From: Acididesulfobacillus acetoxydans
GTDB lineage: Bacteria; Bacillota; Desulfitobacteriia; Desulfitobacteriales; Desulfitobacteriaceae
Reading direction: 5' to 3'
Assembly: GCF_902729405.1 (NCBI RefSeq)
Contig: NZ_LR746496.1
Coordinates: forward strand, 3,658,001-3,722,000
DNA: 64,000 nucleotides
Notes under the pieces: generated by a model
What the model saw: only the letters and a program-made list of their open reading frames with translations
What the model was told of the DNA's origin: nothing
Databases searched by the model: none
Position numbers and translations under genes: made by a program
Part shown: positions 1 through 64,000 of the stretch, piece after piece
Position numbering within the stretch: the first letter of the stretch is position 1
Layout of the letters: each line of letters starts with the position of its first letter

Positions 1-225
1 CCAGCCGTGCGGACCGAGACGGTTGGGACCCGGCCTTTGTGAAGTCCAGCCGGCCACCTTGCGTTCGAGCAAAATGAGAATCAGCGCTGCCAATACAATC
101 AGAACAATGACCAAAATGATACTGATTATGTCCATTGTCAAATCTGCCCAGATAGAATGGGGATCCCCAAACAATGAACGGATGGCAGCCGCTATATTCA
201 GGGGCAGTTGATTCAAAGCGTTCAT
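1..225 (-). CDS. nuoH: NADH-quinone oxidoreductase subunit H, 5' part (cut by window edge)
   Basis: Only the first 75 codons are inside the window. NuoH is the membrane subunit at the junction between the quinone-reducing peripheral arm and the proton-pumping arm of complex I. The translation starts at the ATG at 225-223, preceded by a strong GAGGGGAG ribosome site. After an amphipathic start comes a hydrophobic segment of about 22 residues (roughly 32-53). It runs straight into the family signature [19 protein letters not shown], where the glutamate and the PNR/LGP residues are the conserved first-loop motif of NuoH. It follows nuoD by about 40 bp in the same direction, as in other nuo operons. 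The rest of the gene, and presumably nuoI to nuoN, lies left of the window. Confidence 0.9.
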
Positions 226-265
226 TTCATTCTCCCCTCATGGGAATTTCCCACCAGTAAATTTC

Positions 266-1369
266 CTACTTGTCCACTTCTCCCAGCACCGCGTCCAAGG
301 TAGCAAAGATCGCGATCAAATCCTGGATCTTCCACCCCAGAGCCACAATCGGCAGCATCTGGATGTTGATAAAAGTGCCGGAGCGAATGCGCACGCGCGC
401 CGGCTTAGGTGAGCCGTCGCTGACAATATAGAAGCCCAATTCCCCTTTGGGATTCTCCACCCGGTGGTAGACCTCACCGGCCGGCGGCTTAATAATCTTG
501 GAAACCTTAGCCGTCACCGGGCCCTCCGGAATGTCCCGCATGGCTTGGCGCAAAATCTTGCCGCTTTCCCTGATCTCGTCCAGACGCAGCAAGGTGCGAT
601 CATAAGAGTCGCAGCCATAGCGTACCGGCACCTCAAAATCAAAGCGATCATAAATCCCGTAAGGCTCAGCTTTGCGCACATCGTACTGAACGCCGGAAGC
701 GCGCAAGACCGGCCCCGTGATGGACAGGTTCTCAGCCAATTCTTTGGGCAGGATACCCACACTTTTCAAGCGGGCCATCACAATTTCGTTGCCGTAAAAG
801 ATGCCGAAGTACTCTTCCATCATTTCCGGCAGGTCATCCAAGAACGACTTCAAAGCCGGCCAAAATTCAGGCGGCACATCCCGGTTGAACCCCCCAATGC
901 GCATGGCGTTAACCGTCAGACGGCTGCCGGCGCTCATTTCGAACAGATCCAAAATCCTTTCCCGGTCCCTAAAGCAGTAGGTCCAGGCCGTCCAACCCGC
1001 CATGTCCAAGGCGGTGCTGGCGATGAAGACCAAATGGCTGGCAATGCGGGCCAATTCGGCGAAGATCACTCTTAAGTACTCGGCTCTCTCCGGCAGCTGA
1101 ACCCCCATCAACTTCTCCACCGTCTGCACATAAGCCATATTATTGTGCGGGGCGGATAGATAGTCCAAGCGATCCGTATAGGGAATGAACTGCGTGTAAG
1201 TCCGGCTCTCAGCCAACTTCTCCAAGCCCCGGTGCAAATAACCCACTTTGGGCTCGATCTTCGTAATCACTTCACCGTCAAATGTAACGACCATCCGGAA
1301 AACACCGTGCATGCTGGGGTGCTGAGGGCCCATGTTCAAAGACAGTTCTTCGGTGCGTTCCAATCCCAT
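266..1369 (-). CDS. nuoD: NADH-quinone oxidoreductase subunit D (49 kDa subunit)
   Basis: This 367-residue protein is the 49-kDa subunit that, with NuoB, forms the quinone-binding site of complex I in the peripheral arm. The N-terminal motif [10 protein letters not shown] (about residues 13-22) carries the quinone-site histidine region. Further family blocks are the [12 protein letters not shown] stretch near residue 45, the RIGG segment near 157 and the C-terminal part with D-P-V-L-G-E-V-D-K-like residues ([10 protein letters not shown]). The protein is free-standing rather than fused to NuoC, as in Gram-positive and Thermus enzymes. It sits 12 bp after nuoC and is part of nuoABCDH. No NADH-binding subunits are visible here, so the electron donor of this complex I cannot be judged from the window. 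Confidence 0.96.
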
Positions 1370-1381
1370 GGTTTCTCCCTC

Positions 1382-1873
1382 CTATTCCCCTTTTTTCAGT
1401 GGCAAGACCACCGAACGTTCCTCTAAACTCTCGGTCACGTAGTCTTTGCGCAGCGGGTAGCCCTCAAAATCGTCCCAGAGGTAAATGCGCTTAAGATTCG
1501 GGTGACCTTTAAACTCAATGCCAAACATATCATAGGCCTCCCGTTCCAGGAAATTGGCCCCCCGCCACAGACGGGTCACACTGTTGACCACCGGGTGCTC
1601 GCGGTCGACCGTTCCCTTGACGCGCAGGCGTTGCGGGCCGTGCAAACTCGAGAGCTGATAAACAACTTCAAAATGATCCTTCAAATCGAGGGCTGTCATA
1701 TCGTGGAGAAAATCACAAGGCACATCCGGGAAGCTTTTCGCGGCGCTCAGGGTCTCGGAGAGGTATGCTCCTTTAACCTTTAGGATCAGGACACCGCTCA
1801 GTTCTTCCACTTCACCGCTTACCTTAGCGGCCAGTTCTTCGACACGCTGCCGCAAAATCTCTTTATTTCCCAT
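1382..1873 (-). CDS. nuoC: NADH-quinone oxidoreductase subunit C (30 kDa subunit)
   Basis: This 163-residue product is the 30-kDa subunit of the peripheral arm of complex I, which has no cofactor and packs against NuoD. The diagnostic 30-kDa block lies at residues 110-145, with [18 protein letters not shown] followed by [17 protein letters not shown]. The reading frame overlaps the 3' end of nuoB by 11 bp and ends 12 bp before nuoD, so the genes are translationally coupled. The protein is shorter than Proteobacterial NuoC because the N-terminal region is compact. It stays separate from NuoD, unlike the fused NuoCD of enterics. Confidence 0.95.
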
Positions 1874-2384
1874 GTTGCATCAACCTCACCTTGGCGGGAT
1901 TGGCAACCTTTTGCTGAAGCTGCAAAATCCCGTATAGCAAAGACTCCGGACGCGGAGGACACCCGGGGATATAGACATCCACCGGCACCACCTTGTCCAC
2001 TCCGGGGAGCATAGCATAGGAATCGATAAAAGGCCCGCCGGCCGAGGCACAGCTGCCCATGGCGATCACCCACTTGGGCTCCGGCATCTGATCATAGATC
2101 CGCCGCAAGAGAGGCGCCATTTTCCGGGTGCAGGTCCCCGCCACGATCATCAGATCGGCCTGACGCGGTGAAGCCCGGAAAACTTCCCAGCCAAAACGCG
2201 AAATATCATAACGCGAATCCCCCGTCGCCATCATTTCAATCGCGCAGCAAGCCAAGCCAAAGGTGACCGGCCAGAAGGAGTGCCCCCGAGCCCAGTTGAG
2301 CACTTTGTCGATTGTGGTGACAAGGACATTCTTTTCCACCAGCAATTCGGCCTCGCGGAGCTCTTTTTCTTTTGCTACATCCAC
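1863..2384 (-). CDS. nuoB: NADH-quinone oxidoreductase subunit B (N2 cluster subunit)
   Basis: NuoB carries the terminal 4Fe-4S cluster N2 that passes electrons to quinone. From the GTG start at 2384 the protein has 173 residues. The four expected cluster ligands are visible as the pair C46-C47, C112 in GSCA and C142 in PGCPPRP, the same spacing as Thermus Nqo6. I prefer GTG 2384 because an AGGAAGG site lies about nine bases upstream and the start then overlaps the nuoA stop by 10 bp. A TTG seven codons further upstream (2405) is also open. The gene sits between nuoA and nuoC with overlaps on both sides, a tight operon. Confidence 0.95.
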
Positions 2385-2731
2385 TCCAAAGCACCTTCCT
2401 TCCAAGCATACCAGAAACCGACCAAGAGAATGGCGATAAAGACAAACATTTCCACGAACGCAAAGGTCCCCAGTTTACGGAATGTCAGAGCCCACGGATA
2501 CAGAAAAACCGTTTCCACGTCAAAAGCGGTAAACACGAGTGCATACAGGAAATAGTTGCTCTTGAAGCCGATCCAGGTCCTGCCGATGGTTTCGTTTCCG
2601 CATTCATACGGCGTCAGCTTCTCCTTATTGGGCTTATTCGGAGCAATCAATTTGGGAACGGCCATCATGATTAGCGGCAGTGCAATCGCGAAAATCAACA
2701 AAACCCCTACGGCAGCAAAATTATCAGACAT
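2375..2731 (-). CDS. nuoA: NADH-quinone oxidoreductase subunit A
   Basis: This 118-residue membrane protein is the first gene of the nuo operon. It shows three hydrophobic segments (about residues 5-27, 63-83 and 88-110) and the conserved first-loop region [10 protein letters not shown] with the cysteine used in NuoA/ND3 studies. The second and third helices contain [18 protein letters not shown], where the acidic FDVE motif is typical of the family. NuoA helps form the quinone-access channel with NuoH and NuoJ. The 79-bp spacer upstream separates it from rnhB; I see only a weak promoter candidate there (TTGTGG-N16-TATATA), not strong enough to annotate. Confidence 0.94.
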
Positions 2732-2809
2732 CTCCTTTACCCTCCCTTCATTCCATATTTTTATCTTTTATATAAGCCAAACTCATTTTGCCACAATCCC
2801 AGGATCGCG

Positions 2810-3469
2810 TCAAATGAATTCAGTTTTCCCGCCTGCCCGGGTGCGGACCGGTGCAAAACTGCGGCGGTGTGCCGGACACGGGCCCAAGTCTTGCAGGGCT
2901 TGCAAGTGCTCCCTGGTCCCATACCCTTTATGCCGGACAAAACCATATCCCGGATAAAGCGCGTCCAGCCGCTCCATGAGTTTGTCCCGTTCCACCTTAG
3001 CCAGAATCGATGCCGCCGCAATACTCGCGCTCAAGCGGTCTCCCCCTATCAACGCGCGCTGGGGCAGCGCCAAGGGCAGCTCCAAGGCGTCGATTAAAAG
3101 GTAATGAGGCTTCACTCTCAGGGCGTTCACCGCCCGCACCATGGCCAATTTTGTCGCTTGTAAAATATTCAAGGAGTCAATTTCCGCCACACTGGCTTCG
3201 GCCACAGCCCAGGCCAAGGCCTGCTCTTGGATCAGAGGAAACAGGGCCTCTCTTTTCCCGGCATTGAGCAATTTTGAATCGTTGAGTCCGGGCAGCTGAA
3301 AACGCGCCGGAAGAACACAGGCCGCCGCGAAAACCGGACCCGCCAGCGGCCCCCGCCCCGCCTCATCAAGGCCGGCCACCAGGAGAAAGCCCTCTCGCCA
3401 AAGGCTCTCCTCGACTTGCAGGAGTCCCTTGATCCGGACCTCTTCCGCCTCTTGTGCCACCGAGCGCAT
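2810..3469 (-). CDS. rnhB: Ribonuclease HII
   Basis: RNase HII cuts the RNA strand of RNA-DNA hybrids and removes single ribonucleotides from DNA. The first catalytic block GLDEAGRGPLAGP is near residue 33 from the chosen start, with the D and E of the active site. The middle block ASIAAASILAKVERD with a conserved K and D and the C-terminal YPGYGFVRHKGYGT motif follow. The frame is open up to a TTG at 3523, 18 codons upstream. I chose the ATG at 3469 because a GGAG lies upstream, but Bacillus RnhB also has an N-terminal extension, so the longer form is possible. It is the distal gene of the rplS-lepB-rbgA-rnhB series. Confidence 0.93.
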   Translation of the reverse strand: MRSVAQEAEEVRIKGLLQVEESLWREGFLLVAGLDEAGRGPLAGPVFAAACVLPARFQLPGLNDSKLLNAGKREALFPLIQEQALAWAVAEASVAEIDSLNILQATKLAMVRAVNALRVKPHYLLIDALELPLALPQRALIGGDRLSASIAAASILAKVERDKLMERLDALYPGYGFVRHKGYGTREHLQALQDLGPCPAHRRSFAPVRTRAGGKTEFI

Positions 3470-3827
3470 GATCCGGCGCTTCTCCGAATCCTTCACCACA
3501 GCGCACGCTTCTCTCTCAGGCAACCGTTCAGCGGCCGCCGGCCGGGCCCCTCCGCCCTAAGACGGACAGGCGCCGGGACGCTCAAGCGCGCTATCGTTTC
3601 CAAGCCGGACTCCCCCCTAGTCATTTCGACACAGACCCCCGACTTCCTTTTTTCCCGCGCCATTTCGGGACATAGTTAAATATTATATGCCTATTCTTGA
3701 AGGAGATGCCCGCTCTCAAGTCTGTGCCAAATCACGTGTTGGTTTAAGCTCCCGGTTAGCTTGCCCCGAACCTTCAAGGCCTATGTATGGGAGCAGCGTA
3801 ACCACAAAAGCATGACTCTCCGCCCGC
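3470..3827. other. Gene-free spacer between rbgA and rnhB
   Basis: This stretch holds no convincing gene. Its right part is AT-richer and contains a TATAAT on the minus strand (rc of about 3679-3684) about 200 bp upstream of rnhB, without a -35 hexamer at a normal distance. If rnhB has a promoter of its own it is probably here. I see no terminator for rbgA. Confidence 0.4.
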
Positions 3828-4649
3828 CTAAAACCGATCCAAGGTATTGCGCCCTAAGCGCCCGCGCCGGAATTCCCGCAGAAATTCCTGGGCGGCTTTA
3901 CCGGTGTCAACCCGGCCCCCAGCCATCAAGCAGCCTCTCTGGCGCCCAATCTCCTCCAACGTGGCTTGGCCCCGACTCTCATAGGGGGGGGGTACCCGGA
4001 CATTATTCTCTTTCAGCCAGGTGAGCAGCCAAACCGCCAACTCCTCCGCGTCGAAAACTTCATCCCTCACGGCCCCCGTTGCGGCCAATTTCCGGCCCAC
4101 CTCGGGATCCTCGAACTTGGGCCAGAGCAGACCGGGGGTGTCCAACAACTCTATCTTATCATGAATCCGTATCCACTGGTTTCCCCGGGTAATTCCGGGC
4201 TTATCCCCAGTTTTCGCTTTGCTGCCCCCGGCCATTTGGTTGATCAAAGAGGATTTGCCGATGTTCGGAATCCCCACGACCATGACCCTTATCGGTCGGG
4301 GGCGCAGTCCTTTCCCCGCCAGGCGCGAGGCTCTCTCGGCCGTGAGCTTCGCCAACTCCGGCGTGATCCGGCCCAGGCCCCGGCCGGAGACGGCGCTGAT
4401 GCCGAAGGCCGGGCCCTGTCCCCGCAGGCTCTCCAGCCAGCGCTTGGTCCAAACCTCTTCGGCCAAATCGGTTTTATTCAAGAGCAACAGCCTGGGCTTA
4501 TTGCCCAGAAGCTCCGCTAAAACCGGATTGCGGCTGCTTGCCGGGATCCTGGCATCGGCCAATTCAACGACGGCATCCACCCACTGAAGCTGCTCTGTGA
4601 GCAGCCTTTTGGTTTTCGCCATGTGACCGGGAAACCATTGAATACTCAT
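3828..4649 (-). CDS. rbgA: Ribosome biogenesis GTPase A (circularly permuted GTPase, YlqF)
   Basis: RbgA is an essential Firmicute GTPase needed for a late step of 50S subunit assembly. The order of GTPase motifs is permuted. G4 (NKTDLAEE, about residue 57) comes before G1 (GIPNIGKSSLIN, about 127) and G3 (DTPGLLWPK, about 168). The N-terminus MSIQWFPGHMAK is the family hallmark. The C-terminal part contains the ANTAR-like region typical of YlqF. I start at the ATG at 4649, which has GGAGG four bases upstream; the frame is open 12 codons further. It lies 39 bp after lepB in the same direction, the order also found in Bacillus. Confidence 0.95.
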   Translation of the reverse strand: MSIQWFPGHMAKTKRLLTEQLQWVDAVVELADARIPASSRNPVLAELLGNKPRLLLLNKTDLAEEVWTKRWLESLRGQGPAFGISAVSGRGLGRITPELAKLTAERASRLAGKGLRPRPIRVMVVGIPNIGKSSLINQMAGGSKAKTGDKPGITRGNQWIRIHDKIELLDTPGLLWPKFEDPEVGRKLAATGAVRDEVFDAEELAVWLLTWLKENNVRVPPPYESRGQATLEEIGRQRGCLMAGGRVDTGKAAQEFLREFRRGRLGRNTLDRF

Positions 4650-4688
4650 GAATCCTCCGTCCGGGTTCCGGCCGGCTCGCCGCAACCC

Positions 4689-5201
4689 TTAAAAAAACCT
4701 CCAACGCTGAAACGGAAAATACGTCAGCCAAACCTTGCCGATAATCGCGCTCTGGGGAAGGAGCCCCCACGCCCTGGAATCCTCGCTCTGACGCCGGTTG
4801 TCCCCCAAAACCAAGACCTTACCCCGCGGGACCGTCTCCGGACCGTAGGGCGGATAATCCCCCGCCTTTAAGTAAGGTTCCCTCAGCACCTGCCCGTCGA
4901 TGAAGACCTGGTTTCCCCGCAGTTCCACGGTTTCCCCCGGTACGGCAATGACCCGTTTGACAAACGTTCTCTTAGGATCTTTCGGGTAGGCAAAAACAAT
5001 AATATCCCCCCGGGAGGGGGCAGCATTAAGGTAAGCCAAACGGTTAACAAGCACGCGGTCTCCGCTCCTCAAGGTCGGTTCCATGGATGAAGAAGAAATC
5101 ACATAAGGCTGGATCACCAGCCAGCGGACAACACCTAACAAAACCAAAAAAATAACCAGAATCCCAGCGGTCCACCATGACCGGAAGCCTTGTCTCAACA
5201 T
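4689..5201 (-). CDS. lepB: Signal peptidase I
   Basis: This membrane-anchored serine protease removes signal peptides from secreted proteins. One N-terminal transmembrane helix (about residues 12-33) is followed by the catalytic serine in SSSSMEPTL. Box C/D follows with the catalytic lysine in KRVIAVPGE, and box E is GDNRRQSEDSR. With 170 residues it has the compact size of Firmicute SipS-type enzymes. A GAGGAG site precedes the ATG at 5201. The gene sits between rplS and rbgA, separated from rplS by a long spacer that contains an rplS terminator and a MITE-like element, so lepB-rbgA-rnhB may be transcribed on their own. Confidence 0.95.
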   Translation of the reverse strand: MLRQGFRSWWTAGILVIFLVLLGVVRWLVIQPYVISSSSMEPTLRSGDRVLVNRLAYLNAAPSRGDIIVFAYPKDPKRTFVKRVIAVPGETVELRGNQVFIDGQVLREPYLKAGDYPPYGPETVPRGKVLVLGDNRRQSEDSRAWGLLPQSAIIGKVWLTYFPFQRWRFF

Positions 5202-5450
5202 GCACGATGCTCCTCTCTTGCCCTTTCTTCTCCGGCTTTAGTATGGGCAAGGGCAAGAGGAAGCATACAAGAGGCCCGCGCTCCCAGGTTGTCATTTTCC
5301 CCAGGGCACTCCCGGTATGACACTTGAACGGCACCCCTCTGGTATCGCCCTCCTAATTACTCCTCCGGTATCACTCCTTTAGTATAACACTTCCTTCCCG
5401 TACGCTAAAGGGATACCCCTAAAGAGCCTGACTACCCTGACGACCGCATC

Positions 5451-5655
5451 GTAACTATTCAGGGGTAGATCCCTACCTGCCGCAAAAGTGTCATCGACGG
5501 AGCACGAAAACAGTTGGCAGCCTGTACAGGCTAAGCGAACCGTCAGAGTAGGGGAGCGCCGGGCACGCAGGCAGTGCAGCGTTAAGCCGCGCCAACAGCG
5601 TGAGTCCGCCACAGCGCGGACTCACGCCAATGCGCCTGATACCCTGAATAGTCAC
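5451..5655. repeat. MITE-like element, full copy with terminal inverted repeats
   Basis: The left end GTAACTATTCAGGGGTA (5451-5467) is matched by the reverse complement of the right end (5640-5655, GTGACTATTCAGGGTA), with one mismatch and one extra base. The element is flanked by ACCGCATC (5443-5450) and ATCGCATC (5656-5663), an 8-bp direct repeat with one difference, consistent with a target-site duplication. An internal perfect 10-bp inverted repeat (GCGTGAGTCC at 5598-5607 against 5618-5627) forms a hairpin. It has no coding capacity for a transposase. The left 129 bp recur at 11924-12051. I infer a non-autonomous transposable element. Confidence 0.65.
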
Positions 5656-5870
5656 ATCGCATCCTTCGCTTGCCCGTTTTACCGTACGCAAAAGAGATCC
5701 CTCATCTGAAGTGCACACTCTGCGACGGCCAAATCAGCAAAGCTGCCAAGGGTTTTCGTGGTCCTCCCCAGTCACTCAGTCGGACGAAGACCCCATCGAT
5801 GAAAATGCGGCGGCGACAAAGTACGTTATGGCCACAAGGACCGGAAGGGCAGGGACTTTCGGGCCAACAA

Positions 5871-5902
5871 AAGAAAGAGCCGGTTGCTCTCCGGCCCTTT
5901 CT
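5871..5902 (-). terminator. Rho-independent terminator of rplS
   Basis: On the minus strand a GC-rich hairpin (GGCCGG, loop AGAGCAA, CCGGCT, extended by flanking AAAG/CTTT pairs) is followed by TTTCTTTTGTT. It lies about 87 bp after the rplS stop codon. Confidence 0.75.
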
Positions 5903-5988
5903 TCACACATCACGATACAGGGTTTCAGCTGCCCCTGACAGAAGCCAGAGGATTGGGCTTTCCTCCGGGTTCTTTTGCACTCTTAAAC

Positions 5989-6330
5989 TTAGCGGCGCCC
6001 TCGAATCCGGGCCGCTTTGCCCGATAAACCGCGCAGATAATAGAGTTTAGCCCTGCGCACTATCCCGCGCCTGGCCACTTCGATCTTATCAATCCTCGGC
6101 GAATGAAGCGGGAAAGTTCGCTCCACCCCGACGCCGTAAGTGACGCGCCGCACGGTAAACGTTTCTCTTAACCCGCCACCCTTTATTTTGATCACGACAC
6201 CTTCAAAAATCTGAATGCGTTCCCGGGTACCTTCCACCACGCGTACATGCACTTTCACGGTGTCGCCGGGACGAAAGGAAGGAAGATCCTTTTTCATCTG
6301 TTCTTCTTCAATCATGCGAATGTAATCCAT
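5989..6330 (-). CDS. rplS: 50S ribosomal protein L19
   Basis: The 113-residue protein is bL19, located at the 30S-50S interface. It shows the family core [19 protein letters not shown] (about residues 21-39), IQIFEGVVI with the conserved F-E-G, and the C-terminal basic block [10 protein letters not shown]. The ATG at 6330 has a GGAAGGGGGGA ribosome site. It has its own sigma-A promoter and a roughly 130-nt leader upstream, and its own terminator downstream. It can therefore be expressed apart from the trmD genes, as expected for a highly expressed ribosomal protein. Confidence 0.97.
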
Positions 6331-6459
6331 TCGAATTCCCCCCTTCCTTGCCTAGATGTTCATGGCAGTGTCACTGCCAGCGGACCATCCGTCATCACAC
6401 CCATGGGCTTCAATCGGCTTCACCATGGACTTTACCATGCTAATGGCATTTTATTGTGC
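6331..6459 (-). promoter_or_regulatory. rplS 5' leader, possible L19 leader RNA
   Basis: The roughly 130-nt untranslated region between the rplS promoter and start codon can fold. TGGCAG and CTGCCA form a 6-bp stem with a short loop at 6362-6378, and CCATGG-containing arms lie upstream (about 6401-6428). Bacilli regulate rplS with an L19 leader; whether this is homologous needs a covariance search. I infer only a structured leader. Confidence 0.3.
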
Positions 6460-6465
6460 CTATGT

Positions 6466-6494
6466 ATTTTATCATACCCTCTTGGGCTGCGCAA
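6466..6494 (-). promoter_or_regulatory. Sigma-A promoter of rplS
   Basis: On the minus strand TTGCGC (6494-6489) and TAAAAT (6471-6466) are separated by exactly 17 bp. The -10 region lies in the context TATGATAAAATA, a string shared with the ftsY upstream region. Confidence 0.65.
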
Positions 6495-6541
6495 CTGCTG
6501 ACTTGACCCACCGGACCCTTGGGACTGTTTGAACGGCCGTC

Positions 6542-7099
6542 TCAGTGACCCCGCAGGCGGTCCAGGATGATGGCCGCGGCGGAGCGGACCGACAAATGAT
6601 TGTATTCGTCCGGACCGAACACCGGCGCCAGGACTAAATCCGCGTTGGCTACATCCCGCGGCAAGAGCCCCCAACCGGTACCGAAAAGGAGCAGGAAGGG
6701 CCTGTCTTCCTCCTCTAAGCGCCGGCGCAGGTCCGGATAAGCGACCGTGTTCGGGTACCGCCCGGCATCCGTTGCCACCAGCAGCGGAGCCTGCCCTTCA
6801 CTCTCCCGAATTTCCGCCGCGGCCTCGTCCAGATTCGCCACCAGCCTGACCCTGGTGAATGCCTCCCGGCGGTCGGGATTGTATTCGGCGCCAAATCCTT
6901 CCTGCCAAAAACCCATGATCCGGCGAGCCAGAGCTTGCTGCGCTTCGGCCGGATGGACGACATAGTAACGCTTTACGCCGAAGGTCGCCGCCGCCCTGGC
7001 AATGTCATGCAGGTCGAGATTAGTGATCGAAGTCGCCACAATAGCCCCATTTTTATTGTAAACCGGAGCGTGCACCAGGGCCAAATAGAGTTCCCCCAC
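6542..7099 (-). CDS. SAM-dependent RNA methyltransferase (SPOUT-like, PF09936 type)
   Basis: From the GTG at 7099 this is a 185-residue protein beginning MGELYLALVHAPVYNKNG, the typical start of a small family of predicted RNA methyltransferases found beside trmD in Clostridia and Thermotogae. The block TNLDLHDIARAAATFGVKRY and the glycine-rich LLLFGTGWGLLP plus the C-terminal NHLSVRSAAAIILDRL resemble the SAM-binding knot of SPOUT enzymes. Substrate and modified base are unknown. The frame is open for 48 codons further upstream, but that part has no family similarity, so I prefer the short form. It lies between trmD and rplS, but a 458-bp spacer separates it from trmD. Confidence 0.8.
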   Translation of the reverse strand: MGELYLALVHAPVYNKNGAIVATSITNLDLHDIARAAATFGVKRYYVVHPAEAQQALARRIMGFWQEGFGAEYNPDRREAFTRVRLVANLDEAAAEIRESEGQAPLLVATDAGRYPNTVAYPDLRRRLEEEDRPFLLLFGTGWGLLPRDVANADLVLAPVFGPDEYNHLSVRSAAAIILDRLRGH

Positions 7100-7557
7100 A
7101 AAATCCTGGTTCAAAAAAGCTAACTGTTTTAACCAGTATAGCCGGCCACCCCCATGACCAGGTTTTCGCTCCTTTTGGATTTGATTTGCCCACTCTGGGG
7201 AGCAGGCATTGCGACAGGGAGGCCTTGGTCCCGGGAGTCCCACCCGGACGATCAGTCGGCGCTTGTCGGACGCCGGACACAGCTGACGGGAAAACCGTCA
7301 GGGTTTCCGGCCCCCGTTGACCGTCAAACGAAAGCCTTTTGGCTTTACCTTTCGCGATCTGTTAGATGCGACCTACCGGTTTGTCCGCACTCCGGCTAAA
7401 CGGGGTCACCTATTGAATAAAGCAAGCCGCTTTACCTTTCGGATCATCCCTTTTCCTTCCCCAGGTAAGGAATTTGCCTTCCGGATTAGCTTTTCTCTTA
7501 CTCGAAAGTCGAAAGTCACAAATCAGAAGTCTCAAGTCGGCCTGCCGGGCGGCGCTG
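7100..7557. other. Spacer between trmD and the RNA methyltransferase gene
   Basis: No gene is supported here. On the minus strand a weak hairpin (AAAGCC, AAAA loop, GGCTTT; about 7331-7350) followed by CGTTT could end trmD transcripts. Near 7500-7540 the plus strand carries a short run of the motif type AGTC(A/G)(A/G)A, the same degenerate repeat as at 11272-11420. Confidence 0.35.
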
Positions 7558-8409
7558 TTACGGCCAGTGCCCCGACGTTCGCCCAGGTTCTCCTCTGCCA
7601 CCACTTGAGTTTTTCTTCTTCCTTGTTTTCGGCCGCGGCGCCAAATCCCGCCACCTGTCGCGCCACTCACCCAGCGCGGGAATTTCCCCGGCCAGTTCCT
7701 CCAAAACGGAGTAGTCCTCCGCCGTAAAAACGAGACGTTCCCACAGGTCCGGACGCCGCAGGAACGTCCGGCGCAAGCTTTCCTTACGGCGCCAACGCGC
7801 AATTCGGGCATGGTGACCGGACAGCAGGACCTCCGGCACTTGTCTCCCTCCAAAATCTTCCGGCCGGGTATACTGCGGATACTCCAAGACTCCAGCCGCA
7901 TACGATTCCTCCTGAAGAGAGGCGCTCTGCCCGAGAACCCCGGGGACAAGACGGGCGATGGCATCGATCATGGCGGCGGCCGCCAATTCGCCTCCGGTTA
8001 AAACGAAATCCCCCAAAGACACCTCTTCGTCGGCGAGCGCCCGAATCCGTTCATCAAATCCTTCATAGTGCCCGCAGAGGAAAACCAGTTCTTCATAACA
8101 GCTCAATTCGACGGCAACTCTCTGCGAGAACACTCTTCCCTGGGGTGACAGAAGAACGATCCGCCGCCCGGACGCTCCCGGAGATTCCGGCAAAGCCCGT
8201 ACCGCCGCAAAAAGCGGCTCCGGTTTCAGCAGCATGCCGGCCCCGCCGCCGTAAGGCTCATCATCGACGTTCTTATGTTTGCTCAGGGCATAATCCCGAA
8301 AGTTTACGAGCCTGATTTCAATTAACCCCGCCTCTTGTGCCCTTTGCAAAATACTCTCGCGCAAAGGGGCCAACATCTCGGGAAACAAAGTGAACACGAC
8401 AAAGCGCAT
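7558..8409 (-). CDS. trmD: tRNA (guanine-37-N1)-methyltransferase
   Basis: TrmD methylates G37 next to the anticodon and prevents frameshifting. The N-terminus MRFVVFTLFPEM, the DEPYGGGAGMLLKPEPL block (about residues 50-66), the trefoil-knot SAM site LCGHYEGFDERI (about 111-122) and SLGDFVLTGGELA are all present. The core ends near residue 245. The last 35 residues or so are a basic low-complexity tail rich in R, K and G that is not part of the family core. It is separated from rimM by three bases and is clearly co-transcribed. Confidence 0.95.
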   Translation of the reverse strand: MRFVVFTLFPEMLAPLRESILQRAQEAGLIEIRLVNFRDYALSKHKNVDDEPYGGGAGMLLKPEPLFAAVRALPESPGASGRRIVLLSPQGRVFSQRVAVELSCYEELVFLCGHYEGFDERIRALADEEVSLGDFVLTGGELAAAAMIDAIARLVPGVLGQSASLQEESYAAGVLEYPQYTRPEDFGGRQVPEVLLSGHHARIARWRRKESLRRTFLRRPDLWERLVFTAEDYSVLEELAGEIPALGEWRDRWRDLAPRPKTRKKKNSSGGRGEPGRTSGHWP

Positions 8410-8412
8410 GTC

Positions 8413-8913
8413 TTAATCCTCCAGGAGGCCCGGCGGAAGTTCGACGTCCATTCTCCGTCCGGCCACATCCACATTCCTGACCACGCTTTTCAGTGCCGGA
8501 ACACAAAATTCCCCCCGCTCCCCTTTCACCACATAGACGTCATTCGCCCCGGTCGCCAGGACCTGCACCAGGGTGCCCAGACATACCCCTCGCTGGTATA
8601 CCTTCATGCCTTCCAATTCGAAATAGTACCAGCCTTCTTGCAAAGGCGGCACCTCCGACCGGTCAATACCGATTTGCCAGCCCCTCAGTTTTTCGGCTTC
8701 CTCCGCACTCTCTACCCCGTCAAAAGCCAGATAGACAAAATCCGGCAAAACGCGCACACTCCGGAGTGTCAGATAGAGCCTCGCCGCCCCTTTCATCAGG
8801 ATAACTTCCTTCAGCTTGGTGAAACGCCCGGGGTCCCGGGTGATAGGATATACTTTGACTTCCCCCTGTAAACCGTGTGGGCGCAACACTTCTCCGATCA
8901 GCACTTCATTCAT
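8413..8913 (-). CDS. rimM: 16S rRNA processing protein RimM
   Basis: RimM binds ribosomal protein S19 and assists maturation of the 30S head. The 166-residue protein starts MNEVLIGEVLRPHGLQGEVKV, the conserved N-terminal RimM domain. The C-terminal PRC-barrel follows, with WYYFELEGMKVYQ, the NDVYVVKG segment and ending VELPPGLLED. It lies just upstream of trmD with a 3-bp gap. The 294-bp spacer between rimM and khpA contains no recognisable gene; ylqD, present here in some Bacilli, is absent. Confidence 0.93.
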   Translation of the reverse strand: MNEVLIGEVLRPHGLQGEVKVYPITRDPGRFTKLKEVILMKGAARLYLTLRSVRVLPDFVYLAFDGVESAEEAEKLRGWQIGIDRSEVPPLQEGWYYFELEGMKVYQRGVCLGTLVQVLATGANDVYVVKGERGEFCVPALKSVVRNVDVAGRRMDVELPPGLLED

Positions 8914-9207
8914 GATCCGGCTCCTTTTCTTCCCCGCCGTACCGGCGGCACGGCCCTGACCTCACTCAGACAGGATCCCTGACAGAACCGTAACCCGCCG
9001 TAAACCCCATAGTTTTACTCATCGGGAAAAGGCGGGTTTGTCCTTGGGCTTCAGCCCGAAAACTTGAGGAAATACTTCCCAAAGGATGGTCGGGAACTGC
9101 GCTACACTGGAAGCAGCGGCCAAACCGCGGATAGTGCCGGTACCGCTCACCCACGGGCAGCCCGAAGAAAAGAAGCTGCACGACTTTCGCCGTTGCGGAG
9201 TGCCACA

Positions 9208-9447
9208 TCACTGGTCTATGTCGACATGCACCCGACGCCCGTCCTTGACGGCCGCCGCCTTGACCAAAGTCCTGATCGCGTTCGCGATCTTGCCCTGTTT
9301 GCCGATCACTTTACCCATATCCTCCGGGGCAACAGTGAGTTGGATATTCACCATCTTATCCGTTTCCGTCTGAACCACAGACACCCGGTCACGCTGATCC
9401 ACCAGGGACTTGGCAAGTAGTTCGACCAGTTCCTTCAACAGAACCAT
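9208..9447 (-). CDS. khpA: KH-domain RNA-binding protein KhpA (YlqC)
   Basis: This 79-residue protein is a single KH domain. The GxxG loop is visible as GKVIGKQGKIANAIR at about residues 44-58, after the first helix VELLAKSLV. In Firmicutes KhpA pairs with KhpB (Jag) and affects cell division and wall growth by binding RNA. It sits directly after rpsP (20 bp), the invariant order rpsP-khpA-rimM-trmD. A GGAG-type site precedes the ATG. Confidence 0.92.
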   Translation of the reverse strand: MVLLKELVELLAKSLVDQRDRVSVVQTETDKMVNIQLTVAPEDMGKVIGKQGKIANAIRTLVKAAAVKDGRRVHVDIDQ

Positions 9448-9466
9448 CTCCCGTTTCGAAACCCCT

Positions 9467-9730
9467 TTACTTCTTAGAGGCGAATTTGCTCAACACCCCC
9501 GCTTTGCGCAAAAGGGACCTGACCGTGTCCGAAGGCTGAGCCCCGGTGGTCAGCCATTTAAGGACTTTTTCCTCGTCAATTTTCAGGACTTCGGGACGTT
9601 TTGTCGGGTCATAGTAACCGATTTCTTCTATGAAGCGGCCATCTCTGGCCGAGTCGGAATCAGCCACCACCAACCGGTAGAAAGGCTGCTTTTTGGCGCC
9701 CATACGGCGCAGACGGATTTTCGTTGCCAC
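9467..9730 (-). CDS. rpsP: 30S ribosomal protein S16
   Basis: The 87-residue protein is bS16. The start [19 protein letters not shown] and the block [22 protein letters not shown] are characteristic. The C-terminal part contains [16 protein letters not shown], where the GAQP motif is universal. A GGAGGTG ribosome site precedes the start. It is the first ribosomal gene after ffh in this operon; the 173-bp spacer upstream contains a 17-bp direct repeat (9748-9764 and 9782-9798). Confidence 0.96.
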
Positions 9731-9747
9731 TGCTTTTCACCTCCTTG

Positions 9748-9798
9748 TCAGGATACCTGTCTTTACCCCAGTGGGACATCATCAGGATACCTGTCTTT
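9748..9798. repeat. 17-bp direct repeat upstream of rpsP
   Basis: TCAGGATACCTGTCTTT occurs at 9748-9764 and again at 9782-9798. Both copies lie between ffh and rpsP, the first only 18 bp upstream of the rpsP start and so overlapping its ribosome-site region. Confidence 0.8.
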
Positions 9799-9903
9799 GC
9801 TCCGGTTGGACCGCAGGCGCTCGGAACCGGCCCGGGCACGCCCCGCAAGCCGGTCCGAAGTCCCCGCTACGCTCTCTGGGCTCCCACCCCAGCCGGCAGA
9901 CTG

Positions 9904-11250
9904 TCAGCGGACAAACGGCAGTCCCGCTCTTTTTCCTTTTTTCCCTTTGCCCAGGCCGCCCGGCAGGCCCCCCGCAAACTGTTTCATCATCTTTTGCATC
10001 TGCTCGAACTGCTTGAGCAGGCGGCCGACCTCCTGAATGCTCGTGCCGCTCCCCTTGGCAATCCGCCGTTTACGGGAATCCTTAATGATCGAGGGCTTGC
10101 GCCGCTCGTCGGGTGTCATGGAGCGGATGATGGCCTCGACATGGGCCATGTCCTTTTCATCGATCGTAACATCCTTCAGCTGTTTGCCGATTCCCGGTAT
10201 CATCTCCATGATCGAAGCGAGGGGGCCCATTTTCTTCAATTGCTGCATCTGTTCCAGAAAGTCTTCTAAACTGAATTCCTGTTTGCGCAGCTTCTGCTGC
10301 ATTTCCGCCGCTTTTTTCTCATCAAAAGCCTGCTGGGCTTTCTCGATCAGGGTCAGGACATCTCCCATCCCCAGAATCCGCGATGCCATCCGATCCGGAT
10401 AAAAAGCCTCCAGGGCCTCGATCTTTTCCCCTACCCCGGCAAATTTGATGGGGCAGCCCGTCACGGCCCTGACGGAAAGAGCGGCACCGCCCCGGGTATC
10501 TCCGTCCAACTTCGTCAATATGACCCCGTCCAGCCCCAGGCGGGCATGGAACGTTTCCGCGACATTCACGGCATCCTGCCCGGTCATGGCATCCACAACG
10601 AGCAAAATTTCCTGGGGCTGCACTTGGGCTTTAATCTCCTGTAACTCGCCCATCAATTCCTCGTTAATGTGCAACCGCCCCGCCGTATCAATAATGAGAA
10701 CATCCGCGCCCTGCCTTAAGGCAGACTCTGCCCCGGCCCGGGCTATTTCTGCGGCCGCGCGCCCGGCTTGGGCGAAGACCGGAACTTTAATCTGCTCTCC
10801 CAATACCTCCAGCTGCTTGACGGCCGCCGGGCGATAGATATCGCAAGCCACCATGAGCGGATGTTTACCCTGTTTCTTCAGCAGAGAAGCCAGTTTGGCG
10901 GCATGAGTCGTTTTACCTGCGCCCTGCAGGCCCACCAACATAATGATCGTCGGCGGCTTGGGGGAGATTTGAATTTTGCTTTCCGCCCCCCCCATGAGCG
11001 CGATCAATTCCTCATGAACTATCTTCACGACCTGTTGGGCAGGCGAAAGGGATTCCAGCACTTCGGCGCCTACAGCCCGTTCCTTCACCTTAGCCACGAA
11101 GTCTTTAACAACCTTAAAGTTAACGTCGGCCTCCAGCAGGGCCATCCGTACTTCCCGCATGGCCGCGGTCACGTCGGCCTCATTCAGCTTGCCTTTGCCG
11201 CGCAATTTTTTGAAAGTCTCCTGAAGTTTCTCGCTTAAGCCCTGGAACAA
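9904..11250 (-). CDS. ffh: Signal recognition particle protein (SRP54)
   Basis: Ffh binds signal sequences and the 4.5S/6S RNA and delivers nascent membrane proteins to FtsY. The 448-residue protein has the N domain, then the G domain with GLQGAGKTTHAAKLA (about residues 107-121), DTAGRLHINEEL, TKLDGDTRGGAALS and CDIYRPAAV. The methionine-rich M domain follows from about 300 (EQMQQLKKMGPLASIMEMIPGIGKQLK, RKRRIAKGSGTSIQEV). It ends in a glycine/lysine tail. The upstream neighbour is ylxM at 199 bp, with a purine-rich degenerate repeat in between. Confidence 0.97.
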   Translation of the reverse strand: MFQGLSEKLQETFKKLRGKGKLNEADVTAAMREVRMALLEADVNFKVVKDFVAKVKERAVGAEVLESLSPAQQVVKIVHEELIALMGGAESKIQISPKPPTIIMLVGLQGAGKTTHAAKLASLLKKQGKHPLMVACDIYRPAAVKQLEVLGEQIKVPVFAQAGRAAAEIARAGAESALRQGADVLIIDTAGRLHINEELMGELQEIKAQVQPQEILLVVDAMTGQDAVNVAETFHARLGLDGVILTKLDGDTRGGAALSVRAVTGCPIKFAGVGEKIEALEAFYPDRMASRILGMGDVLTLIEKAQQAFDEKKAAEMQQKLRKQEFSLEDFLEQMQQLKKMGPLASIMEMIPGIGKQLKDVTIDEKDMAHVEAIIRSMTPDERRKPSIIKDSRKRRIAKGSGTSIQEVGRLLKQFEQMQKMMKQFAGGLPGGLGKGKKGKRAGLPFVR

Positions 11251-11271
11251 GCCATCCCCACCTTTAATAGA

Positions 11272-11420
11272 AGTCGGAGGTCGGAGGTCGGAAGTCAGAA
11301 GTCAGAGATTAAGATTATAGAGCAGAAATCAGAGGTCAAAGTTCAGAAGGCGGAAATCAGAAAACAGAAATCGATGACGAGAGATTCAGAAACCATCATT
11401 CAGAATCAGGAGCCGGGAAT
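11272..11420. repeat. Degenerate purine-rich tandem repeat (AGTCRGA type)
   Basis: The spacer between ffh and ylxM is a run of 6-8-bp units resembling AGTCAGA or AGTCGGA on the plus strand, regular at first (AAGTCGGAGGTCGGAGGTCG) and decaying to the right. A short related run occurs near 7500-7540. It looks like slippage-driven simple sequence, with no spacer-repeat structure. Confidence 0.7.
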
Positions 11421-11449
11421 CGCAGTATCCTCATACCCCGCTCAGAGTC

Positions 11450-11818
11450 CTAGGGCATCCCGACTCCCTGCAAGACATCCTCGATTTTCCTCTTGATCTC
11501 GGTATAACGGAGCCACAGCGCCGGCTCCCGGAAATCCTCGGGCCGCCAGGCGTTCAGCAGTCCTGCCACTTCCGCCATTTTCTCCCGCTCTGCCAGAAAG
11601 CGGGCGACCAGACCGAGCTTAGCCTCATAGTCCGCCAGAATCTTCTCGGTGCGTTTAATGAGGTCGTGCACAGCCTGACGGGTTGTATGCCCGTTCTCGG
11701 CAATTTCAGCCAGCGATAGATCCTGCTCATAATACAGGTCCCAAATCGCCTGCTGCTTCTCCGTCAGCAACGGCCCGTAAAAATCCGCCAAAAGAGCCAT
11801 CTTAGCAAACTTCTCCAT
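11450..11818 (-). CDS. ylxM: Putative helix-turn-helix protein YlxM (UPF0122)
   Basis: YlxM is a small DNA-binding-like protein encoded upstream of ffh in nearly all Firmicutes and thought to modulate SRP function. The 122-residue product has a sigma-70 region-4-like helix-turn-helix. LLTEKQQAIWDLYYEQDLSL is followed by the recognition part EIAENGHTTRQAVHDLIKRTE (about residues 17-59). The C-terminal half is helical and charged. It heads the ffh operon, with a good sigma-A promoter 36-65 bp upstream. Confidence 0.92.
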   Translation of the reverse strand: MEKFAKMALLADFYGPLLTEKQQAIWDLYYEQDLSLAEIAENGHTTRQAVHDLIKRTEKILADYEAKLGLVARFLAEREKMAEVAGLLNAWRPEDFREPALWLRYTEIKRKIEDVLQGVGMP

Positions 11819-11853
11819 GTCCGCCTCGTGTAAAGCAATAATACTTTACGTCT

Positions 11854-11883
11854 ATTTTAAGACAAAACCGACTTCCTTGTCAA
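11854..11883 (-). promoter_or_regulatory. Sigma-A promoter of ylxM-ffh
   Basis: On the minus strand a perfect TTGACA (11883-11878) is followed after 18 bp by TAAAAT (11859-11854), 35 bp upstream of the ylxM start codon. Confidence 0.75.
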
Positions 11884-11923
11884 GGCCAGTTTCTTCGGCA
11901 TCTCTCAGCCCAGCCCGAAGACT

Positions 11924-12051
11924 GTAACTATTCACGGGTAGATCCCCACCCGCCGCAAAACTGTACCAACAGAGCACGAAAATAGTTGCCAGGCTGCACA
12001 CGCTAAGCGAACCGTCCGAGTCGGGGAGCGCCGCGCACGCAGGCAGTACAG
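11924..12051. repeat. MITE-like element, partial second copy
   Basis: About 128 bp align with the left part of the element at 5451-5579, starting with the same end sequence (GTAACTATTCACGGGTA against GTAACTATTCAGGGGTA). They share long identical blocks such as GCTAAGCGAACCGTC and CACGCAGGCAGT. The right terminal repeat and the internal hairpin are missing, so this copy is truncated or rearranged. It lies between ylxM and the deaminase gene, in the same orientation as the full copy. Confidence 0.7.
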
Positions 12052-12101
12052 ATCTTATGGGTGGGGCGGCGGGATCTGCCTAACTCTGCCCTCCCGCCCG
12101 C

Positions 12102-13400
12102 TCACAGCAGCTCCCGGGCAATCCCCTTGGCACGTTTTTCCGCCTCGGCGCAAATTTTCTTTTCATCCAGGCTGAGCAGCCTGCGCTCCTCCATGATCAT
12201 CCGGCCGTTGACCATGACGTCTCTGACGTCCCCGGCATGGGCCGCATAGACCAGGTGGGCCGGTATGGAGAAACGCGGGTAAAAGTGCGGTTGGTCAAAA
12301 TCAACCGTAATCAAGTCCGCCTTAAAACCCGGCGCCAGCATTCCCACCTCTTCGAAACCCAGGGCCCGGGCCCCCTTGACCGTCGCCATCTCCAAGACCT
12401 CATAAGCCGGCAGTGCACTGGAATCTACTCTCAGTTTCTGCTGCAGGGCCGCACTGCGCATCTCTCCGAAGAGGTCAAGGTTGTTGTTGCTCGACGCGCC
12501 GTCAGTTCCCAAGCTGACGACCACGCCGCGCCTTGTCAGCTCAGGTACCGGCGCGGTCCCACTGTTGAGCTTCATGTTGCTCTCCGGATTGTGGGCGACA
12601 CAGACCTGCTTTTCCGCCAGGATCTCCATATCCGCGGGAGTCAGGTGCACGCAATGGGCCGCCAGCACGGGTCCGTCGAATAAACCCAGATCATTGAGCC
12701 ACTGCACCGGCGTCCGGCCGTGCTCCTGCCGGATAGTTTCAATTTCAGCTTCCGTCTCGGCGACATGAATGTGAATTCCCGCCCCCAAGCTCTCCGCCTC
12801 GCTTTTGACCCTTTGCAGGAAATCACCCGGGCAGGTGTAAGGGGCGTGGGGACCGAACATAACCCGCAGCCTTCCTTCCCCGGCCCGGTGACAGGCGCGG
12901 TACAATTCGATATTTTCCCGCAGAGCCTGCAGGCCGTTGGCGGCGCTGCCGATCATCCCCCGTGCCAGGGCCGCGCGCGTTCCGGCGCTCAGAACAGCCT
13001 CGGCCACCCGATCCATCGAAGCATACATATCCGACATCGTCGTGGTTCCGGAACGGATCATTTCGGTCAAAGCCAGCATCGTGCCCCAATAAATGTCTTC
13101 GTCGCTGAGTTTAGCCTCAAAGGGCCAAACCTTGTCTTCCAGCCAAGGCATCAGAGGCAGGTCGTCGGCATAACCGCGCAGCAGCGTCATAGCCGCGTGA
13201 GTGTGCGTATTGATTAGCCCCGGCATAATGACGTCATTGGAGCGATCCAGAAGTCTGTCCGGCTCAAATCCCCGGGGCGCGGAACCTTTCGCTCCCACGG
13301 AAACTATCCGGTCCCCATCCACCGCGACCTCTCCTTGCGGATAAAAATCTTCCGCTCCGCTCATGGGGAGGACCATTCCCCGAAGTAATAACTTGGCCAC
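12102..13400 (-). CDS. mtaD: 5'-methylthioadenosine / S-adenosylhomocysteine / 5'-deoxyadenosine deaminase
   Basis: This amidohydrolase converts 5'-modified adenosines to the inosine form. Metal-binding motifs are visible: PGLINTHTHAAM (about residue 60-71), the FGPHAPYTCP block, HVAETEAEI, AHCVHLTP and the late aspartate in SLGTDGASSNNN. From the GTG at 13400, which has AGGGGG eight bases upstream, the protein has 432 residues, the usual MtaD length. The frame is open 50 codons further, but that extension is a tandem repeat and not conserved. The neighbours are a class II aldolase and an MtnA-type isomerase, which points to nucleoside by-product salvage. Which of MTA, SAH or 5'-deoxyadenosine is preferred cannot be told from sequence. 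Confidence 0.9.
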   Translation of the reverse strand: MAKLLLRGMVLPMSGAEDFYPQGEVAVDGDRIVSVGAKGSAPRGFEPDRLLDRSNDVIMPGLINTHTHAAMTLLRGYADDLPLMPWLEDKVWPFEAKLSDEDIYWGTMLALTEMIRSGTTTMSDMYASMDRVAEAVLSAGTRAALARGMIGSAANGLQALRENIELYRACHRAGEGRLRVMFGPHAPYTCPGDFLQRVKSEAESLGAGIHIHVAETEAEIETIRQEHGRTPVQWLNDLGLFDGPVLAAHCVHLTPADMEILAEKQVCVAHNPESNMKLNSGTAPVPELTRRGVVVSLGTDGASSNNNLDLFGEMRSAALQQKLRVDSSALPAYEVLEMATVKGARALGFEEVGMLAPGFKADLITVDFDQPHFYPRFSIPAHLVYAAHAGDVRDVMVNGRMIMEERRLLSLDEKKICAEAEKRAKGIARELL

Positions 13401-13728
13401 TTGCGCTACCCCCTTTTCGCCGGCTTGCGAAACCGTTGCAAGCGGATTAACCGGCACTCCGGCCTTTTTTGAGTCTCTGCCGGCTCTTTTTGAGTCCCTG
13501 CCGGCTTTCTTCAGTCTCTGCCGGCTTTCTTCGGTCTCTGCCCGCGTCACCCTGCCCGAGTGAACTCGTTCAGCTTAATAAGACCAAGACCCGGCGCAAA
13601 AGACTCCCCGCGGTTTGCAGCCGCCGTCAGCGTCTTACCATTGCGGGAGCCGGTACGCTTCCCCGGGCATTTCGCACCCGGGATATCCCGTGGCGCGGGC
13701 GCAGTTCGAACGAGCCGAAGTTCCGTAC
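13401..13728. other. Spacer with tandem repeats upstream of mtaD
   Basis: This stretch of 328 bp holds a 20-21-bp tandem repeat (13459-13540), one 12-bp copy of a short dispersed motif (GTGAACTCGTTC, 13560-13571) and GC-rich palindromes such as CGGGATATCCCG near 13680. I see neither a clear promoter nor a terminator with a T-run. Confidence 0.4.
13459..13540. repeat. 20-21-bp tandem repeat upstream of mtaD
   Basis: Four head-to-tail units of the type CCGGCTTTCTTCAGTCTCTG occur, the last two nearly identical (13501-13520 and 13521-13540). In one minus-strand frame the units read as K-(K/R)-A-G-R-D-S, but this frame lacks a good start and is probably not translated. Confidence 0.75.
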
Positions 13729-14370
13729 TTATGTCGGCTGACCGTAATCCCCCACATACGCTTCTCTCATCCGGCGCACCTCTTCATCCGAAAAAAGCAC
13801 AGGCTGTCCCAGAAGGCGCGAAAAAACATGGATCTGCGCCCCTTTCTCACAAACGCGGCATACCTTCCACGCTTCTTCCGGGCTTGTCCCCACACCCACC
13901 AAACCGTGATTCGGTAAAAGGACCGCATTCCCTGAACCCAAAGCTTTGACCGCCGCGAGCGCCAACTCCCGGCTTCCGGGCGGCTGGTAAGCAGATACCG
14001 GCACCTCGCCGCCCACGATCATCGCCAAATCCTCGACCAGAGGCGGAATAGCCAAGCGGACCGCCGCGTGAGCCGAGGCGTGGACGGAGTGAGTGTGGAT
14101 GACCCCCTTAACATCAGGCCTCTGACGATAGATTTCCAGGTGGAGCGGAAGTTCCGAAGAAGGCCGCCGCGACCCCTCTCTAATCTCGCCCCGAATGTTC
14201 AATAACACCAAGTCTTCTTCCTGCAATGACAGGTAATCCATCCCGCTCGGAGTGATCCAGAAGCCCTCCTTCTCCTCATCCCAGGCGGAAACATTTCCCC
14301 ACGTACCCGCCACCGCCCCGCTTATAACCAGTTCTCGGCCAATCCGCAGAACTCTCTGGCCCAGATTCAT
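13729..14370 (-). CDS. Class II aldolase/adducin-family protein, probable methylthioribulose/deoxyribulose-1-phosphate aldolase
   Basis: The 213-residue protein belongs to the zinc class II aldolase family (fuculose-phosphate aldolase type). It shows the N-terminal GTWGNVSAWD phosphate-binding block, the acidic residue in SSELPLHLEIY and the metal site GVIHTHSVHASAHA. The third histidine lies in LLPNHGLVGVG. It overlaps the isomerase gene by 4 bp (ATGA) and precedes the deaminase. In anaerobes, aldolases next to MtnA cleave 5-methylthioribulose-1-phosphate or 5-deoxyribulose-1-phosphate to dihydroxyacetone phosphate and an aldehyde. I infer that role from context; the family also includes fuculose and rhamnulose aldolases and MtnB-like dehydratases. 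Confidence 0.75.
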   Translation of the reverse strand: MNLGQRVLRIGRELVISGAVAGTWGNVSAWDEEKEGFWITPSGMDYLSLQEEDLVLLNIRGEIREGSRRPSSELPLHLEIYRQRPDVKGVIHTHSVHASAHAAVRLAIPPLVEDLAMIVGGEVPVSAYQPPGSRELALAAVKALGSGNAVLLPNHGLVGVGTSPEEAWKVCRVCEKGAQIHVFSRLLGQPVLFSDEEVRRMREAYVGDYGQPT

Positions 14371-15407
14371 GAGGGACGCACCATAATCTTCAGGAAATTG
14401 ACGGAATAAGGAGGGGAAACAACACCCTTTTCCGAAATAATCCCGGTGATATACTTAGCCGGGGTCACATCAAAGGCAGGATTATAGACCGGAACGTCCG
14501 CCGGCGCCACCGGAATTCCTCGGAACTCCCGGATCTCCTTGCCCGCGCGTTCCTCGATCGGGATATCCTGCCCCCCCGCCATTTTAAGATCGATGGTTGA
14601 GGTCGGAGCCGCCACATAAAACGGAATCCCGTGCACATGAGCCAGCACCGCCAAGGAATAGGTCCCGATTTTATTGGCGGTATCCCCGTTGGCCGCAATG
14701 CGGTCCGCTCCGACAATGACCAAATCCACCTTGCCTTGCTGCATGAGAAAACCCGCCATGTTATCGGCAATTAAGGTCACCGGGATCCCATCCTGCATCA
14801 GTTCCCAGGCCGTCAGTCTGGCTCCCTGCAGAAAAGGCCGGGTTTCGTCCGCGTAAACCTTGATTTCCTTACCGGCTGCCACGGCCGCTCGAACCACGCC
14901 TAAAGCCGTGCCGTAATCCACCGTCGCCAAGGAGCCGGCGTTGCAGTGGGTCAAAATAGCCGCCTTAGGCGGAACGAGCGCATTGCCGTGTTCCCCGAGC
15001 AGGCGGTTCATGCGCCGGTCGTCATCGGCGATCTTGTCCGCCTCTTGCACCAACAGTTTCCGCACTTCCGCCAGATCCTCGACAGACCGGGCCTCACGCA
15101 GGGTGTCCTGCATCCGGCGCAAAGCCCAAAACAAATTAACTGCCGTGGGCCGGGTGGACTCCAAGCGGGCGGAGACCTTTTCCATATAAGCGTCCAATCC
15201 CTCGCGGCTCCCCTCATAAGCCAAAGCGCCCAGCGCAAAACCGTAAGCCGCAGTAGCGCCGATAGCCGGCGCGCCGCGCACTTGCATGTGTTCGATCGCT
15301 CCAGCTACATCTTCGTACGATTTTGTCCAGAGGTAAACACTTTCCACCGGCAGCTTCGTCTGATCCAATATCCGCAGAGAATCTCCCAACCATTCGATTG
15401 TCTTCAT
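14367..15407 (-). CDS. mtnA: Methylthioribose-1-phosphate isomerase (or 5-deoxyribose-1-phosphate isomerase)
   Basis: MtnA-type enzymes isomerise 5-methylthio- or 5-deoxy-ribose-1-phosphate to the 1-phospho-ketose. The family motifs are clear: VRGAPAIGATAAYG near residue 44-57, the catalytic cysteine in LTHCNAGSLAT (about 153-163) and the catalytic aspartate in GADRIAANGDTANKIGT (about 234-250). I start at the ATG at 15407, with AGGAAGG upstream; a GTG three codons earlier is also open. The stop overlaps the aldolase start by 4 bp, so the two enzymes act on consecutive steps. eIF2B-alpha-like relatives share the fold, but the motif set fits MtnA. Confidence 0.9.
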   Translation of the reverse strand: MKTIEWLGDSLRILDQTKLPVESVYLWTKSYEDVAGAIEHMQVRGAPAIGATAAYGFALGALAYEGSREGLDAYMEKVSARLESTRPTAVNLFWALRRMQDTLREARSVEDLAEVRKLLVQEADKIADDDRRMNRLLGEHGNALVPPKAAILTHCNAGSLATVDYGTALGVVRAAVAAGKEIKVYADETRPFLQGARLTAWELMQDGIPVTLIADNMAGFLMQQGKVDLVIVGADRIAANGDTANKIGTYSLAVLAHVHGIPFYVAAPTSTIDLKMAGGQDIPIEERAGKEIREFRGIPVAPADVPVYNPAFDVTPAKYITGIISEKGVVSPPYSVNFLKIMVRPS

Positions 15408-15481
15408 CCAGACCACCTTCCTCTCGCTTCAGGCCCTTGTAAGGCACCAGACCATTTCCCCGGAAACTTTCCGGGAATCCG

Positions 15482-16414
15482 TTACCCCTCCGCCTCATCC
15501 AAGCCGCTGAAGAGCGCTGCGGCAAAATCCTGCGGCACGAAGGGGCGGAGATCGTCCATCCCTTCCCCGATCCCGATCCACTTAACCGGAATCCTCACTT
15601 CCCCTTGAATGCCCAGCACGACTCCTCCTTTGGCCGTCCCATCCAGCTTCGTCAGAACAATTCCCGTAACCCCGGCCGTTTCCCGGAAGAGCTTCGCTTG
15701 CTGGATAGCGTTCTGCCCCGTCGTCGCATCAAGCACGAGCAATACTTCGTGCGGAGCAGCGGGGATTTCCCGCGTGATCACTCTTTTCACCTTCCGCAAC
15801 TCTTCCATTAAGTTAACCTTGTTATGCAAGCGGCCCGCCGTATCCATGAGGACGACGTCCGCCTGGCGCGACTTGGCGGCCTGAATCGCATCGAAGGCCA
15901 CTGCTGCCGGATCCGCCCCTTCTTTTTGTTTAACCACTTCCGCCCCGGAGCGCTCTCCCCAGATTTCCAGTTGATCGATGGCAGCCGCCCGGAACGTGTC
16001 TCCAGCCGCCAGAATAACCCGTTTCCCCTCCCGCCGGAAATAATTGGCCAGCTTGCCGATAGTCGTCGTTTTGCCGACCCCGTTCACCCCGACAACCAAG
16101 ATAACCGTGGGGCCGGGTTCGGCCAGATTGAGCGGCTTCCCGGCTCCCAGCAGGTCCGCCACCAATTCTTGCAAGACTTCCCGCAATTCTTGCGCCTCGG
16201 TCAGTTTCCGGTTCTTCACCTCTCGGCGCAACTTCTCCACCAACTCCATGGCCGTGTTAACTCCCGCATCGGAGCGAATCAGCGCTTCTTCCAGCGCTTC
16301 GTAGAGTTCTTCGTCGATCTTGCGGCGTCCGGTTAAAAGTTCTCCAACCTTGTCCACAAAATTCTGCCTGGTCTTTACTAAACCCTGTTTTAACTGGCTG
16401 AAGAAACCCGCCAC
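15482..16414 (-). CDS. ftsY: Signal recognition particle receptor FtsY
   Basis: FtsY docks the SRP-ribosome complex at the membrane and reciprocally activates GTP hydrolysis in Ffh. The 310-residue protein is almost only the NG domain. After the helical N domain come GVNGVGKTTTIGKLA (about residues 109-123), GDTFRAAAIDQL, DTAGRLHNKVNL, TKLDGTAKGG and GIGEGMDDL. The acidic A domain of enterics is absent, as is usual in Firmicutes. Translation starts with GTG behind AAAGGAAGAG. It is the last gene of the fab-rnc-smc-ftsY series, 202 bp after smc. Confidence 0.97.
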   Translation of the reverse strand: MAGFFSQLKQGLVKTRQNFVDKVGELLTGRRKIDEELYEALEEALIRSDAGVNTAMELVEKLRREVKNRKLTEAQELREVLQELVADLLGAGKPLNLAEPGPTVILVVGVNGVGKTTTIGKLANYFRREGKRVILAAGDTFRAAAIDQLEIWGERSGAEVVKQKEGADPAAVAFDAIQAAKSRQADVVLMDTAGRLHNKVNLMEELRKVKRVITREIPAAPHEVLLVLDATTGQNAIQQAKLFRETAGVTGIVLTKLDGTAKGGVVLGIQGEVRIPVKWIGIGEGMDDLRPFVPQDFAAALFSGLDEAEG

Positions 16415-16446
16415 TTTGTCTCTTCCTTTCAGACACTTTTAGGAGT

Positions 16447-16475
16447 ATTTTATCATAACTGCCCGAAACATTAAA
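16447..16475 (-). promoter_or_regulatory. Weak promoter candidate upstream of ftsY
   Basis: TAAAAT (16452-16447) lies 17 bp after TTTAAT on the minus strand, in the same TATGATAAAATA context as the rplS promoter. The -35 match is poor. Confidence 0.3.
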
Positions 16476-16616
16476 CAATCCCGCCCGGACAACGATTTAT
16501 ACCTTCCGGCCGGAGAACAGTAACTGAACCTCTCCCAGCGTCTTCCGAACCCCGAACCTTCCCGTAGTCAAAAAACGAGGAAGTTCTAAGAACCGATTCC
16601 CACCAGAATCACGGCG

Positions 16617-19600
16617 CTAGGCGCTGACCGGATCCTCCTCTCCCGCGTCCATCCGCACCGTCAAAAGTTTGGAAACTCCCGACTCCTCCATGGCAATCCC
16701 GTAAAGGACATCCGCCGCTTCCATGGTCCCTTTGCGGTGGGAAATGACTATAAACTGAGTAGAGGCGGAAAGTTTCCGGATGTAGCCGGCAAAACGCTGT
16801 ACGTTGGCGTCGTCCAAGGAAGCCTCGATCTCATCCAGCAAACAAAAAGGACTCGGTTTGACGTGAAGGAGCCCAAACAACAGGGCTATGGCCGTCAAAG
16901 CCCTCTCCCCGCCGGACAGGAGGGAAAGCCATTGCAGTTTCTTTCCTGGCGGCTGGGCGATAATCTCCACCCCGGTTTCCAGCAGATTGTCCGGCTCAAC
17001 CAGGCGCAATTCGGCTCGGCCGCCGCTGAACAGTTCCTGAAAGGCCCGGCCGAAAGCCGCGTTCACCGCTTCAAAACCTTCTTTGAAACGCAGACTCATG
17101 GTTTCATCCAGTTCCGAGATCAGTCGCCTCAGCTTCCCGCCGGCTTCCAGGAGATCCTCCTCTTGGGCCCGCAAAAACTCCCGCCTTTCCGCCAGTGCGG
17201 GATATTCCGTAACGGCCGCCTGGTTAATGGGCCCGAGCGCTTCCAACTCCGCGCGCCGGACCTTGATCCGTTCCTGGATCTCAGCGCGTGCCATTTCCGT
17301 CTCATAAGCCAAAGCTTCCGGCCAGGACAGGGCAAACTCATCCGCTAAGCGGACAGACCCTCCTTGCCACTCGGTCTGCCAACGGGTTGCCGCCAGTTCC
17401 AGGTTGTGCTGACGCTGCTCAAGGGCCATCAGATGCTTACGGCTTGCACGGGTCCGCTCTTCGGCTTTTGCCGACCGGGCGGAAAGCCGCTCCCGCTCTT
17501 CTCTCAGTTGCACCAGCCGCAGTTGTTTCTCACTTCTGCCTTCTTGCGCTTGGACCAAAGTCTGGCTCACATTTTCGCTTTCCCCGAGAACCGCCGCCAG
17601 GCTCTCCTCCATTCGGGCGAGTCTTGCTTCTTCCTCTCGCAGCGCTCGGGCCTGCTCGGACGCCCGCGCCTTTTCCTCCGCCAGTTGAACCGCTGTCTGG
17701 CGCAGTTCCTCCTCCCATTTCGCCATCTGCACTTTCGCCTCTGTCAAAGCCTCTGTCAACCGTTCCGCTTCCCCGGCAGCCGCCTGGGCCCGCGCCTCCT
17801 CCTGCCGCAGCTCCCGGCGCAGGCCGGACACTCTTTCTTCACCGGCCGACACCGCACTCAGCGCTGCTGAGAGCGCCTGCCCCGCCTCCTCCTTCTGAGC
17901 CCGGATCCCGATAAGATTCTGCCGCGCGATTTCCAGTTCCTCACTCCACCGCTTCAACTGAACCTCCAAAGTCCCGCGGTTAGCGGCCAAAACAGCCTTC
18001 TCCTCCTGCAGCGAGCGCCGTTTCTCGCTCAAATCCTTGAGTTTCAATTCCAGCCCCGTTTTTTCCTCGGCCAGTCTTTGCAGGTCCCGGCTTTTTTCCT
18101 CTTCCTCCCGGGCCAGCTGCGCCAGTTCCTCCGCCAGCAGGCCGAGTTCCCGGCTCCGTCCCAAGAAATTGCTGCCCTTACGCTGCCGGCTCCCGCCGGT
18201 AAGGGTTCCGCCGGGATGAATCTGATCCCCTTCCACAGTAACAACTCGGGCTTTATAACCCGCAGCCGCCGCCACCCGCCCCGCGGCCTCCATGTCGACC
18301 ACGATTAGGGTGCGCCCCAGAAGGTTGGTCATCGCCGGGCGATAGCGCTCCTCAAAACGGACCAAGTCCACCGCCAAGCCGATAAAGCCCGGATCGGCCG
18401 CCACTGAGGACGTCGCCAAACAACCTCCCCGCACCGTGTCCAGAGGCAGAAAAGTAGCCCACCCCGCTCGCTCCGCTTTCAGAAAAGCAATGGCCCGCTT
18501 GGCTGCTTCCAGGTCCACCGTCACGATGTCTTGCTGCGCTCCCCCCAAAGCCGTCTCAAGCGCCAGCTCGTACTTCTCCTCGACCGCAATCAGGTCGGCC
18601 ACGGTTCCGCACAATCCCCGGCAGACCGGATTTCCCCGCTTCTTAGCCGCCAACAGTTCGCGCACTCCGCGGGCATACCCTTCCAGGGAATCCGCCAATG
18701 AGACCAGGGCATGCTGTTTGGCCTTCAGCCTTTCCTTGCGGCCCCTGAGTTCCGCCAAAGCCCGCTCCGCCGACCGAAATTCTGCTTCCGCCTCTACGAA
18801 GGCTTCCCGCAGGCGGTTTTCCTCCCGGCTCAGGCGAGCCTCTTCCTCGTCAGACCCTTGCCGGCGGGATTGTACCTCCTCCAACTCCCCGCGCACAGTC
18901 TGCACTCGTTCCAGATAACCGGATTCCGCCTTGGCCAGAGAGGCCTGTTGCTGCTCCAGGGAGTCCAGGGTGTGCCTAACCCCCGTCAGCCTGTTGGAGC
19001 AAGCCGCCTGTTCGGAAAGGGCGGCGAATAACTCGTCTTTGGTCTTATCCAAGACATCCAAACCGTTTTTGGTCCTGGCTCGGTCCAGAGCCTCTTCGCG
19101 AACCGCGCCTTCCTTTGACGCCTCTTGGACCGTGCGCCGCAAGAGCGCCTGCTTTCCCACCAAAGCCTCGACCTTCAACCTGTTCTCCTGCTCCAATGTC
19201 TGGCCCTGCCGGACCTCCCCGGCCAGCCGTTGGGTCTGCTCCGCCAGATTGTCATAGCGCTCCCGCAGGACATTTAGCCGATTTTCCAGGGCAGCGCAAG
19301 CTTGCTCCGCACGAAAGACTTCGTTGTGCTGAAGTTGAACCGCTTCCTCAAGTTGTTTCTCCCCGAGCTTGAGTTCCTGGCTGCACCCCTCCGCCTGCGC
19401 CAGTTCGGCCTCGGCCTCCGCCCGGGTCAGGCGCAAACTGGCCTCCTCCTCTTGGGAAGCCGTCAGTTTCCGCCGGACCTCCGCCAAATCCCGAACGATC
19501 GCCTGAATTTCCAAGGTATGTAACTCTGTTTGCAGGGCCAGGCCCCGGCGGGCGACCTCCGCCTGATGGGAAAGCGGTTCCAGCCGTTCTTCAATCTCCC

Positions 19601-20213
19601 GCAAAATGTCGGAGAGCCGTTCGAGATTACGCTCCGTATCATCCAGCCGTTTGAGAGCTTCCCTCTTTCTCACCCGGTACTTGGCAACTCCGGCCGCCTC
19701 TTCCAGAATTAGCCGTCTCTCCTCCGGTTTGGCATTGAGGATCTCCTCGACCCGCCCTTGCCCGATAATGGAGAATCCTTCCTTTCCGGCCCCGGTATCG
19801 AGGAAAAGCTCCTGCAAATCCCGCAAACGACAGGGAGAATGATTAATGAAAAACTGCCCTTCCCCATCCCGGAAAACCCTGCGGGTCACGCAAACCTCCT
19901 GGAACTCCAGGGGAAAAATACCGCTTGAATTATCAAAAGTCAGGGATACCTCCGCCATCCCCACGGAACGCCGCCCTGAACTTCCGGCAAAAATAATGTC
20001 TTCCATGCGGCTGCCCCTCAGGCTTTTGGCGCTCTGCTCCCCCAGGACCCAACGGACCGCGTCAGCCACATTGCTTTTTCCGCTGCCGTTCGGACCGACG
20101 ATCACGGAAAGACCGTGTTGCAGATCAAACCTCACCCGGTCGGCAAAAGACTTAAACCCCTGAATCGTGATTGACTTGAGAAAAACGGGAAGATTCACGG
20201 CTTCAGTCATCAC
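16617..20213 (-). CDS. smc: Chromosome segregation protein SMC
   Basis: SMC dimers with ScpA and ScpB compact and segregate the chromosome. The 1198-residue protein has the N-terminal ATPase half with GPNGSGKS at residues 40-47. A first long coiled coil (about 170-500) is followed by the hinge (about 510-650, with the glycine-rich EGDQIHPGGTLTGGS block) and a second coiled coil to about 1000. The C-terminal half carries the signature LLSGGERALTAIALLFGLL and the Walker B CLLDEIEASLDD. The start at 20213 overlaps the rnc stop by 11 bp. The rnc-smc-ftsY order is the standard Firmicute arrangement. Confidence 0.98.
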   Translation of the reverse strand: MMTEAVNLPVFLKSITIQGFKSFADRVRFDLQHGLSVIVGPNGSGKSNVADAVRWVLGEQSAKSLRGSRMEDIIFAGSSGRRSVGMAEVSLTFDNSSGIFPLEFQEVCVTRRVFRDGEGQFFINHSPCRLRDLQELFLDTGAGKEGFSIIGQGRVEEILNAKPEERRLILEEAAGVAKYRVRKREALKRLDDTERNLERLSDILREIEERLEPLSHQAEVARRGLALQTELHTLEIQAIVRDLAEVRRKLTASQEEEASLRLTRAEAEAELAQAEGCSQELKLGEKQLEEAVQLQHNEVFRAEQACAALENRLNVLRERYDNLAEQTQRLAGEVRQGQTLEQENRLKVEALVGKQALLRRTVQEASKEGAVREEALDRARTKNGLDVLDKTKDELFAALSEQAACSNRLTGVRHTLDSLEQQQASLAKAESGYLERVQTVRGELEEVQSRRQGSDEEEARLSREENRLREAFVEAEAEFRSAERALAELRGRKERLKAKQHALVSLADSLEGYARGVRELLAAKKRGNPVCRGLCGTVADLIAVEEKYELALETALGGAQQDIVTVDLEAAKRAIAFLKAERAGWATFLPLDTVRGGCLATSSVAADPGFIGLAVDLVRFEERYRPAMTNLLGRTLIVVDMEAAGRVAAAAGYKARVVTVEGDQIHPGGTLTGGSRQRKGSNFLGRSRELGLLAEELAQLAREEEEKSRDLQRLAEEKTGLELKLKDLSEKRRSLQEEKAVLAANRGTLEVQLKRWSEELEIARQNLIGIRAQKEEAGQALSAALSAVSAGEERVSGLRRELRQEEARAQAAAGEAERLTEALTEAKVQMAKWEEELRQTAVQLAEEKARASEQARALREEEARLARMEESLAAVLGESENVSQTLVQAQEGRSEKQLRLVQLREERERLSARSAKAEERTRASRKHLMALEQRQHNLELAATRWQTEWQGGSVRLADEFALSWPEALAYETEMARAEIQERIKVRRAELEALGPINQAAVTEYPALAERREFLRAQEEDLLEAGGKLRRLISELDETMSLRFKEGFEAVNAAFGRAFQELFSGGRAELRLVEPDNLLETGVEIIAQPPGKKLQWLSLLSGGERALTAIALLFGLLHVKPSPFCLLDEIEASLDDANVQRFAGYIRKLSASTQFIVISHRKGTMEAADVLYGIAMEESGVSKLLTVRMDAGEEDPVSA

Positions 20214-20973
20214 CCTCCTCCCCCCAATGCTCCAGTACCTGTTGGGCCGCGTTTTGCTCCGCCTCTTTTTTCGTCCGGCCCCTGCCCCGGCCCATAATTT
20301 TTCCCTGCAGAAAAACCCCGGCCGTGAAACGCTTATTGTGATCCGGCCCCTCTTCAGCCAAAATGCGATAGCTCACTTCATTCTCTTCCCGCTGGGCCTT
20401 TTCCTGTAACGCCGTCTTATAATCACCGTAATCCCCGGAAGCGACGTCTTCGATGGCCGGCTTCAACATCTGCAGAATAACGCGCCTGACTTCCTCAAAA
20501 CCGTACTGCAAATAGACAGCCCCGATCACCGCCTCCCAGGCGTCGGCTAAAATAGAAGGGCGGTCCCGTCCTCCGGAAACCTCCTCACCGTGGCCCAAAA
20601 GCAATTCGTGCCCCAGTTCAATCTCCCTCGCCTTGCGGGCCAAAGTGCCTTCGTTCACTACCGCCGCCCTCATTTTGGTAAGTTCGCCTTCCGGACGTTC
20701 CGGATAAGTCAAGTACAGATACTCCGCGATGACAAAGTCAAGAACGGCATCTCCCAAAAACTCCAACCGCTGATTGTTTTCCGCCCCCGCCCGCGGATTT
20801 TCAAACAGGTAAGAGGGATGAGTCAGGGCCATCGTCAAAAGGCGGCTGGGCGGCGTACCCAACTCCAGCCTCTGGGTCAGACCCGAACCGGTTTCTTTCC
20901 TTTTATGCCCCGCGGGGCTTCTCTTCAGCTTCGCGTTCTTATTTCGTTTTGTGTTAATCCTCATCACCCTCAC
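20203..20973 (-). CDS. rnc: Ribonuclease III
   Basis: RNase III cleaves double-stranded RNA, including rRNA precursors and SRP RNA. The signature NNQRLEFLGDAVLDFVIAEYL sits at about residues 66-86, and the second acidic site is in DAWEAVIGAVYLQYG. The double-stranded RNA binding domain follows, with DYKTALQEKAQ at its start and the GRGRGRTKKEAEQNAAQ loop-helix near the end. The N-terminal 30 residues are basic and extra. The gene overlaps fabF by 4 bp and smc by 11 bp, a tight operon linking lipid synthesis and RNA processing genes as in Bacillus. Confidence 0.97.
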   Translation of the reverse strand: MRVMRINTKRNKNAKLKRSPAGHKRKETGSGLTQRLELGTPPSRLLTMALTHPSYLFENPRAGAENNQRLEFLGDAVLDFVIAEYLYLTYPERPEGELTKMRAAVVNEGTLARKAREIELGHELLLGHGEEVSGGRDRPSILADAWEAVIGAVYLQYGFEEVRRVILQMLKPAIEDVASGDYGDYKTALQEKAQREENEVSYRILAEEGPDHNKRFTAGVFLQGKIMGRGRGRTKKEAEQNAAQQVLEHWGEEGDD

Positions 20974-22214
20974 CTTTGGGCAAACTTTTTCAGTACTATG
21001 GTCGCATTGTGCCCGCCAAAACCGAAGGTATTAGACATGGCCACCGCCACTTTCTTCACGCGGGCGACATTCGGAACATAGTCAAGATCGCACTCCGGAT
21101 CGGGTTCTCCGTAATTAATGGTGGGCGGAATAATGCCCCGCTCAATAACCAAAGCGGAAGCGATGGCTTCGACCGCCCCCGTAGCTCCCATCAGATGCCC
21201 TGTCATGGATTTAGTTGAACTGACCGGAACGGAGTAAGCGGACGCGCCGAAGACCGACTTGATCGCTTGGGTCTCGGTTAAATCGTTGGCATCAGTCCCC
21301 GTACCGTGAGCGTTGATATAATCGACCTCCCGCGCAGTGAGTTCCGCGTCTTGCAGAGCCAGGGCCATGGCTTTAGCCGCGCCCGTGCCCCCCGGTGCCG
21401 GTGCGGTAATATGATAGGCGTCCGAAGAACTTCCGTACCCGCAGAGTTCGGCATAAACCCGGGCCCGGCGCGCTTCGGCATGCTCCGCGGCCTCCAAAAC
21501 CAGGATTCCGGCCCCCTCACCGATGACAAAGCCGCTCCTGCGCTTATCAAACGGGCGGCAGACTTCGGCCGGGTTTCCTTTTTCCGTGGACATCGCTTTC
21601 ATGGAACAGAACCCGGCAAAAGCCAGTTCCGTGATCGGAGCCTCGGTTCCCCCGCAGAGCACGACGTCCGCTTCTCCCCGCTGAATGATGCGCAAGGCCT
21701 CCCCTATGGCATTCGTGGCCGAAGCGCAGGCTGTGACGACAGTCAGACTCGGCCCGCGCAGGCCAAACGCCAGAGACAAATGCCCGGCCGCCATATTGCT
21801 GATCAACATCGGCACAAAAAAAGGGCTGACGCGGCCGGGACCTTTCTTCATCAATACTTCTTTCTGCTCCTCGAACGTAATCACACCGCCGATGCCGCAG
21901 CCCAGCACGACGCCCGCCCGCTCTTTGTCCAGCCCCTCCGGCGGGAGGTCCGCGTCCTTGAGAGCCATCTTGGCGGCCGCTACGGCAAACTGGGCAAAGC
22001 GATCCATATGCCGGCTCTCCTTCCGGTCCAGCCAATTTTCCGGTTGGAAATCCTTCACTTCCCCGGCCACCTGGGTGGGCAAAGCACTGACATCAAAACG
22101 CGTTACCGGGCCGATGCCTGATTTACCCTCAACCAGGCCGGTCCAAAATTCCTCAAGACTGCTTCCTACGGGTGAAATAACCCCCATCCCGGTAATCACA
22201 GCACGTCTTTTCAT
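20970..22214 (-). CDS. fabF: 3-oxoacyl-ACP synthase II
   Basis: FabF condenses acyl-ACP with malonyl-ACP during chain elongation. The Cys-His-His triad is visible as VVTACASATNAIG (about residue 165), NAHGTGTDANDLTE (about 304) and KSMTGHLMGATG (about 340). A C-terminal glycine-rich SNTFGFGGHNATIVLK completes the thiolase fold. The 414-residue length is normal. It follows the FabK paralogue by 14 bp. Confidence 0.97.
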   Translation of the reverse strand: MKRRAVITGMGVISPVGSSLEEFWTGLVEGKSGIGPVTRFDVSALPTQVAGEVKDFQPENWLDRKESRHMDRFAQFAVAAAKMALKDADLPPEGLDKERAGVVLGCGIGGVITFEEQKEVLMKKGPGRVSPFFVPMLISNMAAGHLSLAFGLRGPSLTVVTACASATNAIGEALRIIQRGEADVVLCGGTEAPITELAFAGFCSMKAMSTEKGNPAEVCRPFDKRRSGFVIGEGAGILVLEAAEHAEARRARVYAELCGYGSSSDAYHITAPAPGGTGAAKAMALALQDAELTAREVDYINAHGTGTDANDLTETQAIKSVFGASAYSVPVSSTKSMTGHLMGATGAVEAIASALVIERGIIPPTINYGEPDPECDLDYVPNVARVKKVAVAMSNTFGFGGHNATIVLKKFAQR

Positions 22215-22228
22215 GGAACCATCTCCTT

Positions 22229-23173
22229 TTACGCCTGGAGTATTTCTTGCTTGATATTATCGAAAATCTGCCGCACGGATAAGACTTCCTTCGCTTTATA
22301 AAACTTTGACCCGGAAAAAACGAGTCCCTCTTGCATATCCCCCCGCTGGGCCTGCATGAGACGCGTAATAATGCAGAAATTTCCCTCGCATTTCTTTAAA
22401 CAGCCCATGCAGTGCAGAGGCCTGACATCATCCCCACGCGCCAGGGAGTCTGTGAAAGGATTGCGGATACCCCTGCCCGGCAAACCCACGGGACTGTGGA
22501 TGATCACCATGTCCTCCTGCCCCGCTCCCAACAGGTATGCCTTATACTCTGGGGCCGCACTGCTTTCTTCACTCAAGGCAAAGCGAGTTCCCATCTGAAC
22601 CCCGTCCGCCCCCAGCCGCAGCACCTCCACAACATCCCTGCCATCCATAACCCCTCCGGCCCCTATGACCGGAATGCGGACAGTCTCCTTCACCTCAGGC
22701 AGAATCTCACGCATGGAGCGTTCGGTGCCCAAGTGTCCGCCGGCCTCATTCCCCTCGACAATGACCGCGGCCGCGCCCAGTTTTTCAGCCAGCCTGGCCA
22801 GCTTGGCACTGGAAACGATGGGAACCACCGCCGTTTTCGTTTCCTCGCCCCAAGCAAACATATCCCGCGAAAAACCCGCTCCGGATACCAGGAGGTCAAT
22901 CTTTTCCTCCAGAGCGGCTTGGGCCAGCTGAGCAAATTCCCGTACGGCAAACATAATGTTGACTCCGATAATTCCGCTTGTGCGCCGTCTGGCTTCCCTG
23001 ATCTCTGAACGCAATTCGGGCACAGACATCCCGCTGCCCGCGATGAGCCCGATTCCTCCCTCTTCCGCCACCGCGGCCGCCAAAGGTGCCAAGGAAATCC
23101 GCACTGCCATTCCGCCTTGGATAACGGGAACCTTCGCCACCAAATTCTTTAAACGGAGCTCGGGTATTTGCAC
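22229..23173 (-). CDS. FabK/nitronate monooxygenase-family flavoprotein with a C-terminal cysteine cluster
   Basis: This 314-residue TIM-barrel flavoprotein resembles FabK and 2-nitropropane dioxygenase. It has IQGGMAVRISLAPLAAAVAE at the start, the EAGGHLG block (about 143-149), GAGGVMDGRDV and GADGVQMGTRFALSEES. Unlike the canonical FabK encoded 2.3 kb upstream, it has a cysteine quartet, C255, C258, C262 and C267 (HCMGCLKKCEGNFC), before a conserved GLVFSGSKF tail. This is typical of a clostridial subfamily annotated as nitronate monooxygenase; the cluster could bind iron-sulphur or zinc. Its place between acpP and fabF suggests a role in fatty acid synthesis, perhaps a second enoyl-ACP reductase, but activity is unproven. 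Confidence 0.8.
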   Translation of the reverse strand: MQIPELRLKNLVAKVPVIQGGMAVRISLAPLAAAVAEEGGIGLIAGSGMSVPELRSEIREARRRTSGIIGVNIMFAVREFAQLAQAALEEKIDLLVSGAGFSRDMFAWGEETKTAVVPIVSSAKLARLAEKLGAAAVIVEGNEAGGHLGTERSMREILPEVKETVRIPVIGAGGVMDGRDVVEVLRLGADGVQMGTRFALSEESSAAPEYKAYLLGAGQEDMVIIHSPVGLPGRGIRNPFTDSLARGDDVRPLHCMGCLKKCEGNFCIITRLMQAQRGDMQEGLVFSGSKFYKAKEVLSVRQIFDNIKQEILQA

Positions 23174-23247
23174 AATATATCCTCCCTAAAAAATTTTCGC
23201 TCCGATACACCCAGTCCTTTTCAGCCCCGTTCTCCATTCCGGTTGGA

Positions 23248-23272
23248 GTAAACTCGTTCAACTAAGTTGAAC
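23248..23272. repeat. Short dispersed repeat with palindrome, copy 1
   Basis: A 25-bp sequence here differs at only two bases from the one at 62365-62389. Its core GTTCAACTAAGTTGAAC is a perfect 8-bp inverted repeat around a central A. The first 12 bp also occur, with one difference, at 13560-13571. Confidence 0.65.
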
Positions 23273-23378
23273 ATAAGCAGTTTTTAGTGCATTAAGCCGA
23301 GAACTGCCGAAACTCGTGGGTCCGCATCGCCAATGTTAATGCCAGGTTTTTGTGTGAGAGTAAGGAAGAGAATCTCCT

Positions 23379-23410
23379 AAAAGAAAGTCCCGCAGTTGCT
23401 ACGGGACCCC
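23379..23410 (-). terminator. Terminator after acpP
   Basis: On the minus strand GTCCCG, a 9-nt loop and CGGGAC are followed by TTTCTTTT. It starts about 7 bp after the acpP stop and precedes the FabK paralogue, so it should partially end transcription inside the fab operon. Confidence 0.75.
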
Positions 23411-23416
23411 CACTGT

Positions 23417-23644
23417 CTACTGGTTTTCTTTAATGTACTTGACCGCGTCGCCCACGGTTCGGATTTTCTCCGCCTCTTCATCCGGAATATCAAGGTCAAA
23501 TTCCTCTTCCAAGGCCATTATCAATTCCACAATATCCAACGAATCGGCATTCAACTCTTCAAAGGAGGTTTCCAGTGTGACATCGTCTTCATCGACTCCC
23601 AGTTGGTCGACCACAATGGACTTAACCTTCTCAAATACTCCCAT
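23417..23644 (-). CDS. acpP: Acyl carrier protein
   Basis: The 75-residue acidic protein carries growing acyl chains on a 4'-phosphopantetheine arm. The attachment serine lies in the classic [18 protein letters not shown] motif (Ser at about residue 36). A GAGGTG site precedes the start. The gene follows fabG by 39 bp and ends at a strong hairpin, which fits the need for more ACP than for the enzymes downstream. Confidence 0.97.
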
Positions 23645-23683
23645 GATGCATATTCACCTCCTCTCCCGGTCTCTGCTGCGGCT

Positions 23684-24427
23684 CTACATCTCCATGCCAC
23701 CGTCCACGCACAAGGTCTGCCCGGTGATATAAGCCGCATCCGGTGAGGCCAAAAAAGCGACCGCTTTGGCCACGTCCCGGGGTTCACCCACCCGGCCCAA
23801 GGGAATGGTCTGCGCAATCCCGTTTTTTACCTCATCTGGTAATATATCCGTCATGTCGGTCAGAATATACCCCGGCGCAACCGCGTTCACGCGAATTCCC
23901 CGGGGCGCCAGTTCCTTCGCTACCGACTTGGTCAAGCCGATGACACCGGCTTTGGCGGCCGCATAGTTAGCTTGTCCGGCATTGCCCGAGATACCGACCA
24001 CCGAGGCAATGTTCACAATCACCCCGGCGCGCCGTTTCAGCATCCCTTTGGCCACGGCCTTAGTGCAGAGGAACACACCTTTAAGGTTGGTAGCCAGGAC
24101 GGCATCCCAGTCCCCTTCCTTCATGCGCAGGATCAGGTTATCGCGGGCAATCCCGGCATTGTTGACCAGAATGTCCACCTTCCCGCAGGCATCCTGGGCT
24201 GTTTTCACCAGGCGGTCCACATCCCCTGCCAGGCTCACGTCTGCCTGCACGGCCATCCCCCTGCCCCCCGCGGCCTCGATCTCGTGCACAACCTGCAAAG
24301 CCTTGGCCTCGGAGCCGGCATAATTGACCACGACTTGGGCCCCGCCCGCAGCCAGTTCCAAAGCGATAGCCCGTCCCAACCCCCTGGCCGCCCCGGTGAC
24401 GATTGCCACGCTTTCATTCAGCAACAT
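23684..24427 (-). CDS. fabG: 3-oxoacyl-ACP reductase
   Basis: FabG is the NADPH-dependent ketoreductase of type II fatty acid synthesis. The 247-residue short-chain dehydrogenase shows the nucleotide site [16 protein letters not shown] (about residues 11-26) and [10 protein letters not shown]. The catalytic serine lies in [12 protein letters not shown] and the [14 protein letters not shown] motif supplies Tyr and Lys. The C-terminus [15 protein letters not shown] is typical of FabG. It follows fabD by one base. Confidence 0.96.
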
Positions 24428-24428
24428 T

Positions 24429-25367
24429 TTATCGACTCTCCTTTAAATATGCAAGTGACTTTTCCAGCGAAACCCCATCCTCGACCCAGAGAAGATTGAG
24501 ATCGGGGGCAATCTTTTTCGCCAGCCCGGTCAAGACCTTGCCGGGCCCGCACTCCACAAAAGTGTCGACTCCCAAATCAACCATCCGGCGCACCGACTGC
24601 TCCCACAACACGGCCGAACTCAATTGTCGGACCAAAGTCTCCCTCAGACGGGGAATCTCCAGGGTTTCACGGGCATCCACATTGGCCACGACCGGACAGG
24701 ATGGCCTCTGCCAAGAAACCTCGCCCAGAACCCGGCTCAAATCCCCGGCCGCGGGCCGCATCAGGACGGAGTGGAAAGGCCCGCTGACAGGCAGAGGGAT
24801 CACCCGTTTAGCGCCCAGCTGCTTGGCCTCGATCAGGGCCTGAGCCACCGCCTCAAGCCTGCCCGAAATTACAATTTGACCGGGACAGTTATAATTGGCC
24901 GGGGCCACCTCACCGAACTCCTCGGCTCGGCGGCAAGCTTCCTCGACCCCCTCGGCGGACAGCCCGAGCACGGCCGCCATGCCGCCCGCCCCGTCCGGGA
25001 CAGCCCTTTCCATCAGCTCCCCCCGCTTGCGCACCACGCGCAGGGCTTCGGCCAGCCCGATGCTGCCCGCGGCAACATAGGCCGAGTACTCCCCCAGACT
25101 GTGCCCCGCCAGGTAGTCCGCCTTAAGTCCTGCATCCCGCAACGCCCGCCAAGCCGCGATGCTTACCAGGAGAAGCGCGGGCTGAGTGTTGGCGGTCCGG
25201 CGCAACTCGTCTTCCGGCCCCTCCTCAATCAAGCGCACGAACCGCTCGCCCAAAATCTCCCGCCCGGTTTTCCGGACCTCCTGCCCGGCGGGCGTAGAAA
25301 AGAGTTCCCGACCCATGCCCACGTACTGAGAACCCTGCCCGGGAAACACACAAGCCAACTTACCCAT
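24429..25367 (-). CDS. fabD: Malonyl-CoA:ACP transacylase
   Basis: FabD moves malonate from CoA to ACP. The start [19 protein letters not shown] and the nucleophile elbow GHSLGEYSA (about residues 90-98) are diagnostic. The catalytic histidine follows in [12 protein letters not shown] (about 203) and the late Gln-containing GPGKVLTGL block is present. The 312-residue length is normal. Direct neighbours are fabK upstream (129 bp) and fabG downstream (1 bp). Confidence 0.97.
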
Positions 25368-25496
25368 CAGACTTCTCCTCCTTACCCAACTTCTCCTCCT
25401 TACCCTAAAGCCACTTCTCTGCCCGCAGCGCCGCTTCCCTGCCTAAAATTCCCGGACACCCGGGCTGCCGGCGTCACAACTTCCCATCCCTTTATG

Positions 25497-26444
25497 TTAT
25501 TTATGAAAGTGCGCGGTCAGCTTGGCATACGCTTCTTCCGCTTCCGCCAGAAGAGAACGGATGATCTCGGCCGCCGGTTCAATCTTACGCACCGCGCCTG
25601 CCACCTGGCCGGCCATGACGGAGCCGTTGTCGACATCTCCCTCCACCATGGCCAAGCGCAGTTTACCCGTACCGAACTTCTCCAGTTCCTCTTTAGCCCG
25701 TCCGTCCGCTTCCAGCCGGGCAAATTCCCGGGTAAAACGATTGTCGAGACAACGAACCGGATGACCGAGCGATTGCCCGGTGACCACCGTGTCCCGGTCC
25801 CGGGCTTTGAGAATTTTCTCTTTGACGCGGCCGGAAACCGTGCACTCCTCGGCACACATGAAACGGGTGCCCATCTGAACTCCCTCGGCTCCCAGAGCCA
25901 AGGCCGCCAGCAAGCCGCGCCCATCCGCGATGCCCCCGGCGGCAATCACCGGAATGTGTACGGCATCCACCACCTGGGGCACGAGCGGCAGGGTGCAGAC
26001 CTCGCCGACATGCCCGCCGGACTCCATCCCCTCCGCGACCAAGGCATCGGCACCGGCCTTTTCCAATCTTTTGGCCAAGGCTACGGAAGCAACAACCGGT
26101 ATAACTTTTGTTCCCACTTCCTTCAGCACCGGTACATACTTCCCGGGATTTCCCGCCCCGGTGGTGATGACCGGTACCCGCTCCCTGACAATGACCCGGA
26201 TGATTTCCTCGACGAAGGGGGACATAAGCATCACGTTGACCCCAAAGGGCTTAGACGTAAGTTTTTTGACTTTGGCAATCTCCGCCTCCACCCAGGACGC
26301 CGGGGCTTGGCCGGCCCCGATAATACCCAGACCCCCGGCTTCGGAGACCGCGGCCGCCAACTCCCCCGTGGCGACCCAGGCCATCCCTCCCTGAAAGACA
26401 GGGTACTCGATATTTAACAGGTCACAGATTCTCGTCCGTATCAA
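25497..26444 (-). CDS. fabK: Enoyl-ACP reductase II (FMN-dependent)
   Basis: FabK performs the last reduction of each elongation cycle in bacteria lacking FabI. The sequence has the hallmark start IRTRICDLLNIEYPVFQGGMAW, shown here only in part as CDLLNIEYPVFQGGMAW. VNVMLMSPFVEE, MESGGHVGEV with the active-site-region histidine, AGGIADGRGLLAAL and the phosphate-binding MGTRFMCAEE follow. I use the TTG start at 26444, which overlaps the fabH stop (TTGA) and has AAGGAG eight bases upstream; the frame is open 15 codons further into fabH. The neighbours are fabH and fabD, so this is the main enoyl reductase. Confidence 0.94.
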   Translation of the reverse strand: MIRTRICDLLNIEYPVFQGGMAWVATGELAAAVSEAGGLGIIGAGQAPASWVEAEIAKVKKLTSKPFGVNVMLMSPFVEEIIRVIVRERVPVITTGAGNPGKYVPVLKEVGTKVIPVVASVALAKRLEKAGADALVAEGMESGGHVGEVCTLPLVPQVVDAVHIPVIAAGGIADGRGLLAALALGAEGVQMGTRFMCAEECTVSGRVKEKILKARDRDTVVTGQSLGHPVRCLDNRFTREFARLEADGRAKEELEKFGTGKLRLAMVEGDVDNGSVMAGQVAGAVRKIEPAAEIIRSLLAEAEEAYAKLTAHFHK

Positions 26445-27442
26445 CCGTTCCACTCCTTCCCTGCCCATTTGAGCACCGCCGCTCCCCAAGTCAAGCCCGC
26501 TCCGAAAGCGACCATGAGCAAAATATCTCCTTGGGCTACCCGGCCTCCCCTCACTGCCTCATCTAAAGCGACCGGAATGGAAGCCGCCGACATGTTGCCA
26601 TAGCGGTCCAAATTGATCACGACTTTTTCGGGGGAAATGCCTAATCTCTTGACGGCGGACTCCACAATCCGCATATTGGCCTGATGCGGCACTAAGAGGT
26701 CTACCTCTTCTTTTCTCAAACCGGCCTTCTCCAAAGCTTTGACAGCTGCCTCTCCCATGATCCGGACGGCAAACTTAAACACCTCGTTACCCGCCATGTG
26801 AATCGTATGCATCTTCTCTGCCAGGGTCTCAACGCTCGGCGGGTGGGCCGAACCCCCCGCGGGCAGCATCAGCAGATCCCCGCCGCCGCCGTCCGCTCCC
26901 AATTCGAAACTCAGGAAACCGGCGCCCTCCTCCACTCGTTGCAAAACGGCCGCCCCGGCGCCGTCTCCGAACAAGACACAGGTGGATCGATCCTCCCAAT
27001 TCACCAGCTTGCTCAAAGTTTCCGCCCCGATCACGAGAGCACTGCGGTACATGCCGGTGGCAATAAACTGACTGGCCGTGGCCGCGCCGTAGATAAAACC
27101 ACTGCAGCCCGCTTCCAAATCGAAAGCCGCACAGTTCTTGGCCCCCAGGCGCTCGGCGACCAGACAAGCCGTAGCCGGAAACGGATAGTCACCCGTCACC
27201 GTCATGACGATCACGAGGTCGAGTTCCTCCGCGCCCACCCTCGCGGCCGCCAAGGCCCGCAGGGCTGCCTGGTAGCACAATTCGGACACCGGCATCCCGT
27301 CCGGCACAATGTGCCGTTCTTTGATCCCGGTGCGCGTCGTGATCCACTCGTCATTCGTGTCCACCATTTTCTCCAAATCGGCATTGGTCAAGACCTTCTC
27401 CGGGGCATAGGAGCCTGTGCCCACGATTCCCACGCTGTACAT
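26441..27442 (-). CDS. fabH: 3-oxoacyl-ACP synthase III
   Basis: FabH starts fatty acid synthesis by condensing an acyl-CoA with malonyl-ACP and helps set iso, anteiso or straight chains. The 333-residue protein shows the catalytic Cys in LEAGCSGFIYG (about residue 112) and His in LVPHQANMRI. The Asn lies in DRYGNMSAASIP. Family blocks NDEWITTRTGIKER and FGDGAGAAVL are present. It overlaps fabK by 4 bp and follows plsX by 87 bp. Confidence 0.97.
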   Translation of the reverse strand: MYSVGIVGTGSYAPEKVLTNADLEKMVDTNDEWITTRTGIKERHIVPDGMPVSELCYQAALRALAAARVGAEELDLVIVMTVTGDYPFPATACLVAERLGAKNCAAFDLEAGCSGFIYGAATASQFIATGMYRSALVIGAETLSKLVNWEDRSTCVLFGDGAGAAVLQRVEEGAGFLSFELGADGGGGDLLMLPAGGSAHPPSVETLAEKMHTIHMAGNEVFKFAVRIMGEAAVKALEKAGLRKEEVDLLVPHQANMRIVESAVKRLGISPEKVVINLDRYGNMSAASIPVALDEAVRGGRVAQGDILLMVAFGAGLTWGAAVLKWAGKEWNG

Positions 27443-27529
27443 TACTTAACCCCCCATAACTTCTTAGTCTACTCCACCGGCTCAGTCCACTCCGCCGGGA
27501 CAGGACCCCCGTCCCAACACCCTCCGGCA

Positions 27530-28525
27530 CTATCGGTCCGCCGGCCGCAGAGCCCGGCTGATTTCTTCCACAAAACGGGACTGCACGCATTCTTTGGCGA
27601 CCCGGACCGCATTGCGAATCGCTTTGGCTTTGGAACTGCCGTGACAAATGATGCTGATCCCGTTCACCCCTAAGAGGGGCGCCCCGCCGTATTCGGCGTA
27701 ATCCAGACTCCGGGCGATCTCTTTGAGGCCGGGTTTGACCATAAGAGCTCCCAATTTGCGCACCGGCGAAGAAGTGATTTTCTCTTTGATCTGCTCAAAG
27801 AACGCACCGGCCAATCCTTCGGCCGTTTTCAGCAGGACGTTCCCTACGAAGCCGTCGCAGACGACGACGTCCGCCCGGCCATACGGTACATCCCGGCCCT
27901 CGATATTTCCGATAAAGTTCAACCCGCTGGCCTTGAGCAGCGGATAGGCGTGTTGGGTCAGGTCGTTTCCTTTTCCTTCTTCACCCCCGATGTTCAAAAG
28001 CCCAACCCGGGGCTCCCTGAGGCCGAGAATCCTCTCCGCGTAGATGCTGCCCATCCGGGCGTATTGCAGAAGGTGTTCCGCTTTCGCGTCGGGATTGGCA
28101 CCCACATCCAAGACCAGCTTCCCGCCTTCCAAGGTGGGCATGACTGTGGCAATGGCCGGACGCTCCACCCCCTTGATCCGGCCCAAGCCCAGGAGCGAAG
28201 CCGCCATTTGCGCTCCTGTGCTCCCCGCGCTGACGAGAGCGTCCGCCTCCTTCTCCCTGACCATCCGGGTTGCCACGACGATCGAAGAATCTTTTTTGCT
28301 GCGCACGGCTTGAGCGGGATGTTCACCCATAGCCACGGTTTCCTCGGCCTGGCGGATAACCACATTCCCAGGCTGGGAACCGTTCGGCAAGAAGGGTTTG
28401 ATCTCCCTTTCTCTTCCCACCAGGATCAGTTCCAGCTGAGGAAAAGCCTCCGCCGCCTGGCAGGCCCCTTTGACGATTTCCCCGGGGGCATGGTCTCCCC
28501 CCATGGCGTCCACCGCAATCTTCAT
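27530..28525 (-). CDS. plsX: Phosphate acyltransferase PlsX
   Basis: PlsX converts acyl-ACP to acyl-phosphate, the donor used by PlsY for phosphatidic acid synthesis. The N-terminus MKIAVDAMGGDHAP is the family signature. The PIPVGR-like VGREREIKPF, AGSTGAQMAAS (about 102-112) and VVVCDGFVGNVLLKTAEG blocks are present. The C-terminal GGAPLLGVNGISIICHGSS is also typical. It lies 3 bp after fapR and upstream of fabH, the standard fapR-plsX-fab order. The 331-residue length is normal. Confidence 0.97.
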   Translation of the reverse strand: MKIAVDAMGGDHAPGEIVKGACQAAEAFPQLELILVGREREIKPFLPNGSQPGNVVIRQAEETVAMGEHPAQAVRSKKDSSIVVATRMVREKEADALVSAGSTGAQMAASLLGLGRIKGVERPAIATVMPTLEGGKLVLDVGANPDAKAEHLLQYARMGSIYAERILGLREPRVGLLNIGGEEGKGNDLTQHAYPLLKASGLNFIGNIEGRDVPYGRADVVVCDGFVGNVLLKTAEGLAGAFFEQIKEKITSSPVRKLGALMVKPGLKEIARSLDYAEYGGAPLLGVNGISIICHGSSKAKAIRNAVRVAKECVQSRFVEEISRALRPADR

Positions 28526-28528
28526 CTT

Positions 28529-29110
28529 TCATTCCCCCTCTCCCGCGGCAAAGGCGGCGGCCGCAAAACCGAACATAATCCATTTGCCGCTCAGAACATC
28601 CTCCCCGTTAACCCGGGAGACCACCTCAATCCAATACTTATCCTTTTTGCGTTTGATGACCCTTCCTTCGGCCACCACTCGCTCCTTCAGCCGGACCGGT
28701 CTGAGAAATTTGACTTCCGCACTCCCGGTCAGGGCGACCTCGGCATCGATCAGAGCCACCGCCAGGGAATTGGCTTGTCCGAACAAATGGTGTCCGCGGG
28801 CTGCCTGGGCTTTGGTCAGGATCATCGTCTTATCAATCATCAGTTCCGAGCGCCCACAGCGTCCGATCTTCAGCTCCAAAAGCTTCCCCACAATCTCCTG
28901 TTGACCCAGTGCCCTTAACTCGATAGCCTCGTTCGCCACCAGCCGGGTGCGCTGTCTGAGTTCCGCTATGCCCAACTCCGCCCGGTCCAAGCGGATCGTC
29001 GGTACACTCACTCCGAAATACACTGCCAATTCGCGGTCGGTCAGGAGCGGATTGCGGGCAATAATGTCCCGCAGGTTTTCCTGCCGCCGTTCTTTTTGCT
29101 GATAGCGCAT
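28529..29110 (-). CDS. fapR: Malonyl-CoA-responsive transcription factor FapR
   Basis: FapR represses fatty acid and phospholipid genes until malonyl-CoA binds and releases it from DNA. The 193-residue protein has an N-terminal DeoR-like helix-turn-helix (DRELAVYFGVSVPTIRLDRAEL, about residues 24-45, shown here only to indicate position). A linker helix and a C-terminal hot-dog ligand domain follow, with QANSLAVALIDAEVALTG and VVSRVNGEDVLSGKWIMFG. It is the first gene of the plsX-fab operon and its promoter carries a FapR-box-like palindrome, so it is likely autoregulated. Confidence 0.95.
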   Translation of the reverse strand: MRYQQKERRQENLRDIIARNPLLTDRELAVYFGVSVPTIRLDRAELGIAELRQRTRLVANEAIELRALGQQEIVGKLLELKIGRCGRSELMIDKTMILTKAQAARGHHLFGQANSLAVALIDAEVALTGSAEVKFLRPVRLKERVVAEGRVIKRKKDKYWIEVVSRVNGEDVLSGKWIMFGFAAAAFAAGEGE

Positions 29111-29155
29111 GCCCCATCACCCGTCTCGGTCATTATCATGACCCTGGTTCGATTT

Positions 29156-29172
29156 TTATTACCTGGTCATAA
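29156..29172. promoter_or_regulatory. Candidate FapR operator
   Basis: TTATTACCTGGTCATAA on the plus strand is a near-palindrome that matches the known FapR box type (TTAGTACCTGGTACTAA-like) at 14 of 17 positions. It overlaps the last base of the fapR -10 element and covers the expected transcription start, an ideal repressor position. A related half (ATGACCCTGG) lies 10-20 bp further downstream. Confidence 0.7.
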
Positions 29173-29200
29173 TTATAACCGAAGCACCTCCCCTGTGCAA
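29172..29200 (-). promoter_or_regulatory. Sigma-A promoter of the fapR-plsX-fab operon
   Basis: TTGCAC (29200-29195) and a perfect TATAAT (29177-29172) are 17 bp apart on the minus strand, about 60 bp upstream of the fapR start. Confidence 0.8.
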
Positions 29201-29235
29201 GCGAAGGCAACAATCCTTCGCAGTTTTTCCTGATC

Positions 29236-29272
29236 TAAGCCAAGTTTCGGCAACATAAGCCAAGTTTCGGCA
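29236..29272. repeat. 17-bp tandem direct repeat upstream of the fapR promoter
   Basis: TAAGCCAAGTTTCGGCA occurs at 29236-29252 and 29256-29272, a 20-bp period, upstream of the fapR -35 element. Confidence 0.8.
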
Positions 29273-29334
29273 GTCATTGGCATGAGTCGTTCGCTTTGCC
29301 CAGCCGCGCCAGGCTGCTTTGCGGCCGGAAAGCG

Positions 29335-29361
29335 AAAACCGCCCGGGGATTGCCCGAGCGG
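29335..29361 (-). terminator. Terminator of yceD-rpmF
   Basis: On the minus strand CCGCTCGGG pairs with CCCCGGGCGG (nine pairs including one G-T) around a short CAAT loop, followed by TTTT. It lies 89 bp after the rpmF stop and insulates the fapR promoter from upstream transcription. Confidence 0.6.
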
Positions 29362-29449
29362 CCGCTATTCTCATGTGCCGATCAGCTTGACTGAACCAGA
29401 TCAGCTTTACTGAACCAATTGTAAGACTCCCGCTTCCGCGGGCAAAGGC

Positions 29450-29629
29450 TTACTCGCTGACGGTAAGAACTTTTTTGGACTTGTAATACCCGCAGGCGGG
29501 GCAGACATGATGCGCCAGTTTTAACTTATGGCATTGGGGACATTCGGTGATATTCGGCGCGGATAATTTCCACATAGCCCGGCGTTTGCGCACCCGAGCT
29601 TTGGATTGGCGATGTTGAGCAACACCCAT
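29450..29629 (-). CDS. rpmF: 50S ribosomal protein L32
   Basis: This 59-residue protein is too short for many ORF filters but is clear. MGVAQHRQSKARVRKRRAMW is followed by a zinc ribbon with the two pairs CPQC and CPAC (TECPQCHKLKLAHHVCPACG), then a basic end KSKKVLTVSE. The retention of all four cysteines shows the zinc-binding form of bL32. The start ATG at 29629 has a GGGGG-type site upstream. It follows yceD by 22 bp, the near-universal pair. Confidence 0.96.
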   Translation of the reverse strand: MGVAQHRQSKARVRKRRAMWKLSAPNITECPQCHKLKLAHHVCPACGYYKSKKVLTVSE

Positions 29630-29651
29630 GGTTACACCCCCTTCATAAAAG

Positions 29652-30161
29652 TCAATCGTCCAATGTTAATTTCGCTAAGCCGGCCAGCCTCGGGTCGGCC
29701 TCGCTTGTCACACACCGGCACTTTTCCCGGTTCAAATTGGCGCCGCACAGCTGGCATAAGCCCTGGCAATTGGGTGTACAGACAAACTTCATGGGCAAGG
29801 CCAGAACTATCTGTTCCAGAATGCGCTCATTGATCATGAATTCATCTTTCTCAAACAAAAAAGCGGATTCTTGCTGTTCTTCTGTGGCTGAAGGAGCATA
29901 AACCCATTCATCTTCAAAGCTCAGATTCATAGGATAGCGGAAATCCTCCAGACAACGGCCGCAGACCGCCTTCAGCTCTGTGACAACAATCCCCTGCGCC
30001 AGCAGTAACTTTCCTGTGTTATGCACCCGAAGCTGAACGTGTACCGGAGATAGGAAAGAAATCGTCTCACTTGCGAACTCAAAAGGCGGAAAATCTTCCT
30101 CCAAGTCAAACTGAGCCGTCTCACCGGCAGCACGGCGAACCCTGGTGATATTCACTTTCAT
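29652..30161 (-). CDS. yceD: DUF177 (YceD-family) protein
   Basis: YceD/DUF177 proteins precede rpmF in most bacteria and have been linked to 23S rRNA accumulation. The 169-residue protein has an N-terminal beta-rich part and the conserved CGRCLEDFRYPM motif (about residues 71-82). A second cysteine-rich block CTPNCQGLCQLCGANLN near the C-terminus probably binds zinc. It is transcribed from a consensus promoter just upstream and is coupled to rpmF. Confidence 0.92.
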   Translation of the reverse strand: MKVNITRVRRAAGETAQFDLEEDFPPFEFASETISFLSPVHVQLRVHNTGKLLLAQGIVVTELKAVCGRCLEDFRYPMNLSFEDEWVYAPSATEEQQESAFLFEKDEFMINERILEQIVLALPMKFVCTPNCQGLCQLCGANLNREKCRCVTSEADPRLAGLAKLTLDD

Positions 30162-30188
30162 ATCTCATCACCCCGATACACAGTCTAT

Positions 30189-30217
30189 ATTATATGGGCC
30201 CGCAAATATGTTGTCAA
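30189..30217 (-). promoter_or_regulatory. Consensus sigma-A promoter of yceD-rpmF
   Basis: A perfect TTGACA (30217-30212) and a perfect TATAAT (30194-30189) are 17 bp apart on the minus strand, 27 bp upstream of the yceD start. This is the best promoter in the window, suited to ribosomal protein expression. Confidence 0.88.
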
Positions 30218-30247
30218 GGAAACGGAAAACCGGTCGGGAAACCGGTC

Positions 30248-31447
30248 TCACAGACCTCTGACAACCTCCTCCGTCTCCAGAGCAATCATGAGTTCCTCGT
30301 TGGTCGGAATCACCAGGATCGGGCAGCGCGTTCCCTCGGCCGAAATATCCACTTCTTCGCCGCGCACTTTATTCTTTTCCGGGTCAACGGCGACGCCCAT
30401 ATAGCTGAGTCCGCCGCAGACTGCCTCACGCATGCCGGCGGAATTTTCCCCCAAACCGGCCGTAAAGATAATCGCGTCCACCCCGTCCAGAATAGCCGCA
30501 TAGGCGCCGATGTACTCTTTGACATCGTGAGCAAAAATATCGAGAGCGAGTTGGGCCCTCCCATTGCCTTGCTGCGCCGCCGCTTCGATATCCCGGAAAT
30601 CGCTGCTCACGCCTGAGACGCCCAGAACCCCCGAGCGTTTATTGAGGAAGTCATTGATTTGTTCAAAATCCATGTTTTCCTTACGCATGATATAGGACAC
30701 AATGGCCGGATCGAGATTCCCCGAGCGGGTGCCCATCATCAGCCCTTCCAAAGGGGTGAATCCCATCGATGTTTCCACCGACTTGCCCCCTCTGACAGCC
30801 GTGATCGAAGAACCGTTGCCCAAATGGCAGCTGATTAGTTTCAGGCTTGCCAAGGGCTTTTGCAAGAGGACCGCCGCCCGTTGACTGACATATTTATGCG
30901 AAGTACCGTGAAATCCATAGCGGCGAATCTTGTATTTTTCGTACATCTCATACGGCAAACCGTAAATGTAGGCCTCTCTGGGCATGGTCTGGTGAAAGGC
31001 CGTGTCAAAGACCGCCACCTGCGGCACACCCGGCATCAGTTTTTGGCAGGCTTTAATACCGGCAATATTGGGGGGATTGTGCAGGGGTGCCAGTTCCACA
31101 CAGTCTTCGATTCCCTTCATGACCTCGGCGGTTACCAACGCGGACTGGGCAAATTCCTCCCCACCGTGGACAACCCGGTGCCCCACGGCCCCAATCTGTC
31201 CCAGATTTTGCATTACGCCGTATGTGGGATCGACCAGAGTGTCCAGGACCAGCCGGATCGCCACCGTGTGATCGGGAATTTCGAGCACCGCGGCTTTCGC
31301 GTCTTTTCCCGCCGGCCGGTGGGTCAAACCCGAACCGGACATGCCAATCCGCTCCACTAAACCCTTGGCCAGAGGATTCCGGGTCACCGTGTCGAGCAGT
31401 TGATACTTTAGCGAAGAACTGCCACAGTTAATGACCAAAATGTACAT
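30248..31447 (-). CDS. ackA: Acetate kinase
   Basis: AckA interconverts acetyl phosphate plus ADP and acetate plus ATP, giving substrate-level ATP in fermenting or syntrophic anaerobes. The 399-residue protein begins MYILVINCGSSSLKYQLL with the first acetokinase signature. MGFTPLEGLMMGTRSGNLDP (about 239-258), HLGNGSSITAVRGG and FHGTSHKYV follow. The C-terminal FTAGLGENSAGMRE block is also conserved. No pta lies next to it; the only acyl phosphotransferase-like gene in the window is ptb-like, 30 kb away. Its own promoter lies at the 3' end of the patatin-like gene. Confidence 0.97.
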   Translation of the reverse strand: MYILVINCGSSSLKYQLLDTVTRNPLAKGLVERIGMSGSGLTHRPAGKDAKAAVLEIPDHTVAIRLVLDTLVDPTYGVMQNLGQIGAVGHRVVHGGEEFAQSALVTAEVMKGIEDCVELAPLHNPPNIAGIKACQKLMPGVPQVAVFDTAFHQTMPREAYIYGLPYEMYEKYKIRRYGFHGTSHKYVSQRAAVLLQKPLASLKLISCHLGNGSSITAVRGGKSVETSMGFTPLEGLMMGTRSGNLDPAIVSYIMRKENMDFEQINDFLNKRSGVLGVSGVSSDFRDIEAAAQQGNGRAQLALDIFAHDVKEYIGAYAAILDGVDAIIFTAGLGENSAGMREAVCGGLSYMGVAVDPEKNKVRGEEVDISAEGTRCPILVIPTNEELMIALETEEVVRGL

Positions 31448-31628
31448 TTGCTTCAGCTCCCCTACAAAAGAGTTAAAAACTTACATCCGCAACAGTAAAA
31501 ACACCCCCGGGGGCGATCCTGCACCGGATGCGAAACCCGCGCCGAGCGCCGGTCTCGGTTCAAACGTCGAGTGCTGGCGCTGCTCCCATACGGGCATCCG
31601 CCCGTCTTTTACGGCGACTGCCTTAGTG

Positions 31629-31658
31629 AGTGTACCACAGTTTTTCTCCGTTTTTCAA
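31629..31658 (-). promoter_or_regulatory. Promoter of ackA
   Basis: TTGAAA (31658-31653) and TACACT (31634-31629), 18 bp apart on the minus strand, with an upstream TG (extended -10, TGGTACACT). This gives a leader of about 170 nt that holds a GC palindrome followed by TGTTTTT (about 31500-31518), possibly an attenuator. Confidence 0.5.
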
Positions 31659-31662
31659 GTCC

Positions 31663-32424
31663 TTACTCCATCAGCCTTCTTATTTCAGAACATTGTGCCA
31701 GGGCCGCCTCCCGCCCGATGTCGATCGTCTCGGCAGCGGCGTCAAATTGAAGACTGCCAATATGTCCCACCTCAGGCTGGAGCAAGAGATCCGCATCAAG
31801 GCAGTGGCTGCGGAAAACCTCCTCCTGCAGGATTTCCACCGACTGCATCAAGACGTCCAGCGTCCCGCCTATTTTGCCGTTCAGGCCTTTTTTCACGTCC
31901 ACGGCCAAGACCTTTTCCGCTCCCATCTCCCGCGCCACGTGGACCGGCAGGCGATTCTTCACGGCACCGTCGACGAGAAGGCGGTCCTGATAGCGATAGG
32001 GCCGAAAAACCCCCGGGATGGAGATGCTGGCCCTGACCGCCTGAGCAACGCTTCCTTCCCGGAAGACCACCAGATCCCCGGTTTCTAAATCCGTCGCCAC
32101 AACCGCCAAAGGGACTTCCAAATCCTCGAAGGTCGCATCCCGGGTCAGCAGGCGCATGACCTCCAAGACTCGGTCGCCCTTGAACAGGCCTTCCCGCGGC
32201 ACGGAAACGTCAAACAAACGTTTGGTAAAACCGGGATAGATGAGAAGCCTCTCCACGCGCTCCAGGTCAAGACCCGTCGCCCAGATTGCCCCGAAAATAG
32301 CCCCGGCACTGCAACCCACGACCAGATCCGGCCGAATGTTTTCCTCTCTGAGAACCTGAAGGACTCCCAGATGCGCAAATCCTCTCGCTCCGCCTGCTCC
32401 CAGAACCAGACCCTTCTTGCCCAT
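31663..32424 (-). CDS. Patatin-like phospholipase/esterase (YlbK/RssA type)
   Basis: The 253-residue protein is a bacterial patatin-fold hydrolase with a Ser-Asp dyad. The oxyanion motif GAGGARGFAHLGVL lies at residues 9-22. The nucleophile is in VVGCSAGAIFGA (GxSxG, Ser about 39) and the catalytic Asp in LLVDGAVKNRLPV (about 154). There is no signal peptide or membrane segment, so it should be cytosolic. Family members cleave acyl esters of lipids; the natural substrate is unknown. In Bacillus the homologue ylbK lies next to ylbJ; here it is divergent from ylbJ, a conserved association. Confidence 0.88.
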   Translation of the reverse strand: MGKKGLVLGAGGARGFAHLGVLQVLREENIRPDLVVGCSAGAIFGAIWATGLDLERVERLLIYPGFTKRLFDVSVPREGLFKGDRVLEVMRLLTRDATFEDLEVPLAVVATDLETGDLVVFREGSVAQAVRASISIPGVFRPYRYQDRLLVDGAVKNRLPVHVAREMGAEKVLAVDVKKGLNGKIGGTLDVLMQSVEILQEEVFRSHCLDADLLLQPEVGHIGSLQFDAAAETIDIGREAALAQCSEIRRLME

Positions 32425-32549
32425 TCTCCCCTCCTAAACAAAATACTTCTAGAAGACAACCCTCCCCCCATATACTCTAAAGACCGAAAGAAACAAGACT
32501 CTGCTCTTACAACCTTCAGCCCGCACCTTTGAACTTGGACGGTGATTCG

Positions 32550-33710
32550 ATGTCTAAAGCCATACGTCCTCTCTTCATTCTTATTCTCGCCGTGGCTATG
32601 TTCATGTATCCTCAGGAAGTTCTTTCCGCGGCTGCCGGCGGCATTGAGCTTTGGGGCCGTTATGTTCTTCCCGCCCTGCTCCCCTTTTTCATTCTCTCCG
32701 ACCTTTTCGCGGGGACCGGTCTGGTCCATTTTCTGGGCGTCCTCCTGGAACCTTTGATGCGTCCGCTCTTTCGCCTCCCCGGAAAGGCGGCTTTCGTGGT
32801 GGCCATGGGGTATTCATCCGGTTTTCCCATGGGTGCGGTCCTAACCGCCAAACTGCGGCAGGAGGGAGAAATTACGCGAGCGGAAGGCGAACGGCTCCTT
32901 TCTTTCACCAATAACCCCAGCCCCGGCTTCATTTTCGGGGCTGTGGCCGCCGGGCTCCTGGGGCGACCCGGACTGGGCCCGCTCTTGGCCGGGTCCGTCT
33001 ACCTCAGCAATCTCGCCGTCGGCATACTTTTTCGTTTTTACGGTCCCTACCCCCCGGCGAAAGAGACGGGCCGTCCTTCCCTCCGTAAAGCCTGGCAAGC
33101 TCTGCTGGCCTTCAGAGCAAAAGATGATCGCCCCCTCGGCCGCATTCTGGGGCAGGCTGTTCAACAGAGCGTGACTACCGTTTTGGCGGTCGGCGGTTAC
33201 ATTGCTTTTTTCGCCGTTCTCGTCCGCCTTTTGACCCTGTGGAAAATCACCCTATACCTGGCAGTTCTGCTTCATCCTTTGGGACAATACTTCCTGCCTT
33301 TGCCGGCACTTAAGTCCCTCCTGGACGGCCTTTTGGAAATGACCCTCGGCTGTCAGGGGATGGTCAAAGCCTCTTCCCAACTCGGCACCCAAGTGGCGGG
33401 CCTCGCCCTGATCATGGGTTGGAGCGGGCTTTCGGTTTTCGCCCAGGTGGCAGGTTTCATCTCCGCCACGGATTTAAGGCTTTTCCCTTTTGCCTTGGCA
33501 CGCTTCCTCCACGCTTTTTTAGCCCTCATCCTCAGTCAGGTTTTTCTTCGCCTGACTCCGGTCCCGGTTTCCGGCCCTGCCTGGTCCGTTCCGGCAGGAA
33601 CCGACATCTGGCTCGGATCTTTGGCTCTGAGCGCCCGCTTCTTCCTGGGCAGCATAGCTCTCCTGTTTCTCCTGGCCTTCTTGCGCAGGGTATTGTCCCG
33701 CTCAAGTTAA
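32550..33710 (+). CDS. ylbJ: Sporulation integral membrane protein YlbJ
   Basis: YlbJ is a polytopic mother-cell membrane protein needed for full spore cortex and heat resistance in Bacillus. This 386-residue protein is very hydrophobic with about eight to ten membrane segments. It contains the conserved GYSSGFPMGAVLTAKL region (about residues 90-105) and SFTNNPSPGFIFGAVAAG (about 123-140), gate-like motifs of the nucleoside-transporter-related YlbJ family. I start at the ATG at 32550; a TTG seven codons upstream is also open. It is one of few plus-strand genes. A CATATACT resembling a sigma-E -10 lies at 32469-32476, but I find no matching -35. Confidence 0.9.
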   Translation: MSKAIRPLFILILAVAMFMYPQEVLSAAAGGIELWGRYVLPALLPFFILSDLFAGTGLVHFLGVLLEPLMRPLFRLPGKAAFVVAMGYSSGFPMGAVLTAKLRQEGEITRAEGERLLSFTNNPSPGFIFGAVAAGLLGRPGLGPLLAGSVYLSNLAVGILFRFYGPYPPAKETGRPSLRKAWQALLAFRAKDDRPLGRILGQAVQQSVTTVLAVGGYIAFFAVLVRLLTLWKITLYLAVLLHPLGQYFLPLPALKSLLDGLLEMTLGCQGMVKASSQLGTQVAGLALIMGWSGLSVFAQVAGFISATDLRLFPFALARFLHAFLALILSQVFLRLTPVPVSGPAWSVPAGTDIWLGSLALSARFFLGSIALLFLLAFLRRVLSRSS

Positions 33711-33765
33711 ATGATTTTTCCCCTGACAGCGATCGCTTGCGCCTATCGAATCCGAAGACCGATCC

Positions 33766-34305
33766 TCAGGCCTCGGCTTTTTTCTCTTTATCCGGTTTTT
33801 TCTCGTTATCCGGTTTCTTCTCCTGCTTCTTCTCCTGCTCCTCTCTCTTAGCCATCGTTCTCAGTTCCTCGCGGTTGTGCCTCAAGGATTGCAAACTGTC
33901 CTGCAGCCGTGCGTCCACGTGCCCCAGCAGTTCATCCGCATATTGGGCCGCCCCGGCCTTGACCTCCCGGGCATAAGCCTGAGCCTTCTTGACGATGTCT
34001 TCGGCATAAGCTTCGGCCTGTTTGGCAATTTCGTCTTCCCCCGCCATCTTCTCCGCATAACTCTTGCCCCGCTCCACGATCTTCTGAGCTTCGGTCTCGG
34101 CTTCGTTAATAATCCTTTGCCTTTCGCTCAGGATCCATTTGGCATCCTGAATCTCCTCGGGCAGAGCGGCACGGATGCGGTCCAAAATGTCAAAGACCCC
34201 TGTGTCATCCACCAAGACCTTACCCGTCATAGGGATTTTTGTTCCACGATCCACGATTTCCTCAAGTTCTTCGATCATCGCCAGAACATCGTTATCCAAA
34301 CCCAT
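33766..34305 (-). CDS. Coiled-coil protein of unknown function, often annotated as ATPase/ATP synthase b-like
   Basis: The 179-residue protein starts MGLDNDVLAMIEELEEIVD behind an AAGGAG site. After about 55 residues containing VFDILDRIRAALPEEI, the rest (about 60-150) is a long charged helix rich in A, E and K (INEAETEAQKIVERGKSYAE, then KKAQAYAREVKAG). It ends in a lysine/glutamate tail with repeats of E-K-K-P-D. Homologues sit between rsmD/coaD and ylbJ in Clostridia. I recognise no enzymatic motif, signal peptide or membrane helix, and the similarity to ATPase subunits is probably only the coiled coil. The frame is open 80 codons upstream, overlapping rsmD, but that part is not conserved-looking. 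Confidence 0.75.
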   Translation of the reverse strand: MGLDNDVLAMIEELEEIVDRGTKIPMTGKVLVDDTGVFDILDRIRAALPEEIQDAKWILSERQRIINEAETEAQKIVERGKSYAEKMAGEDEIAKQAEAYAEDIVKKAQAYAREVKAGAAQYADELLGHVDARLQDSLQSLRHNREELRTMAKREEQEKKQEKKPDNEKKPDKEKKAEA

Positions 34306-34384
34306 CCTCTCCTTCTCGTCTGTATGGAAGCCAAATTCTGTCGCCTGAGCGGGCACACTTGCCGTCGGCACATACTGCGGAACG

Positions 34385-34945
34385 CTATCGGCCCGGCTCG
34401 ACGTCCGTGCATTGCAAATACCGGACCACCGTATCCCCGTATGACGCTGTCTTTCTCGTTTCAAACCGTTTCGGAACCAAGATGGACTCATCCTTCGCCG
34501 TCTCGGCCACAATAACCCCGCCCGGATGCAAGCGGCACGGCTCACTCAACTCCGCCAGAGCCCTGTCCACCAGTCCCAGCCTGTAGGGAGGGTCAAGAAA
34601 AATTAAATCAAACACCGGGTCCTTGTGCTCTCTCAAATAAACGAAGGCATCCATGCACCATAAGCGGACCCTCTCTTGCATACCGGCCAAGCGAATGTTG
34701 GCCCCGATCACCCGGGCGGCTGCCCGGCCGTTCTCCACCAGAACCGCCTCTTTTGCTCCCCGGGAAAGCGCCTCTAAGGCCAGGCTTCCGGTACCGGCAA
34801 AAAGGTCAAGCACGAAAGCTCCCTCCAGCTTGTCCCGAAGAACATTAAAAACAGCCCCTTTGACCTTGGAGGCGGTCGGTCTGGTCTGACGCCCTTCAAC
34901 CGCTCTCAGCCGTCTTCCCCGTAACTCGCCCGCTATGATCCGCAT
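34385..34945 (-). CDS. rsmD: 16S rRNA (guanine-966-N2)-methyltransferase
   Basis: RsmD methylates G966 of 16S rRNA. The 186-residue protein starts MRIIAGELRGRRLRAVEG and shows RPTASKVKGAVFNVL. The SAM site is DLFAGTGSLALEALSRGA (about residues 50-67) and the catalytic DPPY lies in DLIFLDPPYRLG. The start at 34945 has no better alternative; a frame of 21 more codons is open. coaD, which usually follows rsmD in Firmicutes, is not here; a coiled-coil gene takes the next place. Confidence 0.93.
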   Translation of the reverse strand: MRIIAGELRGRRLRAVEGRQTRPTASKVKGAVFNVLRDKLEGAFVLDLFAGTGSLALEALSRGAKEAVLVENGRAAARVIGANIRLAGMQERVRLWCMDAFVYLREHKDPVFDLIFLDPPYRLGLVDRALAELSEPCRLHPGGVIVAETAKDESILVPKRFETRKTASYGDTVVRYLQCTDVEPGR

Positions 34946-35345
34946 AGAAACAAAAACCGTTCCTTTCTCCCGCCTGAAGGCCCCCTTTGTCGTTCCACCG
35001 GCTCCCAAGCGTCTTTCTCACACCGGCCATGACTCGATGTTATACTTTATCTATTTTAGTATAGCACAAAGCGTCCCCCAGCCAAAAGACCGAACCGTGG
35101 ATAAAATTCGCCTCGGGATTCAATACTAACTCCGTGCTCAACCCGGTTTAGTTTGCGCTCGGGCCTCACCCGTCTTCACCCCGTGATTCTTCTATTCTCC
35201 GCTCCCGATATTTTTCCTCCCGATATTCTTCTTCTCGATAGCTCCCCTCTCGAACCCTTGAACAACTCCAGATAATTCTAATCCCAGTCAAGCCGGTGAT
35301 CCCGACCTATCAGCCTGCCCGAAGAAGCGAAACGAGGAGGATCCC
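34946..35345. other. Divergent spacer between rsmD and gpr
   Basis: This 400-bp stretch separates minus-strand rsmD from plus-strand gpr. It holds the probable rsmD promoter (35058-35085) and, right of it, pyrimidine-rich sequence with three imperfect CTCCCGATATT-like units (about 35203-35240). A GACCTATC-type region before gpr gives no sigma-F/G match I would defend. Confidence 0.45.
35058..35085 (-). promoter_or_regulatory. Promoter candidate of rsmD
   Basis: TTGGCT (35085-35080) and TATACT (35063-35058) are 16 bp apart on the minus strand, about 110 bp upstream of the rsmD start. Confidence 0.4.
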
Positions 35346-36332
35346 ATGAAAAAAAGCGAATTATACCGACATCTGACTGTCAACTTGGATTTGGCGCTCG
35401 AAGCCCACGAAATTCTCCGGGGGGAAACGGGAACCGAAGTTCCCGGCGTGCGGATGGATGAGGAGCGCTATGAACACTGTAACGTGACGACCATCACCAT
35501 TGAGACTGACGAGGGTGTTAAGGAAATGAACAAACCCAAAGGGCGTTACGTCACGATGGAGGCCCCGCAAATTCGCGACAATGACCGCGACACCCAGCGC
35601 GAAATCACCCAAGTCCTGGCCGGTAAATTAACGGAACTGATGGGGATCGGGGAGGATGCCGGGGTTCTCCTCGTCGGCCTGGGCAACTGGAATGCCACGC
35701 CTGACGCCCTGGGACCCAAAGTCATCAACAAAAGCCTGGTAACCCGCCACCTGTTCAAACAGTCGCCGAACGAATTGAAGGGGAAGCTCCGCGAGGTCAG
35801 TGCCATAGCCCCCGGAGTCCTCGGCCTCACCGGAATCGAAACGGCCGAAATCATCCGGGGAATTGTCGAACACGTCAAACCGGACTTGGTCATTGCCGTC
35901 GATGCCTTGGCCGCCGGATCCTTAGAGCGCATCGGGACCAGCATCCAACTGGCCGATACGGGAATCCACCCGGGCTCTGGGGTCGGCAACCACCGCGCCG
36001 GAATCAACGAAGAAAACATCGGCTGTAAAGTCTTAGCCATCGGCCTGCCCACCGTCGTTAACGCCGCGGTCATTTCCGGCAACACGCTTGACGTCTTGCT
36101 GGATGAGTTGAAGACCAGCCCCACCCTCTACAAAATCTACAAAGGCCTCAATCCGCAATTCATGCAAAACATCATGGAAAAAGTCCTCTCTCCTTATAAA
36201 GGGACACTCATGGTCACTCCCAAAGAAATAGACTCCTTGATTGACGTCACCGCCAGGATTATAGCCGGAGCACTCGGCCTCAGCCTTCATCCGGGCATCA
36301 ATCCGGAAGACTATGAACGTTACTTGCAGTAG
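35346..36332 (+). CDS. gpr: Spore germination protease GPR
   Basis: GPR is the self-processing endopeptidase that degrades small acid-soluble proteins when spores germinate. The 328-residue protein shows the start region RHLTVNLDLALEAHEIL and the pro-region around EVPGVRMDEE. The conserved core includes LLVGLGNWNATPDALGPKV (about residues 112-130), VIAVDALAAGSLERIGTSIQ (about 182-201) and DTGIHPGSGVGNHR. A GAGGAGG site precedes the ATG. It converges with a short SASP-like gene, its likely substrate, across a shared terminator. Confidence 0.96.
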   Translation: MKKSELYRHLTVNLDLALEAHEILRGETGTEVPGVRMDEERYEHCNVTTITIETDEGVKEMNKPKGRYVTMEAPQIRDNDRDTQREITQVLAGKLTELMGIGEDAGVLLVGLGNWNATPDALGPKVINKSLVTRHLFKQSPNELKGKLREVSAIAPGVLGLTGIETAEIIRGIVEHVKPDLVIAVDALAAGSLERIGTSIQLADTGIHPGSGVGNHRAGINEENIGCKVLAIGLPTVVNAAVISGNTLDVLLDELKTSPTLYKIYKGLNPQFMQNIMEKVLSPYKGTLMVTPKEIDSLIDVTARIIAGALGLSLHPGINPEDYERYLQ

Positions 36333-36371
36333 GTGAAGCGACCGCTCATCCGGCGGTTGGCGCACCACCAG

Positions 36372-36402
36372 AAAAAAGGAGCGGCCGGATCCGCTCCTTT
36401 TC
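36372..36402. terminator. Bidirectional terminator between gpr and the SASP-like gene
   Basis: A6 precedes and TTTT follows the hairpin GGAGCGG / loop CCGGAT / CCGCTCC, so it works for gpr on plus and for the short spore gene on minus. It lies 39 bp after the gpr stop and 29 bp after the minus-strand stop. Confidence 0.85.
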
Positions 36403-36430
36403 TGACTGTCATCTCATCCTTACTATAACC

Positions 36431-36559
36431 TTATTTATTGGCGGTGTTGGGGAAGCGCTTGTGTTTGCGATTGGCTATGCCAATTTCTTGAGCCACCTCG
36501 TACTTGAACTGTTCCATTTCGGGAGTCAGCCGAATCTCGTTCTTCCCTTGGTCAGCCAT
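36431..36559 (-). CDS. Very short alpha/beta SASP-like protein
   Basis: The 42-residue product begins at an ATG with a perfect GGAGGT six bases upstream. Its middle part, PEMEQFKYEVAQEIGI, matches the first conserved block of alpha/beta-type small acid-soluble spore proteins, including the K-(F/Y)-E-(I/V)-A-x-E sequence that GPR cuts. The second SASP block (GSVGGEMVKRM-like, DNA-binding) is absent: after the first block come a basic stretch ANRKHKRFP and a stop. I see no continuation in other frames, so this is either a genuine half-length family member or an old truncation. Its position next to gpr supports a spore role. Confidence 0.6.
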   Translation of the reverse strand: MADQGKNEIRLTPEMEQFKYEVAQEIGIANRKHKRFPNTANK

Positions 36560-36702
36560 GCGCGCACCTCCTCTGTCTGTTGTTGGAGCGGCAGACCTGC
36601 TTCGCTGCCGCCAATATTTTTTCCTTTTTTCACGGCTTCCATCACTATTATTCGCCCCACAGGCAAAAACATACCTGGCAAAATCGTGCAAAAAAAGCCG
36701 CG

Positions 36703-39162
36703 TTAGTGGATTCCCGTTTTACCGGAATCATAAAGGCCGGATACCGCCTCCAACACGGCTTGATACCTGTCCGGCTCCGCCAAAACCTTCTGAGCAAAGA
36801 GATGGGCTTGTTCGACCAGGAGTCCGTCCCGAGACAGGTCTGTCAGGCGCAGCTCCGGAAGTCCGTGCTGCCGGGTACCCATGAGTTCCCCCGGCCCGCG
36901 CAGGCGCAGATCCTCTTCCGCGATTTTAAAGCCGTCCTGGGTCCGGCACAGCACCTCCAAGCGGCGGCTTGATTTAGCCTCCGACATCAGAATGCAGTAG
37001 GACTGCTCGCTTCCCCGTCCGACCCGTCCGCGCAATTGGTGCAACTGGGCCAATCCGAACCGTTCCGCCCCTTCGATCACCATCACGGACGCGTTCGGAA
37101 CATTTACCCCGACTTCCACCACAGTGGTTGCCACCAGGATGTGAATCCCGCCCCGTTGAAACTCATGCATTACGGCTTCCTTTTCCCCGCCTTTCATGCG
37201 GCCGTGCAGGAGGGCGATCCGCTGCTGGGGAAAACGCCTTTGCAAGGCCTCCGCCCTCTCTTCAGCCGATACCAAATCCGACATCTCGGAGCCCTGCACC
37301 AGTGGGCAGACGACGTAAATTTGCCGCCCCCGGCTCATCTGTTCTTCCATAAACTTTTCCAGGCTCGGCCGGCCCCGTTCACTCAGCCGGCGCGTCAGAA
37401 CCGGTTTCCGTCCCGCGGGCATTTCATCAATCACGGAAAGCTGCAGGTCTCCGTAGAGCGTCAAAGCCAAAGTTCGCGGAATCGGGGTCGCCGTTAGGAC
37501 AAGGACGTGCGGACTTTCCCCTTTTCCTCGCAGCAAAGAGCGTTGGCGCACGCCGAAGCGGTGCTGCTCATCGGTAACCGCCAAGCCCAGACGCCGGAAG
37601 CTCACACTTTCCTGGATCAAAGCATGGGTCCCGACGACGACCTGAACCTGGCCCAGCGCGAGCCGCCTCAAAGTCTCGTCACGCAGCGAACGGCTCTGGC
37701 TGCCCAGCAGAAGGGCAATTTTCACACCTAAAGGAGTAAGGGACTTTTCCAAGGACTGATAATGCTGTTCAGCCAAAATTTCCGTCGGAGCCATCATCGC
37801 CCCCTGATAGCCTGATTCCACAGCCCGCAGCAGAGCCGCCATGGCCACCACGGTCTTGCCCGAACCCACATCACCCTGAACTAAGCGAGCCATCCCCTTC
37901 GTCCCAGCCATGTCGCGCAGAATCTCCCCGATCACCCGCTCCTGCGCTTTGGTCAAACCGAAAGGCAAGCCCGCCAGCAATCCGGCCACCATCCCGGTAT
38001 CCCTGTTCAAGGCTGGGCTCGCCGCGTCCGCCGGCCCCCGGCGCAGGAGAGCAACCGCTAACTGCAGGAAGAGAACCTCCTCCCAAACCAGGCGTGTCCT
38101 GGCCAAGGCCAGGCTCTCCGCGGACCGGGGAAAATGAATCTCGCGATAAGCCTGCGCGCGCTCCATCCACTTCTCGCCGGCCCCCGCCCCCAAAAACTCG
38201 GGAAACAAACCCTCCGTCCGGTCGACGACCTGGCGGACAATTCCCCGCAACGTTTTGGAAGACAGGCGGGCTGTTTCCGAGTACACCGGGACGATCTCAT
38301 CCCGGGCGCTTCCTTCCCCGTCCGCACTTTCAATGTCTGCGGCCAGAATTTCACAAAGATGCCTCTGACATTGAATCTTGCCCGTAACCACCACCCGGGT
38401 CCCGACCGGATACTGCCTGAGGACATAAGTCCGGTTAAACCACACGGCCTGGATAACGTGCCTCCCCTGCTCAATCCCCAGTTTGATTACCTTGATTCTT
38501 CCGGGAGAAACCTGCCCGTAGACCACCGTTCCGTAAACGCTCGCCGTCTCCCCGTCCCGCAACTCTTCAAAACTCCTGAGACGGCGATCCTCGTAGCGCC
38601 TGGGGAAATAAAGCAGTAAGTCCCGGGCCGTTTCCAGACCCAGGCCTTGCAATTGCTTCATCCGCTCCGGCCCAACCCCCTTAAGGAACTGCAAAGACGA
38701 GTCTTTGACCTTTTCCGGGAAGCCGGAAATTCCGGCCCCTTTCCCATGTCCTCCGGGGCTGAGTGCACTGGGCCGGCCGCAAACGCCCGGCCCGCCGGCC
38801 GCCGCCGGCTGCTCCTCTCCGCTCACACTCCGCTTCTCCGCCGTGAGCCGCTCCTCTCCGCTCACACTCCGCTCCTCTCCCGCCGGCCGCTGCTCTCCCG
38901 CCTCCTCCGTCAGTCCGTCTATCTCCGCCAGAAGGGCGGGAAAAGCCTCCCGCCTCTTCAGCGGACTCATATGCGCATAACGCAAGGCGATCTGCCTCAT
39001 CAGAGTCAGGTTCCGTCCGGGCACAAGCTGTTCCAGCCGGGGGAGTATACCGTTGAGGAAGACACTGAATCCGCCCAGGGCGCCCGTGTTGGTATACCCT
39101 TGTCTTTCCTCCGCCACCGCGGCTTTGCGTAAGTTCGCCAGCACCAGCCGCAGCGTATTCAT
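36703..39162 (-). CDS. recG: ATP-dependent DNA helicase RecG
   Basis: RecG reverses stalled forks and migrates branched DNA. The 819-residue protein contains the wedge domain with an OB fold (about residues 150-330). Helicase motifs I (GDVGSGKTVVAM), II as DEQH, III (LTATPIPRTLALT) and VI (QLRGRVGRGSEQSYC) follow. An extra N-terminal helical domain of about 80 residues precedes the core, as in many Clostridia and Deinococcus. Between it and the wedge lies a low-complexity linker (about 85-145) with an internal duplication, EERSVSGEE at about 96-104 and a second RSVSGEE at 111-117. It overlaps sdaAA by 4 bp. Confidence 0.97.
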   Translation of the reverse strand: MNTLRLVLANLRKAAVAEERQGYTNTGALGGFSVFLNGILPRLEQLVPGRNLTLMRQIALRYAHMSPLKRREAFPALLAEIDGLTEEAGEQRPAGEERSVSGEERLTAEKRSVSGEEQPAAAGGPGVCGRPSALSPGGHGKGAGISGFPEKVKDSSLQFLKGVGPERMKQLQGLGLETARDLLLYFPRRYEDRRLRSFEELRDGETASVYGTVVYGQVSPGRIKVIKLGIEQGRHVIQAVWFNRTYVLRQYPVGTRVVVTGKIQCQRHLCEILAADIESADGEGSARDEIVPVYSETARLSSKTLRGIVRQVVDRTEGLFPEFLGAGAGEKWMERAQAYREIHFPRSAESLALARTRLVWEEVLFLQLAVALLRRGPADAASPALNRDTGMVAGLLAGLPFGLTKAQERVIGEILRDMAGTKGMARLVQGDVGSGKTVVAMAALLRAVESGYQGAMMAPTEILAEQHYQSLEKSLTPLGVKIALLLGSQSRSLRDETLRRLALGQVQVVVGTHALIQESVSFRRLGLAVTDEQHRFGVRQRSLLRGKGESPHVLVLTATPIPRTLALTLYGDLQLSVIDEMPAGRKPVLTRRLSERGRPSLEKFMEEQMSRGRQIYVVCPLVQGSEMSDLVSAEERAEALQRRFPQQRIALLHGRMKGGEKEAVMHEFQRGGIHILVATTVVEVGVNVPNASVMVIEGAERFGLAQLHQLRGRVGRGSEQSYCILMSEAKSSRRLEVLCRTQDGFKIAEEDLRLRGPGELMGTRQHGLPELRLTDLSRDGLLVEQAHLFAQKVLAEPDRYQAVLEAVSGLYDSGKTGIH
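38812..38877. repeat. In-frame repeat in the RecG linker
   Basis: CTCTCCGCTCACACTCCGCT and close variants occur twice within recG codons 96-117, coding for two copies of a (K/E)RSVSGEE segment. The repeat keeps the reading frame. Confidence 0.7.
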
Positions 39163-40022
39163 GGCAATGTCAACTGAATCTTTCGTGCCGTCGGGGTAGC
39201 GGCCAACCCTCCCTGAGCGGTTTCCCGCAGTGAACAGGGCAACTGCCTGCCGATCAGGGCCATGGTATCGATGACCTCATCCAGCGGAATCGCGCTTTTC
39301 ACCCCCGCCAGGGCCATTTCGGCACCGGTCAGGGCCAGAACGGCGGCCGTAGCGTTACGTTTGATACAAGGGACCTCAACCAACCCTGCCACCGGATCGC
39401 AGACCAGGCCAAGAAAAGATTTCATCGTAATCGCAGCGGCATGAGCTGTCTCTTCCGGGGTGCCCCCGGCAAGCTCGACCGCCGCCGCCGCCGCCATAGC
39501 GGCGGCCGAACCGATCTCCGCCTGGCAGCCGCCCTCGGCACCGGCAAGAGTCGCCCGCTCGGCCACGACCATCCCCAGCCCTGCCGCCGTAAACAAGGCC
39601 AGCACCACCTCTTCTTCCGGGTAGTTGCCGCTCTCCTGCACCGTCAGCAAGACCCCAGGCAGCACCCCGCATGAGCCGGCTGTCGGCGCCGCGACGATCT
39701 TCCCCATCCCGGCGTTGACTTCCGCCACGGCCAGGGCCCTGGCAACCGCCCCGCTCAAGCGGTCTCCCACCAGACTCTGCCCGTTTAAACGCCTCTGCTC
39801 CACTTTGACCGCATCCCCGCCGGACAAGCCGGAAAGTGAGTGCTCTTTCTTCTTCAAGCCTGTCTCAACCGCCTGATACATTACCCGCAAATTGGCCCGC
39901 ATCCGCTCAAAAAGCTCCTCGGCCGTCTTTTCCAGCTCACTCGCCTGCTCCTGCAGGACCACCCGGCCAATTTTCTTCTTCTGTTGGTTCGCTGCCTGCA
40001 CCAAATCCATGTATGACCGCAT
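39159..40022 (-). CDS. sdaAA: L-serine dehydratase, iron-sulphur type, alpha subunit
   Basis: This subunit carries the 4Fe-4S cluster that deaminates serine to pyruvate. The 287-residue protein has the expected cysteines in AGSCGVLPGVLL (about 116), GAEGGCQAEIGSA (about 160) and the CDPVAGLVEVPCIKRN block (about 208-223). It starts MRSYMDLVQAANQQ. It follows the beta subunit gene by 9 bp and runs 4 bp into recG. Two-subunit iron-sulphur SDH is typical of Gram-positive anaerobes. Confidence 0.96.
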   Translation of the reverse strand: MRSYMDLVQAANQQKKKIGRVVLQEQASELEKTAEELFERMRANLRVMYQAVETGLKKKEHSLSGLSGGDAVKVEQRRLNGQSLVGDRLSGAVARALAVAEVNAGMGKIVAAPTAGSCGVLPGVLLTVQESGNYPEEEVVLALFTAAGLGMVVAERATLAGAEGGCQAEIGSAAAMAAAAAVELAGGTPEETAHAAAITMKSFLGLVCDPVAGLVEVPCIKRNATAAVLALTGAEMALAGVKSAIPLDEVIDTMALIGRQLPCSLRETAQGGLAATPTARKIQLTLP

Positions 40023-40031
40023 TTTTACCTC

Positions 40032-40703
40032 CTAGACCAAGGGATCGATCGTCATTGAACGCTTTAAAACCGGCATTTTGCCCAGGAGCGCCGCGACCGC
40101 CGGATCGATTTTTTGGTCCATTTCCACAACCGTTAAGGCCACTGCGCCTTTCTTCTCCCGGGAAACCCGCATCTCGGCGATGTTGATCTGGGCAGCCGCG
40201 AGAATAGCGGTCACCTGCGCTACCACTCCGGGAAGATCTTGGTGCAAAATGACCAAAGTCGGGTAATCTCCCCTCAGCATGACCGGAAATTCATCGATGC
40301 CGCGGATCTCAATCTGTCCTCCCCCGATGGAACAACCCAAGACCGTTGCCTCGTGTCCGGTTGCCCCCTTCAGGTCAAAACGAACACTGTTCGGATGGAC
40401 ATCACCCAAATCCCCGGCTGAGAAAACGGTTTTCAAGCCTGCGGCCGCCGCCATTTCCATGGCCCGAGGGATGCGCTCGTCATCCGGCAGCATGCCTAAG
40501 AGCCCGGCCACCAAAGCCAAATCCGTTCCGTGCCCTTTCCCGGTTTCCGCAAAGGAACCGTGCAATATGATCTTGGCTTCCCGCGGTTCATCGCCAAGGA
40601 TCTTCCGCGCCATGAGTCCCAGGCGCACCGCGCCCGCCGTATGCGAACTCGACGGTCCCACCATCACCGGCCCCAGAATATCGAAAACGTTAATTCGTGC
40701 CAC
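40032..40703 (-). CDS. sdaAB: L-serine dehydratase, iron-sulphur type, beta subunit
   Basis: The 223-residue beta subunit begins with MARINVFDILGPVMVGPSSS followed by HTAG, the conserved first domain. It ends in an ACT domain (about residues 150-223, with DLPGVVAQVTAILAAAQIN) that may sense serine. I start at the GTG at 40703 with GGAAGGTG just upstream; the frame is open 58 codons further into fakA but without family similarity. It pairs with sdaAA downstream. Confidence 0.95.
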   Translation of the reverse strand: MARINVFDILGPVMVGPSSSHTAGAVRLGLMARKILGDEPREAKIILHGSFAETGKGHGTDLALVAGLLGMLPDDERIPRAMEMAAAAGLKTVFSAGDLGDVHPNSVRFDLKGATGHEATVLGCSIGGGQIEIRGIDEFPVMLRGDYPTLVILHQDLPGVVAQVTAILAAAQINIAEMRVSREKKGAVALTVVEMDQKIDPAVAALLGKMPVLKRSMTIDPLV

Positions 40704-40725
40704 AGTTTCACCTTCCGAAAAGATC

Positions 40726-42549
40726 CTATTCAACACCCAAGATATAGTAATACAGTGGCTGCCCTCCCGGATAAACCTCCACCTCGACCTCGGATTTTTG
40801 CGTCTGCAGCCAATTTTCCAGTTTCTTCGCTTCCTCAGCTTCGGTCTCCTGGCCGTAAAACACCGTAACCAGGTCATAATTGCGCCAGTCCATTTTTTCC
40901 AGGGTTTTTTCCGTAACTGTCAGCACGTCCTTGCCGACCGCCACCAATTCCCCTTCCGCCAGGCCCAAAATATCCCCCTCGCCGATCTCGAAACCTTCAA
41001 ACTGAGAGTCCCTCACGGCATAAGTGATTTCACCGGATCCTACCCGTTCCAAGGCCTCCCGCATAGCCTGCGCGTTTTCCTCCGCTTTCGCCCCGGTTTG
41101 AAAGTTCACCAGAGCCGCGATTCCCTGCGGAATAGAACTGCTGGCGATAACCTCCACCCGGCGGTCGGTCACAAGCTCCCGAACCTGCTCCGCCGCCATG
41201 ACAATGTTGGGATTGTTCGGCAGGATAAAGATGTGGCGGGCCCGCACTTTCCTGACCGCGGCCGCCAAATCCTCCGTACTCGGATTCATCGTCTGGCCCC
41301 CGGACACCACCCCGTCCGCACCCAGGCTGGCGAACACCCTGGCGATCCCTTCGCCCGCGGCCACGGCGACCACTCCCTGTTCCTTCAGGGGCTCTTCCCG
41401 CCGGCTCCCGGCTTCCGTCCCGCGCACAGACACGTCCGAATCCCCCCCTCCCTCTCCGGGCTGAGCCGGGGAAGTTTCGTCGTTCTTTTGCCCTTCAACG
41501 CTCTGCCCTTCTCCCGCGCCGGCAACTCCTGCCGTCTCCTCGCCGGGAATTCCTCCCATTTCCTTAGCGGCATGGGCCGCCGCCTCATTTTGAGCCAACA
41601 TGTTATGTATGGCTACCTCATGCAAAGCCCCCCAGCGCAAGGCATAATCCAACACCTGCCCCGGATTTTTGGTATGGATATGTATTTTGGCGACCTCCGG
41701 AGTACCCACCACGAGCATGCTGTCGCCCCAGTCCGCCATATCCTGCTTGATGCGTTCCAGGGGAATCTCCCTGCCTTTAAGGAGGAATTCCGTACAGTAG
41801 GGATACTCCAAATCCTCTACTCTGAACAATCCGCCCGCCGCGGGTTCGGCCGAGCGTTCAGTCAGGTCCGGCGCCGCGGCGGAGACCGTCTTGCCCTCCG
41901 GCACAACAGAGTTTCCTTCCAAGGCCGAGATCCACCCCCGGAGAATCAGGATGAAACCCTGCCCCCCGGCATCCACCACTCCGGCCCGCTTGAGAACCGG
42001 CAATAGTTCGGGCGTTCTCGCCAAAGCTTTTTCGCCCTTTTGACAACCTTCCCTGAGGGCAGCCAGGACGCCGCCGCCCTGTTTGGCCCGAGCCAAGGCC
42101 CCCCGCGCCGTCTCTTTGGCCACGGTTAAAATCGTCCCTTCGACCGGCTTCATCACCGCCTTGTAGGCTGTTTCAACCCCCGTCTGCAGAGATTGAGCCA
42201 CCTGCGTGGCATTGGCGGCGTCGAGACCGTCCAGCCCTTTGGCCACCCCGCGCATCAGTTGCGAGAGGATCACACCCGAATTGCCTCTGGCACCCATCAG
42301 GGAACCCATGGAAACAACCGCCGCCGCTTCCGCCAGCGAAGGATTGGACAGTTTGGCAACCTCCCTTGCCGCGCTCTGAATGGTCAAGTGCATATTAGTT
42401 CCCGTATCACCGTCGGGAACCGGAAAAACATTCAAAGCGTCCACTTGCGCTTTTTTCTCTTCCAGTGCCCGCGCTCCCGAAACAATCATTTCTTTCCATT
42501 GTGCTCCGTCAACCGTGTTCATCAAGTCGGCGCCCGGTTTCAAACTCAT
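40726..42549 (-). CDS. fakA: DAK/DegV-type fatty acid kinase A-like protein (YloV)
   Basis: FakA with the lipid-binding FakB phosphorylates exogenous fatty acids in Firmicutes. The N-terminal kinase (DhaL/DAK2) domain shows NVFPVPDGDTGTNMHLT (about residues 41-57), the three Asp ligands for Mg-ATP, and GSLMGARGNSGVILSQ. The middle and C-terminal parts (about 240-330 and 390-607) are the YloV-specific domain with the EFLLKG and GDSMLVVG blocks. Residues about 330-388 are an unusual low-complexity insertion rich in G, E, S and Q. The gene follows the Asp23 gene, as yloU-yloV in Bacillus. No fakB is visible in the window. Confidence 0.9.
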   Translation of the reverse strand: MSLKPGADLMNTVDGAQWKEMIVSGARALEEKKAQVDALNVFPVPDGDTGTNMHLTIQSAAREVAKLSNPSLAEAAAVVSMGSLMGARGNSGVILSQLMRGVAKGLDGLDAANATQVAQSLQTGVETAYKAVMKPVEGTILTVAKETARGALARAKQGGGVLAALREGCQKGEKALARTPELLPVLKRAGVVDAGGQGFILILRGWISALEGNSVVPEGKTVSAAAPDLTERSAEPAAGGLFRVEDLEYPYCTEFLLKGREIPLERIKQDMADWGDSMLVVGTPEVAKIHIHTKNPGQVLDYALRWGALHEVAIHNMLAQNEAAAHAAKEMGGIPGEETAGVAGAGEGQSVEGQKNDETSPAQPGEGGGDSDVSVRGTEAGSRREEPLKEQGVVAVAAGEGIARVFASLGADGVVSGGQTMNPSTEDLAAAVRKVRARHIFILPNNPNIVMAAEQVRELVTDRRVEVIASSSIPQGIAALVNFQTGAKAEENAQAMREALERVGSGEITYAVRDSQFEGFEIGEGDILGLAEGELVAVGKDVLTVTEKTLEKMDWRNYDLVTVFYGQETEAEEAKKLENWLQTQKSEVEVEVYPGGQPLYYYILGVE

Positions 42550-42645
42550 TTCCCCCTACTCCACACAAACTGGCAAACCTCCCGGAAACCTCTTGCCGAG
42601 CCATGTCTGATAGCCCGAAAGACCGGCAAGTTATCGCTCCAGACT

Positions 42646-43002
42646 CTAATCAAGTACCCGGACCCCTTGAACATTGACATTGACTTCACTCACATTCAAA
42701 CCGGTCAGGTTTTCCGTGGTGTAGCGCACTCTTTCCATGACATTGGCTGCCACTTCCGAGATGCGCACTCCGTACCCTACGATGATATACAAATCGATAA
42801 AAACCCGATCGTCCTGGATGGAAACAACGACCCCCCGGTCCAAATTCTCCCGGCCGAGTATCTCCGCGAAGCCATCCGTAATCTTGCGCGAGGACATGCC
42901 CACTAAGCCGTAGCATTCCACCGCCGCCGCCCCGGCGATGATGGCGATAACTTCTTCCGAAATATCGATTTTCCCCAAGCGATTGCTTATTTCCTTACCC
43001 AT
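42646..43002 (-). CDS. Asp23/Gls24-family envelope stress protein (YloU)
   Basis: The 118-residue protein has the Asp23 fold. GKIDISEEVIAIIAGAAAVEC (partly shown), a middle block YGLVGMSSRKITDGFAEILG and the beta-strand pair VVVSIQDDRVFIDLYIIVGY and NVNVQGV near the end are visible. Asp23 proteins form abundant membrane-associated filaments in some Firmicutes and are linked to envelope stress and fatty acid kinase genes. It starts at an ATG with AAGGAGG upstream, heads the operon with fakA and has a promoter in the spacer shared with rpmB. Confidence 0.92.
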   Translation of the reverse strand: MGKEISNRLGKIDISEEVIAIIAGAAAVECYGLVGMSSRKITDGFAEILGRENLDRGVVVSIQDDRVFIDLYIIVGYGVRISEVAANVMERVRYTTENLTGLNVSEVNVNVQGVRVLD

Positions 43003-43027
43003 CCCAGGTCCTCCTTGCAGGCATTTA

Positions 43028-43067
43028 CCCTCATTCTACTAGGTTCTCCCTCATTTTACTAGGTTCC
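43028..43067. repeat. 20-bp tandem duplication containing the -10 region
   Basis: Two head-to-tail copies (43028-43047 and 43048-43067) of CCCTCATTYTACTAGGTTCY differ at two positions. Each carries a -10-like hexamer on the minus strand, TAGAAT and TAAAAT. Confidence 0.8.
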
Positions 43068-43081
43068 GTGATAAGATTCAA
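43053..43081 (-). promoter_or_regulatory. Promoter of the Asp23-fakA operon
   Basis: TTGAAT (43081-43076) and TAAAAT (43058-43053), 17 bp apart on the minus strand. The -10 lies in the upstream unit of a 20-bp duplication; the downstream copy offers a second -10 without its own -35. Confidence 0.55.
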
Positions 43082-43243
43082 AATCTCCGCGCCCCGCGTT
43101 CGCGGGATTTAACGCGACCGGGGCGGGCGGCCAATCCTGAACCGCGGCCAAAAAGCTCGCGCTCGTCAGCGCAGCTTAACAAGGAGCTTCACTTCTACGC
43201 TTACCTATTGGAACTCAATCTATACCCTCGTGCGTGCCGCAAC

Positions 43244-43272
43244 TTGCCAATCGTTCTAACCTCTGATAGAAT
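43244..43272 (+). promoter_or_regulatory. Promoter of rpmB
   Basis: TTGCCA (43244-43249), 17 bp, TAGAAT (43267-43272), then an AAAGGAGG ribosome site and the rpmB start 38 bp downstream. Confidence 0.7.
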
Positions 43273-43310
43273 GTATAAGTGTCATTTTCGGTGCAAAGGA
43301 GGTTTTGAGC

Positions 43311-43502
43311 ATGGCCAACGTCTGTGCGATATGCGGCAAGGGAGTTGTGACGGGAATTCAAGTCAGCCACTCTCATATTCGCAGCAAAAGAACCTGGAAA
43401 CCCAATCTGCAAAAGGTTCATGCACTTGTCAACGGTACTCCCACCCGGATTAATGTTTGCACCCGTTGCTTGCGTTCCGGCAAAGTGCAACGTGCAATTT
43501 AA
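43311..43502 (+). CDS. rpmB: 50S ribosomal protein L28
   Basis: The 63-residue protein is bL28. MANVCAICGKGVVTGIQVSH and SHIRSKRTWKPNLQ are diagnostic. The pairs CAIC and CTRC mark the zinc-binding form. AAAGGAGG precedes the ATG at 43311 (an ATG two codons upstream has no good site). It is a single-gene unit with its own promoter and terminator, divergent from the Asp23 gene as in Bacillus. Confidence 0.96.
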   Translation: MANVCAICGKGVVTGIQVSHSHIRSKRTWKPNLQKVHALVNGTPTRINVCTRCLRSGKVQRAI

Positions 43503-43527
43503 TGAAAGAGTGACGGCAGCCTGCCGC

Positions 43528-43553
43528 AGACCCGACCTCGGCCGGGTCTTTTT
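43528..43553 (+). terminator. Terminator of rpmB
   Basis: GACCCG, loop ACCTCGGC, CGGGTC followed by TTTTT on the plus strand, 26 bp after the rpmB stop. Confidence 0.85.
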
Positions 43554-43565
43554 CATATTCCTTTA

Positions 43566-43572
43566 TTCGACA
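43566..43572 (-). promoter_or_regulatory. 0A box (Spo0A site)
   Basis: TTCGACA on plus is an exact TGTCGAA, the consensus Spo0A box, on the minus strand. It lies about 60 bp upstream of the expected start of transcription of the receiver gene, a normal distance for activation at sigma-H promoters. Confidence 0.6.
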
Positions 43573-43594
43573 TAATCTACAAAATTACTCAATT

Positions 43595-43622
43595 GCAGGA
43601 ATTCCGTCCCGGCGGGGCGAAT
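43595..43622 (+). promoter_or_regulatory. Sigma-H promoter of the Spo0F-like gene
   Basis: GCAGGAATT (43595-43603), 12 bp, GGCGAAT (43616-43622) fits the sigma-H consensus RNAGGAWWW-N11/12-RNNGAAT at every position. The start codon is 42 bp downstream. Confidence 0.75.
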
Positions 43623-43663
43623 ACATAGACATCAAGCTTGTCAGAGTGGGAGGGTGCAGCGGA

Positions 43664-44032
43664 ATGGCACGTATTGCTATCGTTGAAGATTTTCCGGCAA
43701 TCCGCGAACTCTATAAGTACGCCCTCGAGCCAATGCAGGCCGTGATTCAGGATTACCCCACCGGGAGCGAAGCCATTAGGCAGCTGCCGGATTTCCGGCC
43801 GGACCTGCTTATCCTTGACCATCGTCTTCCCGACATGACCGGCAATGCGATTATTGAACACTTACCTCAAATTCAAAACATACCCATCATCGTCGTCTCG
43901 GGGTATTTGGACCCTGAAATCCTGCCCCGTTATGAATCTTTGGGAGTGAGTAGGATCCTGGCCAAACCCATCGATCTCGCCCTCCTGCTCGACCAAGTCT
44001 CGCGGCTCTTGAATTCGGCCGCTTCTTCCTGA
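43664..44032 (+). CDS. spo0F: Single-domain response regulator, Spo0F-like
   Basis: The 122-residue protein is only a receiver domain. It has the acidic pair E8-D9, the phosphorylation site D52 in LLILDHRLPD and the S79/K101 switch residues (VVSGY, LAKPID). The end SLGVSRILAKPIDLALLLDQV resembles the corresponding part of Bacillus Spo0F. In the sporulation phosphorelay Spo0F passes phosphate from sensor kinases to Spo0B and on to Spo0A. Most Clostridia lack this relay, so the protein might instead receive phosphate for another purpose, for example as a CheY-like protein. The sigma-H promoter and 0A box upstream favour a sporulation role. Start at 43664 with a GGGAGGG site. Confidence 0.7.
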   Translation: MARIAIVEDFPAIRELYKYALEPMQAVIQDYPTGSEAIRQLPDFRPDLLILDHRLPDMTGNAIIEHLPQIQNIPIIVVSGYLDPEILPRYESLGVSRILAKPIDLALLLDQVSRLLNSAASS

Positions 44033-44083
44033 CCTCTGGCTCAGTCCGGGGCTTTCCTGTGTTTCAGCCGCGCTTGCACTGCA

Positions 44084-44722
44084 TTAAGAGGAGAAACGGA
44101 GGATGAGCAGAACCTGACCCCGGCAGACCTCCACTGTCGCTTCCTCGCCCAAAAAAACATTACTGAGGCCGCGGGGGGAATCCTGGCGCAAGACCGCCTT
44201 GTCCAGGGGATAATGCACCCCCGTAATCGTGACGAGAGCTGTCTCTGAAAGGGCGATCAGAGACAGCTCTTGTTTCGCCCGGCCCTTCAACACCTCCCGT
44301 CCCCGGATAATCCACATCTCCTGCTGCGGGTCTTTCATCCGGATCTTACGCCCGCGGCGGGCATAAGCCATTAAGAGGGCCAGATTCCCCAAGAAATGGT
44401 CCGGGCGTCCGCCCGTTGCCCCGTAAAGAGTTATCTCCTCCCCCGGCAGCGCTTGTCCTTCGGCGAAAGCCAAGGCCAGTTCCAGGTCTGTTTCGTCCTT
44501 CTCCCGCGGGTAAGACCGAATCTCGACCCGCCGTTCCCGGCAGCGCCTCAGATTTTCCGGCGTGATCGAATCCAGATCCCCGATGACGGCCTGGGGAAAA
44601 TGACCGCTGTTTAAAGCCGAGTTGGCTCCCCCATCCGCGCAGACAAGGTAAGCTGCGCCGGCCAATTCATCCTTGCCCCAATCCGCATCCCAGATTCCGT
44701 TGGCCAATACTGATACCCTCAT
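44084..44722 (-). CDS. thiN: Thiamine pyrophosphokinase
   Basis: ThiN transfers pyrophosphate from ATP to thiamine. The 212-residue protein has CADGGANSALNSG (about residues 28-40) and GDLDSITPENL (about 48-58). KDETDLELALAFA (about 75-87) and GATGGRPDHFLGNL complete the catalytic domain, and the C-terminal beta domain includes YPLDKAVL and LSNVF. It ends the rsgA-rpe-thiN series and converges with the receiver gene. In Bacillus spoVM lies next to thiN; I find no SpoVM-like frame here. Confidence 0.93.
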   Translation of the reverse strand: MRVSVLANGIWDADWGKDELAGAAYLVCADGGANSALNSGHFPQAVIGDLDSITPENLRRCRERRVEIRSYPREKDETDLELALAFAEGQALPGEEITLYGATGGRPDHFLGNLALLMAYARRGRKIRMKDPQQEMWIIRGREVLKGRAKQELSLIALSETALVTITGVHYPLDKAVLRQDSPRGLSNVFLGEEATVEVCRGQVLLILRFSS

Positions 44723-44757
44723 AACTCATAACTCCTAGCGGCCCGGGAACTCCGAGT

Positions 44758-44880
44758 TCAATCCGGAACCGACGCCCCTGCCTCCGGCCCGGAGATGAAG
44801 ACCGCTTCCCCCTTGATGTATTTTTTGCCGGGTCGGTCAAATCGGCGGGCCCGCCCCTTCTGCCGCCCGGCGTAAAGCAT
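44758..44880 (-). CDS. Candidate small protein overlapping the rpe 3' end
   Basis: A 40-codon frame starts at an ATG inside the end of rpe, in another frame, and ends in the rpe-thiN spacer. Its product, MLYAGRQKGRARRFDRPGKK followed by YIKGEAVFISGPEAG, is basic at the start and has plausible codon use with GC-rich third positions beyond the overlap. A CAGG about ten bases upstream is a weak ribosome site. I do not recognise the family; it could be fortuitous. Confidence 0.3.
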   Translation of the reverse strand: MLYAGRQKGRARRFDRPGKKYIKGEAVFISGPEAGASVPD

Positions 44881-45508
44881 GCAGCGCCTGCGCGGGATCC
44901 TCGGCGGCAAAGACCGCCGCTCCGGCGACCAATATGCCGGCCCCGGCTTCCGCCACGATCGGCGCCGTTTCGCTGTTGATACCCCCGTCCACCTCGATCA
45001 GGCAGGATGAGCTCCGCCGCGCCAATTCCCGCTGCAGGCCTCGGATCTTGGGCACGACCGCCGGGATAAACTTTTGCCCGCCGAAACCCGGGTTGACGGT
45101 CATCACCAACACCACATCCAAATCGTCGAAGAGATAGGCCAGCTCTTCCCCGGAAGTGGCGGGATTGAGCGCCACCCCCGCCCGGACCCCCAGGCTTTTA
45201 ATCAACTGGATCACCCGGTGCACATGGGGCGTTGCCTCCCAATGAATTGTCACCAAGTCGGCGCCCGCCTTCACAAACTCCGGCACAAACCGTTCCGGGG
45301 CTTCGATCATCAGGTGAACGTCAAAAGGAATCCGGACATGTTTCCGCAGCGACTGCACCAGAGCCGGCCCCACCGTCAAATTGGGCACAAAGTGCCCGTC
45401 CATCACATCAATATGCAGCCAATCCGCCCCGGCATCCTCCACCCGCTTAACCTCTGCGGCTAAGCGGGCGAAATCCGCGGACAATATGGAAGGTGCAATT
45501 TGAATCAT
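44837..45508 (-). CDS. rpe: Ribulose-phosphate 3-epimerase
   Basis: Rpe interconverts ribulose-5-P and xylulose-5-P. The 223-residue TIM barrel starts IAPSILSADFARLAAEV and has the metal histidines in WLHIDVMDGHFVPN and VHLMIEAPE. The catalytic region VLVMTVNPGFGGQKF (about 136-150) and IEVDGGINSETAP are present. It follows rsgA by 64 bp, the usual rsgA-rpe-thiN order. Confidence 0.96.
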   Translation of the reverse strand: MIQIAPSILSADFARLAAEVKRVEDAGADWLHIDVMDGHFVPNLTVGPALVQSLRKHVRIPFDVHLMIEAPERFVPEFVKAGADLVTIHWEATPHVHRVIQLIKSLGVRAGVALNPATSGEELAYLFDDLDVVLVMTVNPGFGGQKFIPAVVPKIRGLQRELARRSSSCLIEVDGGINSETAPIVAEAGAGILVAGAAVFAAEDPAQALHALRRAAEGAGPPI

Positions 45509-45572
45509 ATGCCAATTCCTTTCCTTGTCCGTAATTTTAACCTTGATAAGCCGGCCTTTGGCCCAACCGGCT

Positions 45573-46445
45573 TCAATAACGTCTTTCCGCGGCGATCACT
45601 TCCTGCAGGAACTGGCGGTAATGATCATAACGCGGGGCCAAAATGTCTCCTGCCGCGACTGCCCGCTTCACTGCACACTCCGGCTCCCGGTCATGCAGAC
45701 AGCTTTTGAACCGGCACAATCCCCGGTAAGGGTCCATCTCTGGGAAAAAGCCGGCTAGTTCCTCTCTCTTCATGGCGGGGAGGTCCAGCGCAGAAAATCC
45801 CGGAGTATCCGCCACCAATCCGCCCTCACACTCAAAAAGTTCCACGTGGCGCGTCGTGTGCCGCCCACGCTTGAGTTTGCGGCTCACATCCCCGGTTTTC
45901 AATTCCATCCCCGGTACCAGGAGATTCGTCAGACTGGATTTGCCCGCACCGGACGGCCCGGCCAAAACAGTAATCCGGCCCCGCAAAACCGGCCGCACCC
46001 GGTCCAACCCTTCCCCCGTCTTGTTGGAAACCCGGGCCAGCAGATAACCCAGCCTTGCATAGGCCTGCCAGACTGCCTCTTCTTCCCGGGCCGGCCTCCA
46101 AAGGTCGAACTTCGTCAGGACCAGGAAAGGTTTGATTCCCGCTCCGATCACCTGAATAAGCAAGCGGTCCAAAAGATTCAAGTCCGGCTGCGGCGAGACC
46201 ATAGCAAAGACAAGCAAAGCCTGATCCACGTTGGCTACACTGGGGCGCACCAGGCTATTCCGCCGCGATTCGACTTTTTCAATCGTCGCCACTTTTCTGC
46301 CGGGCAAAATCGCAACCCTGTCCCCCGGAAAAAAATCCTGGTCCCGGACACGGAAACGACCGCGTAAGGAACACTCCCACACCCGGTCTTCCGCCAGCAC
46401 ATAATAAAAACCGCCATACCCTTTAAGCAAAATACCCTCGATCAT
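45573..46445 (-). CDS. rsgA: Ribosome small subunit-dependent GTPase A
   Basis: RsgA checks 30S maturation. The 290-residue protein has an OB-fold N-terminus (MIEGILLKGYGGFYYVL). A permuted GTPase order follows: LTKFDLW (G4) before VLAGPSGAGKSSLTNLL (G1) and VADTPGFSAL (G3). The C-terminal zinc motif is CRFKSCLHDREPECAV (about 252-267). The start lies 10 bp after the prkC stop. Confidence 0.96.
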   Translation of the reverse strand: MIEGILLKGYGGFYYVLAEDRVWECSLRGRFRVRDQDFFPGDRVAILPGRKVATIEKVESRRNSLVRPSVANVDQALLVFAMVSPQPDLNLLDRLLIQVIGAGIKPFLVLTKFDLWRPAREEEAVWQAYARLGYLLARVSNKTGEGLDRVRPVLRGRITVLAGPSGAGKSSLTNLLVPGMELKTGDVSRKLKRGRHTTRHVELFECEGGLVADTPGFSALDLPAMKREELAGFFPEMDPYRGLCRFKSCLHDREPECAVKRAVAAGDILAPRYDHYRQFLQEVIAAERRY

Positions 46446-46454
46446 ATCGGCTCC

Positions 46455-48161
46455 TTATCCTATCGGCCCGGGGCCGCGCGAAACCGTGATGGTGACGTTC
46501 GCTCCCTGTTGAACCGGAGAATTGGCGGCCGGGTTCGTCTTGATCACCATCCCTTTGGGATATTGAGTGGAATCCTGGCTGTCCGTCACGGGAGTAAGAT
46601 TATGCGCCTGGAGAATCTTGGCCGCCTCAGCCGCCGATTTTCCCACCACATTGGGCATGGAAATGGTTTGCACCTGGGGACCCGTGCTGATCGTCAACTG
46701 AATGTTTCCGTCTTTGTGCCAAAGCGTATCAGGCGGCGGGTCCTGAGCAACCACGCTTCCCGCCGGCACGGTTGAACTGGGAACCTCCGTAATGGTAGGA
46801 GTCGCGGTGAAATTCGCATTGCCGATGGCGATGAGGGCATTTTCTTTGCTCAAGGGCGGGTTAATCAGATTGGGGAACTTCATCAACTGCGCTCCCTTGC
46901 TCACGACCACCGTCACCTCATGCCCGATCTTGACGGGAGAGTTGGCGGCTGGCACCTGGCTGATAATCTCGTTTTTGGGCACGGTATCACTGTATTCCGC
47001 CGAATTATCAGGGCCCAAAACCAGCTTGTATTGTTGCAGCAGAGCCTCCGCCTGCTTTACGGTCTTCCCTTCCAGCGACGGAACCACGGTGTCGCCCACT
47101 GTCAGATAGCTGCGCAGCCAAAGCCCGGCGCCCAGCAAAGCCAGAACGACAATCGCCGTCACCACCCAAGGCCAGCGCCGGCGTTTCTTCCGCTGCCTTC
47201 CCGGCGCGGCGCTCTCCGCCGGCCGTTCTTCCGCCGGGTTCGAATTCATCCTGCCCGCCGTTTCCGTCAGGGGCCGTACCCCTCGATGGACCTGGGTCGC
47301 ATCCAGATCCATCGGTTCTTCCGGTTTAGGCACCGGCTGGCCGGAACGCACTTTCTCCAAGTCGGCCAGAAAATCCCCGGCTGTGGCGTACCTCTGTTCC
47401 GCCGGCTTAGCAATCGCCCGCATAATGACATTTTCCAGGTCCGGCCCCACCCGCGGATTGAGCTGGCTGGGCCGGGGCGGCACCTCTTGCAGGTGTTTCA
47501 AAGCTACGGCAATGGGCGTCTCCCCATCATAGGGTACTTTTCCCGTCAGGAGCTCATACAGGATGATTCCGAGAGAATAGAGGTCTGACCGTTCATCGCT
47601 GGGCAGCCCTTTGGCCTGCTCCGGTGAAAGGTAATGAACAGAACCGACAATATCCCCGGTGTGGGTGACAGTGGCGGCAGACACGGCCCGGGCAATACCG
47701 AAATCCGTGACTTTGGCCCGCCCTTCCGCCGTAACCAGGATGTTGTGCGGTTTAATATCCCGATGAATAATGTGATGCTGATGCGCATGCCTGATAGCCT
47801 CACCGATCTGGCGGGTCAGGTTAATCGCCTGCTCCGGGGATAAGGGCGCGAATTCACGGATGATCTCCTTGAGATCGCGACCCTCCACGTATTCCATGAC
47901 GATGTATTCAATATTCCCGTCCTTGCCGACATCATAAATGGAAACAATGTTCGGATGAGACAAGCTGGCCGCGGACTGGGCCTCGCGGCGGAAACGCTTA
48001 ACAAAATCCTCATCCGAGAGGAACTGCTCGCGCAGTACCTTCACGGTGACAATCCGGTTGAGGAGCAGGTCCTTGGCTTTATAGACAATCGCCATACCCC
48101 CTGCGCCGATGCGTTCAATCACTTCATAGCGCCCGCCGAAGACTTTACTCACATTCTTCAC
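46455..48161 (-). CDS. prkC: PASTA-domain Ser/Thr protein kinase
   Basis: This membrane kinase senses muropeptides or lipid II and phosphorylates growth and division proteins; in Bacillus PrkC also triggers germination. The 568-residue protein has a cytosolic kinase domain with GAGGMAIVYK (residues 19-28), the lysine K41 and HRDIKPHN (133-140). DFG at 153-155 precedes the activation segment with several threonines. A juxtamembrane basic stretch precedes one transmembrane helix at about 331-350. Three extracellular PASTA domains follow (about 357-425, 426-495 and 496-565). The GTG start overlaps the PBP stop by 4 bp. The cognate phosphatase gene lies three genes upstream. Confidence 0.96.
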   Translation of the reverse strand: MKNVSKVFGGRYEVIERIGAGGMAIVYKAKDLLLNRIVTVKVLREQFLSDEDFVKRFRREAQSAASLSHPNIVSIYDVGKDGNIEYIVMEYVEGRDLKEIIREFAPLSPEQAINLTRQIGEAIRHAHQHHIIHRDIKPHNILVTAEGRAKVTDFGIARAVSAATVTHTGDIVGSVHYLSPEQAKGLPSDERSDLYSLGIILYELLTGKVPYDGETPIAVALKHLQEVPPRPSQLNPRVGPDLENVIMRAIAKPAEQRYATAGDFLADLEKVRSGQPVPKPEEPMDLDATQVHRGVRPLTETAGRMNSNPAEERPAESAAPGRQRKKRRRWPWVVTAIVVLALLGAGLWLRSYLTVGDTVVPSLEGKTVKQAEALLQQYKLVLGPDNSAEYSDTVPKNEIISQVPAANSPVKIGHEVTVVVSKGAQLMKFPNLINPPLSKENALIAIGNANFTATPTITEVPSSTVPAGSVVAQDPPPDTLWHKDGNIQLTISTGPQVQTISMPNVVGKSAAEAAKILQAHNLTPVTDSQDSTQYPKGMVIKTNPAANSPVQQGANVTITVSRGPGPIG

Positions 48162-49564
48162 CTACTTTCGCTTAATGCGGCTTCAATAAGCCGGCGGGCT
48201 ATCGGGGCGGCTGCCCCTCCCCCCGTCCCACCGTTCTGGACAAGAACTGCAACCGCAATTGTCGGTTTATCCGCAGGGGCAAAGGCAATATACCAGGCAT
48301 GGGTGGGGACATTGCCCCCCGGTTCGGCCGAACCGGTCTTGGCCGCCACTTGGACGCCGGGCAAAGCTCCGGGAGCAGCCGTGCCCTCGTTGACAGCCGT
48401 GATCATGGCGCTGGTGATCTTGTCCGCCTCTTCTTTGCTCATGACCTGTAACCAAGGTTCTGTGGGCGCCGTATAAACAACCTGTCCCCCCGGAGCCAAA
48501 ACCCGGTCCACCAGGTGAGGTTTCATCATCACCCCATGGTCGGCAATGCAGGCGGTAATCAGTGCCATATGAAAAGGACTCACCATGACCTGACCCTGAC
48601 CGAAAGCACTGGACGGGAGAAGGGACTCCGGCAGCTTCGCCGGCAGGGCCGCCTGATTGGTCAGTCTGCTCATAGGCACATCCAATTCCAGAGGTATCTT
48701 CTGTCCGAAACCAAAAGCTTTAGCCGCGGCCAAAAAGCTGGCCGGACCGGCCTGATTGGCAAAAGTCGCAAAATAAGTATTGCAGGAATCGGCCAAAGCC
48801 AGATTGTAATTCACCCAGCCGTGGGCCTCATGATTTTGCTCCGGAATATATTGCCCGTCAATAATCGTTTGGCCGGTGCAATCGTAGAGTTGAGATGTAT
48901 TCAGTCCGGCCCTGAACAGATCCAGAGACGTCACAACCTTGAAAGTGGAACCCGGCGGAAAGAGGGAAAAGGCATGATTGCTCAAAGGGCTGCCGCTCTG
49001 CGAGACAATCGCCGGCCAATTGCGGTCAAGATCATTCGGATCAAAGCTGGGCCGACTGGCCAAAGCCAGAACCTGCCCGTTGCGCGGATCAATAGCCACC
49101 GCCGCCCCGGCTTTCCCTTGCAAGCCGTCATAAGCAATCTGCTGCAGCTTGCCGTCCAAGGTCAGAACCACATCGTCTCCCCGACGGGGAAGTTGAAATA
49201 TCCGCCGAACCTGCTGCGTCAAGGTTTCGTTCCGCATCCCCAGAAGCCAATCCGCCAAAGCTCCTTCCAGGCCGGCAGACCCGTGCAAAAGGGTGGCATA
49301 ACCTACCGCAGGCTCAAACTCAGCGCCTTTGGGATAAACCCGCACCTTTTGTCCCGCCTTAAGCACAGTCTGAGCTAATATTTCGCCGTTGCGATCGAAA
49401 ATTCCTCCCCGTTCAATCCTCTGCTCCAAAACGATAAGACGCCGGTTGGCCGGATTCTCCAACAACACCTGAGAGCGGACCACCTGCCAGTAAACCAGCC
49501 CCAAGCCGAGGGTCAAAAAACTGAAGGCCAAACCTAAAGCCACCCGCCGCAGGCCGTGCATCAT
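48158..49564 (-). CDS. pbpA: Penicillin-binding protein, class B transpeptidase (PbpA/FtsI family)
   Basis: The 468-residue protein has one N-terminal membrane anchor (about residues 7-29). The transpeptidase domain has the active-site serine in FPPGSTFKV (S206, K209), the SxN motif S260-C-N262 and the KTG triad at 409-411. The dimerisation domain is short, as in actinobacterial PbpA rather than in the longer FtsI of Bacillus. It overlaps both neighbours by 4 bp (ftsW/rodA-type gene upstream, prkC downstream), so the SEDS polymerase and this transpeptidase are made together and probably form one glycan-synthesis pair. Confidence 0.94.
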   Translation of the reverse strand: MMHGLRRVALGLAFSFLTLGLGLVYWQVVRSQVLLENPANRRLIVLEQRIERGGIFDRNGEILAQTVLKAGQKVRVYPKGAEFEPAVGYATLLHGSAGLEGALADWLLGMRNETLTQQVRRIFQLPRRGDDVVLTLDGKLQQIAYDGLQGKAGAAVAIDPRNGQVLALASRPSFDPNDLDRNWPAIVSQSGSPLSNHAFSLFPPGSTFKVVTSLDLFRAGLNTSQLYDCTGQTIIDGQYIPEQNHEAHGWVNYNLALADSCNTYFATFANQAGPASFLAAAKAFGFGQKIPLELDVPMSRLTNQAALPAKLPESLLPSSAFGQGQVMVSPFHMALITACIADHGVMMKPHLVDRVLAPGGQVVYTAPTEPWLQVMSKEEADKITSAMITAVNEGTAAPGALPGVQVAAKTGSAEPGGNVPTHAWYIAFAPADKPTIAVAVLVQNGGTGGGAAAPIARRLIEAALSESR

Positions 49565-50844
49565 GTGGCATACTCCCTCCCTTTGGCCTCGGCCAGGGAG
49601 TTTTTGCTTTCCGCCTGCGAAATACGGCTCAACAGCCCGAGCAGCAGAAAATGCACGAGCATGGAACTGCCCCCATAGCTAATCCAAGGTAACGGAATCC
49701 CGGTCAACGGCAAGAGCTTCGTCACCCCGGTCAAAATTACCAGGGATTCCGTGCCGATGAGGATCCCGATCCCTGCCGCCAAAATCTGACCGAAATGGTC
49801 CGAAGTCTTCATACTGATCGAAAAAGCCCTGAGAACCACGATCAAAAACAGACAGATGACGGCCATGGCTCCCACAAATCCCAACTCTTCGGCAATCGCC
49901 GCGAAAATGAAATCCGTGCTGACCGCGGGAACCTGAAAGGCCGCGATTCCGTTCCCCAGCCCCGTCCCCAGCACCCCGCCCCCGGCTATGGCAAACAAGG
50001 ACTGGGCAATCTGGTACCCGCCCCCCGCAATATCCCGCCAAGGATTGAGCCAGGCTTCCACCCTGACCCGGACATGCCCGAAAAGGGTGTACCCCAGCCA
50101 ACCGGTCAGGAGAAAGACGGGAATGGAGACCCCCAGGTAGAGAGCCCGATCCGTCACCGCATAGAGCAGCAGGACAAAAAGAGCATAAAACACCAGAGCC
50201 GTGCCCAAACTTTTCTGAGCCGCCAAGAGACCCAGGGAAAAAGCCGCCATCAGCAGAAAGGGGCCGAGCGTCCGGACATCCGGGACGGACATCCTCCCTA
50301 TCTGAACAGTCCCTACCCGCAATAGGGTCTCATGCTCTCCCAGATAAGACGCCAAGAACAGGAGCAGAGCCACTTTGACCAATTCTTCGGGCTCCACCGT
50401 AAAGGGACCCAAGCGCAGCCAGCTGGTCGCCCCGCCGGAAGTCACACCGAACAAGAGCGTAACGACCAGAAGCCCCACGGCCGCCAAACCCCAGAAGTAC
50501 TGAAGATTGCCCAGACGCCGGTAATCCCGCAGGCCCCAGAGCAAAAGATAATAAAGCACTAAACCGGCCATCGCCCACCACAGTTGATGCAAAGCCAGAT
50601 CCGGACGGATCCGGGCCAAGAAGACAACCCCCACACTGACAATAGCCTCCACCGTCGGCAGGATAAAGGGGTCACCCCGGTAGCGGGTCACTCGTTCCAG
50701 AACGGCCCCCGCCGCCATCAGCAAAGTAAACGCCCCCGCCGGCCCGAGCAGACGCGGGTCCAGCTTTCCTTCCAAGTGCAACACACCCAGCCCCAGCCAC
50801 AATATAGCAAATATGATCAACCGCAAGCTGAATTTCGTTTTCAT
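49561..50844 (-). CDS. SEDS-family peptidoglycan glycosyltransferase (RodA/FtsW)
   Basis: SEDS proteins polymerise glycan strands from lipid II. This 427-residue membrane protein has about ten to twelve hydrophobic segments and the family signature near the C-terminus (LLPLTGIPLPWISYGGSS, about 376-393). The acidic loop region after GGGYQIAQSLFAIAGGGVLGTGLG is also typical. I start at the ATG at 50844; a GTG frame extends further up but gives a polar, unlikely N-terminus. The adjacent class B PBP makes a RodA-PbpA or FtsW-FtsI assignment equally possible, so I give no symbol. Confidence 0.92.
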   Translation of the reverse strand: MKTKFSLRLIIFAILWLGLGVLHLEGKLDPRLLGPAGAFTLLMAAGAVLERVTRYRGDPFILPTVEAIVSVGVVFLARIRPDLALHQLWWAMAGLVLYYLLLWGLRDYRRLGNLQYFWGLAAVGLLVVTLLFGVTSGGATSWLRLGPFTVEPEELVKVALLLFLASYLGEHETLLRVGTVQIGRMSVPDVRTLGPFLLMAAFSLGLLAAQKSLGTALVFYALFVLLLYAVTDRALYLGVSIPVFLLTGWLGYTLFGHVRVRVEAWLNPWRDIAGGGYQIAQSLFAIAGGGVLGTGLGNGIAAFQVPAVSTDFIFAAIAEELGFVGAMAVICLFLIVVLRAFSISMKTSDHFGQILAAGIGILIGTESLVILTGVTKLLPLTGIPLPWISYGGSSMLVHFLLLGLLSRISQAESKNSLAEAKGREYAT

Positions 50845-50925
50845 AACCCTCACTTTTTCATCCCAGCGGGGAAACGGGCTCTTGTTTCTTGCGCAGCCGT
50901 GAAAGCCCCGGCACAAAAACCGTCC

Positions 50926-51645
50926 CTAGTCTAAAACACAGCAGAGCAGCGTGAAGTTGTCCGGGGCGCCCCGCTCCAGCACCAGCCGGCGCAAGGCTTC
51001 CAAATGGCCCTCCCAGGAACGTTCCGCCCCCAGTTCGTCACGCACTTCTTCCGCCTTCACCACGTCGGAAAACCCGTCCGTGCAGAGAAAGAACACGTCC
51101 CGGGCCTGCGTTTCAACCTTGCGCAGGTCAATCTCGATCTCTTCGGCCGCGCCTACGGCCCGCATGATCATGTTGCGTTTCGGATGCTTCTCCGCCTCCT
51201 CCGGTGAAATCTGCCCCAGGCGCAAAAGCTCACCTACCAATGAATGATCATCTGTCAGGGCTATGAGTTCACCGCCCCGCCACAAATAAGCCCGGCTGTC
51301 TCCCACATGCCCGATGAGAACCTCTTGTCTCAGAATGAGAAGGGCCGTCAGAGTAGTGCCCATCCCCCTTCTCTCCGGGCTGGCAAGGGAAGACGCGTAC
51401 ACCACCCTGTTCGCTTCGGTTAAACTCCGCTGCAGCCAATCGCCGAGAGTATCCCGCTCAAGGGTGTCCAACTCGGCCGCAGACTTGGCCAGCTGGGCCA
51501 AAGCCATTCTGGCCGCGACCTCTCCCGCCAGATGCCCGCCCATCCCGTCCGCCACGGCCAGAAGACCGCGGTCTTGGAGAATGAGATAAGCGTCTTCATT
51601 GTTTTTGCGCACAAGGCCGGTTTCACTGCAACTTAGAATTCTCAT
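50926..51645 (-). CDS. prpC: PP2C-family protein phosphatase (Stp/PrpC)
   Basis: This metal-dependent phosphatase reverses PrkC phosphorylation. The 239-residue protein contains the PP2C motifs RKNNEDAYLI (about 13-22), VADGMGGHLAGE (about 32-43) and GHVGDSRAYLWRGG (about 116-129). FLCTDGFSDVV and a late GAPDNFTLL with the last metal aspartate complete the set. It overlaps the fhaB gene by 23 bp upstream. It belongs to the kinase/SEDS/PBP block. Confidence 0.95.
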   Translation of the reverse strand: MRILSCSETGLVRKNNEDAYLILQDRGLLAVADGMGGHLAGEVAARMALAQLAKSAAELDTLERDTLGDWLQRSLTEANRVVYASSLASPERRGMGTTLTALLILRQEVLIGHVGDSRAYLWRGGELIALTDDHSLVGELLRLGQISPEEAEKHPKRNMIMRAVGAAEEIEIDLRKVETQARDVFFLCTDGFSDVVKAEEVRDELGAERSWEGHLEALRRLVLERGAPDNFTLLCCVLD

Positions 51646-52075
51646 TTTGCCACCTCGTGTATTGGAACGTAATACTTCCTATTTTCACATAATCCCCAAT
51701 AACGAGCTGTACGGGGGAATTAATACGTTCTCCGTTCACCCAGGTCCCGTTCGTACTGCCCAGATCCTCCAGCATTGTCACCCCCTTCTGCCGGCGAAAA
51801 ACGGCATGGTCGAGAGAAACAAAATGATCCGGCATGATAATGTCGTTGTTTTTACCGCGCCCCACGCTTAACCCCCGGTTGTCGACCCGGAAACGCCTCC
51901 CTTTCGGCAGAGTCTCCGTACCGTTGAGCACCTCCAACTGCCCAAATTCCTTTTCGCGCGGACGGAACAGCCCTTTGACCTGTAAATCGGCAATTAAGAC
52001 CGTCAAAATGCGGAAGAGAAAAAGATAAATCAGGGCCACAAACAGGAGCCGCCCAATGATAAGAATGGCTTGCAT
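51623..52075 (-). CDS. fhaB: Membrane-anchored FHA-domain protein (FhaB-like)
   Basis: The 150-residue protein has one N-terminal transmembrane helix (about residues 5-30). A linker is followed by a forkhead-associated domain that binds phosphothreonine (about 68-138). FHA hallmarks are LSVGRGKNNDIIM (Gly-Arg), HFVSLDHAVF (Ser-x-x-His) and LEDLGSTNGTWVNGERI (Asn-Gly). This matches FhaB/FipA of actinobacteria, which recruits phosphorylated partners to division and wall synthesis. It lies between fhaA and the phosphatase. A 42-bp segment of its FHA region is nearly identical in DNA to fhaA. Confidence 0.9.
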   Translation of the reverse strand: MQAILIIGRLLFVALIYLFLFRILTVLIADLQVKGLFRPREKEFGQLEVLNGTETLPKGRRFRVDNRGLSVGRGKNNDIIMPDHFVSLDHAVFRRQKGVTMLEDLGSTNGTWVNGERINSPVQLVIGDYVKIGSITFQYTRWQNENSKLQ

Positions 52076-52103
52076 ATCCTACCTCCGGGAATTCTTTGAC
52101 CAG

Positions 52104-52883
52104 CTAGCGATGAATCACGACGACCGTTTGCCCGAGACGAATCTTTTCCCCGGGCGTGACCAGCCGCCGCGTGATCCTTTCGCCGTTCACCCAAGTCCCG
52201 TTCGTACTGCCCAGATCATCCAGCAGCCAGCCTTGCTCCTCCTCCGTCACCTTAAGGTGCCTCCTGGAAACCTCCGGATCGTGCAGGACGATTTGGCACT
52301 GCGAATGGCGCCCCAGATAAAACACCTCCGGGGGCACAGGGAAAATCTGGGTAGCATCCGGTCCCTCAATTACTTCGAGATAATAAGCCGGATTCCTGCC
52401 GGGTTGAGCGGCTGAAGGCAAGTTTGTCTTGACTTCTTCCCGGAAAATACTTGTTTGTTCGCGCCAGTCTTCTTCCTCGTCCGCTTCAGGCGCCTCATCT
52501 CCCCAATCTACGACAATTGAATCATCGAAGTCAGCTTCGATAAACATTTCGCGCGGGGTCACCGTATCATCCTCATGCAGTTCAATGGCAGGTTTAGTCA
52601 GAAAGGTACAACCGTACTTCTCCCCTTCCTGGTACAGATATTTTGAGAGTTCCAGTAAAAGTGCGTCGCCGAAAGTCGCCAAAGGGCTCCAGTCGCCGGA
52701 ATGAAGAAAAACCCGGTAGACATTGGGCACATATACGGCTGAAACGCTGACCTGTTTGTGTTTTAACATCACTTTGACCAGTTCTTTGGCGATCTCGACC
52801 GGCTGCAAGCGGGCAGAGTTCTTCTTGAACGCTCCGGTAAACAGTTTCTCCGCTACCGCTTCAAAACGAGCCAGCAGACTCAT
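52104..52883 (-). CDS. fhaA: FHA-domain protein with DUF3662 N-terminus (FhaA-like)
   Basis: The 259-residue protein starts MSLLARFEAVAEKLFTGAFK, the start of the FhaA N-terminal (DUF3662) domain that runs to about residue 115. An acidic linker (about 120-165, with EAPEADEEEDW) follows, then a C-terminal FHA domain with YLGRHSQCQIVL, SRRHLKV and DDLGSTNGTWVNGERI. There is no membrane segment, so it should be cytosolic. I start at 52883, GGGGAG upstream; an ATG six codons earlier overlaps the rlmN stop. In mycobacteria FhaA binds phosphorylated MviN and PBP regulators, and an equivalent task here is inferred from the shared operon. Confidence 0.9.
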   Translation of the reverse strand: MSLLARFEAVAEKLFTGAFKKNSARLQPVEIAKELVKVMLKHKQVSVSAVYVPNVYRVFLHSGDWSPLATFGDALLLELSKYLYQEGEKYGCTFLTKPAIELHEDDTVTPREMFIEADFDDSIVVDWGDEAPEADEEEDWREQTSIFREEVKTNLPSAAQPGRNPAYYLEVIEGPDATQIFPVPPEVFYLGRHSQCQIVLHDPEVSRRHLKVTEEEQGWLLDDLGSTNGTWVNGERITRRLVTPGEKIRLGQTVVVIHR

Positions 52884-52890
52884 TTCCGTT

Positions 52891-53982
52891 TCACTCCCCA
52901 TAACGCCGCCTCAGTTGACCACACGCCGCTTCAATATCTGTCCCGCGTTCCTCCCGGACGCTGACCGGGATTCCCGCCTCGGCCAGGATGCCGGCGAACT
53001 CCGCCACCCGCTTCTCCGCCGGCCGTTTGATTCCTGTCTCCGCCACCGGGTTGACCGGGATCAGGTTAACATGTGCCAACATTCCTCGCAAAAGTTTGGC
53101 CACTGCAGATGCCTCCTGTTCATTGGCCGTTTTTTCCGTCAAGGCCACCTCAAAAGTAATCCGGCGGCCGCTGATTTCGCCGTATTCCCGGCAGGCCCCA
53201 AGCAGCTCCGCCAAAGGATAGCGCCGGTTCATCGGCACCAGGACATCCCTCACCGCATCGGTCCCCGCATGCAGAGAGACGGCTAATCCCACCTGGGCAT
53301 TGTCCCGGGCCAACCGCCGGATCCCGGGCACCACCCCGCTCGTCGAGATCGTCATCCTCCTCATGCCTATATTCTGCCCCTGAGGACTGTTCAAAACCTC
53401 GATGGCTCTTAACACCGCCCCATAATTCAGGAAAGGCTCCCCCATCCCCATGAAAACCACATTGGTCACTTGAAAACCCTCGTCCTCCCGCCGGAGATTA
53501 CGGGTCAGCTCCAGAACCTGACCCGTGATCTCCCCCGCTGTCAGATTGCGGCGGAAACCGCCGAGACCGGTAGCGCAAAAGGCGCAGCCCACCGGGCACC
53601 CCACCTGAGTAGAAACGCAAACTGTGTGCCTGTCCCGCGCCCGCCGGCGCTCATAATCCATGAGCACACATTCAATACTCTCCCCGTCTGCCAGGCCGAA
53701 AAGATACTTCCGGGTCCCGTCGCGCGATCTCTGCTCCCTGAGCAGCTCCAAGGGCCGCAAAGTCAGGACGGCGCTCAAAAGTTTCCTGTCCGCTTCTTTG
53801 ATGTTCGTCATTTCCGCCCAAGATCGCACAGCGCGTTCCTGAACCCAGCGGAAGACCTGACTGCCCCGAAAACGCGCCAGACCGTTGGCCAGACACATTT
53901 TCCCCAGTTCTTCTTCTTTGCAGCCACGCGCTTCTTGTTGTTCCATAGTATGGTCACAGCCCAGCGGTTCTTGTCGTTCCAT
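52891..53982 (-). CDS. rlmN: 23S rRNA A2503 / tRNA A37 C2-methyltransferase
   Basis: RlmN is a radical SAM methyltransferase. The cluster motif is CPVGCAFCATG (CxxxCxxC), followed by the GMGEPFLNYGAVLRAIEVL block and STSGVVPGIRRLA. The SLHAGTDAVRD stretch and the C-terminal cysteine in DIEAACGQLR, needed for the methyl-Cys intermediate, are present. The start is uncertain because the first 25 codons contain a duplicated segment (MERQEPLGC and MEQQEARGC). I choose the ATG at 53982, with AGGTGA eight bases upstream. It follows rsmB by 27 bp. Confidence 0.94.
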   Translation of the reverse strand: MERQEPLGCDHTMEQQEARGCKEEELGKMCLANGLARFRGSQVFRWVQERAVRSWAEMTNIKEADRKLLSAVLTLRPLELLREQRSRDGTRKYLFGLADGESIECVLMDYERRRARDRHTVCVSTQVGCPVGCAFCATGLGGFRRNLTAGEITGQVLELTRNLRREDEGFQVTNVVFMGMGEPFLNYGAVLRAIEVLNSPQGQNIGMRRMTISTSGVVPGIRRLARDNAQVGLAVSLHAGTDAVRDVLVPMNRRYPLAELLGACREYGEISGRRITFEVALTEKTANEQEASAVAKLLRGMLAHVNLIPVNPVAETGIKRPAEKRVAEFAGILAEAGIPVSVREERGTDIEAACGQLRRRYGE

Positions 53983-54009
53983 AGTATTATTCACCTAATC
54001 GCCAGCGTT

Positions 54010-55401
54010 CTAAACTTCCCGCCTGGTAAATTGCGCCAGGAAAAATCCGTCCGTCCCGTGCCTCTGCGGTAAGAGCTGCAACATTCCCTTCTCCGCCTGA
54101 CGCCGGTCCCGCGGATCTGACAACGAAAAAGGCAGCCTCTCCGCCAAGTCGGCAGGAACAAACTCCGCGTGAGCGGAGCGGAACGCTTTGACCACCTCAA
54201 AGTTTTCCTCCGGCTCCACGGTACAAGTCGAGTAGACCAACGTTCCTCCGGGCCTCACTTTGGCCGCGGCTCTCTCCAGGATGGCAAGCTGAAGCTGTGG
54301 CAGAGCCTCTATGTCCTTCTCCTCCTTGCGCCAGCGCAAATCCGCCTTGCGCCTGAGGATCCCCAAGCCGGAACAGGGCGCGTCCACCAGCACCCCGTCC
54401 TGAGATTCATCCTCCACGCCGCTCAGCTCGCGCGCATCCCCCGGATAGGTGTGAATGATGGAGATGCCGAGGCGCCCGGCCAGTTCCTCCACCAGCCGGA
54501 GTTTACCTTCATGCCGGTCAAAAGCCGAGATAGAACCGGTATTGTGCATGAATTCCGCCAGGTGAGTCGTTTTTCCGCCCGGCGCACTGCAGGCGTCGAG
54601 AACCGCATCCCCGCTCTGCGGCCGCAACACGTGGGCTACCATCTGCGAGCTCTCATCCTGAACCGTGAAAAGACCCTCCCTGAACGCGGCCAGCTCAGCC
54701 AAAGCCCCCAGGCCAGAGACGCGCAGACTTTCCGGAACCCGCTCCCCCGGTTCTGCCGCCACTCCTTCCAGAAGCAGCCGTTCCCGCAACCCTTCCCGGT
54801 CGGTTCTTAAAACATTGGCCCGGATCCAAAGCGGAGCCGGCTCGTTATCGAGGCGCAGCAGCTCCTCCGTTTCCGTAAACCCCCAGCGTTTCCACCAGCG
54901 GCGCACCAGCCAGTCAGGGTGTGAATGGCGCACTGACAAATAGCGTACCGGCTCCCTCGCGGCCTCCGGCCACGGCAAGTCCCAGCCCGTTTCCATAACC
55001 CGGCGCAGAACGCCGTTCAACAGAGCCGTAAACTTGGGCTCCGAGGTCTTGGCCAGTTCGACGCTCTCGTTGACCGCCACGGCCCCCGGAATTTTATCCA
55101 AATAGAGAAGCTGGAAAGCCCCGAGGCGCAGAATTTGGCGGACCCGCACCGGCAAACTCGACATGGGTTTGCGCAGGTGCAGGCGCAAGGCATAATCCAG
55201 GGTGAGCCGGTGCTTTAAACAGCCATTGACGAGTACCGTCGCCAGGGAGCGCTCCCTTGGCTCACTCAAAGCCCCTAAATTATGTTGGAGGAGAATATTG
55301 GCATAGGAAGCGCCGCTTTCCACCCGGGAAAGGATCTCCGCCGCAAGAAAACGCGGGCTCCGCCTCACCGGTCCTCCGGCCGGCTCTTGTCCTCTGCTCA
55401 T
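54010..55401 (-). CDS. rsmB: 16S rRNA (cytosine-967-C5)-methyltransferase
   Basis: RsmB methylates C967. The 463-residue protein has an N-terminal NusB-like helical domain (about 10-145) and the Rossmann methyltransferase with VLDACSAPGGKTTHLAEFM (about 269-287). The conserved cysteines lie in VDAPCSGLGILRRKADLRW and STCTVEPEENFEVV, the latter the catalytic one. It lies between the zinc protease gene and rlmN; fmt-rsmB-rlmN clustering is common in Firmicutes. Confidence 0.96.
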   Translation of the reverse strand: MSRGQEPAGGPVRRSPRFLAAEILSRVESGASYANILLQHNLGALSEPRERSLATVLVNGCLKHRLTLDYALRLHLRKPMSSLPVRVRQILRLGAFQLLYLDKIPGAVAVNESVELAKTSEPKFTALLNGVLRRVMETGWDLPWPEAAREPVRYLSVRHSHPDWLVRRWWKRWGFTETEELLRLDNEPAPLWIRANVLRTDREGLRERLLLEGVAAEPGERVPESLRVSGLGALAELAAFREGLFTVQDESSQMVAHVLRPQSGDAVLDACSAPGGKTTHLAEFMHNTGSISAFDRHEGKLRLVEELAGRLGISIIHTYPGDARELSGVEDESQDGVLVDAPCSGLGILRRKADLRWRKEEKDIEALPQLQLAILERAAAKVRPGGTLVYSTCTVEPEENFEVVKAFRSAHAEFVPADLAERLPFSLSDPRDRRQAEKGMLQLLPQRHGTDGFFLAQFTRREV

Positions 55402-55426
55402 AAATTCTCACTGTCCTCAAACAAAC

Positions 55427-56128
55427 TCAGTCGCGGCGGCTACGTCCCTGTGCGATCAGGACAAAACGGGCCAGCTGTAAGACTGCGGCCAGGGCGGCCG
55501 CCACATAGGTCAAAGCCGCGGCGCTCAAAACCGCACGGGCACCTCTCATTTCGTCTCCGGCCACCAGGTTTTCCTGGCTCAACATGGCCAAGGCTCTGTG
55601 GCTGGCATTAAACTCCACCGGCAGCGTGATCAGCTGAAACAAAACCGCAAAGGCAAAAAACAGGATCCCCACTTGCAACAGGAGCCCAAAAGCCGGCATA
55701 AACAAGCCGACCAGAATGAGGATCGGACCCAAACTGCTGCCGAAATTGGCCACAGGAACAAAAGTCGAACGCAGCTGCAGCGGAAAGTATCCCCTGGCAT
55801 CCTGGAGGGCGTGTCCCGTCTCATGAGCGGCCACCGCCACCGCCGCCAAAGAATTACTGGAATAAACATCTTGACTCAAGCTCACGACCTTTGTCCTGGG
55901 ATCATAGTGGTCAGACAAACGGCCGCTCACCGCTTCCACCCGCACGTCATACAAACCGCTGCCCCCGAGAATAGCCCGCGCCACTTGGGCGCCGGTGAGA
56001 CCGCTGCGGGCCCGGATTTCCGAGTACTTGCCGTAGGCGGAAGAAATCTTCGCTTGAGCATAGACGGAAAGCAAGATCGCGGGAATCAATAAAATCATCG
56101 TCGGATCATAGAAAAACATCTCATCCAT
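55427..56128 (-). CDS. Membrane-bound zinc metallopeptidase (YugP family)
   Basis: The 233-residue protein belongs to the predicted neutral zinc metallopeptidases. The zinc motif is AAHETGHALQ (HExxH, about residues 100-109), followed by GYFPLQLRS. It has an N-terminal hydrophobic segment (about 10-27) and two or three further membrane segments after the motif (about 130-165 and 200-225). DVYSSNSLAAVAVAAHE is a conserved block. Substrates are unknown. It sits between fmt and rsmB, a frequent position in Clostridia. Confidence 0.9.
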   Translation of the reverse strand: MDEMFFYDPTMILLIPAILLSVYAQAKISSAYGKYSEIRARSGLTGAQVARAILGGSGLYDVRVEAVSGRLSDHYDPRTKVVSLSQDVYSSNSLAAVAVAAHETGHALQDARGYFPLQLRSTFVPVANFGSSLGPILILVGLFMPAFGLLLQVGILFFAFAVLFQLITLPVEFNASHRALAMLSQENLVAGDEMRGARAVLSAAALTYVAAALAAVLQLARFVLIAQGRSRRD

Positions 56129-56146
56129 CCTCCCTCTCAGGACAAA

Positions 56147-57292
56147 TTATAAACCCAACCTCTCTCCCGCTTCCCCATGCCTGCCCAGGAAAAAATCCCG
56201 GGCCGGCATCCGGCGTTTTCCCGCCGGCTGTACTTCTTTGATTTTCAGCCACCCGTCGCCCGTCCGCACCGCCAAGCCGTCTCCTTCAATCCTCAGGACC
56301 TCGCCCGGCCAATTCGCCGGAGTCCCGAAGCCTGAGTCCCAAACCCCGGCCAAGGTCTTGCCGCTGCTTTTTTCGGGGCCGGCAGCCGGCTGTCCTCTCC
56401 CTGTTTTCTTGCTTCTGACCCTTGTGTAATTGGTCTGCGTACCGGATCGGACTCTCTCCTCCCCCGGAGAATTCCTTGCCCCGGTCTCGGTATACCGCTT
56501 CCCCGCGCTTTCCCCCGCGCTTTCCCCCGGGGATGTTTCTTCCTCCGGGGGAGAGCTTTGCCAGACTTTGAGACTCTCTCCCCGGAAAGTCGTATAAGCA
56601 CCCGGCCAGGGATTGAGACCTCTGATGAGATTGTGAATCGCCCAGGAACCGCCTGCCCAGTCAATCTTTTCATCCTTGCGGGTGAGAAGAGGCGCATAAC
56701 TCCCCGGCCCCGTCTGAGGAACCGGCCGGACAGTGCCGGCCTCGACCCCGGCTAACGTATCCAAAAGCAGGGTTGCGCCCAAACGGGCCAGTGCCTCATG
56801 TACCTCACCGCCGGCGGCCTCCGCAGAAATCGGATATTCCGCCTGTAAGAGCAGGTCTCCCGTATCCAGACCCTGATTCATAAGCATCGTGGTAACCCCG
56901 GTCACTTTCTCCCCCCGGATCACCGCCCACTGAATCGGCGCCGCGCCGCGGTAAGCCGGCAGCAGAGAGGCGTGTACATTAATACAGCCCCTGCGCGGCA
57001 AGGCGAGGATCTCAGATGAGAGGATCTGCCCGTAGGCCACCACAACGATGCCCTCCGGCGCTAAGTCACGCAGTTGAGCCACCGCCTCGGGACTTTTTAC
57101 CCGTTCCGGCTGGAACACCGGCAAACCCAGCGCCAAAGCCGCCGTTTTCACCGCGCTGGGCTTCATCAGTTGTCCCCGGCCTGCCGGGCGGTCCGGCTGA
57201 GTAAACACCCCGGCAACCTCGTACCCCGCTCCCACCGACGCCTCGAGGGAAGGAACCGCGAAATCCGGAGTCCCCATAAACACCAAACGCAT
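56147..57292 (-). CDS. fmt: Methionyl-tRNA formyltransferase
   Basis: Fmt formylates initiator Met-tRNA. From the ATG at 57292 the protein has 381 residues. The N-terminal domain shows MRLVFMGTPDFAVPSLEASV, the catalytic INVHASLLPAYRGAAPIQWA (about 104-123) and GLDTGDLLL. The C-terminal tRNA-binding OB domain is split by a low-complexity insertion at about residues 247-320 (rich in E, G, S, R, with SPGESAGESAG). This makes the protein about 60-70 residues longer than usual. def lies upstream, but 366 bp away instead of the usual tight def-fmt pair. Confidence 0.95.
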   Translation of the reverse strand: MRLVFMGTPDFAVPSLEASVGAGYEVAGVFTQPDRPAGRGQLMKPSAVKTAALALGLPVFQPERVKSPEAVAQLRDLAPEGIVVVAYGQILSSEILALPRRGCINVHASLLPAYRGAAPIQWAVIRGEKVTGVTTMLMNQGLDTGDLLLQAEYPISAEAAGGEVHEALARLGATLLLDTLAGVEAGTVRPVPQTGPGSYAPLLTRKDEKIDWAGGSWAIHNLIRGLNPWPGAYTTFRGESLKVWQSSPPEEETSPGESAGESAGKRYTETGARNSPGEERVRSGTQTNYTRVRSKKTGRGQPAAGPEKSSGKTLAGVWDSGFGTPANWPGEVLRIEGDGLAVRTGDGWLKIKEVQPAGKRRMPARDFFLGRHGEAGERLGL

Positions 57293-57658
57293 AAAAACCT
57301 CCCAGGATTCATTTACCCAATGCGGCTTCCGCCGGGCCGGCGTCCCGCACCTCCTGCGGCTAAGGAACTTTGCGCGTTCCGCAGGGCCCCTATGAGTCTG
57401 CGCATCGTTCACGTGCGTTCCCCGCGGCGACCTTCGCCGTCGCCGCAGCGGTCTCGTGCGTCTCCGCGGCGACCTTGAGTTCCTCGCCGCACCATCGCCG
57501 TCCCCGCACTACCCCACCGCGTCTCTGCCGCGTCCTTGTGTGTCTGACACCCCTCCGGCCCATCGCCGCAAGAACGTTCAGGCAATACCTCTTGCCTCTT
57601 TGCGGCCGGATTCCTCTACCGCCTCCGCACGACTGCGCTATGACGCGATGGCTGCCCT
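57293..57658. other. GC-rich spacer between def and fmt
   Basis: No gene is supported in this 366-bp stretch. It is strongly biased in composition (C-rich on plus) and holds imperfect copies of CCGCGGCGACCTT near 57422 and 57464. I see no promoter or T-tailed hairpin. The normally tight def-fmt junction appears to have been expanded here. Confidence 0.4.
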
Positions 57659-58117
57659 TTACTTGCTGCGGTAAATCTTCTTAGCCTTATCAATGAAGAG
57701 GATACCCTCCAAATGGTCTATTTCGTGCTGCAAAGCCCGAGCGAGCAGTCCGTCTGTGGTGATGTCCACCGGCTCGCCCTTGCGGTCCAAACCCTTAACC
57801 CTGACCTGAGCCGGCCGCACGACATCCCCATTGACCCCGGGAATGCTGAGACAGCCTTCCGTTTCCACCGATACCCCGGAACTCTCGACGACTACCGGAT
57901 TGACGAGCTCTATCAAACCCTCTCCCACGTCCACCACGATGGCGCGTTTTGAAACTCCGATCTGCGGCGCTGCCAGGCCGATCCCGTTGCCCGCGGCATA
58001 CATCGTTTCAGCCAAGTTATCGAGCAGTTTCTCGATCGTTTTATTGACTTCGGGAATCTCTTTTGCCTGCTCCCGTAAGACTTCCGCCCCAACCTCCACA
58101 ATTTGATACACTGCCAT
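57659..58117 (-). CDS. def: Peptide deformylase
   Basis: Def removes the N-formyl group from new proteins. The 152-residue protein has the three family motifs [12 protein letters not shown] (about residues 43-54), EGCLSIPG (about 86-93, cysteine metal ligand) and [13 protein letters not shown] (about 126-138, HExxH). From the ATG at 58117 an AGGAGG lies nine bases upstream; the frame is open 16 codons more. It lies between priA and fmt, the typical order. Confidence 0.96.
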
Positions 58118-58174
58118 TTGAGACGTCCTCCTTCTTTCCTGCAAAGTCTCACCCAAATTCTTCACTCCACCGCC

Positions 58175-60793
58175 TCAAGCGGTGGCCATAGGATCAACCT
58201 CGATATTCAGTATTATGCCATGAGCCGCCGAGCTTTGAAAAAACTTTTCGATCCCGCCGTGGAGAAAAGCCCTTAAAATCTCGATATTTTTTCCCTTAAC
58301 CAACACCTGCCAGCGAAATTGCTTTTTCAGCCGGGGCAGGACGGCGGGTGCCGGACCAAGGACATTCAACAGTTCAGTATTCCCATTTCCGTGTTCCGGC
58401 ATTCGCCCGAACAGGGCCGTGGCCAGTTCATGCGCCCCTTTGATCACCCGCTCCTCCTCCTCCCCCTGGACAAGCACCCGTATGACGTGCGTGAAAGGGG
58501 GATAGCGGCGCTCCTTTCTGTAGCGAATTTCCTCCCAGAAAAAGCCCTCAAAATCATGAACGGATGCGTGTTGGATAGCGCGGTCCGCCGGGGTATAGGT
58601 TTGAATGACGACTTCCCCCGGTTTTTCGCTCCGTCCGGCACGCCCGGCAACTTGCGTCAGCAGTTGAAACGTCCTCTCCCTGGCCCTGAAATCCGGCATC
58701 TGCAGAGTTTGGTCAGCCGCCACGATCCCCACAAGAGTTACATTGGGAAAATCCAACCCCTTGGCCATCATCTGCGTCCCCACCAGAACCTGAGCCTCCT
58801 GCCTCCTGAAAGCCGCCAAGATCTCCTCATGGCCCTGTTCATGCACCGCATCCCAGTCCAGCCTCAAAACCCTTACCTGGGGCCATAGGCCCCGCAGTTC
58901 TTCCTCGACTCTTTGCGTCCCCAGGCCAAAGAAACGGATGTACCGGCTCCCGCACTCGGGACAGCGGTGAGGCGTTTCCTCGGTGTGATTACAATAATGA
59001 CAACGCATCACTTCGTCCTGAGTATGATAAGTGAGCGCCACATCGCAGTCGGGGCAGCGCGCCACGTAACCGCATTCCCGGCATACGACAAAAGTCGCGT
59101 AGCCCCGGCGGTTTAAAAAGAGCATGCTTTGCTCACCCCGCTCCAGCCGCTCCCGCAGCTTGGTCTGGAGGCTGAGAGAAAACAGACTGCGGTTGCCCTT
59201 AGCCAAGTCCTCCCGCATATCCACAACTTCCACGGGGGGCAAGATGCAGGATCCTATGCGTTCCCTCATCGTGAGCAGTTCGGCTTTGCCGCTCCGGGCC
59301 GCCGCATACGCCTCCAGCGAAGGTGTCGCGCTCCCCAGGAGAACCACCCCTTGACGATATTCCATCCGTTTGCGGGCAACATCCCGGGCATGATACTTGG
59401 GGTTCTCATCTTGCTTATACGCCTGGTCATGCTCCTCGTCCAAAATGATCAATTTCAGGGCCGGCAGAGGGGCAAAAACCGCCGAACGGGCCCCGATGAC
59501 CAGATGGACATTTCCCTCCAGTATCTTCTCCCAAGCCCTGGCTTTCTCCCCCGGTTTGAGCCCGGAATGGAGCACCAGCATTTGCGAACCAAAATCTGTC
59601 TTAAAATAGCGAGCCAGCTGGGCTGTCAAGGAAATCTCCGGCACCAGCAGGATCACGTCCCCGCCCCGGAGGAGAAGGTACTGAATCACCCTCCTGTACA
59701 CTTCCGTCTTCCCGCTTCCGGTCACCCCGTGCAGGAGGAGAGTGCGGGCGGCTCCTTTGCCCAGGGCCGATATAATCTCTGTTACCGCCGCTTTCTGTTC
59801 GCGGCTGAGAATTTTCTCTCCCCAAGACACCCGGAACAACTTTTCGGTTGAGGATTCCGCCTGCCCCCCGGACCCACACTCCCTTTTTTCACAATCATTC
59901 GGGAACGCCTCAGCCGGGGTGCCATCTTGAGAGATGAGCGCCTCATAAGCGCCCTCTTCAAGGAAGTTCGCAGAATCCGCACAGGCGCTTTGCCGAACGC
60001 CGCCACCCCGAAAAGCATCTGCCTCCCGAGTATCTGCCTCCCGAGTATCTGCCTCCCGAGTATCTGCCTCCCGAGTATCTGCCTCCTGAGTACCCACCCC
60101 CCGAGTATCCGCCTCCCGGGTATCGGCCTCCCGGGTATCTATCTCCCGGGTATCTATCTCCCGGGTATCGGCCTCCCGCGGTGCTTCCCGCGAAACTCCC
60201 CCGGAGGGAATCCGGGCAGACCGGGCTCCGGTTTTCCAAGCAGAAGAGAACCGGGTTTCTGTTTTCACCCAGCCCTGCCCGATCAGCTGCTTCAAGAAGT
60301 CCCCGCCGACCCGGGCTCTCTGCAGGAACGTCTTCAGGGGCAAACCCCGGCGCCGGGAGCGGCCCAGTACTTCCAGGCAGGCATAAGTTTCCGGATCGAG
60401 CCAGCGCAAAGTCTCGACATCCGGGTCTTCCCGGCCCGCCAGAGGGATTACCCACTCTTCCACCTTGCCTTTGAGCAAAGGCCAAACCGTACGCAGGCTT
60501 TGAGCCACGGAACACAGGGTCGTCTCCGCCAGCCAGCGAGCCAGCTCGATCATCTCCGCGGGCACCGCTGCCGCCGCCAAAATCTTCAAGACCGGACGCA
60601 ATTCCTTGCCCTCGGCTTCCTTGGGCAGGCGATCCGCGACCCGAACGATCAGCCCCTGCACCTGCCGGCCCTGTAAAGGAATCAAGACCCTCATCCCGGC
60701 AGCGGCCTTCATGTCATCCTGAACAATATAGTGGTAAGTTCTATCGAGACGCCGGTTGGCGACGTCCGGCATAACTTCGGCGTACCGCGTCAA
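58175..60793 (-). CDS. priA: Primosomal replication restart helicase PriA with an in-frame minisatellite
   Basis: PriA reloads the replication machinery at repaired forks. The 872-residue protein has the 3'-DNA-binding domain (about 1-105), a winged-helix part (about 125-180) and helicase motifs HGVTGSGKTEVYRR (I), DEEHDQAYKQ (II) and GSATPSLEAYAA (III). The zinc cluster has eight cysteines (CRECGYVARCPDC, CHYC, CPEC). Residues 206-260 are eleven copies of a five-residue unit, mostly R-E-A-D-T, inserted between winged helix and helicase; with flanking low-complexity sequence the protein is roughly 100 residues longer than usual. It heads the priA-def-fmt operon. Confidence 0.96.
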   Translation of the reverse strand: MTRYAEVMPDVANRRLDRTYHYIVQDDMKAAAGMRVLIPLQGRQVQGLIVRVADRLPKEAEGKELRPVLKILAAAAVPAEMIELARWLAETTLCSVAQSLRTVWPLLKGKVEEWVIPLAGREDPDVETLRWLDPETYACLEVLGRSRRRGLPLKTFLQRARVGGDFLKQLIGQGWVKTETRFSSAWKTGARSARIPSGGVSREAPREADTREIDTREIDTREADTREADTRGVGTQEADTREADTREADTREADTREADAFRGGGVRQSACADSANFLEEGAYEALISQDGTPAEAFPNDCEKRECGSGGQAESSTEKLFRVSWGEKILSREQKAAVTEIISALGKGAARTLLLHGVTGSGKTEVYRRVIQYLLLRGGDVILLVPEISLTAQLARYFKTDFGSQMLVLHSGLKPGEKARAWEKILEGNVHLVIGARSAVFAPLPALKLIILDEEHDQAYKQDENPKYHARDVARKRMEYRQGVVLLGSATPSLEAYAAARSGKAELLTMRERIGSCILPPVEVVDMREDLAKGNRSLFSLSLQTKLRERLERGEQSMLFLNRRGYATFVVCRECGYVARCPDCDVALTYHTQDEVMRCHYCNHTEETPHRCPECGSRYIRFFGLGTQRVEEELRGLWPQVRVLRLDWDAVHEQGHEEILAAFRRQEAQVLVGTQMMAKGLDFPNVTLVGIVAADQTLQMPDFRARERTFQLLTQVAGRAGRSEKPGEVVIQTYTPADRAIQHASVHDFEGFFWEEIRYRKERRYPPFTHVIRVLVQGEEEERVIKGAHELATALFGRMPEHGNGNTELLNVLGPAPAVLPRLKKQFRWQVLVKGKNIEILRAFLHGGIEKFFQSSAAHGIILNIEVDPMATA
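60014..60178. repeat. 15-bp minisatellite inside priA (11 units)
   Basis: On plus the unit is CCCGAGTATCTGCCT-like, repeated eleven times without frame change. The units at 60014-60090 are nearly identical and those to the right more diverged (GTATCGGCCT, GTATCTATCT). It codes for R-E-A-D-T, R-E-I-D-T and variants on the minus strand. Confidence 0.92.
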
Positions 60794-60834
60794 AAAACTG
60801 CGCCTCCCAAACTGAATGCTCCATATTCACGACC

Positions 60835-60843
60835 ATTATAACA
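60835..60843 (-). promoter_or_regulatory. Extended -10 promoter of priA
   Basis: TGTTATAAT on the minus strand is a perfect TGnTATAAT extended -10. There is no good -35 at 17 bp. It lies about 45 bp upstream of the priA start. Confidence 0.55.
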
Positions 60844-60993
60844 GTTTTGTCCGGCCACAACCACATCCGCCACGGCGGGCCGAATGGCCGGACACAAGCG
60901 CAGAAGCCCGAGGCATACCCGTATCGGGATCAGGAGCAGGGTTATGTCTTTCAAGCGCCGATAGGCCCGGATGGCAAGAAGACCATCCGGACC

Positions 60994-61027
60994 ATAACCC
61001 AGATAAATCTATAACCCAGATAAATCT
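60994..61027. repeat. 17-bp perfect tandem duplication
   Basis: ATAACCCAGATAAATCT is repeated head to tail at 60994-61010 and 61011-61027 with no differences, suggesting a recent slippage event. Confidence 0.85.
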
Positions 61028-61131
61028 CTGCTGAAAACTTGTGGAGGGAACTGTTTCGGGTCCGGCGCCGCGATAAGGCGATTATCCGGACTGTCGAGCA
61101 GGCAGCATCAAAGCAAAGCTGTTCGCCCGAT

Positions 61132-61150
61132 ATAAAGCCTGCACGGCTTT
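61132..61150 (-). terminator. Weak terminator candidate after the ptb-like gene
   Basis: On the minus strand AAAGCC, loop GTGCA, GGCTTT is followed by ATAT. The stem is short and the tail not a clean T-run. Confidence 0.3.
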
Positions 61151-61184
61151 AGCCGTTGTGGAGCGTCACTCTGAAAGCTCTCCG

Positions 61185-62096
61185 TTATACCCCTGCTTCG
61201 CGGCTGACTGCCGCAAAAGCGATGGACATCAGCTTACTGCGCGGCGAATCATTGCGCGAGGTCATCACGATCGGCGTCTTCGCCCCCAGGATGATCCCCG
61301 CAAACGTGGCTCCGGCAAAATAGAGCATGGACTTAATCACCGCATTTCCAACCTCAATCGTCGGCACCAGGAAAAGATCGGCGTCTCCGTTCACCCGGCT
61401 CTTGATGCCCTTATGTTTCAAGGCCGCCGCGCTGATGGCTCCGTCCAAAGCCAGGGGACCGTCCACGACAGCCCCCACGAATTCTCCCCTCTCACCCATC
61501 TCCGCCAAGGCGGCGGCATCCGTTGAGGAGACCATCTTCGCGCTCGGAACTTCGTTAGCCGATAAAGCGACAACTTTCACTTCCCCCATGCCGATACGAT
61601 GCATGCAGTCCAAGGCATTGGCGAGAATTTCCTTTTTCTGCTCCAGCGTGGGAGAAATGTTGATTCCCCCGTCCGTCAGAAAAAGAAGCCTGTTAAAACC
61701 CGGCACCGAGATAGCCGCCAGATGGGAGAGCAGCCTTCCGCTTCTCAGCCCATCCTCCGCACGCAAAACCGCCCGCAGGAAATCGGCCGTGTTCACAAGC
61801 CCTTTCATGAGAAAATGAGCCCTTCCTCTGACCACAGCGTCCACAGCCTTATGGGCAGCCGCCACCGGATCCGGCTCATCAATCAGTTCCGCTTTACCTA
61901 AATCCAACCCGATTTGCCGGGCCAAATCCTCGATCCCTACCCCGGACCCAATCAGCAGCGGATCGATCAACCCCACGGTTTGGGCCATTTTCACCGCTTC
62001 CAGCACCTGTTTATCGGCAGCCGCCGCCACGGCCACCCGCGCCCGGCCCAGGCTTTGGGCCCTTTCCAAAAGAACCTCCAACCCGGTAAACCTCAA
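61185..62096 (-). CDS. ptb: Phosphate butyryltransferase-like protein
   Basis: The 303-residue protein belongs to the phosphate acetyl/butyryl transferase family, which converts acyl-CoA to acyl-phosphate. Recognisable blocks are AHFLMKGLVNTADFLRAVL (about residues 93-111), the FLTDGGINISPTLEQK region (about 139-154) and the C-terminal GAKTPIVMTSRNDSPRSKL. The length is that of Ptb rather than of the longer Pta. Translation uses TTG behind AAGGAG, nine bases away. No butyrate kinase is next to it; ackA is 30 kb away. It may act on branched or butyryl-CoA from amino acid fermentation, in keeping with the phenylacetate-CoA ligase nearby, but that is inference. Confidence 0.88.
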   Translation of the reverse strand: MRFTGLEVLLERAQSLGRARVAVAAAADKQVLEAVKMAQTVGLIDPLLIGSGVGIEDLARQIGLDLGKAELIDEPDPVAAAHKAVDAVVRGRAHFLMKGLVNTADFLRAVLRAEDGLRSGRLLSHLAAISVPGFNRLLFLTDGGINISPTLEQKKEILANALDCMHRIGMGEVKVVALSANEVPSAKMVSSTDAAALAEMGERGEFVGAVVDGPLALDGAISAAALKHKGIKSRVNGDADLFLVPTIEVGNAVIKSMLYFAGATFAGIILGAKTPIVMTSRNDSPRSKLMSIAFAAVSREAGV

Positions 62097-62141
62097 TTGC
62101 CAACACTCCTTGCTCTGTCAAATACCCTGGCCAAAGCGTTT

Positions 62142-62290
62142 TCAAACACCCTTTTCCATTGGCTCTGTTCTTTTTCAGACACCCTTTTCCTGTCGCTCTT
62201 TTCTTTTCTTTTTCAGACACCCTTTTCCTGTCGCTCTTTTCTTTTCTTTTTCAGACCACCCTTTTCCTTCGGCTCTGTTCTTTTCTTTCA
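62142..62290. repeat. Tandem repeat in the ptb leader (four units of about 34-39 bp)
   Basis: Units start at 62142, 62176, 62214 and 62252. Each reads CAGACACCCTTTTCCTGTCG then a pyrimidine-rich TCTTTTCTTTTC tail; the second and third are identical. The array lies between the -10 element and the ptb-like start, so it would be transcribed as a purine-rich leader. Confidence 0.85.
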
Positions 62291-62298
62291 TTATACCA
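62290..62298 (-). promoter_or_regulatory. Extended -10 promoter of the ptb-like gene
   Basis: TGGTATAAT on the minus strand is a perfect TGnTATAAT. The -35 region is weak (CTGGAA at 17 bp). The start codon is 194 bp downstream, across the tandem repeat. Confidence 0.55.
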
Positions 62299-62332
62299 GT
62301 TATCGCCCCAGATTCCAGGCCGAAGGGATCAG

Positions 62333-62360
62333 AAAAAAGCCCCTCTGCTTTCAGAGGGGG
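62333..62360 (-). terminator. Terminator of the paaK-ACT operon
   Basis: On the minus strand CCCCTCTG, loop AAAG, CAGAGGGG is followed by CTTTTTT, about 140 bp after the ACT-gene stop. Confidence 0.88.
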
Positions 62361-62364
62361 TCTA

Positions 62365-62389
62365 GTGAACTCGTTCCACTAAGTTGAAC
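62365..62389. repeat. Short dispersed repeat with palindrome, copy 2
   Basis: Matches the sequence at 23248-23272 at 23 of 25 positions. Here one arm is changed (GTTCCACT against AGTTGAAC), so the palindrome has one mismatch. It lies just upstream of a terminator in the minus-strand sense. Confidence 0.65.
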
Positions 62390-62453
62390 CTCGGGACTTC
62401 GGTTGAACCTCGGGACTTCAGTAAGACGTCTGCCCCCACTGAAGCAACGGGGG
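62383..62453. ncRNA. Possible structured RNA with H-type pseudoknot geometry
   Basis: An 18-bp direct repeat (GTTGAACCTCGGGACTTC at 62383-62400 and 62402-62419) runs into two interleaved stems. CTTCAGT (62416-62422) is complementary to ACTGAAG (62438-62444). CCCCC (62433-62437) is complementary to GGGGG (62449-62453). The order of arms is that of an H-type pseudoknot. It would be part of the 3' untranslated region of the ACT gene or an independent RNA. Only the complementarity is seen; expression is unknown. Confidence 0.3.
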
Positions 62454-62498
62454 AACCACTTCCACTTGCAGGAGTGAGAGTTTTGTGATTGGGTCAAG

Positions 62499-62894
62499 CT
62501 AATTAAGGCCCAGCTTCTTCAAGGCTTTCTCCATCCCTTGATTGTCCCGGACCCGGATAACCACCTGAGCCTTCTCCCGCGCCTTCTCCACAAAGGCATA
62601 CATATATTCGACAACGACACCTTCCGGAACCAGGCGATTCAGAACCCCGACCAGTCCCCCCACCTCGTCCGGAACCTCAAGGACGAACACAGGGGTGAGG
62701 CTCACGACGCAATTTTTTTGCCTCAGCTCTTCCGCCACTTGCTCCGGGGAATCGACCATGAGGCGGAGGACGCCATAATCCTTGGTATCCGCCAGCGACA
62801 GGGCCCGCACGTTGACGCCGAGATCCGCCAGTAGATTTAAAACTTCGGCCAAACGGCCTTTTGTGTTCTCAAGAAAGATAGACAGTTGCAACAC
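62499..62894 (-). CDS. Tandem ACT-domain protein
   Basis: The protein consists of two ACT domains (about residues 1-65 and 70-131), small ligand-binding modules that usually sense amino acids. Typical parts are LSIFLENTKGRLAEVLNLLA, then NVRALSLADTKDYGVLRLMV and VFVLEVPDEVGGLVGVLNRL. Homologues of this stand-alone type occur beside paaK and indolepyruvate oxidoreductase genes in anaerobes and may sense aromatic amino acids. I use the GTG at 62894, AAGGGG upstream. The frame is open to an ATG at 63023, but the added 43 residues are unlike the family and contain a duplicated segment. Confidence 0.85.
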   Translation of the reverse strand: MLQLSIFLENTKGRLAEVLNLLADLGVNVRALSLADTKDYGVLRLMVDSPEQVAEELRQKNCVVSLTPVFVLEVPDEVGGLVGVLNRLVPEGVVVEYMYAFVEKAREKAQVVIRVRDNQGMEKALKKLGLN

Positions 62895-63063
62895 CGCAGC
62901 GTTCACCCCTTCATCCAATCGTGAGACTTGCGTTTCTACCCGTGAGAGCAGCACCCCATACTCCAAAGCAGCATCCCGTACTCCAAGCTCAAATAATTCT
63001 TGGCGCCCCTCGGCTTGCGTCATTTTTGCTTTGGCAAATGCTCATGTCCGAGGTGGGCCGGAC

Positions 63064-64000
63064 TTAACCCTTGCGCTTATCGACGACCCTTTTCGCTTTT
63101 CCTTCACTGCGGGGAATACTCTTGGGCTCCACTAAACGAACCCTGATCGAAATACCGATAATTTCTTCGATCCGCTGCTGAACGCGCTTCTTCAAAGTCT
63201 CCAGCTCGCGAACTTCATCTATGAAGTTGGCCGCGTTGACCTCGACCTGAACCTCTAACTGGTCGAGTGTGCCCGCGCGCTCCACGATCAACAGATAGTG
63301 GGGTTCCAAACCGTCCACGGCCAGAATCCCTTCCTCGATCTGGCTCGGGAAAACATTCACTCCCCGGATGATCAGCATATCATCCACCCGGGCCGTAACC
63401 CGCTCCATCGTCCAACCGCTATGCCCGCAGCCGCAATCCCCATGGTGCAGAGCCGTTAAATCTTTGGTCCGGTAGCGCAGGACCGGAAAAGCTTCCTTAT
63501 CGATACTCGTAAAGACCAGCTCACCCGGCACGCCCTCAGGCAGCGGCTCTCCCCTTTCGTCCAGGATCTCCGGATAAAAATGCCCGTCTATGTGCAGACC
63601 CCTGTGCTGCGGGCATTCCATCGCCACCCCGGGGCCCATGATTTCGCTCAGGCCGTAGATGTCATAGGCGTCAATCCCCAGCCGCGCTTCGATTTCCTCT
63701 CTCATGCCCTCTGTCCAGGGTTCTGCCCCCAAGACCCCCTTTTTCAAACGCAGCTCCTGGCGGGAAATTCCTGCTTCCCCCAGGCTTTCTCCCAAATAAA
63801 GTGCATAAGAGGGCGTACAGGCGAGGACCGTCGTGCCGAAGTCCCGCATCAGCATCAGCTGACGCCGGGTGTTGCCGCCGGAGATCGGTACCGTCATCGC
63901 TCCCAGTTTCTCCGAGCCGTAGTGCAGCCCCATCCCTCCCGTAAACAAGCCGTAACCATAGGCAACCTGGATCACATCCCCTTTGCCGATCCCCGCCCGC
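63064..64000 (-). CDS. paaK: Phenylacetate-CoA ligase, C-terminal part (cut by window edge)
   Basis: PaaK activates phenylacetate or related aryl acids to CoA thioesters; in anaerobes it often works in the opposite, energy-conserving direction with indolepyruvate oxidoreductase. About 312 codons are inside the window. The frame continues to the edge and reads [20 protein letters not shown], the conserved region before the nucleotide-binding loop. [19 protein letters not shown], the hinge [21 protein letters not shown] and the C-terminal [18 protein letters not shown] with the typical PaaK C-domain follow. The usual N-terminal 110-120 residues lie beyond the right edge. The ACT gene follows by 169 bp and is probably co-transcribed. 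Confidence 0.93.

Follow-up and report, generated by a model that had tools for sequence, protein, structure and literature searches.

An in-frame 15-bp minisatellite in the predicted disordered linker of PriA in the array-rich genome of Acididesulfobacillus acetoxydans

In a 64,000-nucleotide stretch of the A. acetoxydans genome (the window), the gene for the replication restart helicase PriA contains a run of short tandem units, which raises the questions of how this array arose and what it does in the protein. The gene (58175..60793, minus strand; 872 amino acids with a TTG start) was identified using Pfam and NCBIfam models. Its product scored 635 bits against TIGR00595 (cut-off, 230) and 817 bits against NF004066 (cut-off, 813), contains the 3'BD, DEAD, Helicase_C, Zn-ribbon, and PriA_C domains of Pfam, and is the sole full-length PriA match on the whole 4,520,225-bp contig. 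The portion encoding the helicase, CRR, and C-terminal domains (58178..59809, minus strand; residues 329-872) has intact invariant motifs; the invariant nucleotide-binding residues, the DEEH motif, and the eight zinc-region cysteines of 28 aligned PriA proteins are all kept. The top Foldseek match of the predicted model was 4nl4 (E value, 2.4e-55; TM, 0.79 by target). By score, domains, and predicted fold, the product is thus assigned to the PriA replication restart helicases. The A. acetoxydans INE genome has been reported as 4.52 Mb with a G+C content of 53.7% (53.9% in our 400-kb sample of the present genome), and its closest genome is that of Peptococcaceae bacterium CEB3, with 89.3% amino acid identity (PMC8982180). 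CEB3 was the one genus mate among the genomes searched, and the best segment of the PriA alignment with it showed 90% identity.

The array (60014..60178, minus strand; residues 206-260) was called by TRF as a 15-bp period in 10.8 copies (score, 212; 60017-60178). Read in the priA frame, it consists of exactly eleven 15-bp units, the number given in the initial annotation, with zero indels. The units are, in order, READT, REIDT, REIDT, READT, READT, RGVGT, QEADT, three copies of READT, and READA; the formula (R/Q)-E-(A/I)-D-T given in that annotation holds for nine of the eleven and fails for unit 6 (RGVGT) and unit 11 (READA). A shortened, diverged unit of 12 bp (REAP; 60179..60190, minus strand), read directly from the sequence, precedes the array. 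Units 8-10 have the same DNA and units 7 and 11 are each one base off, while on the other side of the array unit 1 is identical to unit 4 and unit 2 to unit 3. These groups of identical units suggest at least two local duplications, and the DNA pattern is compatible with the recent local expansion that had been proposed from the near-identical units at one end. By hand count, the changes between units comprise about seven non-synonymous and three to four synonymous ones, 73% non-synonymous changes being expected without constraint; the unit sequence thus shows no sign of constraint. Because the consensus unit is stop-free in all six frames, overlapping open frames run across the array; these frames showed no sign of being genes. 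When 400 kb of the genome's own DNA were shuffled with a third-order Markov model, TRF called a single array in total and none with at least three copies, and chance is therefore excluded as the source of the priA array. With head-to-tail units of at least 10 bp, a period that is a multiple of three, and an intact gene, the array is an in-frame coding minisatellite. Two other descriptions were rejected. It is not a mobile or dispersed repeat, the tandem unit being confined to priA with two single one-mismatch matches elsewhere in the genome, and it is not hairpin-prone DNA (hairpin potential z, 0.52 and 0.30 on the two strands).

The array lies between the DNA-binding and helicase halves of PriA, as had been noted: the last strand of the winged-helix domain ends at residue 183 and the helicase begins at approximately residue 329. 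Linker lengths were compared by aligning the window protein to 109 loci, among them duplicates from the same genomes and numerous distant bacteria. Measured from one fixed anchor to the other, the linker comprises 152 residues in this genome, 50 in CEB3, 31-73 in other aligned family members, and 0-36 in many distant bacteria. The comparison of orthologues proposed in the initial annotation thus found no array at this site and far shorter linkers, and the array is therefore not a fixed ancient repeat. In CEB3 it is missing both from the protein alignment and at the DNA level, and, being absent from this and the other relatives, it is lineage-specific. No convincing single ancestral unit was found at the CEB3 site, where the best candidate over all rotations had 4 mismatches in 15. 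The array accounts for 55 of the 152 linker residues. At the DNA level, the priA linker of CEB3 lacks 306 bp, of which the 165-bp array explains only a part; the remaining insert (59903..60013, minus strand; residues 261-297, limits approximate) has no clear repeats and is also lacking from CEB3 in the alignments.

In the AlphaFold2 prediction, for which 28 sequences were used, pLDDT was below 50 for residues 188-283 and 286-325 and mostly high in the domains. Array residues 206-260 had no secondary structure and a block pLDDT of about 24-31. Residues 188-325 are thus predicted to be disordered, with the domains intact, which agrees with the earlier suggestion of a charged flexible linker; the charge is read from the sequence and the disorder is a model prediction. 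The PriA proteins of Escherichia coli and Klebsiella (4nl4 and 6dgd) have the domains and fold of the window PriA and likewise a disordered linker joining winged helix and helicase; the window PriA differs in that its linker has 152 residues with an array. In E. coli PriA, W186, R187, and Y190 of this disordered linker dock on the helicase, and changing all three weakened unwinding and structure specificity (PMC8323898). In the window protein, a conserved KTETRF motif (60248..60265, minus strand; residues 177-182) directly follows the winged helix and precedes the array in the alignment. The family pattern KxExRF is well conserved at this position, and some other PriA proteins align WR- or YR-like residues there; KTETRF may be the counterpart of the W186/R187 docking motif in E. 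coli.

The priA array is one of many in this genome and is no priA-specific feature, a point absent from the initial annotation. Array densities were compared using one TRF setting on 400-kb samples (252 kb for G003, of the sister genus). At a TRF score of at least 50, the densities per 100 kb (with array counts) were 15.0 (60) in this genome, 14.8 (59) in CEB3, and 11.5 (29) in G003, compared with 3.8 (15), 3.5 (14), and 1.5 (6) in three other genomes of the family (G014, G020, and G012, respectively) and 0.2 (1) in the Markov shuffle of this genome's own sample. Arrays with at least four copies of at least 10 bp numbered 35 per Mb (14) here, 12.5 (5) in CEB3, and 11.9 (3) in G003; G014 and G020 each had 2.5 (1), and G012 and the shuffle none. 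Relative to G014, G020, and G012 pooled, the excess here was significant for the long arrays (binomial p = 3e-7) and for all arrays (p = 5e-15). CEB3 and G003 are draft assemblies, in which arrays may be under-counted. The array-rich genomes have a G+C content of 49.6-53.9% in the samples vs 41.2-45.5% in the others, a difference that is not separable from ancestry. In a PriA tree built without the linker, this genome, CEB3, and the genus of G003 and G011 form one group (support, 100/99), and the array excess may date to their common ancestor. Loss of mismatch repair or RecJ was rejected, as a simple loss, as the cause of the repeat richness: this genome has both mutS1 and recJ, which exceed the curated cut-offs in 23 and 24 of 25 genomes, respectively, the remainder being partial matches in drafts. 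SbcC-like matches were also found in this genome; the model cut-off was reached in none of the 25 genomes, which makes this a weak test.

A satellite survey (Subirana and Messeguer 2019, PMC6749651) reports more than 4 satellites per Mb in only 18 bacterial species and, in its Table 1, a bacterial replicon maximum of 23 per Mb as counted with SATFIND. A SATFIND-like count with our own program, which differs from SATFIND, gave 22.5 per Mb here (9 in 400 kb); this genome would therefore rank near the top of the surveyed bacteria, with the proviso that the counting programs differ. The present arrays resemble the prokaryotic coding satellites of that survey, many of which are unique, local, and, within genes, multiples of 3 nt, and in which a few species are rich (PMC6749651).

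The distribution of periods was examined in coding and intergenic arrays, which were sorted by a simple home-made hexamer gene finder, with gene-edge arrays left out (7 here and 10 in CEB3). In this genome (window and sample; 464 kb), the period is divisible by three in 22 of 27 coding arrays vs 16 of 41 intergenic ones, and in CEB3 (480 kb) in 24 of 26 vs 13 of 35. The pooled proportions, 46/53 and 29/76, differ strongly (Fisher p = 2.5e-8). Such a coding bias to multiples of three would follow if arrays formed at any place in the genome and selection then eliminated the frame-breakers. Besides priA, the array-bearing genes here include recG, dnaE, scpA, scpB, fmt, yloV/fakA, hypF, trmO, and accA, and those in CEB3 include pcrA, ligA, ftsH, nuoE, nuoF, and an ispH-S1 fusion. 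Genes for replication, repair, or segregation make up 5 of 24 array genes here (priA, recG, dnaE, scpA, and scpB; 22 of the 24 scanned) and 2 of 22 in CEB3 (pcrA and ligA; 18 of the 22 scanned), both being raw counts and no claim of enrichment. The dnaE gene for DNA polymerase III alpha (L137:17734-19998, own genome) has two 18-bp arrays of 5.3 and 3.8 copies (L137:18019-18248); the insert of approximately 100 residues that holds both is missing in CEB3, where its flanks abut. The N-terminal linker of recG contains a 39-bp array of 2.5 copies (38802..38898, minus strand) and is about 20 amino acids longer in CEB3, whereas the variable linker of fmt, with a 12-bp array of 2.4 copies (56501..56529, minus strand), is about 30 amino acids shorter there; linkers therefore grow and shrink in both lineages. 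In CEB3, pcrA and ligA adjoin, each with an in-frame array (L223:12722-12796 and L223:13854-13970).

The reading that best accounts for these results is tandem duplication in an array-rich clade combined with a tolerated, disordered PriA tether, to which, as a whole, we assign a probability of about 0.8. The array would have been born by local tandem duplication, as replication slipped or short repeats recombined unequally, and would have been either gained after the split from CEB3 or lost in CEB3; genomes of its clade are far richer in minisatellites than those of the other family members sampled. Slippage or recombination would make arrays everywhere and selection would purge those breaking a frame or a fold; the priA array would have been retained because a 15-bp unit leaves the frame unshifted and the PriA linker is disordered and length-tolerant. 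In the protein, it would lengthen the charged, flexible connection of the winged-helix domain to the helicase, without a fold of its own. The tolerated slippage put forward in the initial annotation is thus the best-fitting reading of the array, and its interpretation overall is partly supported. The slippage or recombination mechanism, the near-neutral effect on PriA, and continuing copy-number change are what we infer from this pattern. The end branches of the PriA tree are 0.071 for this genome and 0.019 for CEB3, and a relative-rate count gave 19 derived sites here vs 8 in CEB3 (p = 0.052, not significant). No skew was seen in def (1 derived site here vs 3 in CEB3) or fmt (14 vs 15); recG, ptb, and yloV, having no outgroups, were left out of this test. 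The PriA values hint at faster change here, as would be expected under relaxed or altered selection and not under strict neutrality.

Bacterial genes with in-frame tandem repeats are already known from tolA and from the survey cited above (PMC3477136 and PMC6749651). The tolA repeat of E. coli resembles the priA array in being tandem, in frame, and inside a bacterial gene; its copy number can vary without the protein ceasing to work, and its contraction is mostly RecA-dependent with no significant effect of mutS (PMC3477136). The two differ in that the tolA repeats have been tested and are variable among strains, whereas the priA array is in a helicase gene, is predicted to be disordered, and is known from one genome. 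No paper on PriA repeats or minisatellites in these bacteria was found among the literature matches listed, and the term 'tandem repeat' is absent from the accessible text of the INE genome paper (PMC8982180).

It is also conceivable that linker length sets the orientation of the winged-helix domain relative to the helicase on forks, copy number being a selected dial akin to contingency-type variation. The docking residues W186, R187, and Y190 lie in the same linker of E. coli PriA and their alteration spoils structure-specific unwinding (PMC8323898), tolA copy number alters stress tolerance in E. coli (PMC3477136), and the longer tether would part the conserved KxExRF, which precedes the array, from the helicase. 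Against such tuning, CEB3 and the other relatives do without the array, unrelated genes hold arrays of the same kind, and the unit sequence appears unconstrained; we consider it unlikely. A further proposal, which we regard as quite improbable, is that replication or repair has been heritably altered in the clade, so that minisatellites form unusually often for a bacterium. Its targets would include the linkers of DnaE, PriA, and RecG here and of PcrA and LigA in CEB3, so that the replisome's errors would rebuild its own linkers, which may in turn affect how repeats form.

E and R residues spaced at i to i+4, as in the READT repeats, can favour a helix, and the array might accordingly fold into a stable structure of specific function, such as a charged helix. 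The AlphaFold2 model has no helix in residues 206-260 at their low pLDDT, acidic residues outnumber basic ones, and threonine occurs in nearly every unit, all of which make such a fold very improbable. Assemblies often go wrong at tandem repeats. A false expansion or a broken priA is nevertheless the least probable reading, and an assembly artefact is unlikely, given that the frame is unbroken over 872 amino acids with conserved ends, that the units are not all identical and hence placeable, and that the INE assembly, if it is the same genome, is described as PacBio-based with Illumina MiSeq correction by paired 250-bp reads, which exceed the 165-bp array (PMC8982180).

The array is thus real and an ordinary-looking in-frame minisatellite in a probably tolerant linker, and the clade-wide repeat excess is the more interesting lead. 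Taken alone, the priA array exemplifies the tolerance of a key helicase for a long insertion of repeats within a disordered linker. The array excess in this genome, CEB3, and the sister genus provides a small clade for asking what controls the birth of bacterial minisatellites, and natural length variants could show how linker length matters in PriA, DnaE, RecG, PcrA, and LigA.

Several other arrays were observed. An intergenic 38-bp array of 3.3 copies (62164-62288) lies upstream of the gene at 61185-62096 (minus strand). Elsewhere in this genome, a 42-bp array of 11.6 copies with 95% identity (L135:7831-8317) lies in a gene for a 630-amino acid protein with a weak SMC-like match, and a 17-bp array of 8.6 copies (L126:6274-6419) lies in a predicted 214-amino acid frame without a family match, which may be no gene because 17 bp is not a multiple of three. 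A TrmO-like protein carries a histidine-rich 18-bp array of 8.6 copies (HPHDHEHP...; L129:3949-4097), which, judging from its composition, possibly binds metal.
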